Shown here one piece after another: positions 1-64,000 of a DNA stretch of 64,000 bases. Source of the DNA: Gautieria morchelliformis (taxonomy: Eukaryota > Basidiomycota > Agaricomycetes > Gomphales > Gomphaceae); the NCBI GenBank assembly GCA_015179125.1, contig WHVA01000239.1:1-64000 (forward strand). The letters are read 5' to 3'. Under the pieces are notes generated by a model. That model did no database searches. It was not told the DNA's origin and saw only the letters and a list, made by a program, of their open reading frames with translations. The position numbers and the translations under genes are program-made. Position 1 is the stretch's first letter. Each line of letters opens with the position of its first letter.

Positions 1-1042
1 AACCACGGGAAGCAGCAATGCGATGGGTATTATGGTTCCTGCAGGTAGAAATAGGCCTTGTAATTCACTATATCAATTTAAAATGTATATTCTACTTTAA
101 ACTGAACAGAAATCAACCTAAAATGAATTATCAATCTATATCATGGTATCAAGCTTAGCGAGTCCCATCTTCATGCACACCGACAAGCAAGTATGGTCCA
201 TCTGAAAGTGCAGGAGCCCAGTCCTGTGATAGTCATGAGGGAAACCCCGGTTGAGAGGGTATAGGCCGTCGTTGCGATCCCTATGCAGGAATGTTCGTCA
301 GACAGCTAGGAGTGTCACATTAATGTACTCGTGGGTTGTGGCACCAATAACATAAGCCTTCTCGGCATTCTCATTGTCCCTCATGTCTGTGAGGCTATAA
401 GGAGATGGAAAACAGGGTAAATCATTTTCACTCACATGAAAATTGCGTGTGAACCGCCTTTCCGCTGTTCTCAACGCAAGTAAAATGTGAGAACGCATGG
501 AGGGTCTGATCGATGAGAGAGGCCGTGGGCACGTTTCCAGCTCATACCAATGCTCAGTGGCGACAATACATTAGGGGCGAGGAGCACAAACCCACTCCAA
601 CCGCTCAGAAGCATTGGCATCGGGCGCTCTAGCAAACTCAAACAGCCAAGACAACTCTGGAACATTGGGATTGAATGACAGAAAGTTCCATATACTAATG
701 GAGCACTACATACCTGCAACCTGAACCTGGGCTGCTGATGCCTGTGTCACAAATTGCGAGTAGAGGACATCCAAGTTGAAGAAACGTTCCAACTCCAAAC
801 CCATTGTCATGACGCGTCTATTTCTCATATTCGGGTGCTCTGTCTTACCATTTGTCACCCCATCTCCGTGTTCGTTCCGATTGCCATTGTCATGTTCAGC
901 AACCGATCCTCGCTGTTCACGACAATGACCATGGTTATGCCGTCAACAAGCGATCGATGTCTTCAGACTAACTTAAGCAGTCATTGTTGGGCCTACCACC
1001 TCCTCTGCTCGGCCCTCTTCGATGGTGTTCTGACAATCGGAT
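1..1042. other. Unassigned flank; possible minus-strand gene remnant at about 298-719
   Basis: The minus strand between about 719 and 298 reads as protein-like sequence in two frames, with an in-frame TAA between them (near 568-570). I do not recognise the family. It could be a decayed coding piece or chance. I see nothing else I can support before the LTR that begins at 1043. Confidence 0.2.
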
Positions 1043-2527
1043 TGCCATGACCTATGTATTTCCTGCACCTTGTTACCCCCATTTCCTCGTTCGCTACTCC
1101 TCCTCCGTGTTCGCTCGGCTTCGCCCCTCCCTTCGACCACGCCTCCTCTATGTTCTCTCCGTTCACCCTTTGCCGCATTTCGCCGAACCGCTATTCGCTG
1201 CTCGCACATTTCGCCAACAAAGGCACGCCATCAAATACGATTGGTACCATTTACCCGGCATGATGATTCATCACTAACCCGATCTGTTGGGTGCATTTAT
1301 GCTCCTGCACCAAAATCAAGCATAATATATCCAATTTGTTGTGTGGTTTCTCAATTTCTTCTCACATTGTTCTTGTATCATACATCCATTTCTCTGGTTA
1401 TTTTCGAAATTTTCCACTCACTCCCTATCTCTCCATTTCATCTTATTATTCCTACTTTCACAAGCGGCTGCACCCAGCGGAGTCTGAAATGACTTCGACG
1501 CGCGAGCTCTTGGGCGCTAAAGGGCCGGGTAGTAGTACATGCGCAGTGAAACAGATTTCCCCCTCTCTCAGTGACAACTAAATTCACTGAGAGAGGCAAG
1601 TAAATTAGTCTAGTATTCTTTCGATTTATTAACCTAGAAATCCTCTGTAGTGAATTGTTTTCTAGGTAGTGTATAATATATTTAAAGTGACAACTAAATT
1701 CACTGAGAGAGTGAATTAATTTCTAGTCTATTCTTTTGAGCAACAAGTCCATACCTATTGCCTATAATTCCTGTCTACTACACGATCATCTTCTTAAATC
1801 CAACCCCTTTGGGTTTTCGTATGGCCAAAGTATGTTCGCGGAGCATTCCCTCAGAGGATCATGTGGGATCGACCCAGTGGACGAAGAGTCCATGCAGGGT
1901 GACATGTATGCGGGCCTCAAGACATGGTTTCGTACATAAGTACCTTCGCCACCTTTACTCTCCGTCGTTTCATATTCGCACCCCTCTCTCACTCTATTGT
2001 ATGTTTATTCCATCTCCTTAGTATCATGACTGCGCACCCCTATCTAACCCTGACTCATGACGGCCTCTTTCCTATTCGATGATACCATACGAGCATTCGA
2101 TATAAGTAGTTTACATTCGCATGTATATTCCCCTGTTCAATTATCATACGTCATCCATCTTGTGCAAACTTGACCTCGCTGTGATCATCGTCTTGAGCCT
2201 CTCCTTGAAGATTTCCATCTTCAACCAGCAGAGGACTTAGACATCACTGGTTAGTTCTCATACTTCATCTTCGTTACCTTCGCCAGCGAAGGGACCATCG
2301 AAACTTAGACAGCCCTTCCGCACATCTTGCACGTTGCGTCGTCAAGTGCTGCGAGCTGTTTCGCTACGACTGTAGACAGGGCGAGCCCCGTTCGGGTAAC
2401 CCCTTTGTTTCGTGAACATTCATCGGTTCACTTATTCGCCGAACGGCATACTTATTCGCACAAGTTATTCGGGCATTCGTTGTGTTCACTAATACACAAT
2501 ATTAACACCTACAAACCAATCTTGACA
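1043..2527 (+). mobile_element. Gypsy-type solo LTR, copy A, interrupted
   Basis: This is the most diverged of five copies of one LTR family in the window; the others start at 24692, 31024, 59347 and 60527. The family runs from TGTCATGACC to CAATCTTGACA, about 1.03 kb, so the ends are inverted TGTCA/TGACA. Here the start has decayed to TGCCATGACC. A copia-type LTR with its target duplication sits inside at 1285-1787; without it, copy A is about 980 bp. The flanking five bases (CGGAT and CCCAT) match only partly, which fits an old insertion. A TATAAGTAG motif in the second half is a candidate promoter element and suggests the plus strand is the sense strand of the LTR. Confidence 0.8.
1285..1782 (+). 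mobile_element. Copia-type solo LTR (498 bp) inserted in LTR copy A
   Basis: It begins TGTTGGGTGCATTTATGCTC and ends CTACTACA. The first 37 bases or so match the LTR that starts at 21508 after a polypurine tract, and the end matches that LTR's end near 24062. The five bases CGATC occur directly on both sides (1280-1284 and 1783-1787), a clean target-site duplication. Removing the LTR plus one duplication restores the uninterrupted sequence of the other gypsy-type copies at this point. Inside is a hairpin at about 1562-1594 (arms CTCTCTCAGTGA and TCACTGAGAGAG) that is partly repeated near 1690-1711. No internal coding region is present, so this is a solo LTR left by recombination. Confidence 0.9.
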
Positions 2528-2628
2528 CCCATATGGTTTGAGAAAAGTACATGATTCCAAACTTGTATGGCCAAATATTTGGCTGGTTCAGATGTACCCT
2601 CCAATTGCAGTAGACACTTCATTCAGTG

Positions 2629-5273
2629 CTACTCAGTACAAACTATAAAACATAGGATTGCATGACTTACTGGAGTAAACTGATAGTCATTCCGATGGTA
2701 GGAAGTTGGTTCATTGGAGAACTTAATGGTAGCCCGCTTCGGGGTGGCAGGATGAAACTCAGTGGTATTCCCATCCTCGTCAAGACAAGCAGAAGTCAGG
2801 TATATGGGCCATTCCTGTGAGTCTATAGGATTGTTGAGTATGGAGGGTTCATCCATCATGGCATTGGTGTGAGACTTTGATGTCAAAGGATGACTAATGG
2901 CCATCTCAGAATCCTCCTGGCTTGAAGATTGTTCGTGAGAGCTAATGTGTCGTACAGCAATTTTGGGAGACAGCTTGGAGTAGTTTGCATGTGAAAGCTT
3001 CAATTGTTGAGTTTTCTTGATTGTCACCATCGTAGGTGTGAGTCCTAAACCACGACAGATCGAATTGCAGTGGTGCTGCCGTTTGAACTCATTGATACCG
3101 TCAATGCCTTGATCACCGAGTCCTGAATCGCCCGCGAGCCTATATTATCAATTAACACATGAGCCAGGCATTTTATAGAAGGTGGGAATACATGTGGGTC
3201 ATCTTATCGAACAATGTCAGCTGGTTAGTGTCACGAATACCTCCGACGTAAACAGGCACTTCAATCCCTGATAGTCTGTTAGCTAGAGAAATTTATAACA
3301 CAAAGTACAATGACCTTGTATGTCAACGAGCATAAGAGCCTCGCTAGATACCACGAGTGAAAAATGTGCAAGTACATCCATGGTATGTCCCATTAGGGAT
3401 TTGTCATTCTGGCCAGCCATGGCCGTCCCCGAGTACTTTGTAATAGTCTGGTTTGCTAGCATGGGATCGACAAGGTAGCACCAGCCAGCCTTGGGACCAT
3501 CAACCACCGTGGCAATCCAGCTGTCGGCAAATGTAAAGGCTGACATTATAGATGTAACACTGAAGGTAATGAGTTTATAAACTGAAACATACCATAAATC
3601 TGAACCTCCTTGTCAGTGGAATCCACTTGGAAAAGCTTGCCAATGTCAGTGGCAATGATATGGCGTGAGAGTTCATGCTCGATCTGGTCCTTGTTGTCTT
3701 GAATGGAGATCAGCGTGTCAGATGAGCCGAGGAAGTGAAAGGATTTTGCGGCAAAAACCTCAGCTCCAATGGTCATCTAAAGAATATGAGTGAGAGGTTC
3801 TCTGTAGCGGATGTTGGACTACATACTCTGTACATGGTCTTTGTTGTTCCAGTGGCCTGCACCTGGGCACCGATCTCCACGGAAAGTGGCTCCACAGATG
3901 TTACCAGTGTGGCAGTGCCATCCTTGCCAAGTATTCCTGTGGTGCGAGTGACTTTGGTAGGTACTCCATGAACGACGGTAGTTTGGTAGAGGCGCGTAGT
4001 AATGGGCAGTACAGGATTCACTGTAAACTGAACTAAACACAGCTGTGAGTTAATAGGATAGTTGTAGAAACACACCCTTGCGCCGGTGTGTGGCTGGCCT
4101 CAATGACTCATCAGTTTCCGATTCAGGACCTCCCTCCAGTTGCGCCCGACCACGTTTCTTGGCTTCACGTTTGTTGTACTGGTATTCATATTCTTGTGTG
4201 GCTGAGAGTATGACAAAGCCATAGCAACGCAGAGATCCCCGTTTGGCTTCTGTCTTGCTAACATAGGTGTCCTCCATCGAAGGCTCAGTGACAGCAGACC
4301 ATAGTGCAGATACGGTAGAGGCAGTCCATATATCTAGGAATTTGCAGCCTTTTTTGCCTTTGGAGCCACCCCTGATAGAAATCTGGGAGCTGTGCGGCTG
4401 GATTAATATCCGTTGGAATGAATCACAACTACGAACGGACTCTTCAAGGAGCAAGGACAGTCGCTTTTGGACCTCCTGCCTAATTGCAGCAGAAAAGAAT
4501 TGCACCAATTCTTGCCAAGGCAATCCATGGTGGCGACATGGGTGACCTGGCCCATTTGCCATGTCTCAGACTTCTTACCGATTTGAAGTGTCCATGAGTC
4601 AAGCTATTCGATCAGTGTGCGTGAATAAATAGCTCGTATGAAGATGAATCAGTGATTTGACTTGCCCACACATTTATTTTCTGTAGTTTGAGATGACGAG
4701 CGACTTGATTGCCTGTAGCATAGGATACCTTACGCTTCTGAATACTTTGTGCCTCCCCCGAAACATTCTTGAGCGCATTGACGTGTGCATTATGCAATTT
4801 TGCAATGATATCATCAGCACGATTTGCCTGCTAATGTTTAGTGAGGATAATTGCATGAGGATTCACTGGTCAGCATATATTCACATACCTCTCTGTTAGC
4901 AGGACCCTGGAACGCAAATGGGGCGAGAGCAGGTCTGTCAGCCTGAGGGTTTGGAGGATTATTGACAGCATCATTGACTTGAGAGGCCAGACCATCTTCT
5001 GAGAGAGAGGTATTAAGACAGTGACGATTAGAGTAAGCCAATGATACAGAATTCACCATATCGTTTGCAGTAGCCACAGCGAGAAGGATCAGATAAACGG
5101 GGGTACATCTTTCCGCACTTGGGACACTGCATCCCAGAAGCCTCCTTTCCGCTGTCAAGTTCAACACATTTCGCACACCTGGGCGATGTGATGCTCAGAT
5201 ATTGGAATGATTGAGTGCATGCAATGCAGATGCAGGTGTCATCTGGAGGGCATTCACTCTGTGAGACTGACAT
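2629..5273 (-). CDS. Alpha-kinase domain protein with Cys-rich N-terminus
   Basis: Likely an atypical (MHCK/EF2K-type) serine/threonine kinase. The start ATG at 5273-5271 opens an exon with CxxC pairs (CICIACTQSF, RCAKCVELD, QCPKCGKMY, CGYCKRY), a zinc-binding-like N-terminus that I recall from mushroom alpha-kinases. The kinase core lies in the 3' exons: IQDNKDQIEHELSRH (about 3690), WCYLVDPMLANQTITKYSG (about 3470), LVDIQG (about 3315), LFDKMTH (about 3205), then GLGDQGIDGINEF and HHCNSICRGLGL (about 3120-3040), the expected order of the fold. Canonical short introns join these exons (for example about 3726-3777 and 3546-3594, read on the minus strand). The exon border near 4560-4680 is unresolved and holds stops in simple read-through, so one or two small exons are uncertain. 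About 130 residues follow the kinase domain. The gene ends about 100 bp from LTR copy A. Confidence 0.72.
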
Positions 5274-6062
5274 GAGGGCACAAAAGCGTTTGGCGGAGCA
5301 GCAAGTTGAATGGGGGAACACAAAGTTCAATTGTTTATAAGGCATCCACATTTGTGGTTGCCACTCGATAGGCACTGGAGTGGACACGAGGAGTCACGTG
5401 ATTCGATACAGTGCGTGTGCAGTCCCACACGAACCATAGGCTCGGGGCGGGTGCGCTGTAGAGAAAGGTAGAGAGTCATGAGCGTATGAGCAGCTGACAG
5501 ATCCTCAGCGGTCTCGTGGTATATACGGCGGTCTCTATGATGATAACGAAGACACCATTCGTATGTTCTGGAAGGTGCATCTTTCATTTGCCTTGACTGT
5601 GGTCACGTCTTACCCACGTTGACAGCAGCCAACTCCTTTGATCACGAGCAGCGCTGCGGACTACTGAAGTTTTGTGATGTTCAAGGAGCTGAACCCGAAG
5701 TTCTGTATCCATGACTCTAGCAGGGTTAAGCAACGTCTGCCCACATCCAGCACTTGCGTAGATCTACCAAAGGTGTGCTATTCTTGGCACTTCGTAGCGT
5801 GTCTAATCTAATGTCTGGCATGCCGCTAAATTGTATAGACGTATATCTTCGACTCAAACCTCGATTATTCTTAGTAGCCTCCGGTGGAACACGTATTATG
5901 CAATCATATTCTCTCCGATCCAGAGCAAGCTAGCATGGCTTCCAGCGATGATGATGATGCTGCTCTTCCACCTACCCTTTAGTAAGTAGTCGATAGATTC
6001 TATTTTCCTACATTTTATTGGGACGTTGGGAGGATCGGCGGCTCCCTCGGGGCAGCCACGTA
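5274..6062. other. Intergenic, nothing supported
   Basis: An open frame on the minus strand at 5327-5587 lies just upstream of the alpha-kinase start and could be 5' leader or an extra exon, but it has no recognisable motif. Otherwise I see no coding, RNA or repeat signal. Confidence 0.3.
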
Positions 6063-6414
6063 CTAATGACAGGCAAATATCTGGGTAGGTAGCCTGAAGC
6101 CTCGACGCTGATAATCTTTTGACTGCGATAGTAATAGACTCATGTGTCCAAGCTATACGTGTTCCGCTCCAGCTACACGAGGATGCATACTCAGTTATAG
6201 AACAAAGCTCTTGAATTCTGAAAGAATGGCAAAGAAAGTACACACACACCTCTGCATCGAGCTCTTTCCGCACTCGGTCCTCCTCGTCAGCCTTGATCAA
6301 CAGATGGTTGTCGTCGAGGTCTGGGATGATAAAGTGCTGTGTCTCGTCCATGTTGACAAGGAGCTGCTTGACGGCTGGGTCGCTATATAAGTAATTCCGC
6401 AAACAAACAGTCAT
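6063..6414 (-). CDS. tfb5: TFB5-like subunit of transcription/repair factor TFIIH
   Basis: The exon at 6250-6382 (minus strand) encodes DPAVKQLLVNMDE, then FIIPDLDDNHLLIKADE, closely following the small TFIIH subunit TFB5/GTF2H5 (usually about 70 residues), which stabilises TFIIH in nucleotide excision repair and transcription. A canonical acceptor (TATAG) precedes the exon and a donor (GTGTGTG) follows it; a last exon from 6152 would end at 6063-6065. The first coding exon is not clear: the family normally starts a few residues before the CDP/SDP motif, and no good ATG exon is seen upstream. The ATG at 6414 would read through the presumed intron without a stop. The gene is either functional with an exon I missed or a copy that lost its start. 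Confidence 0.55.
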
Positions 6415-6648
6415 TCACGGATCTGAGAACGCTATGCCTGCCCGGCTTATGCTCCCAGTCAGGCTAATTATTTGGACTCGACAGTCAATATAAGCTTTAA
6501 AGTAGTACTACTGTCACTGTGAGTATTAGGTCCCGTTATTTTGCAAATGGCTCATCTCTGGATCATGTGCGTTTATTTACCTGGCCTCACTGCTCAATTA
6601 ACTGACGTCAGCCGGAGTGGCACTCAGTTTCAACGATCTTCCTCCTTA

Positions 6649-8244
6649 ATGTCACGCAGCCCCAACAAAAGCGGCAAGAACCAGCATGGGAGTTCAGTAT
6701 GTATGCAACAGTCTGTCGAGTGTCACTGACTCTCCATGTTAATGTTGAGCCGTAGTAGCAGACCATGAATTCTGGACTCCAATCATTCAAAATTATCGCA
6801 ATAAGGGCTTGAGACAACGTGATATACCAGAGCAGATTGCAAAGGACCATGATGGGCGCAAGATCAGGTGCGTTACTTAGCTATTACTGCGAATGTTACT
6901 TCATTTATACCATGGTCCCATGCAGTATACGTTCCATTTCACGGCTTATTAACAAGTATGACTTGAAGACCGCTCGACTGCCACGCCTGTCACTTCCAGA
7001 AATGGTTGACACTATTCCTCAAGTGACCGAAGAAGACCCGCTGGCATCATGGGGGATTCGACGCATTCAGGAACAACTGAGGGTGAATGGCACTCACCTG
7101 CCACGGTATGCCACCAGTTAACTTTGAAAACCCATGCACAGCTTGACATTTTACATGTTGCAGCCGCTTTATCCAAGACTTTCAATTCACTCGTGATCCT
7201 AATGAGGCTGCAGCACGATTTGCCGGCAACAAGGCCATCAGTCGTAAGGGACTTGTCAGCCCCGGGCCCAATGAAGAGTGGTGTGTTGATGGACATGACA
7301 AGCTGAAAGAGCAAATGGGAATCGAGGTATGGGGGATATGCAACAAATACTCCCGTCGTGAGCTACGTCTTTGGGCCGTTCCCAATGCATGCCTTGCTAT
7401 TGTGCCACCGGCCCTCTATCTCAGGCTAGTAAAGGCAAAGAAAGGTGCGTTATTTTTTGGTCTATGTATGCACCCTTGTCAGTGGTAAGGGTGCGAGCAG
7501 GTATACCCCTGCAGACAACCAGTGACAAAGGATCGGAGACTGGTCAGCTTGCTTCCATGCAGACTGCGCTTCGGTGAGACTGGATTCACTGGATTCACTA
7601 TGGCATTCAACAATCTTCAAACACTGATTCTAGAACTTTTTATGAGCCGGGGCTCAGCGTGGAAAATTTGCCACCCCATCGGTTCGTGAAGAGTGTGCAC
7701 AACATCACCCGTGAACATGGATGGCGCCCACTCTGGCATAAGGACCTCAAGAATGTTTTATTGGCCTGGCGTGAGGGACAGTTGGAAGTAGGATACATTG
7801 ATTCAAACCCTACTCATCGGTGTGTACACTGCATTCACGCAGGACGTAGCTTTCCATTAACAACTTAATCCCAGGATGATGGGTATTTGGCTCTGGGCTC
7901 GAGTTGTGCAAAGCCGCCTTGATAATGCACGGCAATTGAATGGAGTACACAGGGTGCGCCGACAAGACCATGTCCTCCTACCGACAGGTGGACGTGTTGA
8001 GGATTTCTATAATAATCCTGAAAAGTATGGTGGTGAAGACATGTTGATACCAGTGGATGAAGACACCATCAGTCGGTTGCTTACCGAGCATGTTCCGGAG
8101 AGGTTGTTTCAATTCGGTACTGATGAAAGCCATGCCTTGGCCACTGAGTTATTCACCCAGGTTGGTAGCCCAGTTCTGACGTCTTTGAATGCCTGGCATG
8201 TGTGGGGTACGATGATGGCTAAGTTACCAGGTGGCTTGGATTAA
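6649..8244 (+). CDS. Integrase-core (rve-like, DDE) domain protein, apparently intact
   Basis: Six or so exons with canonical introns (6861-6926 region, 7107-7164, about 7445-7500, about 7574-7630, about 7820-7874) join without stops. The N-terminal part (DHEFWTPIIQNYRNKG, DGRKISIRSISRLINKY) resembles a helix-turn-helix. The core shows EEWCVDGHDKLKEQMG and a strand pair VWGICNKYS, then LQTTSDKGSETGQ, then HNITREHGWRPLW, which can supply the D, D and E of an integrase fold. The C-terminus (FTQVGSPVLTSLNAWHVW) is typical of this mushroom family as I recall it. The start ATG at 6649 begins MSRSPNKSGKNQHG; the first donor must be the GTTCAG just downstream to keep frame. No LTR or gag lies next to it, so it is either a domesticated or a multicopy integrase-like gene. 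The reaction and substrate are unknown. Confidence 0.75.
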
Positions 8245-9916
8245 TCATTTAATGTGTGCTTCTGCTCTATTCAAAGTAGGGTCTATATTATGGAGACAAT
8301 ATACATTTTAGAATGATACGATCATGAAAGACCGACGACTCCACATGGAGCACATCAGAAACTGGTATTTCAACCGAAACTTGACTACGCACCTTAGCAC
8401 CACCTTTGGCTCCTGGAAGGCGATGAAGAGCCTGTTATCAAGGACTGGGTTAATCGATCGTGGACGGTGTGGAGGGTTTCGCTGATGAAGAAAGACTCAA
8501 GCTTTGGCTGGATCGCTTTGCGTGCGATCTTCGAAACCATCAGGCATTTGGATGATTGAGGCGCGTAATGGAGGAGCGCTTCAAAATCAACACAGAAGGT
8601 TCTACACATCAGGCAAGCAATGTACACGATTGTATTAACATCTCAGTGCCTCTCACCAACTTTCGCCTTCATTGCAGTCGTCAATGCAAAATGGTTTTCA
8701 GACACAAGCTCACAAATAACTTTCAGTACATTCCGCATATTTCTCATGAAAAGCATGAATGTCAGCCTGGACAGAGCTTGTCTTCTGGACCCAAAGGCCG
8801 CCAAAGAGCTATCACCAGCAGATGGTGATGGCTCATTCACTTGGTTTCTTTTCGGAGTGAGCGTTCCATTATTACATTAATGCTTTTATGGAGAATAAAG
8901 CTTTATTAACAGGGAATCCTTGGTAAATCAACAAATCTGGGCCGTAAACTGTTTTTTTAGCTCATTCCTGGTTTACACAGGTGACGATCCTCTTCGAGAT
9001 CGCACCTCCCAACTCCGTGCACTTGGTTTTCCGGCTAGACATCTTGGACCAATCCAGATGACTACGGACACCGCCGTAGGGGTCACCAAGCTCGTGATAC
9101 AAGGTAAACGTGAGCGGTGATGCAAAGTCATACAGGCGTTCGCTGAAACTGCTTGAAGTTCCCTTAGCTCAGATACCCTATATTGTGAGCTGACTGTCTT
9201 GTTTAAGGAATAACAAATTCACCCTATCAGGATTTTCCAACGATAACATTTAATGCTCGCGAAAGCGTGGAGATGCCATTCAGTGAGTCTTTCGATTGCT
9301 GAGATCATTCACACAAGATTTTACAGTAAAGCCAAACAGGGTATATTGCCACTGCCAACGCCGAACCTACCCTGCCATCAGGCATGCGAGAACCCTTGCA
9401 CAAAGACCTGAATAAAAGCTTCGACTTCTGAGTAGAAAAACATGTCCAATATGATACCTAGTATACAACAGCATAATCGAGGTGAGAGTTTTATGTAAAG
9501 AAAGAAGGATATCAAAGTGTTAGTACCAAACAACAAAAACAAGCAGTGGTGATAGCGCAGCGACAGTAATGGTACACGCCCTAAAATGATGACTATAGAG
9601 ATGCGATAGTGTGATGGCAAAACGATGTAAATGGGGACCAGCATATGGTATAGAAGAGGGCTATGAGAGGTTCTAGTGTAAAATTACCAATAAAGGCGCA
9701 AGTACGGCAACCTTCAACCTTTAAGATTATTACATTACGGGGTTGGTCGCCCAAGGGGGTGGTTGCCGTGGTACGTCATCTAGATTCTGGTCTGCGTGTG
9801 CGTCCTTCATGCGGTCGGGAAGGCTCATGCTCTTTCTTGCCTTCCATCGTACAAGCCGCAGCTTTGTACGTGTAACCCCTGAGGCAAGAAACAATTAGGA
9901 ATCTACACTCAAGGAT
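8245..9916. other. Unresolved region, possible decayed plus-strand exons
   Basis: Short plus-strand stretches look coding-like (about 8425-8560, 8700-8855, 8980-9105) and some end at plausible splice sites, for example a donor after VIQG near 9100 and an acceptor near 9232. They do not assemble into one frame and I do not recognise a family. From about 9380 to 9660 I see only low-complexity A/T-rich sequence. Confidence 0.25.
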
Positions 9917-10695
9917 TGTTATACGGAACTATACGGACAATCAGCAATATCAGCCTTGTCTTCGTCCAAGAATGGGTTATCTTGCTTCATCACCTGGTCT
10001 TGCAGGGCGTATAGGCACCAGAGCGATTCTTCATACAGCTGCTCGCACTCATCAGGTGACGAATCTTGATCCAGGAGCTCTTTACGCGCTGCTGTGCGAC
10101 TCTGTGTTGAATAATTAGCACAAGATGGATGAGTAACGTATCAAGAACAGGCATCATACAAGTTGTAATGCACGGTCGTGGACAAGCTGGTCTATCCATG
10201 CAGAGTCCTCAGCCTCAAACTCCACCGGAAGCCACGTCTTAACAAGTGCCGCGCGATCGTTGCACTTGATGAAGTTATTTTTGAACCAAATTAAAGCTAC
10301 CCCGGCCGCGTCAGCAACCAGATGTCGTCTTTCGTCCTGACTTACCATCATCGAAGCCGTCGCTGGCTCCAACATCTTCTCCTGGAAATCTCATCTCGAA
10401 GTCGGCCTGGTACCGCTTGAGCGCATCGATTCCTTTCTGGGAGAACCCCATAAGGAGCATGTACAACGCAACACAAGTGACTGCATACCATTGGCCCTCT
10501 GCCTCGATTTTCTTCCTCCGTTCCGCCTTGCGATCCGGCTCACCCTCCTTTCAGGCAAACTTCTTTGGGTCCGGTAACGGTTCTGCATCCATTCAAGATT
10601 AGCCCAGATGGCATCACAGAATAACTGCCGACTCATTCTGCGGGATCGCCTTGACATAGTCGTTGTAGAAGACATTAGAGCCATGTCTGTTGACA
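9917..10695 (-). pseudogene. atg1: ATG1 (autophagy kinase) C-terminal fragment
   Basis: Read on the minus strand, exons give PLPDPKKFA, AVTCVALYMLLMGFSQKGID, GASDGFDDG, WFKNNFIKCNDRAALVKTW, WIDQLVHDRALQL and YEESLWCLYALQDQVM, in the order found in the C-terminal (MIT-like, ATG13-binding) region of basidiomycete ATG1. Introns at about 10303-10351 and 10104-10161 are canonical, so the piece came from genomic DNA and not from a spliced transcript. An in-frame TGA interrupts it after KKFA, the kinase domain is absent, and the next sequence upstream is a piece of a different gene (YME2). It is therefore a truncated, probably non-functional copy. Confidence 0.68.
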
Positions 10696-10904
10696 TCAAG
10701 GGCCTTACTCAAGGCCAGTCAGCCTCGCACACATGAACCTGCGGAAACATGCTTCACAACCTTTAAGTTACTTTCTAGAACTTGTACTGCTTAGGAATAG
10801 CCCTACGAACGAGGAGCTGGATGGGTTGTTGCGGGAAGCCGACTTGATGAATAATCTGTCGAGTGGGTCGGTCAACGATTTTTCACGTGGATTGCCGGAC
10901 GTAC

Positions 10905-11275
10905 AGTTTCAAGATCACTAGCTCGACCATCCAATCGTTCAATGAGCTGTGTCTCCTCTGGGCTGATGTTATATTCGACGCTTGCTTCTTGAACCTTCTT
11001 GTTGATGAATGCTAAAGAGCTCGCGGGGTCTGCATCCGCTAGAGCAACGGTATTAAGAGGCTCTGTGGGCAATGCTGTTCGCTATTGTCAATATCAATAA
11101 AGTATTTTTTTGAAGAGCCGTGCACACCTTTCGCCAGTAGTTTGGCACTCTCGCGGTTATCACTGACAACGATGACATGAGCGATCTGACAAGAAGGTAT
11201 AAAACTGAGTGTGTCGTTGAAGCCAATAAACAATTACCCACACGATTCGAAACCAGATCTGCTGGACAATACGCG
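10905..11275 (-). pseudogene. yme2: YME2/RNA12 (mitochondrial) internal fragment
   Basis: The minus strand reads ADLVSNR, then after a canonical intron IAHVIVVSDNRESAKLLAK, then after a second intron ALPTEPLNTVALADADPASS and ETQLIERLDGRASDLET. These follow the conserved core of YME2 (RNA12 domain), an inner-membrane protein linked to mitochondrial DNA maintenance. The piece begins and ends abruptly: the N-terminal RNA-recognition part and the C-terminus are missing, and about 200 bp downstream the ATG1 fragment begins on the same strand. The introns are retained, so it is a copied genomic segment. Confidence 0.7.
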
Positions 11276-13310
11276 TGGTGCCGGTCAAGGGTAGAGTGGC
11301 ACGTCGTCAGAGCCTCAAGATGGGAGTAAGAGATAAATTTTAACCTAAAATTGAATAGGACTGACCGTGAGTATGCCTGACTATAACTATGCATTGGTAC
11401 ATGTAGAAACTGAGCCCGGCGCTATAGCGGAAGTCGAAAAGTTCAAAAATCGCGTTTTTCAACCTGGCGCGTTAGGTACACTATACCAACTGCAATCTAT
11501 TTTGATTTTTCAGTCTCGTCGCACCCTAAATACTTTGGTTCCACGGCTCTACTGATGCATAATAACCCTCCCATCACTGGCTGGGAAGCGATAGAAGCCC
11601 ACGACGTCGACGAAAGACACCACATCCGATCGGCGGGTTCATATTCACACATATGTGTGGGATTTGACTCCCAAAGAATAAGACTGAAGGGTTGGAAACT
11701 CTAAAACCCTTAAATGTGCGTCATCTGCAAGTATCCGGGGGACCAGCTAAGAAGTGGCGGAGTTGGGCGATCATGCACTGCATGTACTGCCACGGTACGT
11801 GGCCGGTCGAGAGCATGGGTTTCCGGCGAAACATTTCATTTCTAGCGAATAATTTTCCTTTTTCTTGTGTTTTTTTTTTTTTTGAGGGGACAGCATGACA
11901 GGGCTGCTAGATATGAATGCACAATATGCCAGCAGCAAAAGACTTTTGCTCAGGAGATCATCGAACACTCACATTGGTTGCGTCATGCCTTCGTCGAATT
12001 CTCGGGAGTAATACGATAAACGTCTACAACGGAAGATGTGCGTCGACTTCCACAATTGAAGCTTCTCGGAATCCGGATGGGAACCTAATTTAGTTGGCTG
12101 GCACAGGTATCGATAATTATTTGCGGCACTGCGCTTGCGCAAGCATATTTTTGCTTGGGAGTTCCAAGGTCCGTGCTGGGTGGTCGCGCATCACGTTTCT
12201 TATAAGTAGCAGAGGTTGCTGAATTCCAGGAAGTCGAGTGCAGGGCGCGGCGGTTCATAGGTAATGTCGAAGCTTGGAGACAACACACGGGGTGCAGCAA
12301 GACGCCTTTGACGTAACGATGAGGAGAATACTGGATAATGGGTTCAATAAACAAGCTGTCACGAATGTCGAGAGCAAGCGGCCGTGTCAAATTATGTAAC
12401 GATACACGTCACTGCGTTGCCGCTTGCGTAAGCACTGGGTTATCAACATTTTCTTCAACTCAGCTGAAATGAGCCTAGATCTTCTCCGGTGGTTGCCGCC
12501 TTGCTGAGAGTTTGCAGGCTTTCCTAACCGACCTGATATATTCTTACAGTAAAAGACACACTCGTGCGTAGTAATGACACTTAAGCCACGGCGGTTCGCG
12601 ATTTCAATGGCGGTACACTAAAACTTTCTGGCGGTCTGGTGGCTAAGATTCTAATCTAACACCCTCACGAGCCTTCGCTCCTCTCTGCATGTCAAACCAG
12701 AGCATAATGAACCTTCGGTAGAAGCGTGTCAACCCGAATATTCATGTCTCCCTTCAAGGAGGGTTCCCGTTCATCACGCCACAACCTTCTGACAGATCTC
12801 ACTCAGGATTAGACAGATGATAATGGTTTCAGGCCTCGCATGAAAACCTAAGCTAGCTTCATTGCTTAGGATCGCCGCCCTGCGACTCTCCTGACTCACA
12901 CAGCATGAACGACCCGCTGTGCCAGTATTCTGTCCCATGGGAAGTCGACATGCACCATCGCATCCATTACACCTGCAAGAGACGAGGTAAGGAGCGTTAT
13001 CCCTCTGACCCTCGTTGACCTTACAATAAGATTTTGGTAAGAAAGATCCTTAAGGGGATGTTTGGCCTCCCCATACGATCCAAATATCAGTTAGCGAGCC
13101 TCTACTCAGAGGCGCCTGTACGGGTGTCGGGCGGCGAAACGGGCGTAACTGCATTCAGTCGAAGTATGACACATTTTTTGAATCAGTTCAAGCCGTGTTT
13201 CGGTTTAAGGTGAACTTCCGAGACTCCTTTTTCAATGCCCCAACTAGCTCATGGCGAAGCTGTTGTATACACCCAGGCTGTTACCAATACATTCTGAACT
13301 ATTTATTACG
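11276..13310. other. About 2 kb without a supported gene
   Basis: Only short, unrelated open frames are present. There is a poly-T run at about 11870-11884. I see no conserved motif, RNA gene or repeat shared with the rest of the window. Confidence 0.35.
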
Positions 13311-13719
13311 ATGGGCCCTCGTTCTACTCTTGCACCATTTGTCACTTGCCTATTTCTCCAAGCAGCCAATGCCGCGACCACTGGAATAGCCAGCAGCCGT
13401 CCCATAGGTAGACCTAGAGGCAGCCGCATTGCAGGGGGGATTATTGCTGCTATTGTTGTCCCATCTCGTAAGTCGACCCCGACAGCCCAAACCATTTCCA
13501 GCTGTTACTCAATTCATATTGTCAGTCATTGGTCTTAGTTTATTCGTTCTGTGTTGTGTGTGTGTCAACCGTATTTTGAGGCGTCGTGAAAACACCCACG
13601 GTACCGACCTGTACACTACCCCTGTAGGCCCAACGGTGACAAGTGGCATGAATTATGGCCCTGGAGTTGTGTACCATCATGGTGGGGAAGCTGTGTCTGC
13701 ACCCGTGAGCTTCCCATAG
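13311..13719 (+). CDS. Small single-pass membrane protein, unknown function
   Basis: Two exons (13311-13467 and 13526-13719) joined by a 58-base intron give about 116 residues. Residues 1-22 are hydrophobic and end in AANAA, like a signal peptide. A Gly/Ile-rich run starting GGIIAAIVV, continued in exon 2 as IGLSLFVLCCVCVN, forms one membrane segment and is followed at once by the basic stop-transfer stretch RILRRRE. The rest is a short Gly/Pro/Tyr-rich tail. This architecture is common among short mushroom proteins without known function. The last exon's 3' part is duplicated in tandem just downstream. Confidence 0.6.
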
Positions 13720-13934
13720 TCCTTAGTTGAGCCATGGCGTATAATCTCAGTGAAATACGTGCTCCACAGCAGACCCCTGTAGGCCCAACGGCGACCAGTG
13801 GCATGGATTATGGCCCTGGAGTTGTGTACCCTCATGGTGGGGAAGCTGTGTCCGCACCCGTGAGCTTCCCATAGTCCTTAGTTGAGCCATGGCTCCTAAT
13901 CTCAGTGAAATAGACCCCATGTGCTCCACAGCAG
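13618..13934 (+). repeat. Tandem duplication of the 3' end of the membrane-protein gene (155-bp unit)
   Basis: The segment 13618-13772, covering the last 34 codons, the stop and about 50 bp beyond, is repeated at 13773-13934 with few differences. The second copy keeps its frame and its stop, so loss of the first stop would extend the tail. Confidence 0.85.
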
Positions 13935-14756
13935 GCGCACTCTTATCCAGTGAGTCACCACTCTCATCCGCCAATTTATATGTCATCTCAACCAACTAGC
14001 CGGTCTCAACCACGGAGCCTTTCGTCGGTGGTTTCACAAACCCCAAAAACCATGTGCCTCCTCATTATTAAAGACATTGCTCTCAGACGGCATAGCTACT
14101 AGCAATGAGTATTTAGTAAATACTCATTATGGATTCTCCATACTTGCCAGCCGGGTGTCCATTATATTTTACTTGCAAATTGGACATTTAAATTAGGCGT
14201 CCATGAATCAGTGTTAGTGGAGAAAAAACATTTACGGGTAGTTCTTGGACTTCACAACGGACAGAAGCATGTGACATTTTCGAGGAACTTCGTAAAACCG
14301 GCTATACTTGAAAGGACTCTCTCGGTGAAGGTGTGCCCTAAGCCGTTCAATCGGTCTGTACGGAAGAGATTAGGTATCTCCTGGGATCTCCTATGTACCG
14401 TAGTCTCGGCTTTGTGTGCCAACAGTAATCGTGACCGTCGGCCTACTTACATAAGTGACGAATTCAGGTATTTTTGGCGACCGTCGATCGAGCGACGAGG
14501 CGCTGAGTAACCACAGGCTCTGTACGTTCTATCAACTGCCACGTATCGCTAAAAGCACAGCCTATCCACCACATCTCGTCTCGGTATTTGTGCCACTGTC
14601 ACTTGGTAAACCGCGGGAAACTAAGTACCTATATAGCACGTCACTTTTCAAGCTTCCAAAGCCCGCCACCTCCACATTCAAAAAGCTGTAACTCGTCAAA
14701 CACAATATTTCCAGCACGCTGCTCTTTCATTTGCTTCCTTTCGCTAATACTTGGGA
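13935..14756. other. Intergenic, nothing supported
   Basis: Open frames of up to about 100 codons (for example 14211-14510) carry no motif I recognise. The last part is presumably the promoter and 5' leader of the gene starting at 14757. Confidence 0.3.
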
Positions 14757-15611
14757 ATGCCTTCGGCCGTTGGTACAAGTAGAGTCACAAGCAAGAAGTC
14801 CAGAGGTGCGTAATACCTCATTTACCCAGTCTAAGAGCGATGCAGAAGAAAAGGAAAATCATAAATCTCCACAGGGGGACCCTCGAAAGTACGGAGAGGT
14901 GTTAAGCGTAGAGCACTCTCGACCTCCACCAGCTCACAGACGGGATCTCCCGTCAGCGAGGGCGCAACTTCAACTCAAGCTGTGCCTTCAGGTAATACAA
15001 TAAAAAAATTCGAATATCTTGAACGGGTGCTTATGTCTGTCGTTCCAGATCTACCTGTCTCTCCGTCTTCGATCGCAGGGGAAAATGAACCCGCCGTTGC
15101 GGTGGGAAGTAAACGGACACGTGATATCCCTCATGAAGATGAAACCCCCGCAAAGCGCATTCGATGTGAAAGCACAGATGTCCCGATTCCGGATACTTTG
15201 CAATCTAAATCATCCGCACAGAAAGCCGTCCTCCCTGCCCGTCGAAGCACTCGCCAAACAACAGTCTACGCGACCCAGGCATCGGAGGGGACGCTACGCC
15301 CGCCCGGACCTCCTGCCCTGGAAGCGGCCTTGCAGATAGCATTGGGGAACCTAGAATCCGAGACGTGGCGATACCTGTGGTCGAGTTACAAGAAACACCA
15401 GGGGCAGCCCCTTCCGACACCATCGGAAATAAAAGCGGCATGCCCTTCCGTCAGGCGAGCTGCAGAAGCTGTAGACCAGGCCGATCGCGAATTGGAGCAT
15501 GCTGTTGATCAGATAATGCTTGCCAACGCAAAAAAGACACGTCGTGGCGGCACCACCGCACCAAAAATCACCGACAAGGACACGACCTCAGAACTCCCTG
15601 TTTCAAGTTGA
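14757..15611 (+). CDS. Basic, nuclear-type protein of 242 residues, unknown family
   Basis: Three exons (14757-14805, 14875-14991, 15049-15611) join in one frame across introns of 69 and 57 bases, giving 243 codons with the stop. The N-terminus is basic (SKVRRGVKRRALS) followed by a Ser/Thr-rich stretch; further basic clusters (SKRTRD, AKRIR) could be nuclear localisation signals. The C-terminal third is helical and charged (EIKAACPSVRRAAEAVDQAD). I do not recognise the family. The choice of start rests on the first ATG whose exon keeps frame through both introns. Confidence 0.6.
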
Positions 15612-16570
15612 AACTAGATGAGGATCGATATCGCTTCACACTGGGAACCGCGGTGCCCATACAACTGTCATCCAAGGCTGGTCAGCACAACCATCTAGGA
15701 CTCTTGCATATGGACTGCAGTATCACCGTTATCACATTCTTCGGCACCAACTTTGCCAGCCGCATGTCCCAGCGTCTCACATACGGCAGAATTTCAAATG
15801 TGGATATACAAGCATCGTCCTGCGACCTCGTTGCAACTTTGAATTAATAGTTTTTCCTGTTCTTTATGCACTGTCTAATTCGCATCACATCAGTTCTTGT
15901 CTCCGCCAATGTATTTTCCCTATTCCCAAACATCTGAAAATACACTAATACACTGAGGGACACATAACTAGTCAGCCCGGGCCCACAGCACCGTACATGT
16001 AGGGATTATGGGGGAGACCGATATTTTTTGCCACTGGCGGACTGGCGTCGCAGAAGTACATACTGAGTGTTCTGACAGTTAAATTCTCGACCACAACTAT
16101 TCCAATGGACCGAACGTTCGTCATCAGATGTGGCATCAAAGGGTGAATGCTTTGATAGTTGCCGTCCGATTCCAATATTTACGGGCTGGCATAGCAGTCC
16201 CAATGCGGGAATGCGAAGCCCGGTGTCTTCCGCTATTATCCTCAAGGAGCCTAACGTAACAACTTGAAATTGGAGTGAGAAGTCTCAGTGAGGTCGTGTA
16301 TTGGTATTATTCTTGGACACAGCGTGCCGAGATAGCGACTATAATATATCGAGCTGTATACTTGCAGCTGCAGGACGCTTCGAGCTTCTGAGAGTTTTGC
16401 CGTCATCGGGAGTTGTGTTGGCAATTCGAAGCTACATCCAGACATTCATGATGTCACATCCTGCATGCATGGCATGAACCATGCGACTGGATTAGATAAA
16501 GTGGATTTCCCTGTGAAAACGCTGGCCAGAACAGCGAGACAGAAATTTGACCATGACTAAGCGAGGCTGC
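15612..16570. other. About 950 bp without a supported gene
   Basis: Minus-strand open frames at 16006-16245 and 16251-16445 might be two exons, but no motif supports them. No repeat is seen before the TIR at 16571. Confidence 0.25.
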
Positions 16571-16914
16571 AACGTGGGGGATTTAAGGCCCAGCCAAACG
16601 ATTTCCTTTTCGAGAGACACCCAAAAATAGCAATTAGCGCCAGGATACTTCGGCGATTCCCCCTTTAGGGCTTCGACGAGATATTTTCTCTGAGTCCTTC
16701 GGCGTTGTCCACGACGACTGTGTCTTACTTAATCCCAGCAGCCGCGCTCACTACAAATGTGCACGAAAAGTCAACCTACAGAACTCTAAAGTGTGTCAAA
16801 CATTTTGAAGACCGTGGAACCACAAAGCTCGCGGCTTTTGTCTCACGATAGATCTTTCCAGGACAGCGCGTGCTAGAGAAATGCCATTGTTTGCATATTC
16901 TGCACAATGTTTAT

Positions 16915-16985
16915 GATAGCTCAGTGGTCTGAGCATTTGTTGTAGTATTTGTAGGCGTTGGTTCGATTCTCGTTGTACTGTTTTG
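16915..16985 (+). repeat. tRNA-like sequence with A and B box, probably a SINE head or tRNA remnant
   Basis: TAGCTCAGTGGT at 16917-16928 fits the A box of RNA polymerase III promoters and GGTTCGATTCT at 16960-16970 fits the B box, at the spacing of a tRNA gene. The acceptor arms do not pair well, so this is not a functional tRNA. It is followed by unrelated body sequence and an A/T-rich TTTTATG tail at about 17231-17305, the layout of a SINE. Confidence 0.5.
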
Positions 16986-17230
16986 CTTCGCAGGTTATTA
17001 AGAAATTTGCCACTGGTTAATTCACTTTTGCATCCATTATATCATGGAGCGGTTAAATTCACGAAACACTCATACTATTTGGAATGCACGAACGAGGCTT
17101 TAGCGTGCCGACCTGAACCGACCCGGTTCGGGGGACCCCCGAGCGCAGCGAGGGAGGGGAGGGTCGGTGAATGGTCGGTCCTCTTCGTGCGCCTGGCAGA
17201 CGCGATAAAACCTCGACCCAAGTGAAAATA

Positions 17231-17305
17231 CCCTTTTTGTCTTATTTTTGTTTTATGTGTTATGTTTTATATTTTATGTTTTATGTTTTATATTTCATGT
17301 TTTGA
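17231..17305 (+). repeat. TTTTATG-type simple repeat tail
   Basis: Imperfect repeats of TTTTATG/TTTTATA run for about 75 bp inside the TIR element, downstream of the tRNA-like segment and a GC-rich stretch. Confidence 0.8.
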
Positions 17306-17783
17306 TTCTTACCCCACGCTATGGAAGGACTTAGAGAAAATATCTCATCGAAGCCCTAAAGGGGAATCGCCGAAGTATCCTGGCGCTAATTGCTATTTTT
17401 GGTGTCGCTCGAAAAGGAAATCGTTTGGGTGGGCTGTACATCCCAACGTGGGCATGACCATGGGCGCCAGGGTATCGGGATCGGTCCTACTCGACTCCCT
17501 ACTACTGCAAACGCGCACGAGGCTTCTTCGTGCGACAATTTCAAGCTGGTGCTTATGAGTGCCACCCACCATTACGCGGCTGTTGGTGACATCTTACCCA
17601 TGTCCGGTGTGCGAACGCGGATCGAATATTCATTACCATGTCACCCAGCAAGAGGTCATTGGGGATTCGAAAGAACAACGTCGATGATCCTATCGCGTAT
17701 GCCAGAAACACCTTCACGAAACGACAGAGCACGCCACGGAGAGGGACTCCTTCGCAGAGTCTCCGTCCGAGGTCTCTTCTGTT

Positions 17784-18773
17784 ATGTGTGGCGAAGACTT
17801 TGACGTAGAGGGCTCGTCCGCTTTGCAGGTTCCTGTTCGGAAGAGCTTCCTAGGATTGCTTTGCGCGCTGAAGGGAAGACACATCACGTGGAGCGGCTTG
17901 GATGCTTCGTTGGACCTGGTCGTTCGCATAAGACGAGATGCCGCTGAAACCAAGGACCCGGTCGTCGTTGTGCCTTTCGACGATGTGCTGGAGTATGTGA
18001 ACGACATAGAAAGGCAATGCACGTTTGCGAGACGGCGAGAGGCTAACCACAACCCGAGAGACGTTGGCATGATTTGGAGACACGCGGAGGGCTGGCTCGG
18101 GCGTCTTCGTCTAGTATGCATGCTGGGAATAAACATTGGAGGCTCAGCCGCTTTGGGTGTGCACGCGTCTAACGTTGACGGAGAAGATCTTTGCGTGATG
18201 GGACCTTGGCGAAGAGCTCCCCCATGATCGTGAGAAGGAGCGTTCGTGTGCAGATCGGTACTTGGTTATACTTGTTCGCCACAAGGATGCACTGCGTCAC
18301 AAAAGTCATCTTGTCCAACTCCTCTAGCATGACGCTGTTGAACGCGGAGACATGTTCGGCAACGCGGAAGTACATGGGTATCACGATGCCTTGACATCGT
18401 TGCGAGCGAGTACATTCCTATGATAAGCGTGTGCTCCCTGATCCTGGCATGCAACTACCTTCCGGATCCAAAGAGACACACGGAGTGGTACACAACAGCC
18501 TTCAGCCGTCGTGCCATCGTGATACCCATGTACTTCCGCGTTGCCGAACATGTCTCCGCGTTCAACAGCGTCATGCTAGAGGAGTTGGACAAGATGACTT
18601 TTGTGACGCAGTGCATCCTTGTGGCGAACAAGTATAACCAAGTACCGATCTGCACACGAACGCTCCTTCTCACGATCATGGGGGAGCTCTTCGCCAAGGT
18701 CATGGACACTCATTCCCGCTACCCGGACCCAGTCAAAGAATCTAGTCAAGGCTTGACGTATAAAGCGAGGTAG
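17784..18773 (+). pseudogene. Hypothetical coding region disrupted by an inverted duplication
   Basis: An open frame at 17784-18227 and another at 18420-18773 lie in the same phase. The second contains a plausible polypeptide (IPMYFRVAEHVSAFN, FVTQCILVANKYNQV). Between them lies a reversed copy of part of the second frame, so a single gene may have been broken by the inverted repeat at 18202-18701. I do not recognise the protein and cannot exclude that the first frame is unrelated. Confidence 0.35.
18202..18701. repeat. Perfect 187-bp inverted repeat with 126-bp spacer
   Basis: The arm 18202-18388 is the exact reverse complement of 18515-18701; I found no mismatch. The spacer is 18389-18514. 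Both arms carry the same coding stretch (LLLTIMGELFAKV on opposite strands). Perfect identity amid diverged neighbours points to a recent event or an assembly fold-back. Confidence 0.9.
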
Positions 18774-18845
18774 CTTACCCAGTGATGACCCAGAAACCAT
18801 CCACCCACCTCAAAATACTGTCCCAAATTCAAGACCAGTTGAATA

Positions 18846-19567
18846 ATGGCGAACGTTTCTAACACATTTTCGCGTCCCCCGATCGATGGCACGTTGACAG
18901 TCGACCAGTTGTATTATTGGCATCGTGTCCATTCCCCCAGGGTTGCCGCATTCGTGTTCCCTAAAGAGAATGGCCTTCAGGTATCCTTCCCATCTAGCAT
19001 TAATTATGTGGTCATTCTCACTCTCAGCAAAGACCACCTTAACATCGAAGGCATTGCAGACGGTATCACCAAGGGAGCGGAGATTATACAAAGCTCTATT
19101 CCTGAATCACAGGGCACGAATAACCGGTTACAGCAGCGTGATCCTATCGTCGTTGGAATTGTAGCCGCGTCGGTTCGCTTACACGTTAGCATCACTGCGT
19201 GCACCCTAACACCATATCTCTATGCAATAGATGTCATCACCTATACCACATATATTTTCTCCCATATACGTCTCACACATCCAAGCGCTTCCGGTCGCCC
19301 TCTACTTCCATTCCCAATCTCTCCTCGTAACTCGGCAGCCGCAGTGGCTCATCTTGTCCACACGCCACAGGTGTTAAATACCTTTGGGTCACAGAAGGCC
19401 CCACGAGGGCGATTGCGGAAGAAGCACTGGGGCAGGGAGCCCTGGTAAATACGGTGATCATGTCATTTCTCTCGTTTGCTGAGAGGTGCTCGAGTACCCC
19501 AGAAGCCATCTTGTCTGCGTCGGAGAAACACGACCATGCGTCTCTCTCGACCAACCTGCACTGATCC
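18846..19567 (+). pseudogene. N-terminal fragment of an AMP-binding adenylate-forming enzyme
   Basis: Exons read DGTLTVDQLYYWHRVHSPRV, then ESQGTNNRLQQRDPIVVGI, then LLPFPISPRNSAAAVAHLV. This is the start of the adenylation domain of mushroom adenylate-forming reductases (NRPS-like). A good donor follows IVAAS at about 19171 and an acceptor lies at about 19231. The adenylation core motifs, the carrier domain and the reductase domain are missing, and the frame shifts after HTPQ near 19370. I treat it as a truncated copy. Confidence 0.6.
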
Positions 19568-19885
19568 TGCACTGTTCAGGCTAGTCTCGTTTCCCCCCCC
19601 TTCAGGTGTTTTGTGTCTGAGTATGGATCGTGTCTTTTCTTACGATAGGATCAACTGCGTTTCCTAAACCTCGGACATTGACACATCGCTTTCTCCTTGA
19701 CGTTTCACAATACTTCAGTAATATCATCAAGCAGCCAATAATGCTTTGCTGACCGGAATGACAAGTTAGATTATAGCGGTCTTAAGCTTGAATGCGAAAT
19801 CCTGGCCATACACGGCTCACCTTTATATCGTCAGTTTACTCGTATCGTCTCGTTTATATACCTCACAAATCACCACTCATCCTCA

Positions 19886-20150
19886 GATGCTATCCAGCCG
19901 CTCCTCGTCCAGCCGCTCCATCTCCAGCCGCTCTACGTCTATCCGTTCCCTTTCCAGCCGCTCTTTCTCTAGCCGTTCCTTTTCTAGTCGCTCGTCTTCT
20001 AGCCGTTCCTGCTCCAGCCGCTCCGGCTCCAGCCGCACCATCTCCAGCCGCTCCTTGCCCAGCCGTTCCTTGTCCAGCCGCTCCTTGTCCAACCGCTCCT
20101 TGTCCAGCCGCTCCTTGTCCAGCCACACACTCTCTAACCGTTCCCTTTCC
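19886..20150 (+). repeat. 15-bp minisatellite, about 17 units, open on both strands
   Basis: Units of the form TCCAGCCGCTCCNNN repeat with small changes. The plus strand gives SSRS-type Ser/Arg repeats in one frame and Pro/Ala repeats in another; the minus strand gives [10 protein letters not shown] repeats that would form a charged helix. No flanking exon or conserved gene is evident, so the frames may merely follow from a 15-bp period that excludes stops. Confidence 0.85.
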
Positions 20151-20329
20151 TTCCATACAGGGCTATCCGGAAACTAGGGTGCGCACTACGTTTTGTGCAC
20201 GCATCACCTACTAGTAGCCCATACAGCCTATCCACTCTAGATGGGGCCACTTCTCCGCCGTTTGGCTTGTCATGACTCGTGAGTCAACCATGAACTATGT
20301 ATCCAAAGTTGCGTTTTCTGACACGTCAC

Positions 20330-21080
20330 TGCTCCCTGTATCAGTTAGTGATGGCCGCTATGCCGCCCACAAGGTGTCCTCCGCAAATTACAGTGGGACC
20401 ATGAAGGACGAGATATCACTTCTTATGAAGGCATGACAGTGTGCCTCCAAAGCTGTTGTCTCGCGACATGGCGACACTGAATTCGTAGAACATTTGGGCG
20501 CCAGACATGACATCTCGCTTCTTGATTATTTCTCCACTCGTGGATGGTCCAGAAACGAAAGTCAGCGAGCACGGAGAGCTCGCTGGGGTCCCGATGAACC
20601 TGGTCGGAGTGATTGCCAAACAAGTATTAATGGGCCTTGAGTATTTGCACGATGAGTGTGGATTGGTTCATACAGATATCAGACCTGAGAACATCTGTAC
20701 GCACCCAGAGTATCCTCTGAACCATCTCATTATGAACAGAACAATATTGATTTTAGTTGTCGTCTACCAAATACACAGAAGCATATACGTACCCAGCTCA
20801 TATCATCCCCAACTCTTCCTGGTCTCCGTGTCACGATCCCCAGTGATCGTCCAAAATGTAGGGATCTCCTATCACGAAGATATGTTGAAATGAACTGCTC
20901 GCAGCCAATTCCGAGCCCGCCGTTGCCTATTGCTCTTTAAACTCCCGCCCTTTAAACTCCCACCACTCCTCAAATTTGTTGTCGCGGTCGCGATCACGCG
21001 GCACACGATCATGGCACCGTCGCCACCATCCCGTCAACGTGCATATTTCGGACCTTGGAAACGCAACACCGGTCAACCGG
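20330..21080 (+). pseudogene. SRPK-type protein kinase fragment
   Basis: Readable pieces are a lysine-strand-like AAHKVSSANYS (about 20370), LDYF near 20525, then GVPMNLVGVIAKQVLMGLEY and DECGLVHTDIRPENI (about 20600-20695), where HTDIRPEN is the catalytic loop, then NVHISDLGNATPVNRHY (about 21030-21085), where DLG replaces DFG as in SR-protein kinases. The pieces are in different frames with stops between them, and the sequence turns into a copia element right after the DLG motif. The C-lobe is missing. It is a broken copy. Confidence 0.68.
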
Positions 21081-21084
21081 CACT

Positions 21085-21507
21085 ACATATTCGGCATGTT
21101 TATTCAGATTGATGGGGGCACTATTTCATGGAGTTGCCAGAAACAATTGATAGTGGCCCTCTCATCAACTGAAGCCAAATTCGTCGCCCTGACCCATGTG
21201 GGCAAAGAAGCTCTTTGGATGCGCCATTTTATTTCTGAAATATTCCAACCACTGAAAAGACCCGTCCAAGTTTATTCAGACAATCAATCAGCCATTGCAA
21301 TTACTTATGGCACTCAACAACACATGAGAACCAAGCATTTTGACATCAGGTTATATTTCCTTTGAGATATAATCAAAAATCAAGAAGCCAAGCTTGTGTA
21401 TTTGCCAACCAAACAAATGTTGGCAGATATTCTCACTAAAGGACTTCCTAGTCCTAGAGTGAAGATCCTCAATGAGAAGCATGGAATATATTAGGCTTGA
21501 GGGGGGG
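21085..21507 (+). mobile_element. Copia retrotransposon 3' end: RNase H remnant and polypurine tract
   Basis: The frame reads IDGGTISWSCQKQLIVALSS, STEAKFVALTHVGKEALWM, VYSDNQSAIAITYG and RTKHFDIRLYFL, the Ty1/copia RNase H domain, then LPTKQMLADILTKGLP. An in-frame TGA follows RLYFL, and in the STEAE motif the second acid is changed to K. A polypurine tract (GAGGGGGGG) ends at the LTR start at 21508. Gag, protease, integrase and most of the reverse transcriptase are absent, so this is a truncated, dead copy. Confidence 0.85.
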
Positions 21508-21724
21508 TGTTGGGTGCATTTATGCTCCTGCACCAAAATCAAGCCAAATAAATTCCACCATTCACTTTTCTTTCCAATTTCTTTTCAGATCGTTCCCCTA
21601 TGATCACTTTATTCTTCCGAAATTTTCTGAAATTTTCTATTGAAGATTTGTACTTCTATTTCGATTTGTTTTTCTTTTTTCACAGCCAGCTCTCTTATGT
21701 AAGATAGTGGACACCAGGAATCAG

Positions 21725-23022
21725 CGAATCTGAAGCACAGACAAGGAGACTCAGCTTCAGATCCCACTGGCTGCCCCAGCTACTTGGAAGCAGCGCCAAC
21801 AGGTCTTTCCCTTTCAAGAAATGGTCCAAGAGAACTCAACGCTGCCCTTTTCAAGTGATGTGGATGCCGGTTTGTAAGTTATTGTGGACATCCTTCGGTC
21901 CCTAAAAAACCCATTCTGCAGCGAAGAGGTAAAATCAAGTTGAGTTAATGGCTTGCTACCTTGAAATAACTCTTATTATTCACATGTAGGTACATACCTA
22001 GCTGCTCCACTTGGAACCACCCCAGGCCAAGCAAATACAGGAGTTATATGACTCTGGTGCCAGTTTCCATCAGCTGTACACTGATGACATCACCTCACAA
22101 CATGCAGCCGCTACCATTATGAAGGAGCTAGGAGTTGCAGTGCAGAACTTGGAGGATCTCGGCAATGGATGGAGTAAGCGATGGAGCACCTCTGAAGGAA
22201 AAGGAAACAAGCAATATATTCATGTTCTACACCAGTGGTAGGAATGGTCTCTTCAATATAACATGTCTCATAGATCGCTGGACTTGAAGCCAATGTGGCA
22301 TAAGTACTGGCGCATGAAAAGCAAAAGATGACCAATGACATGAACTGAAGGGGATTCCTGTTAATCAAAAGGAATGGACAAGGAAGTCACCCTATGAGTT
22401 TGTAGAATGCTTAGCACACATTGACATCACTTATCGCTCTACAAGCTATCAAATACTGCAAGTGACTGGCATTCTTTCACACAACAAATGATGCTTGTCT
22501 GAAGACATGAAGCATCTTCCAGCTGTTCCACTGCATGATAAGACATGCAGTACCCTACTTGATCGAGGGCTACAGCACGTTTTGCCGTCTGCATGCATGA
22601 CTACACCATTCAACAACTTCGCAAATCTGCATGGTTAGCATGCACATAGGTGTTGAGCCGGTCAGCATCATACTTCCAACAATGATTATGGTGAGGATGA
22701 GGGAAGGTGAGGGCCTCTAAGTTTGTTGGTGTCAATTAAGGAAGGAGGGATGAACGACCGACAGTGTCCTGTTTGTCCTCTCTGAGACAAAAGCAGACCT
22801 AAAGGACAATATCTAAACCTTCAGTAAGTACAGAATACAAAATTGAAAGGTCAATAACTTACAAATGGGCATCCACGTCGCTTGAAAAGGGCAGGATTGA
22901 GTTTTCTTGGACCATTTTGAAAGGGAAAGACCTGTTGGCACTGCTGCCAAGTAGCTGGGGCAGCCGATGGGATGGCGGCATCCAAAGCTGAGTCAGCTCC
23001 TTGTCCGTGCTTCAGATTCGGA
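21725..23022. mobile_element. DNA transposon remnant with about 160-bp TIRs, possibly MULE-like
   Basis: The arm 21725-21885 is the reverse complement of 22851-23022 with scattered differences (shared blocks include GCTGCCCCAGCTACTTGG and AACAGGTCTTTCCCTTTC). Inside, a plus-strand stretch at about 22345-22580 reads KSPYEFVECLAHIDITYRST and HLPAVPLHDK with a stop between them, resembling the N-terminal part of mushroom MULE-type transposases as I recall them. The assignment to MULE is an inference from long TIRs plus this faint similarity. No target duplication was found. Confidence 0.55.
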
Positions 23023-23540
23023 ACCAGCAACCTTTACATAAGCAAGCACTTAGATCACGTTACGTGCCAAATCGAAAGACTTGGATCTCAATTTTTCAAA
23101 AAGTGTGCCAGAAAATTCAATTTTGATACAGAGAAGTGTAAATTTTGTATCTAATTACTATACTTGTGATTGACTTGCTAATATGTTACTGGGCAAGGGA
23201 CTCTGCCCATGTTTGACCAATTCGCTGTGTCATGTGGCACATGACCTCCCAGAATGGTCATCCATCACTGAGCGCCAACGTCTGAGCACTGAGAAAGCTG
23301 ACAAGCCATGTCACATGACACGCCAAATGTTGTGGTTGGGAAATACAAAATGTGTCCCAAACAGTTCCAACACAAAAAATAAAGTATTTGGAAAAAATTT
23401 CTTAGTCTGCACTTCAAGAGTATGTAACTCAGCTACCCTGCATTATTTAGCTAAACCCTTTCCTACAAATTCAAACCAGACATATTGAGAGAAACTCTTA
23501 GGACTCAAATAAGTCAGAGTTTAATGTATGTGGTGGAATT

Positions 23541-23970
23541 GAGGATGTCAGAAGGCGGCTGCTACTGGCCTGCTCACTTACATAAAGGTCACTGGTTCCT
23601 GGTGTCCGCTATCTTAATCATTTGCCTGGCCGCTGCTGTGGGCGCTCAAGGGCCGGGTGGTAGTATATGCACAGTGAGACACATTTCCGACCTCTCTCAG
23701 TGACAAATAAATTCACTGTGAGAGGCAAGTAAATTAGTCTTGTTTTCTTTGATTTGAGGATGTCGGAAGGCGGCTGCTACTGGCCTGCTTGCTTAGGTAA
23801 GGGTCGCTGGTTCCTGGTGTCCGCTATCTTAATCATTTGCCTACCTGCTGCCGTGGGCGCTCAAGGGCCGGGTGGTAGTATATGCGCAGTGAGACACATT
23901 TCCAACCTCTCTCAGTGACAAATAAATTCACTGTGAGAGGTAAGTAAATTAGTCTTGTTTTCTTTGATTT
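23541..23970 (+). repeat. 215-bp tandem duplication within the copia LTR
   Basis: Unit 1 is 23541-23755 and unit 2 is 23756-23970, with about a dozen differences. Each unit contains the hairpin block CTCTCAGTGACAAATAAATT that the solo LTR at 1285 also carries. Confidence 0.85.
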
Positions 23971-24062
23971 ATTGACCTAGAAATCCTGTAGTGGTTTAAT
24001 TTCTAGTCCATTCTTTTGAGTACCAAGTCCAGTCCTACTGCATATAATTCCTGTCCTCTACA

Positions 24063-24489
24063 GAACAAGTATTAGGAGAGGATCTTTTCATAGACTATTG
24101 TAGGATGTCTTGCCGCCAAGGATATAACACAGATGTGGTAAGTTGACATGGGATGCGAGTGAGAGCCACGCCATCGATGGCAAGGATCAACCATGTATGG
24201 GTTGCATACGTGGTTAGGTATCATATAAGAATAAGGGAATGTAAGGTATGGGGGAGATGTTGCAAGTCTTTCATTCAGTCTGCTTACGCTGCGTAAAATC
24301 TGTCTATATTCTGTGAAAACCTGTACTACTTATACTCTGGGAAATGCCAAGCCGATCTAAAGAGAACAAAGAGATGGTAAATGGAACAATGGCAAAATAG
24401 AAATAGCAAGACAATGGTCGAAGAAATGTGGACAAAGTGTCATTGTCCATCAGCTAGGTGTGGGTGCCTGTGCGTCTGATTGCTCTGTT
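24063..24489. other. About 430 bp between elements, nothing supported
   Basis: Single-copy-looking sequence with no coding signal. It may be host sequence between two retroelements. Confidence 0.3.
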
Positions 24490-24550
24490 ACATGGTATGT
24501 AGCTGTCTAGTTGAGGATACTATCCTCAACTAGACAAGTACATACCATGT
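24490..24550. repeat. 61-bp near-perfect palindrome
   Basis: Two 30-base arms (ACATGGTATGTA...GAGGATA and its complement) meet at a single central base and differ at only two or three positions. It lies directly before a possible copia LTR start (TGTTATACTG at 24550). Confidence 0.85.
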
Positions 24551-24691
24551 GTTATACTGTAAGGGACAAAATCTGGAACAGAGGATCGTTCGTGCCATCA
24601 GCGCGTTCAGGCTTTAGAGTGTGACCAAGAATCTCCAAGAGCATCCTGCCTGTCTGTAGTCATGGCTGTAGAAGTGAATGCGCAAGCTAGT

Positions 24692-25718
24692 TGTCACGAC
24701 CGGTTTATTTCTGCTACCGCGCTACCTCTATGTTCCCCCTCGTCGCTCCCTAGCATCTTCGCCAGAGTTCGCCGCACCTACCGACCACTTCCCCTCTACG
24801 TCCACCCTACCCGCTGTTCGCCCCATTCTCCGAACCGCTATTCGCTGCTCGCGCATTTCGTCAGCAGGCATGCCATCGAATATGATCGATACCATTCACC
24901 CGGCATGATGGCTCATCATAAACCCCATCATCTTCTTAATCCAACCCCATTGGGTGTTCGTATGGCCAAGGTGTGATCGCAGGACGTCTTTTCCATAGGT
25001 CGTGTGGGATCAACCGAGTAAACGGAGAGTCCGTGCAGGGTAGCATGTATGCAGGTCCCAAGACATGGTTTTGTCCATAAATGCCTTCGCTCCCTTTATT
25101 CTCCGTCGTCTCATGTTCTCATTCTCTCCTCACTCTATTGAATGTTTATTCCATCTACCTAGTATCATGGCCGCGCACCCCTATCCAACCCTGACTTGTG
25201 ATGGCCTCTTTCCTATTCGCTGATACCTTACGAGCATTTGATATAAGTAGTTTACATTCGCATGTATATTCCTCAGTTCAATTATCATACGTCGTCCATC
25301 TTGTGAAAACTTGACCTCGCTGTGATCATCTTCTTGAGCCTCCCCTTGAAGATCTCTATCTTCAACCAGCCAAGAGGCATCACTGGTTAGTTCTCATACT
25401 TCATCTTCGTTACCTTAGCCTTCGAACCATTTTCTATGCTGTTGGCGAAGGGCTCTGAAAGAGCACCTTCGCCAGTGAAGGGATTGTCAAGACTTAGACA
25501 GCCCTTCCATGATATCTTGCACGTTACATCGTCAAGTGCTGCGAGCTATTTCGCTACGACTGTAGATAGGGCGAACCCCGTTCGGGCAAGCCCTCTTGTT
25601 TCGTGAACATTCATCGGTTCACTTATTCGCCGAACGGCATACTTATTCGCACAAGTTATTCGGGCATTTGCTGTGTTTACTAATACACGATATTAACGCC
25701 TAAAAACCAATCTTGACA
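24692..25718 (+). mobile_element. Gypsy-type solo LTR, copy B (1027 bp), TSD CTAGT
   Basis: Complete copy from TGTCACGACC to TCTTGACA, with CTAGT on both sides (24687-24691 and 25719-25723). It appears to sit inside the 5' LTR or leader of the copia element whose internal region begins at 26191. It contains the TATAAGTAG motif. Confidence 0.92.
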
Positions 25719-25897
25719 CTAGTGACAAACCGCATCACCCCGTGTCACCCCATTGTGACAAAGCAATGTGCGGTTCCATTGTCCACAGCATATGTGCAGT
25801 CGCAAAATATTCTCTTTGTTTTATATTCCCATTGTCCCTTGTCCCTATTGTTCCCTAGACACTATAAAGTAGATAGCATGTTTCCACTCTACCTCCG

Positions 25898-26150
25898 TAC
25901 ATTGCAATGAAGCATTTACTGAGGAGAGAGGCCTATTATTAGTCTCACCTCTATTCCAACTCATGTATGCGCATTTGTAGTAAACTCTCATATAGGTAAT
26001 AATATATTAGTACATTGCAATGAAGCATTTACTGAGGTAAGAGGCCTATTATTAGTCTCACATCTATTCCAACTCATCTATGCGCATTTGTAGTAAACTC
26101 TCATATAGGTAATAATATATTAGTACATTGCAATGAAGCATTTACTGAGG
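25898..26150 (+). repeat. 113-bp tandem repeat in the copia LTR
   Basis: Units start at 25898, 26011 and 26124 with TACATTGCAATGAAGCATTT; the third is partial (about 27 bp). The first two units differ at only a few positions. Confidence 0.9.
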
Positions 26151-26247
26151 AAACTCTCGTATAGTTCATATAATTTTCACAGTTCTTACAGGTTATTGGG
26201 CCCTGCATACATCTCACTAGCTCGTTCCCCGCTGCTCCTGCCCTGCC

Positions 26248-27410
26248 ATGTCTACTATGACTCTCACCACAACTGACCTCCTTCCTTCCTCTGTCCCTAA
26301 GCTCCTAGCCAACAGCCTAAACTGGATTGCATTTTCAATGTGCTTCCAGGATACTGTTGAAGCAAAAGGGTTATGGGGCCATTTCGATGGCACCACGACT
26401 CAGCCAATCGTCAGCAATCCACCTACAACCTATGAGGAGGAATGGGTCAAGGACGATCGTATGGCGAAGGCCCTTCTCATGCACTGAATCCCCAACTCCA
26501 CTCTCATACATGTACATGGCAAGGCATTGCTAAAATACTGATGGGACCTCATAGTAACCGAATTCTCATCGAAGGGTGCATTTGTGCAGGCTGACTTGCG
26601 TTCTCACTTCATGGAGTCGAAGTGCCCCGATAGAGGGAATGTCCATGAATTCCCCAATGGTCTACGTGTCAAAAAAGAGGAATTAGCCACCTTTGGAGTC
26701 GATATTGAAGAGAAGGATTACCGCTCTACCGTTATAAAATCCCTCCCACCTCATCTTTCAGCCTTTGCATCAAACCTCCTGGCAGGCGCCAAGTTATACA
26801 GTTTTACCAAGACCCTCAACCCTGACAAGCTTATCATGCTTGTGTCAGAAGAGTGTGAGTGACATGCTGCTCACAAGTCTCGTCGTCCTGCGCACGCTAG
26901 TGGAAAGGCTGAAGAAAGAGACAAAGCCATGTTTGTATCAGGACATGAGAAGGGAAAGAAGTTTGACAAACCAAAGGGGACTTGCTGGAATTGCGGAGAC
27001 AAAGGACACTATAGGAACAAGTGTCCTAAACATGATAAAGAGACAGGTGACAAGAAACACAACTCACCTAGAGGTGCAGGTTCTGCCAATGCTGCTGTGG
27101 AATCTGATGACGAAGAAGGTGCCACCTTCTTGACCAATTGGAACTTGGATGATGAGCTACGTCAACTGCTGATGAACTACGAGTCTGACTCTGATGAATA
27201 TTGTGCTGATAACTGGTTTTCTGAAGTCAGTGATGACTCAGAAAATGGTCATGAAGCCAAGGAATTGCCTGTAACCGATGAAAGTGATAGTTGTTTGCTT
27301 GTCAGCATCAACCAGGGAGATGCACATGCAGTTTGCACAGAGGTCAACAGTATGGCGGAAAACATGCCTCGGACCGAAGTCTATGACTCTCGATGCACAA
27401 GGCATATCAC
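26248..27410 (+). pseudogene. Copia gag with zinc knuckle, interrupted by stops
   Basis: The frame starting at the ATG at 26248 encodes the capsid-like part (KLLANSLNWIAFSMCFQDTV) and stops with TGA after LLMH. It continues in phase after further stops (VQADLRSHFMESKCPDRGNV, KEELATFGVDIEEKDYRST) and reaches a CCHC zinc knuckle, CWNCGDKGHYRNKC, near 26980. It ends at the protease site motif YDSRCTRHIT, where DSG has become DSR, and is there split by an insertion at 27411. Confidence 0.82.
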
Positions 27411-27902
27411 TATAAGGGCAACCTAGGCAGACACTCTACACTCAAGCAGCGAACTGGCAAAGGGGGATCCAAAGTAAGATAGAGAACTATATACAGGACA
27501 CAGACATACCTGGCGAAGGGGGATCCAAATAGAAAACTCTAAAGAACCCCTTCACAACCTAACTACAACTATAAGTAAACTCAGGCATGCTAGCCCGATC
27601 ACCGAATGCCCGAGTTACATAAGGAATCACACCAGCGATAGCAGGGCTGGACAGATAAGGAAGGAAGGAACGATGTTGTAAGGGGCCGGAACAGGGAGGG
27701 AAATAAACAGAACACAAGACAGAAGGATGCCAAAGGCTAGGAGAAGCTCAGGGGCCACCAATGACACACTGCAATAAAGCATGCGATAATGCGTAGTGTG
27801 ATAATGCATGCGATAATGTGCAGTGCAATAATGCATGCGATGATGTGCACTTCGATAAAGCACATTGTGATAAAGCAGTGTGTGATTGGTGTTCTCCTGA
27901 AA
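27411..27902. mobile_element. 492-bp insertion in copia protease, TSD ATCAC
   Basis: ATCAC at 27406-27410 is repeated at 27903-27907, and deleting the insert restores a continuous reading frame through HIT-PYHDAVTGFTAIMPK. The ends are TATAAGGGCAAC and, in reverse complement, TTTCAGGAGAAC, which match at 8 of 12 positions, so short imperfect terminal inverted repeats are possible. It is not a TG...CA LTR. It contains short tandem blocks around ATAATGCATGCGAT (27790-27850) and two copies of AAGGGGGATCCAAA. Confidence 0.75.
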
Positions 27903-29297
27903 ATCACCCCATATCATGATGCAGTAACAGGTTTTACTGCTATTATGCCTAAGTCCTTTCAGGCTGCAAACCAAAAAAGTTTCAAAGCCATCAGCATGGG
28001 AAAAATGGTCATAGACATACCAAATGGGATTACAACATCTCAGCTAAATTTAACAGAGGTTCTGTACTCAGCAGACATAAGTTATACACTTATATTGATT
28101 AGACAGTTCAACGACACGGGTTTTGCAGTAACATTTGTGGATGGTAAATGTGAAATACAGGAGCAAAACAGAACACCTGTTGGCATGATCCAAAAATCAG
28201 GACATGGCCTCTATCATGTCTCTCATGAGCTTGAAACTGCTAATTCAGCAGAGGAAGTACTCACCCTAGACCAGTTCCATCGTTGAATGGGACACATTTC
28301 CCCTGAAATAGCCAAAAGATTGGTTACAAAGGGTTTCATGACAGGGGTGAAACTCAACATACTGTCAACAGGAGAAAACCTCTTCTGTGAATCTTGTGTG
28401 TATGCAAAGGCAACCTGCAAACCCATCCCAAAGGTCAGACAGGGCAGTCGAGCCTCCACTTTTGGTGATCAAGTGCACAGTGACTTATTGGGTCCTGCCC
28501 CAGTCACAACAAAGGCTGGGGAATGCTATTATGTCACATTCACCGATGATATGTCTCGGTTGACTCACCTGTACCTGTTGCACATGAAAGATGAAGCTCT
28601 CTCCACATTCAAAAAATACAACACCTGGTGCAGTATACAGCTCAATGCCAGCATCAAAATATTACACTCTGATCGAGGCAGAGAATACCTGGGAAAGGAT
28701 TTTGAGAAATACCTCAAATCAAAGGGCACAGTACAGAAACTTACTGTGCATGACGCCCCTCAGCACAACGGAGTTGCCGAACGCTGCAATAACACGATTG
28801 TCAAATGAATCCACGCCTTGTTGCACGCCAGCGGCCTCCCAAGGTTCCTGTGGGGTGAAGCAGCAGGACATGTAGTCTGGCTGATGAACTGTACTTCCAC
28901 TAAAGCCGTCGAAGAAAAAACACCTTTTCAGGCAGTTTTCAGTGACAAACCTAACTTGAGGCAAGTATGTGAATGGGGTGAGAAGGTACGGGTACGTACC
29001 GAAACAGGTGACAAGCTTGGAGGACGTGTCCTCGAAGGGCACTGGTTGTGCATCGATGAACGGAGCAAAGGCTCCCGAATCTATTGGCCTGACAAGAAAA
29101 CTGTCACTGTGGAATGTAATGTCTATTTCGACAATGCGTCAGCTTCTCACCTTGAGGGGGAGAATTGGCACATTATCGAGACAAATGCTAACACACCCAT
29201 AAGTGATAACCTCCCCTCTGATGTGCCTAAATCCACCGCGCCATCCGTGCCCCTCACACGCAACATTGACAAGGTAAACCCATCTGACTCTGAAGTT
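27903..29297 (+). pseudogene. Copia protease tail and integrase
   Basis: After the insertion the frame gives the linker typical of copia (IPNGITTSQLNLTEVLYS), the GAG-pre-integrase box with MGHISPEIAKRL after a stop at 28284-28286, and the integrase core: DQVHSDLLGP, YVTFTDDMSRLTHLYLL, ILHSDRGREYLG and HNGVAERCNNTI, giving the D, D and E residues. A further stop at 28806-28808 precedes HALLHASGLPRFLWGEA. The catalytic residues are present, but the stops and the missing reverse transcriptase make it non-functional. Confidence 0.85.
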
Positions 29298-30878
29298 CCA
29301 CCCCTGATCCTGGTGCCCTGTAGGTGGGTTTCCACCTCTGTTGTGTCTGCCCTGCTGCCGCCTTCCTCCCCCCTCGTCCCTGTGGTGCCATTGGTTCGCT
29401 TCGTGGTGCTGTCCCATATTTGTGTGTGCTCCTACTCTTCTCATTGTTTCTTCCGTCGTTCCTTCTTCTTCTGCTACGCCTTGCTGTTCCCATGTCCATG
29501 GGTTGTCGTTTGGGAAGTACTTGTAGGTGTGCTCCGGGTCAGCTCTCTCGATCGTTCGGTATGTCACTTCGAATACTGGGCACGTGTGGTCCCATGATGC
29601 ATGGCCGTGTTTGTCGCAGCTTGTGCATTTGAATTTAGCTGGTTCTGTCTCTTCACATTGCGCCATCCTGTGATTTTCCCCGCATGTGCCGCATGTCTCC
29701 GGTCCACTACACTCCGCCGCTATATGCCTTGTGTTGTATCTTTGGCATTTTAAGCATCTCCTCGGCTCCCTTCTCATCCTTCTAGCCCATGCCCTTTTGC
29801 CCACTATGATTATGCCGTCTCTTATGCTCAGGTTGGCCGCCTCCGTTGTCATGAATTTGGCGATAAGGTGCGCCGATCTTTGTCCCTCTGATCTTCTGTG
29901 GGCCGGTTTGATCCACTTGGTTGATATTATGGTGTCCGTCGGTAAGCCAGACTCTCGTTCAATCTTTCTTAATTCTGCTAGGGCATTTGGTGAGTGTGAG
30001 AGTGGTGCGTATTTGATGATTACTGATACTGCTCGATCCTTGATAACCGCTGTCCCGCTGAATTTTTCCAGAAATCGCCCCTTGTGCTCCTGTAGCCATT
30101 TCGCGGCCCCTGGTGTGCGCAGCTCGAACACTATCCCACCATTCGCTAGTTTTTTGGCTCCTATGAAGCATCCGTATTCGAGCTCGTCTGGCATTTCGAT
30201 TTGTTCCACCGCCTCGTTTGCTTTGGCTACCAGCTCCTGCTCTGTGAGATCCGCTAGCGTATTCTGCTCACCTCCCGTTTCCCTGTCTATCAGAAGTTGC
30301 CTTTCCCTGGCTCTGGCTCTTGCCAGGGTGTTTGGATGCGAGAGAGGTACATTACCTTTCAGCGCAGTCGCATATGTCATCCCTCCTGGTCCTTGCTCCC
30401 TGACTGTTCCTGCGTTTTGTATCTGTCCTTGCGCTTCGTCGAACCGCCTGACTATCCCCTGTACTGCCATCCGCGCCTCCTCCGTTAAGTTATACGCCAT
30501 GTCCGCTGCCTCTTCAACCTTGCCCACCACTTCTTTTAGCGTTTCGCCCACTTTCTGCGCCATCGTTTCTGCTAGTTTTCGTGCTGCCTCCTCCAGCATC
30601 AAGATAGCTACAGCTCTGGCCCCTTCCTGCAGTGTCTTTCCCGACATCCCATGTGCTACAGAGAGGAGCATATGGCTGAGCAGCTCCGCTGTCAGCGGCT
30701 CTTCCTTGTTGAAGAAACCGTTTTTGTCCATGAAGGTTCGAGCTGCTTCCTTTGTGCGTATCGCTGCGTACGGGTCTGACAACAATTCGGCTCTGGTCTT
30801 GTTGTTTCCCTGCTGGTTGCTGGATCGCGTTCGGGTCTGTGACGCCGTGGGCATCGTGGGGTCCATGCTGGGCGGCAT
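29139..30878 (-). CDS. LINE (Tad1-like) ORF1 protein, C-terminus replaced by antisense copia sequence
   Basis: A 579-codon open frame on the minus strand. The N-terminal half is helical and acidic/basic. Towards the C-terminus are three zinc knuckles, CLKCQRYNTRHIAAEC, CGTCGENHRMAQC and CTSCDKHGHASWDHTC, the arrangement of the gag-like ORF1 of fungal Tad1-type LINEs, which binds RNA. About residue 528 onwards the frame runs into reversed copia sequence (29297 down to 29139), so the last 50 residues are not LINE. No ORF2 with endonuclease and reverse transcriptase follows. The long uninterrupted frame suggests the copy is not very old. Confidence 0.82.
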   Translation of the reverse strand: MPPSMDPTMPTASQTRTRSSNQQGNNKTRAELLSDPYAAIRTKEAARTFMDKNGFFNKEEPLTAELLSHMLLSVAHGMSGKTLQEGARAVAILMLEEAARKLAETMAQKVGETLKEVVGKVEEAADMAYNLTEEARMAVQGIVRRFDEAQGQIQNAGTVREQGPGGMTYATALKGNVPLSHPNTLARARARERQLLIDRETGGEQNTLADLTEQELVAKANEAVEQIEMPDELEYGCFIGAKKLANGGIVFELRTPGAAKWLQEHKGRFLEKFSGTAVIKDRAVSVIIKYAPLSHSPNALAELRKIERESGLPTDTIISTKWIKPAHRRSEGQRSAHLIAKFMTTEAANLSIRDGIIIVGKRAWARRMRREPRRCLKCQRYNTRHIAAECSGPETCGTCGENHRMAQCEETEPAKFKCTSCDKHGHASWDHTCPVFEVTYRTIERADPEHTYKYFPNDNPWTWEQQGVAEEEGTTEETMRRVGAHTNMGQHHEANQWHHRDEGGGRRQQGRHNRGGNPPTGHQDQGWNFRVRWVYLVNVACEGHGWRGGFRHIRGEVITYGCVSICLDNVPILPLKVRS

Positions 30879-31021
30879 TGACCCTTTTTCTTTGGTTCGG
30901 TACTTTAGAGCTATTACTAGTGATTGCTAGCAGTGCTCTGTGTGCCTTTTGTAGCGTTTTTTGGGTGATTTGGAGTGTTTTGAAAATTTTCGTTGTTGTG
31001 GTAGGCGTGAGAAAATTCCCC
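29297..31021 (-). mobile_element. 5' part of a LINE without ORF2
   Basis: The LINE-derived block runs from a leader at about 31021 through ORF1 to the junction with the copia element at about 29297. LINE insertions usually lose their 5' end; here the 5' end is kept and the 3' part is lost, so the junction is more likely a deletion or recombination than a normal insertion. No poly-A or target duplication is seen at the copia border. Confidence 0.7.
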
Positions 31022-31023
31022 GA

Positions 31024-31824
31024 AGCCCATCATCTTCTTAATCCAACCCCATTGGGGGTTCGTATGGCCAAGGTGTGTTCACAGGGCGTTCCTTCCATAG
31101 GTCATGCGGGATCAACCCAGTAAACGAAGAGTCCGTGCAGGGTAGCATGTATGCAGGTCCCAAGACATGGTTTTGTCCATAAGTGCTTTTGCCCCCTTTA
31201 CTCTCCGTCATTTCATGTTCGCATTCTTCCCTCACTCTATTGTATGTTTATTCCATCTCCTTAGTATCATGACTGCACACCCCGATCCGGTCCTAACTCA
31301 CGACGGCCTCTTTCCTATTCGCTAATACCTTGCGAGCATTCGATATAAGTAGTTTACATTCGCATGTATATTCCCCAGTTCAATTATCATACGTCGTCCA
31401 TCTTGTGCAAACTTGACCTCTCCGTGATCATCGTCTTGAGCCTCTCCTTGAAGATTTCTACCTTCGACCAGCCAAGGACTTAGGCATCACTGGTGAGTTC
31501 TCATACTTCATCTTCATTACCTTAGCCTTCGAACTACTTTCTGTGCTGTTGGCAAAGGGCTCCTAAGGAGCGCCTTCGCCAGTGAAGGGACCGTCGAAAC
31601 TTAGACAGCCCTTCCGCAATATCTTGCACGTTGCATCGCCAAGTGCTGCGAGCTGTTTCGCTACGACTGTAGACAGGGCGAGCCCCGTTCGGGTAACCCC
31701 TTTGTTTCGTGAACATTCATCGGTTCACTTATTCGCCGAACGGCATACTTATTCGCACAAGTTATTCGGGCATTCGTTGTGTTCACTAATACATGATATT
31801 AACGCCTAAAAACCAATCTTGACA
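31024..31824 (+). mobile_element. Gypsy-type LTR, copy C, 5'-truncated
   Basis: It matches the last 800 bp of copies B and E and ends ATCTTGACA at 31824. The first 230 bp are missing; the LINE leader adjoins directly at about 31021. It cuts off the 3' end of the minus-strand gene at 31830-33341. Confidence 0.88.
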
Positions 31825-31829
31825 ACCTC

Positions 31830-33341
31830 CAGGGAAGTCCGCGTGCCAATCTTCCCCGGTAAAAGTCTCCGGCATGTCTGACGTTCCGTGGTTAGCCATG
31901 CTTTGTCCATCCCGGGAGCTCGACGCTGACAGGGGAACTCGGCTACTAGACCTGATAGTTCCATATCGTGCTGACATCTCTAACTCATAGCGCTCCCGCT
32001 GCATAGTTAATGCATGTGCACGGTCTAGCTCCTCCTTGTGGGCTTGGTGTTCAAGTTTTAACTTCTCCTTCTCAAAGTCAGCTAGTACCTGTATTCTCAC
32101 CCGCTCCTCCCTGGACCGGTTTAGCTGTCCTGCAAGTTGCTCTGTAGTGGCTTGCCGTGCCTCCTGGATTTCTGACAGACCATCAAGCAGACCCTTGCGA
32201 CGGGTTGCCGTTGTGGAATTCAATGCCACCTGTGTGACAGTCTCGGGCTTCATGATAGCCTTCTGCATAGATACAGTCACCTGTTTGCTTCTGCTTGAGG
32301 AGCCGCTTTGTTCATGGTAGGTATCGTTGGGATCCTCAGAGGGAAGGCCGGCATCAAAGGAAAAGGGTGAGTACCATGTGTTATCTTCGCTTGATTCAAT
32401 ACTGGGTTCGCCATCGTTGTTTATTACCTTCATTATTGGTTAGTTATCTCAATAACCACAATTCACACTGTGACATACCAACAGAGAGCTCTCTGCCGGG
32501 CTCTTCACTACCTCTGAGGCAGACACACGGTCAAGGATGTCTAAATTGAGCTGCGAGGTGGAATGCGCAACGGCATCCCGAATAACCAAGGGACTAGTGC
32601 CCATAAGCCGCTGCATTCGCCGAAACCAAGGGAACCAGATCTTGATTTACCCTGCAGGCAGTAAGAACACAATCAGATATAGGTAAAGTTAGACGCACCC
32701 CACAAGTTGTCGATAGCACTACCTACTATGATTTCCTTTTCCTAAATCAAGATATTAGTTTACAACGGCTAACTTATGCATTGACACGGTTTTTAACTAC
32801 ATTCCCCATCTGTACCAATGACGCATCTTTCCAGCAGCCTGAGTGATGAGGGATAAGGACTCGTAATGCAAGGGAGCAATGATGATCAGCAACAGTCTTC
32901 GCACTGCTCTTGTTCTTGCTCTCGGCGCCCTTGTCCATACTGAACGCTGCTCGCATGACTGGGTCATCTTCAAGGACCGTTAGGAGCATGTCTGTGAGAT
33001 CATGCTCCTTAGCCCAGCTGGTGGCAACGTTAGTAACAGCACTTCATTACAGAAGATCGCACTCACGGCACTGGGGGGATCGAGGCTTCATCTCCCCTGA
33101 GTTTCTTGCCCTCCACCTTATGTCCCGGCTTAACAAGGGCAGGGTTTGCTTCGGGTTCTTCAATATCGTCATTGGTCATAGCAGCAGCCTTCACACTGGG
33201 CTTACGAGGCCTTTTGTTCATGGAGGAGTCAGCTTTTTTTACCTTAGCTGCATGGAGCAGAGCTTCCAGCTGTGGAACAGAAAGGGTGTCTATCGTAGCT
33301 GTTGTGACAGGTTCAGCACGTTTGCGCTTCCTGGGACTCAT
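31830..33341 (-). pseudogene. Lineage-specific hypothetical protein gene, 3' end removed by LTR copy C
   Basis: The start ATG at 33341-33339 gives MSPRKRKRAEPVTT, a basic nuclear-type start. After an intron at about 33012-33062 comes WAKEHDLTDMLLTVLEDDP and MGNVVKNRV, then IWFPWFRRMQRLMGTSPLVI and AVAHSTSQLNLDILDRV near 32540-32650, then a long charged helix (FEKEKLKLEHQAHKEELDR) near 32050. I recall this order from a widespread mushroom family of unknown function that is often multicopy. The exon border near 32650-32740 is unclear and holds an in-frame TAA in one reading. At 31824 the frame runs into the LTR, so the native end is lost. Confidence 0.55.
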
Positions 33342-33980
33342 ATCTCGGAAGGCAATGCAATGATGTGGCAGCTCAGAGGGTGTAGCAGATGGCGACAGCC
33401 TTTGGAGCTCCGCTAGGTGTGCCGGCCGAAATCCAAATCCAAAACGATGCAACTTTTCCAAATCACCTCCAGAGGCGCTTTGGAAATTTGGGTCGGTTTT
33501 GGGCACGAAACACCTTCTCAAATCCCCATCAAAACCACTCCAAATCCCCATCAAAACCGCTACTGTGATAGGCCCTAGTGTTCCACTGATTGTCCTGAGT
33601 TGCTATTCGAAGGAAGAAAGTGTTTATTTACCTTATTTCACCTGGTGCTCGACCCCAAGTAACTCACTCATTTGTTTTCCACTTGTGATGCCACGATGGT
33701 GATATTCGATTAGGTGATTGCTTATTACCTCGTCGTTTGGCTCAGCTTCAGTAGATTTTCACTTAGACTAGTACAATCTATAGTTGTATGGGGATGGTGC
33801 ACGCATGACACTCCGTGTATTGGTTCCTCCCTGTAGGGTTCCGATTATACTGGTTAGTGGTCATAATGAGTGGAAGCAATAACAACGGTAACTATAGCGC
33901 CCATGGGCACAGGCTCAAGATGTGGATTGTAGGTATATAAATTCTGTATTCTAAAATCTCCAATGTGCAATCTAGAGGTG
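33342..33980. other. Intergenic, nothing supported
   Basis: It includes the presumed promoter of the minus-strand gene and a short duplicated phrase, AAATCCCCATCAAAACC, at about 33520-33560. No gene or RNA signal was seen. Confidence 0.3.
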
Positions 33981-36900
33981 ACGATGCTCACGCACCGTAC
34001 CGGTATTGATGGTTAATGATGCTTTACCGCAGCTCGAGGAGGCAAGGACACCACCGATAGCCTCGCTCGAGCGGAAAACAGAGGGCTTGGCAGGCATGCA
34101 GGTTGCGGTGCGGGGACAGTGCGTGACCAGGTGCGGAGGTTGATAAAGGCAATCTGCTCAGCTAGACTGGTGTGGGACGGGGAATATGGGAGAGGCAGTA
34201 GGGGTGTCGGCGTCGGCGGAGGAAGGATGAGCTCGACGCGTGATAGAGGAGGGAATGAGGTGTGGTGGAAGAGGTGGGACTGGCAGGAATGCATGTTGTA
34301 GGGTCGGGAGCAAGGATACAAGCCAACAGAGAGGGGCCTGGTTGGTTGGCTTTGGTAACTCCAACATGGATCGCATTGTCCTGCCTGTCAAGAATGATTC
34401 TGTCTTGGACCTAGACATCGAGGGATTTTCTGGTTTTTCCCCATCTTTGCTTGGGTCAATGTTATCCTTATGTTGACCAGAACGTCAACTCAAGAATATG
34501 GGGGAGAGTGGAACATTTCAAATATCAGGTATCTGCCTCACCAAGGGCTTCCCTCGAAGTATGTGTCGAACACAAGTTGTTTACGCTCAACACTATGGCC
34601 GAATACCTCAGACTCATGCTGGGTGGGTTAGGATGAGTGTGGGCTGAATTGATTCAGGATCAACTCATTGGCTCCTTGACGCACTGCAGTGTCGATGTGT
34701 CATCCATCATACTCATTAACTCAAGAGGTTTCGTCGGTCCTTCATCGTTCGTGCATGGCATTGTCTTACCGTTTCATCGTCCCAGGTGATTCTAACATCC
34801 TTCCATCTCATCCGCATCCTGTCTTCCTCTCATCTCATCGTCCCCACCCGCCATTCTCCCTTGTCTCAGAGTCCATACGGGTGTGAGCGTGGGCACTCGT
34901 CCATCCAAGTCGTCCCACTCCTCATTGGCTCGTGTTGTCCTCTCACCGTGCCGTTCCATTCTGCCACCATCCTCAACATCACATCCTTGGCTCCGGCGAC
35001 ACTCATCAGCACCATTTAACTCCCCTCAACTCCACGGGCCCGCATCTCGACCCCGATCAGGCACGCACCAACCGATCACGATCAGGCCACCTGCACGCAA
35101 TTACGCCATGCGATCACGATCACGCGGCGATCATCCATCACGCCACACTTATCAATACCTGCCCTGATCGGCGTGTGGAAGTAGGGTGCCGAGCACTCAG
35201 TACGGCTACTCAAGCTCGGTGATATAAGAAACAAGCATTTCTGGGTCCCACACCCGGTGATCCGGATCGTCTCGTCATCAGATCCCGAGACGATGCGCTT
35301 TCAGGAGAGCCGAGTAGACACCTGATGGAGCATATCATATGTCTCCACGCTCATGGACAAAAACGGGTTGCGCCGTACAGAAAGTGGGGACCGGCGCTAT
35401 GACCAGCACACGGAAGTATGGAAGCGGCAGAAAAGGCACTCAATGGAAGCATCCAGCACCAAGCTCCGATTGGCAACAGGCAAGTTGCCAAGATCGGGAG
35501 GAAGAAGCGCAAGAAGTGAACCCGAAGTCAGGACCGCGAAGCCGAAGGAATGCTCCCGACACGTGCCCGCCAGCCACAATTCATCTCTCAAGCACCAGAT
35601 GGGTAGTACACGCATCTCATCGGGATGGCTTAGCTTGGGGACCGGTGCTGTGGGTATATAGCAGTGAGTTAGTCAAAATCTTCGGTGAGTCAACTTAACT
35701 TCATCCCTATCAGTCTACATGTGTTGATCCTGACACCGGGGACCATCAGATCGTATGGTTTAGCTTGGGCAGCTGCGATGCAATGGCTGTGTTGCACACA
35801 GAGGCTATGATATTCGCGTGCCTGACTCATGAATGATAAATGTCCTGACTGGGCCATTATGGTATGTCCTTTTCACCAGACATATTCGCACTGGCGCTAG
35901 CAACAGCTTCCTTTTCGTTGACATAGTAGTGTGGATCGTCGATAGCCTACTATATCAGAAAACACCTGTAATATTGAAATATTTGATAAAAATTATTTGT
36001 TGGTATACAGAAAGATTCGAAGCTAACTGTGAATGTGAAGAGCCTCGGACAGGTGCCGATGCAGGCTCCTTGACCTCTGGATGCTCCAACTAGCTAGTGA
36101 ATTTCAAAGTTCCATGTAGCCTCAAATGGAACCCTGTTTAAGAATCCGGGGGTCGGTTTCTCGTGCTGATCAAGTCCAGCCTTCATCCTGAATCCACTGC
36201 CAAGCCGCCCGTTTTTAGACGGTCGGACCACCCAGTGGAAGAACCCATCTGACGAAAAGAGTAATGGCATAGGCATCGGCCTCGCATGGGGGATGCACAC
36301 TCGCACCCCCACTCTGAAACCGTCCACCTTGACACGAGACAGAAACAATGCAGCATGAAAAAGGAACGAAACGCCGCCGCCCAATGTGGGCGGCACGAGT
36401 CGACTTCCCGCCCAGAGAAGAAGAACACCACCCGAGAATGAGAGCACGAAGCACACAACGAACATGACGAAGGAACACTCACAGCAGTGGCGTCGTCAAA
36501 TAAATCCACACCATTCTCCTCCAGCCGACGGCATCGACAGCTGCTTCACGTCCGCCTGTCTTTTGTCACCATGAAGGTCTAGGCCCTTGGCGTTGAGGAA
36601 GGTTAAATAGTGCTGGTGGGTGTCTCTGGAGCTAGAGGATGTGATGCAGGCCACGTGAGAGAATGAAATGACACAGTGAGGGGACAACATGAGCCAATGA
36701 TGAGTTGGATGACTCGGATCGAGCGCTCGCCGTCGCACCCGCGTGAACTCCGAGACAAGGGAGAATGACGTGGTGGGACGATGTGATGAGAGGACGATAG
36801 GATGAGAATGAGATGGAAACATGAGATGGAAGCATGAGAGAATGACATGGGACGATGAAACGGTAAGACAATGCCGCGCACGAATGATGAAGGAGGACGA

Positions 36901-39850
36901 AACCCCTGAGCCGCTGTCCCCACACCCCTACCGGTATACACACCCAGCTATTCATTTCGCTACCCCTCGCCTGACAGGGTAGCTCACACACGCCCTCTCC
37001 GCTCGAGCGAGGCTATCGGTAGTGTTATTCCTTCCTTGAGCCGTCACGGTAAATCCTCGTTAACCGTCAATACCGAATTCGGTTGTGAGTGAGACGAGGT
37101 CAGACGGCGGCACGTGCTCTCTGCTCCCTGTTTGCTCAACTGTGCTTATTATGCCCACTGGACCCAACCTTTCCTTTGACTGTTCCTTTGACTGTTCCTT
37201 TGCCTGTTCCTTTGATTGTTCCTTTGATTGTTCCTTTCACCCGCCCTCCGTTTACCTTCCTCTCACGCGACCTTCCTTTCACTTTTCCTTTCACTCACCC
37301 CAATTCGTCACCGTCATCCTGTCGTTGTCCTATTCATTCATGTATCACACCCCACCCTGCTGCACAATCCCCCTTTTGATGTCCGCCCTGGTGACCATGT
37401 TCTATCAACAAGAGCCTGACCATGATTCGTGACCATTCCGCTGTCTCGCCAGCCTCCTCCAAACAGGATGCTCACAACTACGTTCCACCCTGTCTTGCCT
37501 ATGTCTACGCCGGCACGGCCATACTCCAAACCATAGCCTCTCCTCGACAGATTCCGCACAGTCCCACGCCCTCTACTGGGAGCCATGCCGACAGGCGTCC
37601 CGCGCACCTCACCTATGGGCCCGCCCACGGCCTCGACCTCGCCCTCCGAGCCAACACAGACGGGGACATGGACCTGGACACGGCGTCCATCAAGACCGCA
37701 ACAGGGCTGAGCCTGCCCATCGTATCCACGCGGTCGCGCACCCCACTCTCACCCACGCCTCCGGCTCCACAAGGCTCCAGTCCACACGCTTCTGAATCAC
37801 GTGCCCACGTGTCCACCTCAGGCATGGGCTCCAGCCTGAATGAGAACGCACATGTCCGGGAGATGCGGGCTCAGACCCTGAACCGGCCGCAGGATCCCGC
37901 GCAACGCCACACACACACTGAATGGAAGACAGCATGGTCTGAGGTATAAAAGCATGCCATGAGGGAATAAGGATGGTACCGATTCCCTCGGCGCCATGCA
38001 GACGACGAGCCCGGGATCAGCGCCAAAAAACAAACTGCCGCAGCGCTGCTGCTTCCACAAAATGGCACCGAACCCACTTTTAAAGAACCCATCCCTGTCT
38101 CTCCTTCGCCAACCGCTCCATCACCAAGGCGCCTCCTGGGTCCGCCTCCGTCACTTTGACTGGGCCCTCCCCACAACCGTCAGCAGTCCCAGCCTAAAAC
38201 GGCTCCGCTCTGCGCCTGTGCTGCCATCCGAGGCGGGTGCGGGGGAGGAGGCAGGGGATCATGCCCACACCTGCTCTGTTCTCGGCACGCCCGCCGAGTC
38301 AGGCATTGATGACGGGGGGAGCTTGCTGGCGACACCAATGGTGTGGGCAATTAGGGCGAGGACGGGTTGGGGCTGGAGGAGAATAGTGTGTATTTATTTG
38401 ACAACGCTGCTGCCGTGAGTGGTCCTTCGTCATGTTTGTTGTGTGCTTCGTGCTACCATTCTCGGTGGGTGTTCTTCTTCTCTGGGCAGGAAGTTGACTC
38501 GTGCTGCCCGCATTGGGCGGCGGCGTTTCTTTTCTTTTTCATGCTGCATTGTCTCTGTCTCATGTCGAGGTGGACAGTTTCAGAGTGGAGGCGTGAGTGC
38601 ACATCCCCCATGCGAGGCCGATGCCTATGCCATTACTCTTTTCGTCAGAATGGGTTCTTCCACTGGGTGATCCGACCGTCTAAAAACGTGTGGCTTGGCA
38701 GTGGATTCAGGGTGAACGCTGGACTCGATTAGTGCATCTGGTTCAAGGTGATATTCGAGTCTTGCCACGCACCCGTCAGGGATGGTTCTGCGTCTCTGTC
38801 TCTATCTCTGTCTCGGACCTCTCTGCCTGTCTTGGGCGGACGGCGGGGGTGGTATCTACATGGGTGGCTGGTGGGGATGCATTTTTGTGGCCCTGCGGGG
38901 CAGGGGTGCGGTTGCTTGTGCGGGGATTTGTTGAGCCGCTCGACGAGCTTATTCAGCCGCTGTCGGTCTTGCACTGCATGGAGCGTGTCTCGTGCGCGGC
39001 TCCTGCTGCATTACACCCTTGTCTTTCTTGGCGAGGCCCTCGCGAGTGGAATTGGTGTAGTGTTTTTTGCGCGGGGTTCATCGTGGCAGTGTGCGCACGG
39101 GAGCGGCTTCGTTCTTTGTCGTGTGTGTCGTTTCATTGGGGTCGCTGTTTGTTGCCTTCAAGATGTCTGCATACCATTCAGGTCAGGGCGCTTGGTGGTG
39201 CGCTGCTTGAACGGCCATTGTGTATGTGGCCTACTCTGCCCTGTTTTTGTTCTTTTGTCATCTTAACCATGCGCGACATGGTCTGACCCACCCGCCTTTG
39301 CATTCCATTGGAGCCATTTCTCCAGTCTTCTTGCCTGTGCGTCGGCCCTCTACCCCCCGCCCCCGCGCACCCACTATCCTGTCTGTCTACGTGCCGCGTA
39401 GCGTGTAGTTGATGGGCGTGGGCAGTGTTGTGTCAATGAGGTGGCCTGATGCGCTATGCAGACTCGTACGGCGTTGTGCTGGCCCTTGTTCTGTCTGCTC
39501 TGCGTATCCGAGGCTCTTCTACGTCCACAAAATGGATGACGACAGTTTCTCCCACATGACTGATCCGGCGCTTGAGAGATGAATTGTGCACGTGGCACCA
39601 CGTGTCCCGAGCGGGTTCCTTCGGCTTCGGGTTCCTGGCTTCGGGTTCCTGACTATATACTTACTCTTCTTGCGCTTCTTCCTCCCGATCCTGGCAACTT
39701 TCCTTTCTGTTGCCAATCGGAGTTTGGCGCTGGAGGCTTCAATTGACTGCCTTTTCGGCTGCTTCCGTCGTTCCGTGTGGCGGTTATAGCTCCGGTCCCC
39801 GCTTGCTGTACGGCGCAACCCCTTTCGTGTGCGCATTCTGAGGACGAGTG
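33981..39850. repeat. Cluster of large diverged inverted duplications
   Basis: Several blocks recur in opposite orientation: about 33990-34080 with 36995-37080 (shared GCCTCGCTCGAGC), about 34700-35040 with 36580-36930, about 35345-35640 with 39545-39850, and about 36165-36500 with 38395-38730 (shared CATGCGAGGCCGATGCCTATG type block). Identity by eye is about 75-90 percent. Open frames inside (for example 37422-37949 plus and 38690-39286 plus) have no recognisable domain and run antisense to each other. This looks like two or more copies of an unknown repeat that inserted next to each other in opposite directions, then rearranged. Confidence 0.7.
37171..37238 (+). repeat. 12-bp tandem repeat (TTCCTTTGACTG), nearly six units
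   Basis: Units start at 37171, 37183, 37195, 37207, 37219 and 37231 with one- or two-base changes. No gene function is evident. Confidence 0.9.
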
Positions 39851-39914
39851 TGGAGAAGTTTATCTTCTATTATTTTCGCCGTCTTCCATTCTTTTGTATT
39901 TTGATTTTTTATTC

Positions 39915-40185
39915 TTGCTCCTCTCCACGCACACCAGATAGTCGCTGACACCTACTCACAGGGGTGACAAGGATGCGCTTCCAAAACCGTGCAGACTCCG
40001 CGGACAGGTGGAGTTTGGCCAAGAGCACGGCCGTGTCGCGACGTGTGCTGCACCGAACCGCCTCGGGAGACAGTACGAGCACCACTGGGATGGGTGCCAT
40101 CGCTGCATCAGCCATGTATGAGATAAGGGAGAGCCCTGCGCTGCCGTACCTCACTGTGGATAGCGGAACCATTGAAAACATATAG
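39915..40185 (+). repeat. Dispersed repeat modules shared with 45.9 and 48.3 kb
   Basis: The block at about 39916-39960 (TTGCTCCTCTCCACGCACA) recurs at about 45922-45965, and the block at about 40005-40150 (GGCCGTGTCGCGACGTGTGC) recurs at about 48365-48515, all in the same orientation. The modules are adjacent here but separated by 2.4 kb there. Confidence 0.8.
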
Positions 40186-41508
40186 GCTGACCCACTGGAT
40201 TTCAATTTTCACTGCTTCTGCCACTGAAACAGCACCCAATGAAAAACCCACTGAAAATTTTTCAGTAAATATGTTCACTGAAATTATCACTGAAGTATTT
40301 TAGGTGGTTTAGGCATTGAAAATTTCCATGATATTTTAATGACATTTCAGTGCAACATGCACTAGTAATTTACATGCACAGCCTCATGAAATTTCAGTGA
40401 ACAAGGCATGGGAACTCCATGATATAGTCACAGAAAAAAAGGAAGTAACATCAATGAAAAGTCCACAAAAACTTCACTGAAAATCCATGCGGTCGGCCAG
40501 GAAAATAATGGACGAGGAACGCTGGATGTCATTGAGTCGGTAGGTGAAATTCCATGACTGGGCACTGGATATAGGGGAGAGAGGAAGTGATAATGGCACT
40601 GATAACACCATGGTAAGGAAATGAAAATCAACCAAAACCTCACAACACTCACTATGTTCCAAAACAGCATCTTCCTAGCTGTCCTCAAACACAGTCCGCA
40701 CGTAGTCCCCGCTGCGATCCACAATCCCGCATCGTTTGTTACTCACATAGACTCGGCCCACAGCATGCAGGATTGCATTGAGATTAATGAACGCCAGTGT
40801 GTGCATTGTTAAATATGACACCACTTCTCGAGCGGCATCTCTGCCAAGCAGCTCGCTCTTGCACGTTCTTGATCTCCAACAGTATCTAGGTCTCCTATCC
40901 AATCATATTTGGCTTCCTCCTCATTTCCAAGTCTTACAGGTTCCTGAGGGTCATGGATATTGTTCTCTTGAAGACAAGGCAGAGGTGAAGCTTGGGTGGG
41001 GTTACATCGGCAGGGTGATGCGGTAATTCATGAGGGTGGTGAGACACAGGGACTGATTGTGATGGTGAATTAGAGTTATTGCCTGTATTATGAGTAGGTT
41101 GCGGTGACCAGCAATTAAATTTCGAAAGGTAAAAATACGAGCTCACCGTCAACTGTCGAATGGTATGCAGTGGGGCGTTCCTTGGAGTTGATGTTTCCAC
41201 GCTCGGTCTTATGACATCAATTTGTTGCAGTGCGAGCAGCAGACTTGACTTGTTGTCGCATGCATGTTAAGTGTCGCAGGCTGGACAGACTCGAAACACA
41301 CTGTGTCACACACACACCCACAACACGTCAAATGTCAGGTCACGTGTTTTTTTTTTCCTTACCACGACCACCCCTCTGGCAGCCCATCTCTTGTTTTGAG
41401 ATCCACACTGACCGGGGGCACCCTGGTGCATTTTCATTTCAGTTTCTGCTTCCTCATACCGTTTCCCTCATCATGTGATGTTGCTTTTTTGTTTTTTATC
41501 TTTTATTT
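40186..41508. other. About 1.3 kb, no supported gene
   Basis: From about 40200 to 40470 the sequence is rich in imperfect repeats around TCACTGAAA/TTTCAGTG in both orientations, which gives many weak hairpins. Nothing coding is recognisable up to the kinase fragment at 41509. Confidence 0.35.
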
Positions 41509-41656
41509 TTTGTGGTTTTGTGGTACTGACGCATACATGTCGCCTGAGATTGTCCTGGAAACCCCATTTTACCTCCCCATGGACCTCTTCAGCCTTGATG
41601 TCATTTTCTCTGAGATCGCTGCCCGTAGGTTAGCAGACAATGCACAGGTGTCGTGA
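41509..41656 (+). pseudogene. Protein kinase fragment (activation segment to helix F)
   Basis: One short open stretch reads GTDAYMSPEIVLETPFYLPM followed by DLFSLDVIFSEIAARRLA, matching the APE-type motif (here SPE) and the following D-x-W/F-S-x-G region of tyrosine-kinase-like kinases from mushrooms. The Gly of the last motif is replaced by Asp. The frame stops just after, and no N-lobe or catalytic loop is seen upstream. It is an isolated fragment. Confidence 0.6.
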
Positions 41657-43739
41657 GTGACCTTGGAGGTGGAAAAAAAGGCAGCGGAATGGAGGTACGT
41701 GCACAGTAAAGCAAATGTGATGACAAAGAGCTGATGAAAGCTGTTATGGGGCTGGGGAGCATTGACTTAGGTCTTGGGAGTGACTGGGACAATGTACAAA
41801 GTGGTATGTTACTGGCTATTACACTTAGCCCAGACTGTTACATTCCCTTTTCTCCATTTACGCTCATTTGTATTTCTGTTCGAAATGGCTAACACCCATT
41901 TTCAGTGGCCCAACCCATCACCAATCAAAGCATGAGCTCCAAGCCTGAATCACGCACCACTTTCTCGTTTGAGAGTCCATCGGATTACAGCACCACAGTG
42001 GTATGTGCGGTGCCAACTGGTGCTTTAAAATTGTCGATTCTAACTGAATGGCGAGGTTGACCAGGAGCCCTCTCCTCAGATTCCAGATGAGTCTCTCCTC
42101 CGCCGTCGCAACCAGGGCTTCCGTCTCTTCACATATCCATTCCACTGGCCATATCTCTCGAGTCCCTGTCCAATCTCATCCCCGACACGTCTGTCGATGC
42201 TCCTACACCAGATACCATTCTTCATCTTTACAAGCTCATCATTGCTCAAGCTGCTGACCTTGCTGGTGCAACCTCAGAACTGCGCGTCGAGCCAGGGGAC
42301 ATGTTCTTCGCAAAGGTGCGTGGGGCAGACAGGATGAGATAGTTTGCCTGACACATGTTTTGCTAGTGTCTGCAAACGGCACTGGGGATCCTGAGGTATG
42401 TGCCCGAGTGCTTCTTCACGATGGGCATGTTCTGTGGTGTGTTTCTGCTCAGGTGTGTTGCCTGCCGTTTTCTTTCTGCGCATGTTAGGCTTTGATATTG
42501 TTATAGATGCAGCATGCGTGCATTGTGGCACTCGTCACGCGCTTCGTGGAGGTGCTCGCGTCGCCTGCGGCGTCAGTCGACGGGACGCAAGTCAATTAAA
42601 ACTAAAAATCGAAAAGAATGGCAGCACCGCGCTTCACTCTAAATTTTGGGTGGCCGATATCTCGGTGTAATTCCAAAAATTATCGGAAAGTAATCCGAAT
42701 AGTACCCAAATTGTGCGCTCGCGAGATTTGACCTTCTGTCCAAATAAAAACGGCATGTAACCCAAATTCCATCCAAGATTTCAGCTAGATTCTCTCCACA
42801 CAAGAAATTATCACGGGTGCTATTACCCAGCTAGGCAGCCAGCTGCAGCCTCAATGATTGCAAGAAAAATTGATAGAAAGAGGTATATAACAAGAAATGG
42901 CCCAGTAATCATTTCCCTATGATAGCTGAGGATACACTGGCATCATTGCTCGACTCAGGCGAGGAGGGGGAGCATTCCCTGCATGAAGATCCGTGATTGC
43001 ACGGTGACGGCGTCAAAAGGTCCTTTGCCACAGGAAATTGACCGGAATGTGTCCTCTGAAGCGAGGGAGGTGTCAAGTAGATGTAGGGGATGTAGAGCAT
43101 GTGCGGTGCCAGCGCGTTGTCATCCCCCACGAGTCATGCTGAGTAAAGGTAAAGTGCTTTATCTGCAAGAGCTCGAGGTCGGCTTCAGCCTCATCAGCCG
43201 AAATGCTAGACAAGCTAGATAAACAGGGAGGGTGTTCGTCACGGGCCACATGTTGAGGAATGGACTTCGATTCTCGGTCGCTGTTCTTAGGCGAAAGATA
43301 TACAGTACATGGATGGAAGGAAATGCTGGACCATTCGATTCTTCAGAGGAGATTAGGTTAATAGGCGGATGCTTTCGTTTTCTCGTGTTTTTTTTGTTTT
43401 GGCGTCGAAGAGAAAGCTATTGGACACTGGGTGCACGGACACTACATGATCTCATGTGACATTGTCAACAAACTGTAGAGTGCAGACCCGGGTAACCGGC
43501 GGCGTCCGGCGGCTATCCGAAATTTAGGAACTTATACAGATCTGTCTCACAAGGTATTCTGGCAGCAAGCAGAGGACACACAGCTCAATTTCGTCCGTAT
43601 TTTCCATGCGCAAGGGGCCATGACCTGACAACTGCTGCACATAATTTCTGAACAAGGTCCCACGACTCCAACAGACGTTATGTCCCATCGGACTGATAGT
43701 TTCCATTACTGGAGTCACAGCTGGGAGCATCACTACGTC
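41657..43739. other. About 2 kb without a supported gene
   Basis: A plus-strand stretch at about 42125-42310 reads like part of a helical protein (TPDTILHLYKLIIAQAADLA) but has no clear exon limits. The remainder shows only short unrelated frames and a T-rich run near 43385-43400. Confidence 0.25.
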
Positions 43740-46462
43740 AAGCTTCAAGAATGCATGTATGTGACCTCGGGCACGTGTCAAGCACCGCAGAGGCACCGGA
43801 CATGATGTCAGGGATGTCGCACTCGACCCCGCTGTTCCACCTCGAGGCGACACCCATGGCGTGCCCCATGATTGCGCAAGCCTCATGGGGCCACCCTCTC
43901 CTCGTGTCCACCCCCCTCGCTTGTATTCCAGCCATGTCCCCCATGCCAGAGGTGGCAGAGCAGACGCACGCAGTGCGGCTCCCCCCATTCTGCACGATGA
44001 TGACCCAGAGTCGCCCTTCTCCTCCACCCCATAACCACCACCGTCTTCGAGAAGGCCAAAGCATGCTCCCAGGAACCACCGCCCACGCTGGCAAACCCCG
44101 CGGCTACGACGCTCCATGAGGGGGACCCCTTCCTCCTCACCCTCACGACGCTCGCAAAGGCGCTCTACACGCACGCGTACGTCAGCCCCGCTCGTGCACT
44201 TCCCCATGTGCGTGGTGGCGGCGCGCTGTAGGATGGGCGAAGCCGAGCGGATGATTGAACTTGTATGGAACGAGCTGCGCATGGCGGCGATTCTCGTCGC
44301 GCAGAAGTACACCATCAGCATCCCGCATGCACATGCCCCCGGAGCCATGAAATGCGCTCCGGCGGCAGGGGCATAACGCACGTGGATAGACCTAGACCTC
44401 CCGTGCCAGACCCCCCACGCGCAGCTCACGCACTGCACCTCCCCGTGCTCAATCAGCTCGCCACGTCCTCCCACAGCCCTGAGGACGACCCCGTGAACAT
44501 GTACCCCACGTGCACAAGCTGCATCGGGTGCGTGTTGCGTGTCCGACGTCCCACATCATGCATTTAAATTCCTCGTTTTGAACCTCGATTCTTTACACAT
44601 TCGTGCTGACGCGGCCCGCTTTCATGCAGGCACCCTCCGGGCATTCGACGGGCTGGTCCCGCGCACCCGCGCGTGTCCTCGCCGCCCCTGCCCCCCTGCT
44701 CCCCCACACCCACCCCGGCGGCCTTTTCCCCCTGTGCCCCCACACCGCCGACCCTCACCTCTGCCTACGCCCCACCCCCTCCGGCTCCTCCTTCGACCTC
44801 TCCACCACCATCCCTGCCTCAATCCACGCCCGCTGTCTGTGACCAAGGTCAACCCACTCAAGTCATCCCCCCTGTCCACCGCCCCCTCTGACTCCGTGTC
44901 CACTGGCGTGCTGGGCACGGGGCGCTTCGCGCCGCGATGCGCAGGGTCGTCCTCCCTTGTGATCGCGCTCACACAGCCGTCGATCATGATGACCGTGGTG
45001 CGGAAGTGCTGACGCTGTGCATGGGACAGCACGGCGCCCTGGCCAACCATGAACCATTCCACGCGTGTGCCCGCATGGGTCATACCCGCGCTGAGCATAT
45101 GAAGCAGCGCTGCACCCGCAGACGGAGCGGGGGGGGCGTGGTGCGTAGTCTGACGTCTGAGTACAGGTAGCACGAGCCATGGCGCACGGTTGGTGCACAG
45201 ATATTCCCCTTCGCATAGAATATTTTCAGCATTGAGAACACACTGACACTTGGTTCTTCCAATTACAACGACGGTAGCAATTACTTACACAGACTACACT
45301 ACAGCCTGTGCCAAGTCACTCACTCTTCGTTTCTTCTCGCATCATCTAGTCACTCCCTTCGCGCTCTCTTCCCTGTGCCCATTTATTCCTTCCGGATACA
45401 GTAGCTCAGTAAGCGTTGTGTTGGCAGGGATGCGGGTGAGATAGAGTGTAAATGCACAGAAGCAGAGGAATGAGGCCTGCCTGTCTCGTGCTTGAGCACC
45501 TTCACAGTAAACCCAAAGTCCTAATTTCAATCTCACCTGAGCCCCACTTCCAAATCACCATCAGCATGTGACTTATGAGCTGAAGACCGGTCGGCGGCCA
45601 TGCAAACATGCAAACCCGGCCTCGGCACCAGGACTTGTGCACCCAAAGCCAGTGGAAGATCCAATGAAATGTAATGAAAATAGCAGTCTATTTCAGGATA
45701 ATAGTCTAGTAATAACAGGTATATAAGATGTAAAATACCTGCCAAGTCATTGAATTTCTACGGAGATACCACTGCATTCCAGCATCTAGCAGGTCAGGGA
45801 AGGCAGCCGTGAGCGTGGCGTGCGGCTAGCCCGCGATATCGCAGCAGGTGCGGCTGCGGGCTGTCGTTGGGGAATGGCTACTGAGGTATGCTGCGGCTGC
45901 CAGTGCAGATACCATACAGCTTGCTCCTCTCCACGCACAGCAGATAGTCGCTGACACCTACTCATGCACACCGCACTTTGCTTTAAATACCTGACTTAGA
46001 AATCCAGATGATATTCTACGTATCTACGGGATATCCTCAATGTTTTCACCGAATAGCGCGGACTCGATACTTGGGTAAATGTCGACGTTCTTACCGCGTT
46101 CCTGCTACATATTAACCAAGGATCGCCCCAATATATTTATTATTAATATAATTCTGGTAAAATAATATTTAGCGGGGCTGCCGCTCCAGCCGCTGATCAC
46201 GCTCGACAATGAAAAATAAAATAAAATAAATTGTTCTGATGCACTGGCCACCTGCAATGTGCAATAATAATATACACAGGGATCTGAGACGAAGGGAGAG
46301 CTGAGAATGAAGGCATGCGCGTGCGTGTGCGCAGCGGACGTTGAGTGGAGTTGTCTCAAAAAGGTTAGTACCTTCTGCAGAAGGTATGAGTAGAACTATA
46401 TAAGTAAATACAGCTTACCTAGTGTGACTTAATCGTTGAAAGGGTGATTTATCTTCTTCCTG

Positions 46463-47098
46463 ATGCCTAAACAGCTGTTTGCTACGCCGCGCCGTACTGG
46501 CGCGATTTTCCCACCGCATCCGGCTTCTAGGTCATTGAAAAGAAATATGGACAAAGATAGAGGTGAAGAGGAAGCAGCTAACGATGAGAATAGGTCTATC
46601 TCACCGAAACCGAAATGCACTTTCATGCGTCCAGCACCGATCCTAGCTGGTGCTTCCTCCGGGTCAGTGGCTGGGTCTGTGAGGGTCCAGCAAGGTGTAT
46701 TAGCAGGCAACAAAGGAATAACGGGTATGAAAAGTCTTACCGATGCGCTGACCGAACTGCAGGCTACAGTTGCCGCAATGAATTCAAATGGTCACATCCT
46801 CGAGTCGGTTTCGTTGCCGGCGCTTGAGAATCGCGTCAAAAAGGCCATAAACATTGAGGAGGACATACAGCAACAAATAAAAACTCTTCAAACGGCCCAT
46901 GAAGAACCTGCCGCTACCGTGGAGAGCCAGGAACAGGACCTGGTCAAGATCGAGGGACGTATGGAGCATATGGATGAGATAATCGGTGAGTTGACCGAGC
47001 AGGTCAACGCGCATTCCGCAAAGAAGGCAAAAGAGGAGGAAAAGTCAGCCCCAAAGAACAAGAGAGGCAAAGGCAAGAGAAACAAACTGTACCGATAG
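46463..47098 (+). CDS. Coiled-coil protein of 211 residues, unknown family
   Basis: A single uninterrupted frame with start ATG at 46463. The N-terminus is basic (RRTGAIFPPHPASRSLKR). From about residue 85 it is predicted by eye to be helical with heptad-like spacing (ALTELQATVAAMNSNG, EEDIQQQIKTLQTAHEE, RMEHMDEIIGELTEQVNAH), and it ends in a Lys-rich tail (KNKRGKGKRNKLYR) like a nuclear or nucleic-acid-binding protein. I do not recognise it. It abuts the 3' side of a transposase fragment on the other strand, so it could be a small gene carried by a transposon or a chance survivor between the inverted arms. Confidence 0.5.
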   Translation: MPKQLFATPRRTGAIFPPHPASRSLKRNMDKDRGEEEAANDENRSISPKPKCTFMRPAPILAGASSGSVAGSVRVQQGVLAGNKGITGMKSLTDALTELQATVAAMNSNGHILESVSLPALENRVKKAINIEEDIQQQIKTLQTAHEEPAATVESQEQDLVKIEGRMEHMDEIIGELTEQVNAHSAKKAKEEEKSAPKNKRGKGKRNKLYR

Positions 47099-47099
47099 T

Positions 47100-48009
47100 G
47101 ATTGCAAAGCTCTTGAGATCAATTTCGCTGAGCGCAGGGTCTCGCTGTAGAAACGAAGCAATTGTACTTTGGGATGATTCTAGCATGGCTTGTGTTGTGA
47201 TATTTGTGGTTCCTCCAAATGTGCTGGTGATAAACGCGTGAACATAGACCTCATGGACGATGGGATGTTCAGCAAAAGCAGCTGGCAGAAGAGTGGGATC
47301 GAAAGGAGTATCGGGGTCCTATGGATCTGGCTCAGCTGAAGGATCATCAGACGGAAACAAGGTTCCCCGTTGTACAAAGGCCGGGTCATGAGTCAAATCA
47401 ACCAGATCGTCGTCATTGTTGGAACCAGCAGGAAGATCGCCAGCAAAAGAGCTAGAAAGCGAGTCATCAGAAAAAAAGTCCACAGTTGGTCCCCGAGACC
47501 CAGCCATAGATGAAAGCTCAGAGTCAGCTGCACTGCCATGTGCCTCTGTGGCCATTTGGTCCATGGAGATGGCCCACTAGGAGCTGTGCTTTCCTGTAGG
47601 CCGGGCTCACCTTCGCTCTCGCTGCGCGTATCCTGCATATCGTGACTCCAGCAATCCATTCCATCTCCCTCACTTGCTGGAACATTGAAGACGCCTATTC
47701 TGGGCTTATCCTTACCTGATTGGCCTTGCTCAAAGTCAAAGCCGCCGATCGTGGTGATTGATGCCTCATGACGTGCGTTCCCTGATGATCTCACGCGCAT
47801 CGAGGCTATATCACGACCATAAGGAGAAGATCTCATCACAGACTTGTCTCTCAAAGCTTGGCGGGCCACGGCTTGGCGTTTGTGCTCGAGTGCGTGGTTT
47901 ACCTCGTCTGCCTTGAGGTGACGCTCACGGGTGCGAGGGATCTGAAGCAAGTGCCTCCTGCAGTCTGTGCAGTGGCAGGGTGCAGGGATGTGTGAACGTA
48001 TGGATGGCA
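47100..48009 (-). pseudogene. N-terminal fragment of a Plavaka/CACTA-like transposase
   Basis: The minus-strand ATG at 48009 starts MPSIRSHIPAPCHCTDCRRH, with a CxCxxC cluster followed by LLQIPRTRERHLKADE, a Cys-rich start I associate with mushroom CACTA-type (Plavaka) transposases. A later segment reads LLPAAFAEHPIVHEVYVHAF, also typical of that family. A TAG stop lies just before it and the frame changes near 47560. The catalytic domain is absent, the coding stretch ending near 47100 next to the plus-strand gene. Assignment to the superfamily is by recall of the N-terminal pattern only. Confidence 0.5.
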
Positions 48010-48109
48010 TGTTGACGGTACGGTACAACTGTAGCAGTCGGCACGTCGGACTTTTTGTGCAACAGTGACGCGTCAACAACACGTCGAGGGTGATGACGCG
48101 CAACATAGA

Positions 48110-48320
48110 ATTATGTATATGATATATATATTACTTACACTACTATGCACTGAAGCAAAAATAACAAGTCCATATATATCCCCGGCCGAGACTTGGATAA
48201 TATTTGGAATATTGGCTCACATATAAGCTAAATATCTCGATAGGAGATATTTGGCAAATACTCAGAAGATATTTTGAGTTTTACTCAAATTTCTTAAGGA
48301 GATTTTTTGGTTCAAAGTGC
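48110..48320. other. A/T-rich spacer
   Basis: TATATATA-rich sequence with repeated GATATTTGG/AATATTTGG phrases; no gene signal. Confidence 0.4.
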
Positions 48321-49199
48321 GGTGTCACGGGGATGACGAGGCCTTCCAAGCCGCGCCGCTCCGCGTACGGGTAGAGTTTGGCGAAGAGCACGGCCGTATC
48401 GCAACGTGTGCTGCATCGGACCGCCTAGGGAGAGAGTACGAGCAGCACAGGGACGGGTGCCATCGCTGCATCAGCCATGTAAGATATAAGGGAGAGCCCT
48501 GCGCTGCCATACCTTAAGCCGCAGCGCAGATAGAGGAGAACGCGGATGAGGATCTTGTGGATGGAGGGGTGGGAGTGGGGCTGCAGCCGCCTCAACTGTG
48601 GTGCCCACTTTGCTTACAGACAAAGGTGGGTCGCCTGTTTACACTCAACTGCCCGGCCAATAAGGCAACCCGACCTGGTGCCGAGGCCGGGTTTGCATGT
48701 TTGCATGGCCGCCGACCGGTCTTCAGCTCATCAGTCGCATGCTGATGGTGATTTGGAAGTGGGACTCTGGTGAGATTCCAATTTAGTACTTTGGGTTCAC
48801 TATGAAACTGCTCAAGCACAAGACAGGCTTCGTTTTTCTGTGTATTTACACTCTATCTTACCCACATGCCCGCCAACACAACGCTTACTGAGGGACTATA
48901 CCTGGAAGAAATAAATGGGCAAGGAGAAGCGAGCGCGAAGGAAGTGACGAGGAGATGATGCGAGAGAAACGAAGGGTGAGTGGCTCGGCACACGCTGTAG
49001 TGTAGTCTGTTTAAATAATCGCTACCGCCGTTGTAATTGGAAGAACCAAGTGTCAGCATGTTCTGAATGCTGAAAAGAGTCTATGCGAAGGGGAACATCT
49101 GTGCACCAACCGTGCGCCCCCGCTCGTGCTCCCTGTGCACCACGGAGAAGAACCGCCGCCATGCGCAGCTTGTTCCGCACAAGTTGAATCACCGGCTCG

Positions 49200-52100
49200 C
49201 CTTCGCCCATCCTACACGCGCCGCCACCACGCACACGGGGAAACGCAGGAGCGGGGGGACGCACGCGTGCGTGTACAGCGCGTTTGCGAGCGTCGTGAGG
49301 GTGAAGAGGAAGGAGTCCCCCTGATGTAGCGTCGTGGGCGCGGGGTTTGCCAGCGCGGGGGATGGTTCCTGGGGCCGCGCTTTTCCCTGCTCGAAGACGG
49401 TGTCGGCAGCAAGGGCGAGGAGAAGCGTCTCGCAGCGTCTTCCAGCCAATCTGCCGTAAATGCGCTTCATCCTCCACGCTCTGCCGCGTCTGCTCCTCGC
49501 TCAGCCTGGCAGGGTAAGAAGTTATGTTTGGCACGAGGCCGCTCGTCTGCATATTTCTCGTGTCATCCATATTCGATAGACCAAGCGCGGGTACTGTGGC
49601 AGACACAGCGCGGTGATGATGAGGAGACGGCCGGCGTGTGGATATCTCTTCGGCAACGGCCATGCGACAGTCAGCTGCAGGATCTGGTAACGAGACTCGG
49701 TCTATGGATGGCGCATAGGCCGACGCCGTATTAGAAGGCGCTACGGTGATGGTTCGCATACTATTCTGTGAGTTCTGCGTGGTAAGAGATCGCTGGGAAT
49801 AGGCCATGCTTGTCCCACGATGACCAGATAACACTGGCACTGGCACCTGACCGGGCTGTTCATGTTTCTGATTCGACGCTTGTGAGAGTTTAGAAGGGGA
49901 GATGCGCGCGGCAGATTCAGATGAAGAGGGTGAGGCCGGGGACGGCGGCGAGCGAGACTCGTCGACGTATCGGTGTCATAGCCGCTGACACTGCCTTCTT
50001 CGTCACGGTCATCGGGAGAATCTTCACGCGGCGCAGGAACCTTCAACAAGAGACGGCGAGACGGCGTTGGAGCACAGGGCAGTTTGGCTACGGCGGACGA
50101 CGAGGCCTGCGGTCCTCTTGTGAGCCAGCCATGTCGTGGGTGAGACTAGTCTGCGCGGGTGCTGACGCCTCAGATCCACTGCTCGAGTCTGAGTCGTCTA
50201 GAGCGCCTTCGCCAACATGGGCATGCTGAAAGGCCACGGGTTGTTCATTGACAGACAGATCTCCAACGGTGCTGGGGGTCGATATCGAGGCCCGACGCAT
50301 GGCGAGGCGGTGTGCAGGAGGAAGGACGGGAAGAGCGGTGGGCACGGCGCGATACCGTGCCCAACTTGGTGGAGAATGACATGGATGTATCGTGCGACGA
50401 ATTCGGGGAGAAGGGACGTGAGAGACGGGAGGAAAGCGAACTGGATTTCGAGCGGGGGGATGGCGACGAGGAGGAAGGCGTGCTTTTTGACGTCTGATCA
50501 GCTGTCGTCGGGTAGGATAACGGGCTTGTTTTTATGGGATGCGTGTCAATGCGTTTACTCCCCGATGTAACCGTAGCGGGGGCGGTATGGCTATTGAAAA
50601 GGTCGCGGCCACGGAGGGAAGAAGCTGACACAGATTTGGGAGATAGCTGGCTCGGCGCCTCTATATGCGACGACGGCTTCAAGGAGTATTCAGAAGTCGG
50701 TGACGTATCTTCCAAGTCCACAAGCTGGGACAGGAGCAGCAGCCACGTCTGAGCAGCATGGAACTGTCCAGCCTCCCTTGCTCGCTGTAAACTCGTCAAA
50801 CCCCGTGAAGAGTGTGAAACATAAGGACCTACATACCTCCGCGTTAATCTCGCATACCCTCAGTCTGTCTCCATTGAAGACATACGATTTTGCCAGGCGT
50901 TCGAAGGCCGAGTGGCCAAAAAGAGGAATGTCTGCGACGCCAAGGGTTTGTTGATAGGGCACATAAGCAGGATCACTCGTTGCTTTGGGGGGGAGGCATA
51001 GCTCTTGCAGCGTGTCCACACCGTATGGGCTGCTAATGAGAGAGATAAACATCGATATCTATAAGCTCACACATCATCACATGGCAGTTCGACGACTGGC
51101 TGGGTGTTGGCGACAGACGCGAGACTGCCGTGCAGTCCAGGACATGGCCACTCTTGGAGTGGCGTAGCCCGGAGGTCGTGCTGTGCAAACGTGCCGCTGA
51201 CGTGTTGCGCCCACAGTTTGTGCGAGCCGGCAAAGGCGATGGCTGCCTTGCAAGTTTGCACACGAACACAACTGAATATGTTCACCGCGTACCGGTGATG
51301 CCGCCCTCCGCGTCATCCAGAGCCCACTTACCGATCCAAGCACGACGTATGTCCCAAATCTCGACGGTCTCGCTCTCAGACTCGTTGTTAGACACGATCT
51401 GTACACTATTACCATTGAATAACGACCAAAAACGACAGAGGAATAAGCTCAAATACACACAGCAACCTCGCAATCGTAGCCCGGTCGCCAACACGCACCG
51501 GGAAGGGCGTGTGAAGCGTACGGAAGGACCTCGGGCCCATATTCTTATTCAGTAGCATTGCGTGGAGATCGCGCGGGAATGGAAGCCCCTGGCGGCAAGC
51601 AGAGGTCCCAAACCTGCAACGCGTGTGAGACCAAACTGTCCGGTGCTGATTAGTACAGGCGCAAATACCTTCACTTGGCGATCCATCCCACTCGTTACGA
51701 ACCACCCCAAGCCTGTCTCTTTCATACTGGCCAACCGCTACTCCATTGATAGTACGGACGATGAGTGCGCGAGCGTGATTCGTTCCAGAGGGAGTGCTCT
51801 ATTGCGGAGGTCCCATCTACAGCTTCAATGATGAACACGACGTGGACGATGGTACGATTGAATCCACCCACCGCAGAATATTACCGCTCTCCAGACCAGT
51901 TCAGACAGTCATGGGATTTGAGGGAACCGGAGATAGAGCTAGAGCGCGGATCCCCGTGGGATGGCACACTTTTATAATGAAAGATGGCGGGCTCCGGAGG
52001 TCCTACAGCGCGAAGCAGGTCATGATACTGAGAGCTTGGCAGAGGGCAAAACGTTACCCATAAGCGTAGGTGCCCGTCCTGCGAGCCATTAGCAAAGAAG

Positions 52101-52600
52101 TAGGGCAGGAATGGAGAGATAGCTAGCTTATTGACTGTGCGTTTGTGTTCCTTTATCCTCGTTTCTGGTTGTGTTAATGTGAGTACGCCTCTGGGTTACG
52201 CATGGAACCCACGCGCACGCACCATACTTGGCCCCCGACTTGTTAACATCTCAATAAATGATCTCTCCGTTCCTCGCACTAGTCACAGTCTTGTTGTCAA
52301 ACGCTTCGTGCGTGTCACTGCGCTGGGACGCGTCACAGGCTGATGAAGAGTGAAACACTCACTTCCGCGTGCCCACACATCGGTCGGAGCACTGTCAATC
52401 TTCAGCCCGGAACCCCTCCACGCTCTGGTCCCAATTTAGATGCTCTCACCGCCTGAATAGTGCATACTGTGGCATCCGTCGAGCTGCCGCTAGAAATCCG
52501 CCTAATGTGGGGACCCTGGGGTCGAGATGGCGACTTCCGCGCGCGAATGGGGTCAGTTATGCGTAGAATTCGAAGTACTACATAGCGAGGTCATAGCAGC
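49200..52600 (-). pseudogene. WDR24/RTC1-like (SEA/GATOR2 complex) gene, probably broken
   Basis: The minus strand carries, in order: VLRILRITDP near 52570, NGSQDGHLRLW near 52070, GWFVTSGMDRQVK then WDLCLPPGAS near 51700-51600, VEIWDIRRAWIGKWAL near 51350, and the conserved block YVPYQQTLGVADIPLFGHSA, FERLAKSYVFNGDRLRVCEI and HAAQTWLLLLSQL near 50980-50730. This is the WD40 propeller and the following helical part of WDR24/RTC1, a TORC1 regulator at the vacuole. Splice sites are still good in places (intron at about 50780-50835). The frame changes several times in the Ser/Pro-rich linker (50400-49800), pieces of the propeller are missing and the C-terminal RING-like part is not found. Its last part overlaps the inverted duplication. 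I consider it a recent pseudogene, but a missed splice pattern is possible. Confidence 0.55.
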
Positions 52601-52933
52601 AGGTATGTCAAACAACACATATACACGGAAGGCGGAAACGAACGAACGAACCTTCCCAGCGACAAGACATCTCGAGCCATCTTCGGATGTGGCCCCTCCA
52701 CCGACGGTGCGTGCGCGAGGATATCGTACTGTTCTCGAGGGGCCCTGATATTTGTGATGTCTTTGGTCGGTGTAGACCTGAGGAAGCATCGCACGGTCCA
52801 GTAATTGCAATTGCAAGGATTGATATACTTATGGTCGCCAAATTTACCGCCTTTTGCTGCCGCGGCCCTTTGCCGCCCGCCCACTACCCGCCGGCACGTG
52901 ACCCCTCGCATTACACCAACCTTGAACATTACT

Positions 52934-55900
52934 ATGAACAACGTTGAGGGCGACGATGAGGACAACGTTGAAGGCAACGTGACAGCACCGTAGGTCCACG
53001 ATCACTTCTCTAGTGAGCCAACTGTTCACTGCATCCTGAAGTATTCCTGTAGGAATCAAAGTTGCTGGAAAGACTATTTCGTTTGCGGTGCCTATTGCAT
53101 ACCGACTCTACGCGATGGACAACAGACCTGAAATGCGATCACCTTCCCAATGTCGGACTGTTCTGCAAACGTCCTGGTAGCTACTACGTAAAACTCTTTG
53201 TCGATAAGGATGTCAAGAAAACTGCGGTAGCTGCGAGAGGCAATACTGCCTCGTGGAATGAGACACTCTATTTGTGTGTTTAATTCCAGTGTTATCTTCA
53301 CGTAGATCTTAAATCCATGCCCAGCGATCACTTGAATGGCGGTTCCGTATTAGAAATCAATGTCTACGGGCACCATATCTTTACACGTGATTACTACATA
53401 GGTGGCGTGAGGGAGAGGATTGAGTCGCTGCTTGCGGAGGGAGAAACTGCAGGTCAGTCTTTTTCGCTCATCGACGGAATGCACGCGTAATCATCGAACA
53501 CACCAGCCGTTCCTCGCAAACTGCAAAAATCCGATAAGGCAGGGAACATGCACGAGGTTCAGACTGTCGTAGAGTTCACCGTTTCGTCTCTCGCGGCGCC
53601 CGACGAGGCGCTGGACGACGAGTTAAACGAAACAGTCAGCGGAACGAGAGTGGTCGATAATATGAACCCTCCTCCCCTGCTTAATGGTGCAAGGAATGTA
53701 GTTGACGGCGCCACTTCTACCACCGATAATGTCATCCCGATAACCTCGGCTTGGGGCCCCCTCTTGGACAATGTCAAGCTGTTCACCGAGATCGTAGATA
53801 AGGCCTCAGAGGTATAGTTCAAACGCCGGGGGTCTCCCAGGTCATCCGATTGACACGGTGTGCTTTGATTCTAGATTCATCCTTATGCGAAAGCGGCATG
53901 GTCTATCCTGTCTCTTGTACCCAAGGTATGTCTGACGTCCACCAATCGGATAGATATAACTGACATCTGGGGTTGACTCTATTTAGATGATCATTGCTCA
54001 GATGGACCGGGACGATAGCATCCGTGGCCTTGCAAAAATTATTGGGGACACATATGCATTCGTCCATCTGGCAGAGCCGTTGAATAAAATTGAATCGCAC
54101 AAGTCAATTATCTTAGCGTTGGAGCAGCAGACGTTAGAGTGCAGCTACTTTGTCCGCGCCTACGCAAAAACAAAAGATTTTGGTATGTTGGACCCACTGT
54201 CAGGGGGTCATAGCAGATGACCATCATTCAGGGAAAAGAACCGCGAAAAATCTAGTGTCGGATGTCGACAGCAAGGTCCAACTATACCGGGAATCTTTCG
54301 ACACACTCAAGTTGGAGTTGCAACGACTTGGCGTGATTCATACTGAAATCATGGTACAACGTGTTGAAAGCGTTGTACAACGTGTTGAAATCACTGTACT
54401 ACGTGTTCTGAATGTTGTCGGCGAAATCGGCGAGTTTTCTGATTTTGCGGCCTTTGCCCAGGCTAATACACTTTGCAACCAGCCGGGGAAGTTCAACTTA
54501 ATGACATGCCCTACGCAAATGGAGCTGGTTTCGATCCTAATAAAGGATGTCTACCGGGTACTCGGGAGAAGGTTATTGCGGAGATATGGGATTGGGTACA
54601 CCAGGATAGCGACGACACCCCCCGGATATTTTTATTGAACGACGTTGCGGGTGCCGGCAAGTCTGCGATAGCTCATGAGGTCGCTAAACGATTTGACATG
54701 CTCAAACGTCTCGGATCTTCCTATTGTTTTGACCGCGCTCGTCAGGCCGAACGCGCCCCCAGGAATCTCTTTAGCACAATTGCTCGCGGTCTGGCTGATC
54801 TGGATCCAGAACGCAAGGCAGCTTTATGGGAAGTGATTCGGGAGAACCGAGAACTTCGTACCACATTGGTGCCTAGTGTGCAGTTCAAGAGGTTCATTCT
54901 AGATCCCGCCAAGGACTTAACCACCGTCGGACCCACGGTGATCGTCATTGATGCAATAGATGAGAGCGGAGACCGGGAATCTCGCCGGGCTCTGTTGTCT
55001 GTTCTTGGCAAGGAAGCCGCAGAACTGCCGTCCAATCTCCGTGTTCTAATCACTTCCCGCGCCGAAGATGACATCCTGGACGCCCTTCGTGGGAAGACGC
55101 ACGTCCTTTCCAGGTCCTTAAAGGATATTGACCCGAACCCTGCCGAAGCCGTCACACCCTTTGTGGAAGACCAATTACGTGACATTAAGGCCCTCGAGAA
55201 GAAATGGCCGAACAAAGATTGGTGTCGATTATTAGTCGAGAAATCCGAAGGTCACTTTCAATGGGCGTCCACTGCTTGCCGTTTTGTCAAAGGAGATGGG
55301 AAGCGTGGTCACAATCCTGTTAAGCAACTGGAGGCGGTTTTAGACAAGAAACTCACTGGAATGGATAACTTGTATCTCGGTATCCTCACGCAGATATTCG
55401 GGGATAGCAACGACTTGACGGACTATTTCAAGGATCGCTTTCCCTTGGTGATGGGCTGCATGTTGAGTGCCAAAGAGCCCCTCTTGATGTCTGCCCTGCA
55501 GAAGCTATGCAACGAAGATGAGTCGGGTACTGAGGTTGATGATATAGTTGGACCCATGGGCGCTCTTTTGAGCCTCCCTACACAAGAATCTGACCCAATT
55601 CGTCTGCTGCACACGTCTTTTCGTGACTTCTTGACAGATCGCAAGCGGAGTGGATCATACTACATCGACACATCTTTACACCAGGACCGCCTTGCGCGCT
55701 CATCCTTGCGCGTGATGAAGGATGAACTTTGCTTCAACATTTGTCAGCTTGAAACTTCACATCTGCGCAACGACGACGTTGTCGACTTGGAGACACGGAC
55801 CAAGAACTATATATCCTCCCAGCTTTCATACGCTTGCCGTTTTTGGGCAGACCATGTTTGCGCCACCGCCTTTGCGCCGGGAGTAGGTGAAAACGTCAGG

Positions 55901-57456
55901 GAGTTTTTCAAGACTAATCTACTCTACTGGCTAGAAGTTTTGAGTTTGATCAAGAAGGTATTCGATGCATCAGCAGCGCTGTCGTCAATAATGGACTGGA
56001 GTGAGGTGAGTGCCCAAGTTGTTTTGAGCTCCGACGTGAGTCTAATAAACTTCAGGATAATGACATTACAGCATTCGTAACGGATACCCGCAATTTTGTA
56101 GGTGCGTTTGGGAATGTAATCTCTCAAAGTGCTCCCCATCTCTATTTGTCGGCACTCCCATTTGCACCTGAGAGGTCGAAAGTATGCGAGACTTACCTAC
56201 CACAATTTCCACGACTACTCCGCGTCGAGACCGGGAAAGCGACGACGTGGCTACCTATTCAAACCGTTCTGGTAGGCCACACGGACTTTGTCAAGTCGGT
56301 GGCATTTTCGCAGGATGGCAAGCGCATCGTCTCCGGGTCTTATGACCACACGATCCGTGTGTGGAATGCAGACACCGGGGCGCTCATTTCAGCACCATTC
56401 GAAGGCCACACCAGCTACGTCGCCTCGGTGGCATTCTCGCAGGACGGCAAGCGCATCGTCTCCGGGTCTTATGACAAGACGATCCGTGTGTGGAATGCAG
56501 ACACCGGGGAGGCCATTTCCGCACCATTCGAAGGCCACACCCACGTTGTCACGTCGGTGGCGTTCTCGCACGACGGCAAGCGCATCGTCTCCGGGTCTTA
56601 TGACAAGACGATCCGTGTGTGGAACGCAGACACCGGGGAGATGATATCAGCACCACTCGAAGGCCACACCAGCTACGTCGCGTCGGTGGCGTTCTCGCAG
56701 GACAGCAAGCACATCGTGTCCGGGTCTAATGACAAGAAGATCCGTGTGTGGAATGCAGACACCGGGGAGATCATTTCAGCACCATTCGAAGGCCACACTG
56801 ACTGTGTCACGTCAGTGGCATTTTCGCATGACCGCAAGCGCATCGTCTCCGGGTCTCATGACAAGACGATCCGTGTGTGGAATGCAGACACGGGGGAGGT
56901 GATTTCAGCACCATTCGAAGGCCACACCCACGTTGTCACGTCGGTGGCGTTCTCGCACGACGGCAAGCGCATCGTCTCCGGGTCTGCTGACAACACGATC
57001 CGTGTGTGGAATGCAGACACCGGGGAGGTCATTTCAGCACCATTCGAAGGCCACACCGGCCCGGTCATGTCGGTGGCGTTCTCGCAGGACGGCAACCGCA
57101 TTATCTCCGGGTCTCATGACCTGACGATCCGCGTCTGGAATGCAGACACCGGGGAGGTCATTTCAGCACCATTCGAAGGCCACACCTACTGGGTCACGTC
57201 GGTGGCTTTCTCGCATGACGGCAAGAGCATCGTCTCCGGGTCTGATGACACCACGATCTGTGTATGGAATGCAGACACCGGGCAGGCCATTTCAGCACCA
57301 TTCGAAGGCCACACTGACTGGGTCACATCGGTGGCGTTTTCACAGGATGGCAAGCGCATCGTCTCTGGGTCTCGTGACAAGACGATCCGTGTGTGGAATG
57401 TGGAAGTCCCCACCGTGGGTTCGGGGCCACTCGCAGGTCAAGAAGATAGTCAGTAG
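52934..57456 (+). CDS. NLR-type receptor: C2 - NACHT - nine WD40 repeats
   Basis: A STAND NTPase of the fungal NLR class. Exons 53507-53811, 53875-53925, 53987-54182, 54232-54402, 54483-56005 and 56056-57456 join in one frame across canonical introns of 63, 61, 49, 80 and 50 bases: 1215 residues and a stop. Upstream exons add a C2-like domain (YYVKLFVDKDVKKTAV, ASWNETLYL, VLEINVYGHHIFTRDYYIG). The NACHT part has the entry motif KGCLPGTREKV, Walker A AGAGKSAIAHEVA, Walker B VIVIDAIDES, sensor VLITSRAED and the winged-helix-like LLHTSFRDFLTDRKRSG. WD40 repeats occupy 56275-57435. An in-frame TAA at 53281-53283 inside the C2 domain needs a very short (about 30-base) intron or is a real break; the first exon (ATG 52934) and its GTGACA donor are also uncertain. 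Expected role: cytosolic sensing in non-self recognition leading to a cell-death response, by analogy with Podospora HET-E/HET-D. Confidence 0.85.
56275..57435 (+). repeat. Nine tandem 129-bp WD40 units of high identity
   Basis: Each unit encodes 43 residues, beginning GHT and ending near SAPFE. Units start at 56275 and every 129 bp to 57307; the ninth diverges after VWNVE at the protein end. The units are nearly identical at the DNA level (shared GGCAAGCGCATCGTCTCCGG), apart from a few codons that vary from unit to unit. Confidence 0.97.
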
Positions 57457-59346
57457 CTGTCACCTTGATTTGTCTTATCATGGTGGCATATGCTGATATT
57501 CTTTGAACAGCCAAGTGTACTGGCTTTCAAAATGACTCACGGCTAAAAAATGGCTGGTTACTCAACTCATCCTCAGAACTTTTATTCTGGGTTCCATACT
57601 GGTCTCAGGCAGGTTTGTGGCGGCCGGCGAATACCGCTGTTATTGCGAAGGGGTTCACAAAACTTGATCTCAGCCGATTTGAGCATGGGACTTCATGGAT
57701 GCAATGCAGAAAGGCCGTGTGAGTTTCCCAGGGAAGAGACTCATTGATGCATAGATCTTGCATCTCTTGCTATCATATTGGTTTGACTTCCCATATTATA
57801 CCCTCCAATAGTCTGTCCTGCCAGATCAGGAAAAGGATTAGGACGCTAAAATAGTAGCTATGCATAAGTGTATGTGTGAACTATACTATTCTCTGTGGAT
57901 AGATACTGTCTGCGCTGTATATACTGCCTATAACGCACTATATAGGGTATACCACCTATGGGTGTTATGACCATGCCAATCCTGCCTTCTGATACTCAGT
58001 TTTGCTTCTTTCCAACATTGTTCCCCCCTGCCACTGCCCCCGCCCCGGCCCCACCCCTTGTTATATCTGTTGCCCAGACCCTTTGGACTTGACTCACAAT
58101 ACAGCAAGACCCTATGTCCAAAACATCAGGGGCCCGGTTTGTTTTGTTGTCAAATAGACTTCTATTCCTCTTGTTCTTTTTCCTGTTATTATTGACTCTA
58201 CCCTGCAACTTTGTAGTTCTTGTTCCAGATTAGATACTTACTCCATGTCTTACCTGACTCCTGCTGGCAGTGGAATATGCTTAGTACTTCCACATTACAT
58301 GTTGCTCCAGCTCTTTGTTTAAAACCCACTCATTATTGCATTCTATTCTGTGATCAGATAATTGACTTCAATACTTGACTCCTTCACATCATCTCCTGTT
58401 CTCAGCACAGTGATATACATTGCAGCTGTTGTCCTTTTAGATCCAAACTACGGGATTCTCAATATGTAACAATGGGATGATATATACAATATATACCATC
58501 CTAGATCCAGTATACCATAGATACCTGTATATCAGCCTAAGAGATCATGCGCAACCTATGATGTGGAAAACCCACTTCTAATGGTTTCTCTGAGTTTAAG
58601 TAACTACTATTAGTAGTGGGCCTCACACATGATTGCCGGCAACTGTAAGGGCAACTCCCCAAGACAGCAGAAATCATGCAGCCAGGCAGAGCACAATCCA
58701 AAGATCAATATATGACTACACAGGCAGCCTGTCCACTTGTGCAAGGTTCAAGCAGGAGTTCGGCCTAGCACAGCACTGCAGTCACTTGTGCCCAGGTGGA
58801 AAATATTTTGACCGAGCCTGGCCTGCGCAATCCCCACTTGAGTTGAGCACTGCGCCAGTCTCTCCTTTGTTCAGACGCCGGTTTGTGTCCAGGACAAATG
58901 GTCTCACCCAGCGCAGCTCAGCTCCTTGATCCCCTTCTATTAATAATGTTGTTTCCCCCCAAATATAGTTACCAAAATATATTTGTATTTATCATATCAT
59001 AATACAGATCACGTGACATTTGAACAAGTTCTGGTGATCTGCAGTCGCATATGCTAAATAACACACTTAAACACAATCACCGCCAACACCTTGCAGGAGC
59101 CTGCCATGGTGTGATCAGGTCAGTGCAAGACAAATTGGTAGCCTGACTGCATGTACCATGCCAGGGCCTAAGCCTGTAGCTGCTGCCACTGCCTGGGCGG
59201 CATGGGAGGTGATGTGTCCCTGAATGGCAGCATCATTAGGTGTGTCCCTCAGCAGCAGCACAATAGACCATGGCGCCAGAAGCAGTACACAGCGGCTACA
59301 GTGGGAGCTACATCCACTACAGTGAAACATCCAGACTGGTACAGTG
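57457..59346. other. About 1.9 kb without a supported gene
   Basis: Presumed 3' region of the NLR followed by sequence with TATAC/ATATA-rich stretches (about 57900-58520) and a C-rich run near 58026-58060. No coding domain, repeat shared within the window or RNA gene was recognised. Confidence 0.35.
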
Positions 59347-60139
59347 TGTCAAGATTGGTTTTTAGGCATTAATATCGTGTATTAGTGAACACAACGAATG
59401 CCCGAATAACTTGTGTGAATAAGTATGCTGTTCGGCAAATAGGTGAACCAATAAATGTTCACAAGATAAGAGGGTTGCCCGAACGGAGCTCACCCTATCT
59501 ACAGTCATAGCGAAATGGCCCATGGCACTTGATGATGTAACGTGCAAGGTGTCACGGAAGGGCTGTCTAAGTAGCCACAATCCCTTCGCCGGCGAAGGTG
59601 CTCCTTCTGAGCCCTTTGCCGACAGCACAGAAAATAGTTTGAAGGCTAAGGTAACGAAGATGAAGTATGAGAACTCACCAGTGATGCCTAAGTCCTCTTC
59701 TGGTCGAAGATAGAAATCTCCAAGAGAAGGCTCAAGACGATGATCACAGCAAGGTCAAGTTTGCACAAGATGGACGACGTATGATAATTGAACTGGAGAA
59801 TATACATGCGAATGTAAACTACTTATATCGAATGCTCGTAAGGTATCAGCGAATAGGAAATAGGCCGTTGTGAGTCAGGGTTGGATAGGGGTGCACAGTC
59901 ATGATACTAAGTAGATGGAATAAACATACAATAGAGTGAAGGAAGAATGCGAACACGAAACAACGGAGAGTAAAGGTGGCGAAGGCACTTATGTATGAAA
60001 CCATGTCTTGGGACCTGCATACATGCTACCCTGCATGGACTCTTCGTCTACTGCGTTGATCCCACACGACCTACAGAAGGGACGTCCTGCGAACACATTT
60101 TGGCCATATGAACACCCAAAGGGGTTGGATTAAGAAGAT

Positions 60140-61725
60140 TCTAGTGAAAGGTGTTTTAGTTATCTGGGCAGGGAATAGTGTTGCGCTCGGAACGAGGACT
60201 GGTGGAACTATACTACTGTATTGTAGTGTACAAATGGCTCTATAGCCTATGACTCCTAGGCTGGAGCGGCAGTGGGAGCGGCGAGAGACTAAAGCTGGGA
60301 GTAGCGCAGGAGCGGTCAATTGATATTGTCTAGTTATCTGAGCATACAAGGTAACGACTTTTATACTGGATGGGACACTACTAACTGGGAGATATGTAGT
60401 TCGGTGTGGAGCACTAAGGAATGTGCACGGGGGATCAGGTGGGAGATGGTGCGGGGATCGATCTCTGGGGTTATGCCCGGAGTGGAGTCAGATCATAGGG
60501 TAGTTATATACCTAATTGTACATGTATGTCATGACCGGTTTATTTCTCCTACCGCGTTACCTTCATGTTCCCCCTCGTCACTCCCTAGCATCTTCGTCAG
60601 AGTTCGCCGCACCTACCGACCACTCCTCCTCTACATCCACTCTACTCATCATTCGTCCCATCCTCCGAACCGCTATTCACTGCTCACGCATTTCGCCAGC
60701 AGGCACGCCATCAAATATGATCGATACCAGTCACCCGGCATGATGGTTCATCATTAGCCCCATCATCTTCTTAATCCAACCCCATTGGGTGTTCATATGG
60801 CCAAGGTGTGTTCGCAGGGCGTTCCTTCCATAGGTCGTGCGGGATCAACCCAGTAAACGAAGAGTCCGTGCAGGGTAGCATGTATGCGGGTCCCAAGACA
60901 TGGTTTTGTCCATAAGTGCTTTCGCCCCCTTTACTCTCCATCATTTCATGTTCGCATTCTTCCCTCACTCTATTGTATGTTTATTCCATCTCCTTAGTAT
61001 CATGACTGCACACCCCGATCCGGCCCTGACTCACGACGGCCTCTTTCCTATTCGCTAATACCTTGCGAGCATTCAATATAAGTATCTTACATTCGCATGT
61101 ACATTCCCCAGTTCAATTATCATACGTCGTCCATCTTGTGCAAACTTGACCTCGCTGTGATCATCGTCTTGAGCCTCTCCTTGAAGATTTCTATCTTCGA
61201 CCAGCCAAGGACTTAGGCATCACTGGTGAGTTCTCATACTTCATCTTTGTTACCTTAGCCTTTGAACTACTTTCTGTGCTGTTGGTGAAGGGCTCCTAAG
61301 GAGCACCTTCGCCAGCGAAGGGACCGTCGAAACTTAGACAGCCCTTCCGCAATATCTTGCACGTTGCATCGTCAAGTGCTGTGAGCTGTTTCGCTGTGAC
61401 TGTAGACAGGGCGAGCCCCGTTCGGGTAACCCCTTTGTTTCGTGAACATTCATCGGTTCACTTATTCGCCGAACGGCATACTTATTCGCACAAGTTATTC
61501 AGGCATTCGTTGTGTTCACTAATACACGATATTAACGCCTAAAAACCAATCTTGACAATGTACATACGATGGATCGGGTGATGGTCATGGGAATGGAGCG
61601 GGGAGATTGGTCCGAGTCGTGGGGTGAGAGTCGGACGAGAATGGGGGGTAGGGGAAGTCAGGCGAGGCGCGTGTACACTTGTGGTGTCGGTCCAGGCCTG
61701 TCAGCGCGTTTCGGGTTTCATAACA
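60140..61725. mobile_element. Unknown insertion (about 550 bp of its own) in LTR copy D, TSD AAGAT
   Basis: AAGAT occurs at 60135-60139 and again at 61726-61730, where the LTR resumes. The insertion is itself split by LTR copy E. Its own sequence is 60140-60526 plus 61563-61725. The ends, TCTAGTGAAA (from 60141 when the first T is skipped) and TGTTATGAAA in reverse complement, match at 7 of 10 positions, hinting at short inverted ends. No coding sequence was recognised. Confidence 0.7.
60527..61557 (+). mobile_element. Gypsy-type solo LTR, copy E (1031 bp), TSD ATGTA
   Basis: Complete copy from TGTCATGACC to TCTTGACA with ATGTA on both sides (60522-60526 and 61558-61562). It is the innermost and therefore youngest insertion of this nest. 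No internal retroelement region remains. Confidence 0.93.
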
Positions 61726-61973
61726 AAGATGAGAGGGTTAGTGATGAACCATCACTCCGGGTAAATGGTATCGATCATATTTGATGGCATGCCTCCTGGC
61801 GAAATGTGCAAGCAGCGAATAGCGGTTTGGAGAATGGGGTGAACAGCGAATAGGGTGGATGTAGAGGAGGAGTGGTCGGAGGGTGAGGCGAACTCTGGCG
61901 AAGATGCTAGGGAGTGATGAGGGGGCACATAGAGGCAGCGGGGTAAGAGAAATAGACAGGTCATGACACAGTG

Positions 61974-62390
61974 GTCGCTACACTGAGGCAGTTGGTTGAC
62001 ATGGCTGGCGTGATAAGCAGCTACAGCACAGCCAAGACAGAAGCTACAGCAAAGCAAGGGTGTGGCAGTGGGAGGCAGTGAAGGCATGGCATGACACAGC
62101 TGGAGGAACAAGCAGCTACAGCAGAGTGGCAAGACTCACACCACAGGTCCTCAGGGTCACTGGCGAGCTGCAGCACAGTATCCCAAGCCCCAGTCATGAC
62201 TAGGAGAAGTCAGTGTCGTTGACGACACATGTGGGTAGAATAGAGACTGCTTAACCAAACATGGACAAATGTCACAATGCGGGTGACTTCGAGGACTGGC
62301 AACATACACAGGTGGCCAGATAGGCATGGTGTCGACATTATAGACATGTTATATACACATTCTTTGCAACAGTTAGCATATTAATTCATG
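61974..62390. other. About 400 bp without a supported gene
   Basis: CAGCTACAG-rich phrases repeat loosely (62010-62125), similar to the sequence left of LTR copy D; without the LTR the two sides would be contiguous. No gene signal. Confidence 0.3.
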
Positions 62391-63360
62391 TTCAAAATGG
62401 CACTGAGGCCTTGGTGTTTGGCTGGCAATACATCGATGGTGTTTGTTGAGGTTTGCAGAGGGCCTGTGGACCCACTGTTCCATTGAAGGACAGTTATTTT
62501 GTTGGCATAGCTGGTCTGGTGTTTCCTTGGGGGAACATCTCAGCATCTCATTGGAGGGTTTCATCAATGTACCCCAGAAAACGTGTGAGTAGGTACTTGC
62601 CAAAGTCAATCAGATGCACTCTTTCCATTGGCCAACGGCCATGGCAATACCCCAGGCCTCCACAAGCCGGGAAAACCAGAGGTCAACACATGACCAATAG
62701 TCCTCCCCCTTTTTCACCCTTGCAACAGATGACTTCTTTCACTTTTTGCCATCCTTGTCTCTGATGCCAGTGCTTTCTTCGTCTTCAGGCTCCACTTCGA
62801 CTTGGTCAACCAGGTTGGGATTTTCATAGGTACAGCGGCCCTGGAGGGTGCTCAGTCAATCAGAATTGAGCTTGAGATGGAGCGCATGAACCAGGAGCGC
62901 ATTGTGCACACTATACAGTGGGTTCAGGTGGCTACCCAGCCCTCCAGTCTTGTATTTCACAGCACTTTCGAATGTGAAGGGAGCCAGACTCTGGGTCTTC
63001 CCTCCCAGGCAAGAGTCCTGGATCTGGTCCCAGGGGTCAGGTGGATACAGGGGAAAGTCTGACTACTTATATCGGCACGCCAGCCATTTCGGACCCTGGA
63101 GCATATGTGTCGTATGGTCCTGCCAATTACACGCTTGCAGGAGGGATTGCCAAAGACATTGGTAATTGCCAGTCGCTTCCAGTACTTGCGAATGACGGCC
63201 TGCAAGTGAACGGATGATGAGTTGGGGGCTCAACCATGTGAAGTTATGACATACCTCCATGTCCAAGAACAGTGTCACAGATGCCATCTGATGGCACTCA
63301 TAGATCTGGTCTTGGGCCACAAGCCGGATATCTTTGTCTTTATAGATTTGAACTTAATTT
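62391..63360 (-). CDS. Hypothetical protein gene fragment, likely multicopy mushroom family
   Basis: On the minus strand an exon reading KDIRLVAQDQIYECHQMASV and LFLDME joins, across a canonical intron (about 63200-63254), to AVIRKYWKRLAITNVFGN and SCKRVIGRTIRHICSRVRNG. Further down, GEDYWSCVDLWFSRLVEAWG and TYSHVFWGTLMKPSN could be later exons, with a stop between them in a simple reading. The first join is good evidence for a real gene; the complete structure is not resolved. I do not know its function. Confidence 0.4.
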
Positions 63361-63556
63361 GACTATATTTAATCTTTAATCCCAGGAACAATTATAGAAC
63401 TTAAATCTGATTTTTTTTTTCAGATTCAGAATGAAGATCTCTAATGATTCTTAAGTAATAAGAAGCATTGGCCCTGACGCTTGAGCCCACTACTGTCTCG
63501 CGTGAATCGCCCGACCACCAGGCACAGTCCAGCCTGTTCGTACGAAGTGTCACCCA

Positions 63557-63982
63557 ATGTTTCTATTGTTGGACAATGAAGGCGAAAATACCCCAACCCC
63601 AAAGAAGGCCAAAATGGAGCCTGGTCCGCAACAACCCCTTTCAGAGCGAGCTCGGAGCCCTTCGATAGAGGTGCTACCAGATGATCCACCATCTCCGCTG
63701 CGTGGAAAGGGACACATGAGCGCGCAGGTTGCTGAGGCAGAGCAAGGGTACCCTGAGCATGCCTTTGTCACAAATATATACACCACCCCTACAGCACCTC
63801 CCCACCCCAACCCACACTTCACACACACGCCCACACCAGCCACCCGATCCCCACCATCCCACACTTGCCTCCTCAGGTCCACATACATCCATAAAGCCCA
63901 CAAACACGTCATCCTGGAGAGCCACGGATCGGTGGTCAATACATCAAACCGCGGGTATGCCCCTGAACCCAAGTACATCTGA
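63557..63982 (+). CDS. Hypothetical Pro-rich open frame at window edge
   Basis: An open frame of 141 codons with a low-complexity Pro/Ser/Glu composition (SIEVLPDDPPSPLRGKG) and a possible nuclear signal (PKKAKMEP). No domain was recognised; part of the length may be intron or non-coding (the CACACACCC-rich stretch at 63780-63850). The gene, if real, may continue beyond the window. Confidence 0.3.
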   Translation: MFLLLDNEGENTPTPKKAKMEPGPQQPLSERARSPSIEVLPDDPPSPLRGKGHMSAQVAEAEQGYPEHAFVTNIYTTPTAPPHPNPHFTHTPTPATRSPPSHTCLLRSTYIHKAHKHVILESHGSVVNTSNRGYAPEPKYI

Positions 63983-64000
63983 TCCATGGAGTGGTATGAC

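Follow-up and report, generated by a model that had tools for sequence, protein, structure and literature searches.

A predicted, intact-looking C2-NACHT-WD40 NLR gene with a variable WD40 sensor in a large family of Gautieria morchelliformis

A stretch of 64,000 nucleotides from Gautieria morchelliformis (contig WHVA01000239.1; hereafter the window) holds a long open gene in repeat-rich surroundings. The first-pass annotation, made from the letters of the window, read it as a C2-NACHT-WD40 NLR that selection had kept in a transposon graveyard. The locus raises the question of whether this is a lone survivor in a decaying region or one member of a larger recognition system. Our analysis indicates that it is very probably an intact-looking non-self recognition NLR (STAND NTPase) with a fast-diversifying WD40 sensor and a membrane-directed N-terminus, belonging to a large fungal family.

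The gene model was based on splice signals and on an alignment of 52.8–56.3 kb with 20 relatives taken from the same assembly (122 Mb in 1113 contigs), which are a subset of the 39 further NACHT-region matches listed. Four of these relatives (L010–L013) are without the 5' part, and the statistics for the 5' exons were therefore taken from the other 16. The predicted gene spans 52934–57722 on the forward strand, with 11 exons encoding 1396 residues free of stops (Table 1). It replaces the six exons and 1215 residues first proposed, with an end at 57456, a model shown to be wrong in detail by the family alignment, the splice sites, and a conserved exon 11 beyond that end. The counterpart of exon 11 was recovered by pattern in 8 of the 20 relatives.

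Table 1 Features of the predicted gene in the window.
Feature	Position	Strand	Basis and remarks
Exon 1	52934..52989	+	start codon; phase 2 end at CC|GTAGGT
Exon 2, probable 8-base micro-exon	53053..53060	+	inferred; donor GTTGCT weak
Exon 3, first half of C2	53126..53273	+	Pfam C2; branch-like site and CAG upstream
Exon 4, second half of C2	53325..53452	+	Pfam C2; family alignment
Exon 5, linker and beginning of helical middle region	53507..53811	+	family alignment
Exon 6, middle region	53875..53925	+	family alignment
Exon 7, middle region, possible Goodbye-like bundle	53987..54182	+	family alignment
Exon 8, middle region; 3' end of 21-base repeats (7-residue units)	54232..54402	+	
Intron 8	54403..54482	+	80 bases; GCTAATAC branch-like site
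Exon 9, NACHT-type NTPase	54483..56005	+	NPHP3_N match; DVAGAGKS, VIVIDAIDE, VLITSR; open frame
Exon 10, WD40 array	56056..57448	+	WD40 stretches and units; structure model
Nine 43-codon WD40 units	56275..57435	+	TRF period 129
Exon 11, conserved C-terminal end (GWLLNSSSELLFWVPYW...)	57511..57722	+	pattern search in relatives

The reading frame is maintained across the family. Exons 1–9 of the 16 relatives keeping the 5' end provide 144 lengths, of which 130 equalled the window length plus or minus a multiple of three; the introns of the same relatives also changed by one or two bases. Exon 9 is open over 507 codons, and its other five frames carry 13–32 stops each. Among 2000 base-shuffled sequences, no open run exceeded 232, compared to the 507 codons observed. 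Usable splice sites were present at all nine introns tested in the window copy. The ATG of exon 1 was seen in 17 of the 20 relatives, including L010, which is non-homologous at that place, and among the 16 relatives with a 5' end, 14 have an exon 1 whose length difference is divisible by three.

The least certain piece of the model is exon 2, a probable exon of eight bases predicted from the in-frame join that it gives between exons 1 and 3, and from the one-base length changes of five relatives, which then fall in an intron. Its counterpart was 17 bases long in three relatives. Two other versions were rejected: an exon 2 starting at 53053 in the C2 frame has no in-frame join to exon 1, and one starting at 53073 conflicts with one-base length changes at 53073–53125 in L019, L025, L026, L027, and L028. 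When 53073–53125 is counted as intron, L019 and L027 are stop-free through exon 9. A one-base difference in a T-run at ~54.44 kb, considered as a frameshift of the window's group, was assigned to intron 8 instead, since neither version enters the NACHT frame openly and the stretch carries intron signals. This intron is 79 or 80 bases long in the 20 aligned relatives. L038 does read through the intron 8 region, in a 78-base version, which we regard as chance.

The C2-NACHT-WD40 domain reading of the first-pass annotation was right, with C2, NPHP3_N, and WD40 matches following one another in the open frame. On the joined N-terminal exons, the Pfam C2 profile (PF00168) matched with an E value of 2e-9 (38.1 bits, cut-off 22) and covered residues 24–109 of the predicted protein. 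Among the three profiles that had been named as a check, C2 and WD40 matched, but the NACHT profile (PF05729) reached 14.7 bits on exon 9, under its cut-off of 26.7; the NTPase was identified by NPHP3_N (PF24883; E 6.8e-22, 78.8 bits, cut-off 24.8). Pfam found nine WD40 stretches on exon 10, agreeing with the nine units counted earlier and listed in Table 1. The Pfam scan of the predicted protein gave no match to the HET domain.

The Walker B (VIVIDAIDE) and sensor (VLITSR) motifs are both there, as had been noted. Walker A, described as intact, is present, but it reads DVAGAGKS, and the usual P-loop pattern has Gly or Ala where this motif has Asp in first position. We scanned 28 loci and recovered the motif in 22 (it was absent from the script output in the other six); the first residue was Asp in 21 of these 22, window included, and Gly in L037. 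As 20 of the other 21 loci carry Asp as well, this residue is characteristic of the family and does not mark damage to the window copy. The winged-helix-like motif also listed earlier may be present; the TANC1 winged-helix profile (PF25521) scored 14.3 bits, under its cut-off of 27.

The single-sequence structure model of exon 10 had pLDDT values mostly above 75 in the repeat part and below 50 in the first 68 residues, and it matched WD40 propellers of the PDB. The best PDB sequence match of this exon was 2ymu, a highly repetitive WD40 propeller, and APAF-1 (3sfz, 3shf) appeared lower in the list. APAF-1 couples an NTPase switch to a WD40 sensor, a likeness that here extends to the WD40 sequence match, whereas its NTPase is of the NB-ARC type and its effector is a CARD; exon 9 had no match to PDB sequences at E 0.1. 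With a mean pLDDT of 43.7, the structure model of exon 9, based on ten sequences, was too poor for a structure search and was set aside.

The window gene is one member of a large family, for which the sizes given here are lower bounds. A DNA search with exon 9 found at least 40 places at 83–100% identity, window included (40 of 238 first-look candidates scored), which gives at least 39 further copies of the NACHT stretch at 83–98% identity. The NPHP3_N profile had at least 154 matches in the genome (150 of 585 candidates scored). For comparison, a mean of 83 and a record of 602 NLRs per basidiomycete genome are reported in PMC10197012. The C2 profile had 25 matches (86 of 86 candidates scored), the window and C588 among them, and eight of the 25 were ~2 kb or less from an NPHP3_N match or from a NACHT stretch of the window's family. 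The 25 matches are an undercount, because introns split the C2 domain and most of the 16 relatives keeping C2 are absent from the list, and the genome-wide C2 count is by itself no demonstration of a large C2 subfamily.

Most of the aligned relatives have decayed. Only four of the 20 (L017, L021, L023, and L027, the last with one GC donor) combine usable splice sites with a frame that stays open from the ATG to the end of exon 9. L019 is stop-free, but one of its splice sites is damaged, and the remaining 15 have stops or missing parts by exon 9, so that 16 of the 20 relatives are damaged by that point. L009, the nearest copy by NACHT DNA (98% identity over a 601-base query), is frame-broken in exon 9. 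Homology with the nearest copy on C588 covers ~48.7–57.9 kb and is discontinuous beyond, in the parts of C588 read.

Pairwise comparison of exon 9 in the window with the 20 relatives gave dN/dS values of 0.33–0.51, and C2 gave 0.29–0.73 in the 16 relatives keeping this domain, although part of the divergence may have arisen in decayed copies. The intact frame and the exon 9 values are consistent with past purifying selection, and to this extent the proposal that selection kept the gene holds. Its other half, a lone local survival, was rejected, because the family is large and has so many further NACHT-region copies in the genome, some of them likewise open through exon 9.

The surroundings are rich in repeats. 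A dispersed repeat, for which the genome has 3709 first-look candidates (40 of them scored), lies at 60.6–61.2 kb, and the sequence directly upstream of the gene (52.0–52.9 kb) is multi-copy, with 44 matched rows from about 39 other places. Frames at 26.9–29.6 kb match CCHC knuckle and retroviral SH3-type profiles, which we take to be copia-type remains. Outside the gene, 24 of the 30 frames scanned had no Pfam match at E 0.01; these frames were drawn from 59 of 110 or more residues, plus one shorter. One frame in the window had a strong Pfam match to Tfb5, and alpha-kinase and membralin were matched weakly. The term graveyard is overstated, since the Tfb5 frame is evidence of ordinary gene sequence among the repeats. 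A link between the NLR copies and the 60.6 kb repeat was considered and rejected: matches to the window at 61 kb were seen in 10 of the 31 loci retrieved, which is about the chance level for a repeat with so many candidates in the genome.

To compare the sensors of the family, WD40 arrays were obtained from 13 of 21 loci; L014 was omitted as divergent and units of odd length were dropped. The unit set contained 131 units of 43 codons in 12 arrays, and the 115 canonical units were kept. In the Podospora WD40 unit, codons 7, 9, 25, and 27, which are pairs around the conserved codons 8 and 26, were reported by Paoletti and co-workers to be under diversifying selection (PMC1805685). Anchored on V6 and D24, these codons correspond to positions 5, 7, 23, and 25 of the unit here; the position set was given by that report, but the alignment was made after the variable columns were already seen.

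These four positions ranked 8th in entropy among 123410 four-position sets in the 115 units, and 11th in the eight canonical units of the window. By simple pairwise counts, which ignore shared ancestry and exchange among units, pN/pS was 1.50 at the four positions compared to 0.41 elsewhere in the family, and 1.37 compared to 0.40 in the window. pN exceeded pS at the four positions in nine of the 11 arrays tested singly and was lower in the other two (L016, 0.492/0.539; L023, 0.307/0.314). Each of the eight canonical window units has its own four-residue combination, and 87 combinations occur among the 115 units of the family. Positions 4, 13, and 37 of the unit were strongly variable too.

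The arrays also differ in unit number. Although L021 and L023, which may be alleles or recent duplicates, share 99.3% identity over 5813 bases, L021 has 14 units and L023 has 6 as assembled, counts that hold only if the arrays were assembled correctly. Arrays of this type are reported to be recovered unreliably in assemblies from short reads (PMC12222747). No 129-base unit was common to clearly different loci; only two of 109 distinct units were shared, both between L021 and L023. Within the window, pairwise identity of the eight canonical units averaged 0.807 (0.721–0.907) for amino acids and 0.873 for bases, and the nine units had identities of 0.74–0.93 to their own consensus. Highly conserved repeats are delimited by units more than 85% identical in PMC4986451 and about 80–100% identical in PMC12222747; the window units reach the looser figure on average and, as measured, miss the stricter one.

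Judged from its predicted protein, the gene is a fungal C2-NACHT-WD40 NLR of an architecture already published. PMC4986451 (2014) counts C2 among twelve N-terminal classes of fungal NLRs, describes it as lipid-binding and as found only in a few basidiomycetes, and suggests that it targets NLRs of these fungi to membranes. Many Agaricomycete NLRs are reported to have a C2 plus Goodbye-like N-terminus (PMC9815663, 2022). The window gene resembles the Agaricomycete C2 NLRs in these two reports (PMC4986451, PMC9815663) in its N-terminal C2, long middle region, NACHT-type NTPase, and WD40 array, a likeness of architecture as described. It differs in the middle region, where the Goodbye profile (PF17109) matched none of eight family members, leaving a Goodbye-like label unconfirmed by profile; a search of the whole genome with this profile was empty, and its control was equally silent. 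Other Pfam matches of exons 5–8 were weak, to unrelated or unknown families (best E 0.0062), and none was confident. A C2 plus Goodbye-like double-domain label is nevertheless likely to apply to the window gene.

The HNWD genes of Podospora anserina (HET-D, HET-E, HET-R) provide the other close comparison. As described in PMC1805685, PMC2873952, and PMC12222747, they share with the window gene a NACHT domain and closely similar WD40 units, and the resemblance extends to differences in unit number, the identical four diversifying positions, and decayed sister genes. Instability of WD40 units is established in Podospora (PMC2873952). The two systems differ in the N-terminus, which is HET there and C2 here, and in the copies found, which are more numerous here than in those accounts. 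Because C2 NLRs, the C2 plus Goodbye-like architecture, and unit instability are all published, the gene is no new kind of gene; only the Asp in the P-loop and the repertoire size seem mildly unusual.

By analogy with known NLRs, the WD40 propeller would be the sensor, with a surface that binds a non-self partner. The positions of this surface change fast, through point changes as well as through whole units being gained or lost. The NACHT NTPase would act as an ADP/ATP switch, exchanging its nucleotide and then oligomerising after binding of a non-self ligand. The effector end would be the N-terminal half, C2 with the helical middle region, most likely brought to the membrane by C2, where it would lead to cell death (probably) or another defence response. 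What the present data show directly is the order of the domains, the open frame, a minimum family size, the different unit numbers of near-identical copies, and the surplus of amino-acid changes at the four positions of the sensor; ligand sensing, oligomerisation, membrane action, and cell death are carried over from known NLRs.

The nature of the ligand is where a different reading carries the most weight. Microbes, viruses, or altered own proteins, rather than conspecific individuals, are a serious if minority candidate; some of the species richest in NLRs live as mycorrhizal partners or endophytes, and the same report also considers immune roles (PMC10197012), whereas the genes of Podospora that show this sensor pattern function in heterokaryon incompatibility (PMC1805685). 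We consider it unlikely that, in a family functional overall, the window copy has recently become a pseudogene or is an unexpressed member that has not yet collected stops. The damage by exon 9 in 16 of 20 relatives, the nearest copy L009 among them, would fit such a history, as would a first donor, GTAGGT, common only to L014 (GTAAGT is found in 10 of the 16 relatives keeping the 5' end) and an exon 11 that departs in the window from residues common to all eight relatives found. Against it stand the usable splice sites at the nine tested introns and the 1396 stop-free codons, with two long exons fully open.

Still less probable is that the C2-like stretch is a family relic without membrane binding. 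It appears to have few acidic residues in the loops that bind calcium in classical C2 domains. However, calcium-independent C2 domains are known, the profile match is above its cut-off (38.1 compared to 22 bits), and 13 of the 16 relatives that have the two C2 exons preserve the frame length of both. An intact-looking non-self recognition NLR with a membrane-directed N-terminus remains our preferred reading.

The gene and its family leave the known picture unchanged. They offer useful comparative material, namely numerous copies that have decayed to different extents and a near-identical pair with very different unit numbers. More speculatively, and with less than even odds, the genome may hold one of the larger fungal NLR repertoires, with an Asp-P-loop subfamily whose sensors diversify at ascomycete allorecognition positions and in which over half of the units can differ between near-identical copies. 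If this is true, the subfamily would be a second, independently expanded natural system for how propeller sensors acquire new specificities. Fungal NLRs with fast-changing sensors are good systems for watching immune receptors gain targets.

The sequence directly upstream of the NLR gene consists of a multi-copy repeat, for which a search of the same genome returned approximately 39 further places, with some contigs carrying several copies each. On four other contigs of the assembly (C821, C823, C588, and C804), the repeat was located near an NLR copy of the same family.

Features in the window (positions on the forward strand)
Feature	Position	Strand	Evidence or remark
Frame with strong match to TFIIH subunit Tfb5	5899-6414	minus	E 1.4e-13
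Frame with weak WD40 match	51881-52195	minus	profile match
Multi-copy repeat upstream of the gene	52000-52900
21-base repeats in exon 8	54354-54407		seven-residue units, VQRVESV-like

The Tfb5-matching frame is, judging from this match, ordinary gene sequence within the repeat-rich window.

Within exon 8, 42 bases, equal to two of the short repeat units, were missing from 13 of the 20 aligned relatives, and the reading frame was kept. The near-identical NLR copies L021 (on C821) and L023 (on C823) had 14 and 6 WD40 units, respectively, and may represent either alleles or a recent duplication. An insertion of ~800 bases was found in intron 5 of the family copy L027, which was otherwise open.

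Three copies (L011, L012, and L013) had no gene start, and their C2 domain was partly or wholly missing. The upstream sequence was common to L011 and L012 and differed from that of the other copies, suggesting that these two arose by duplication of a gene that was already truncated.
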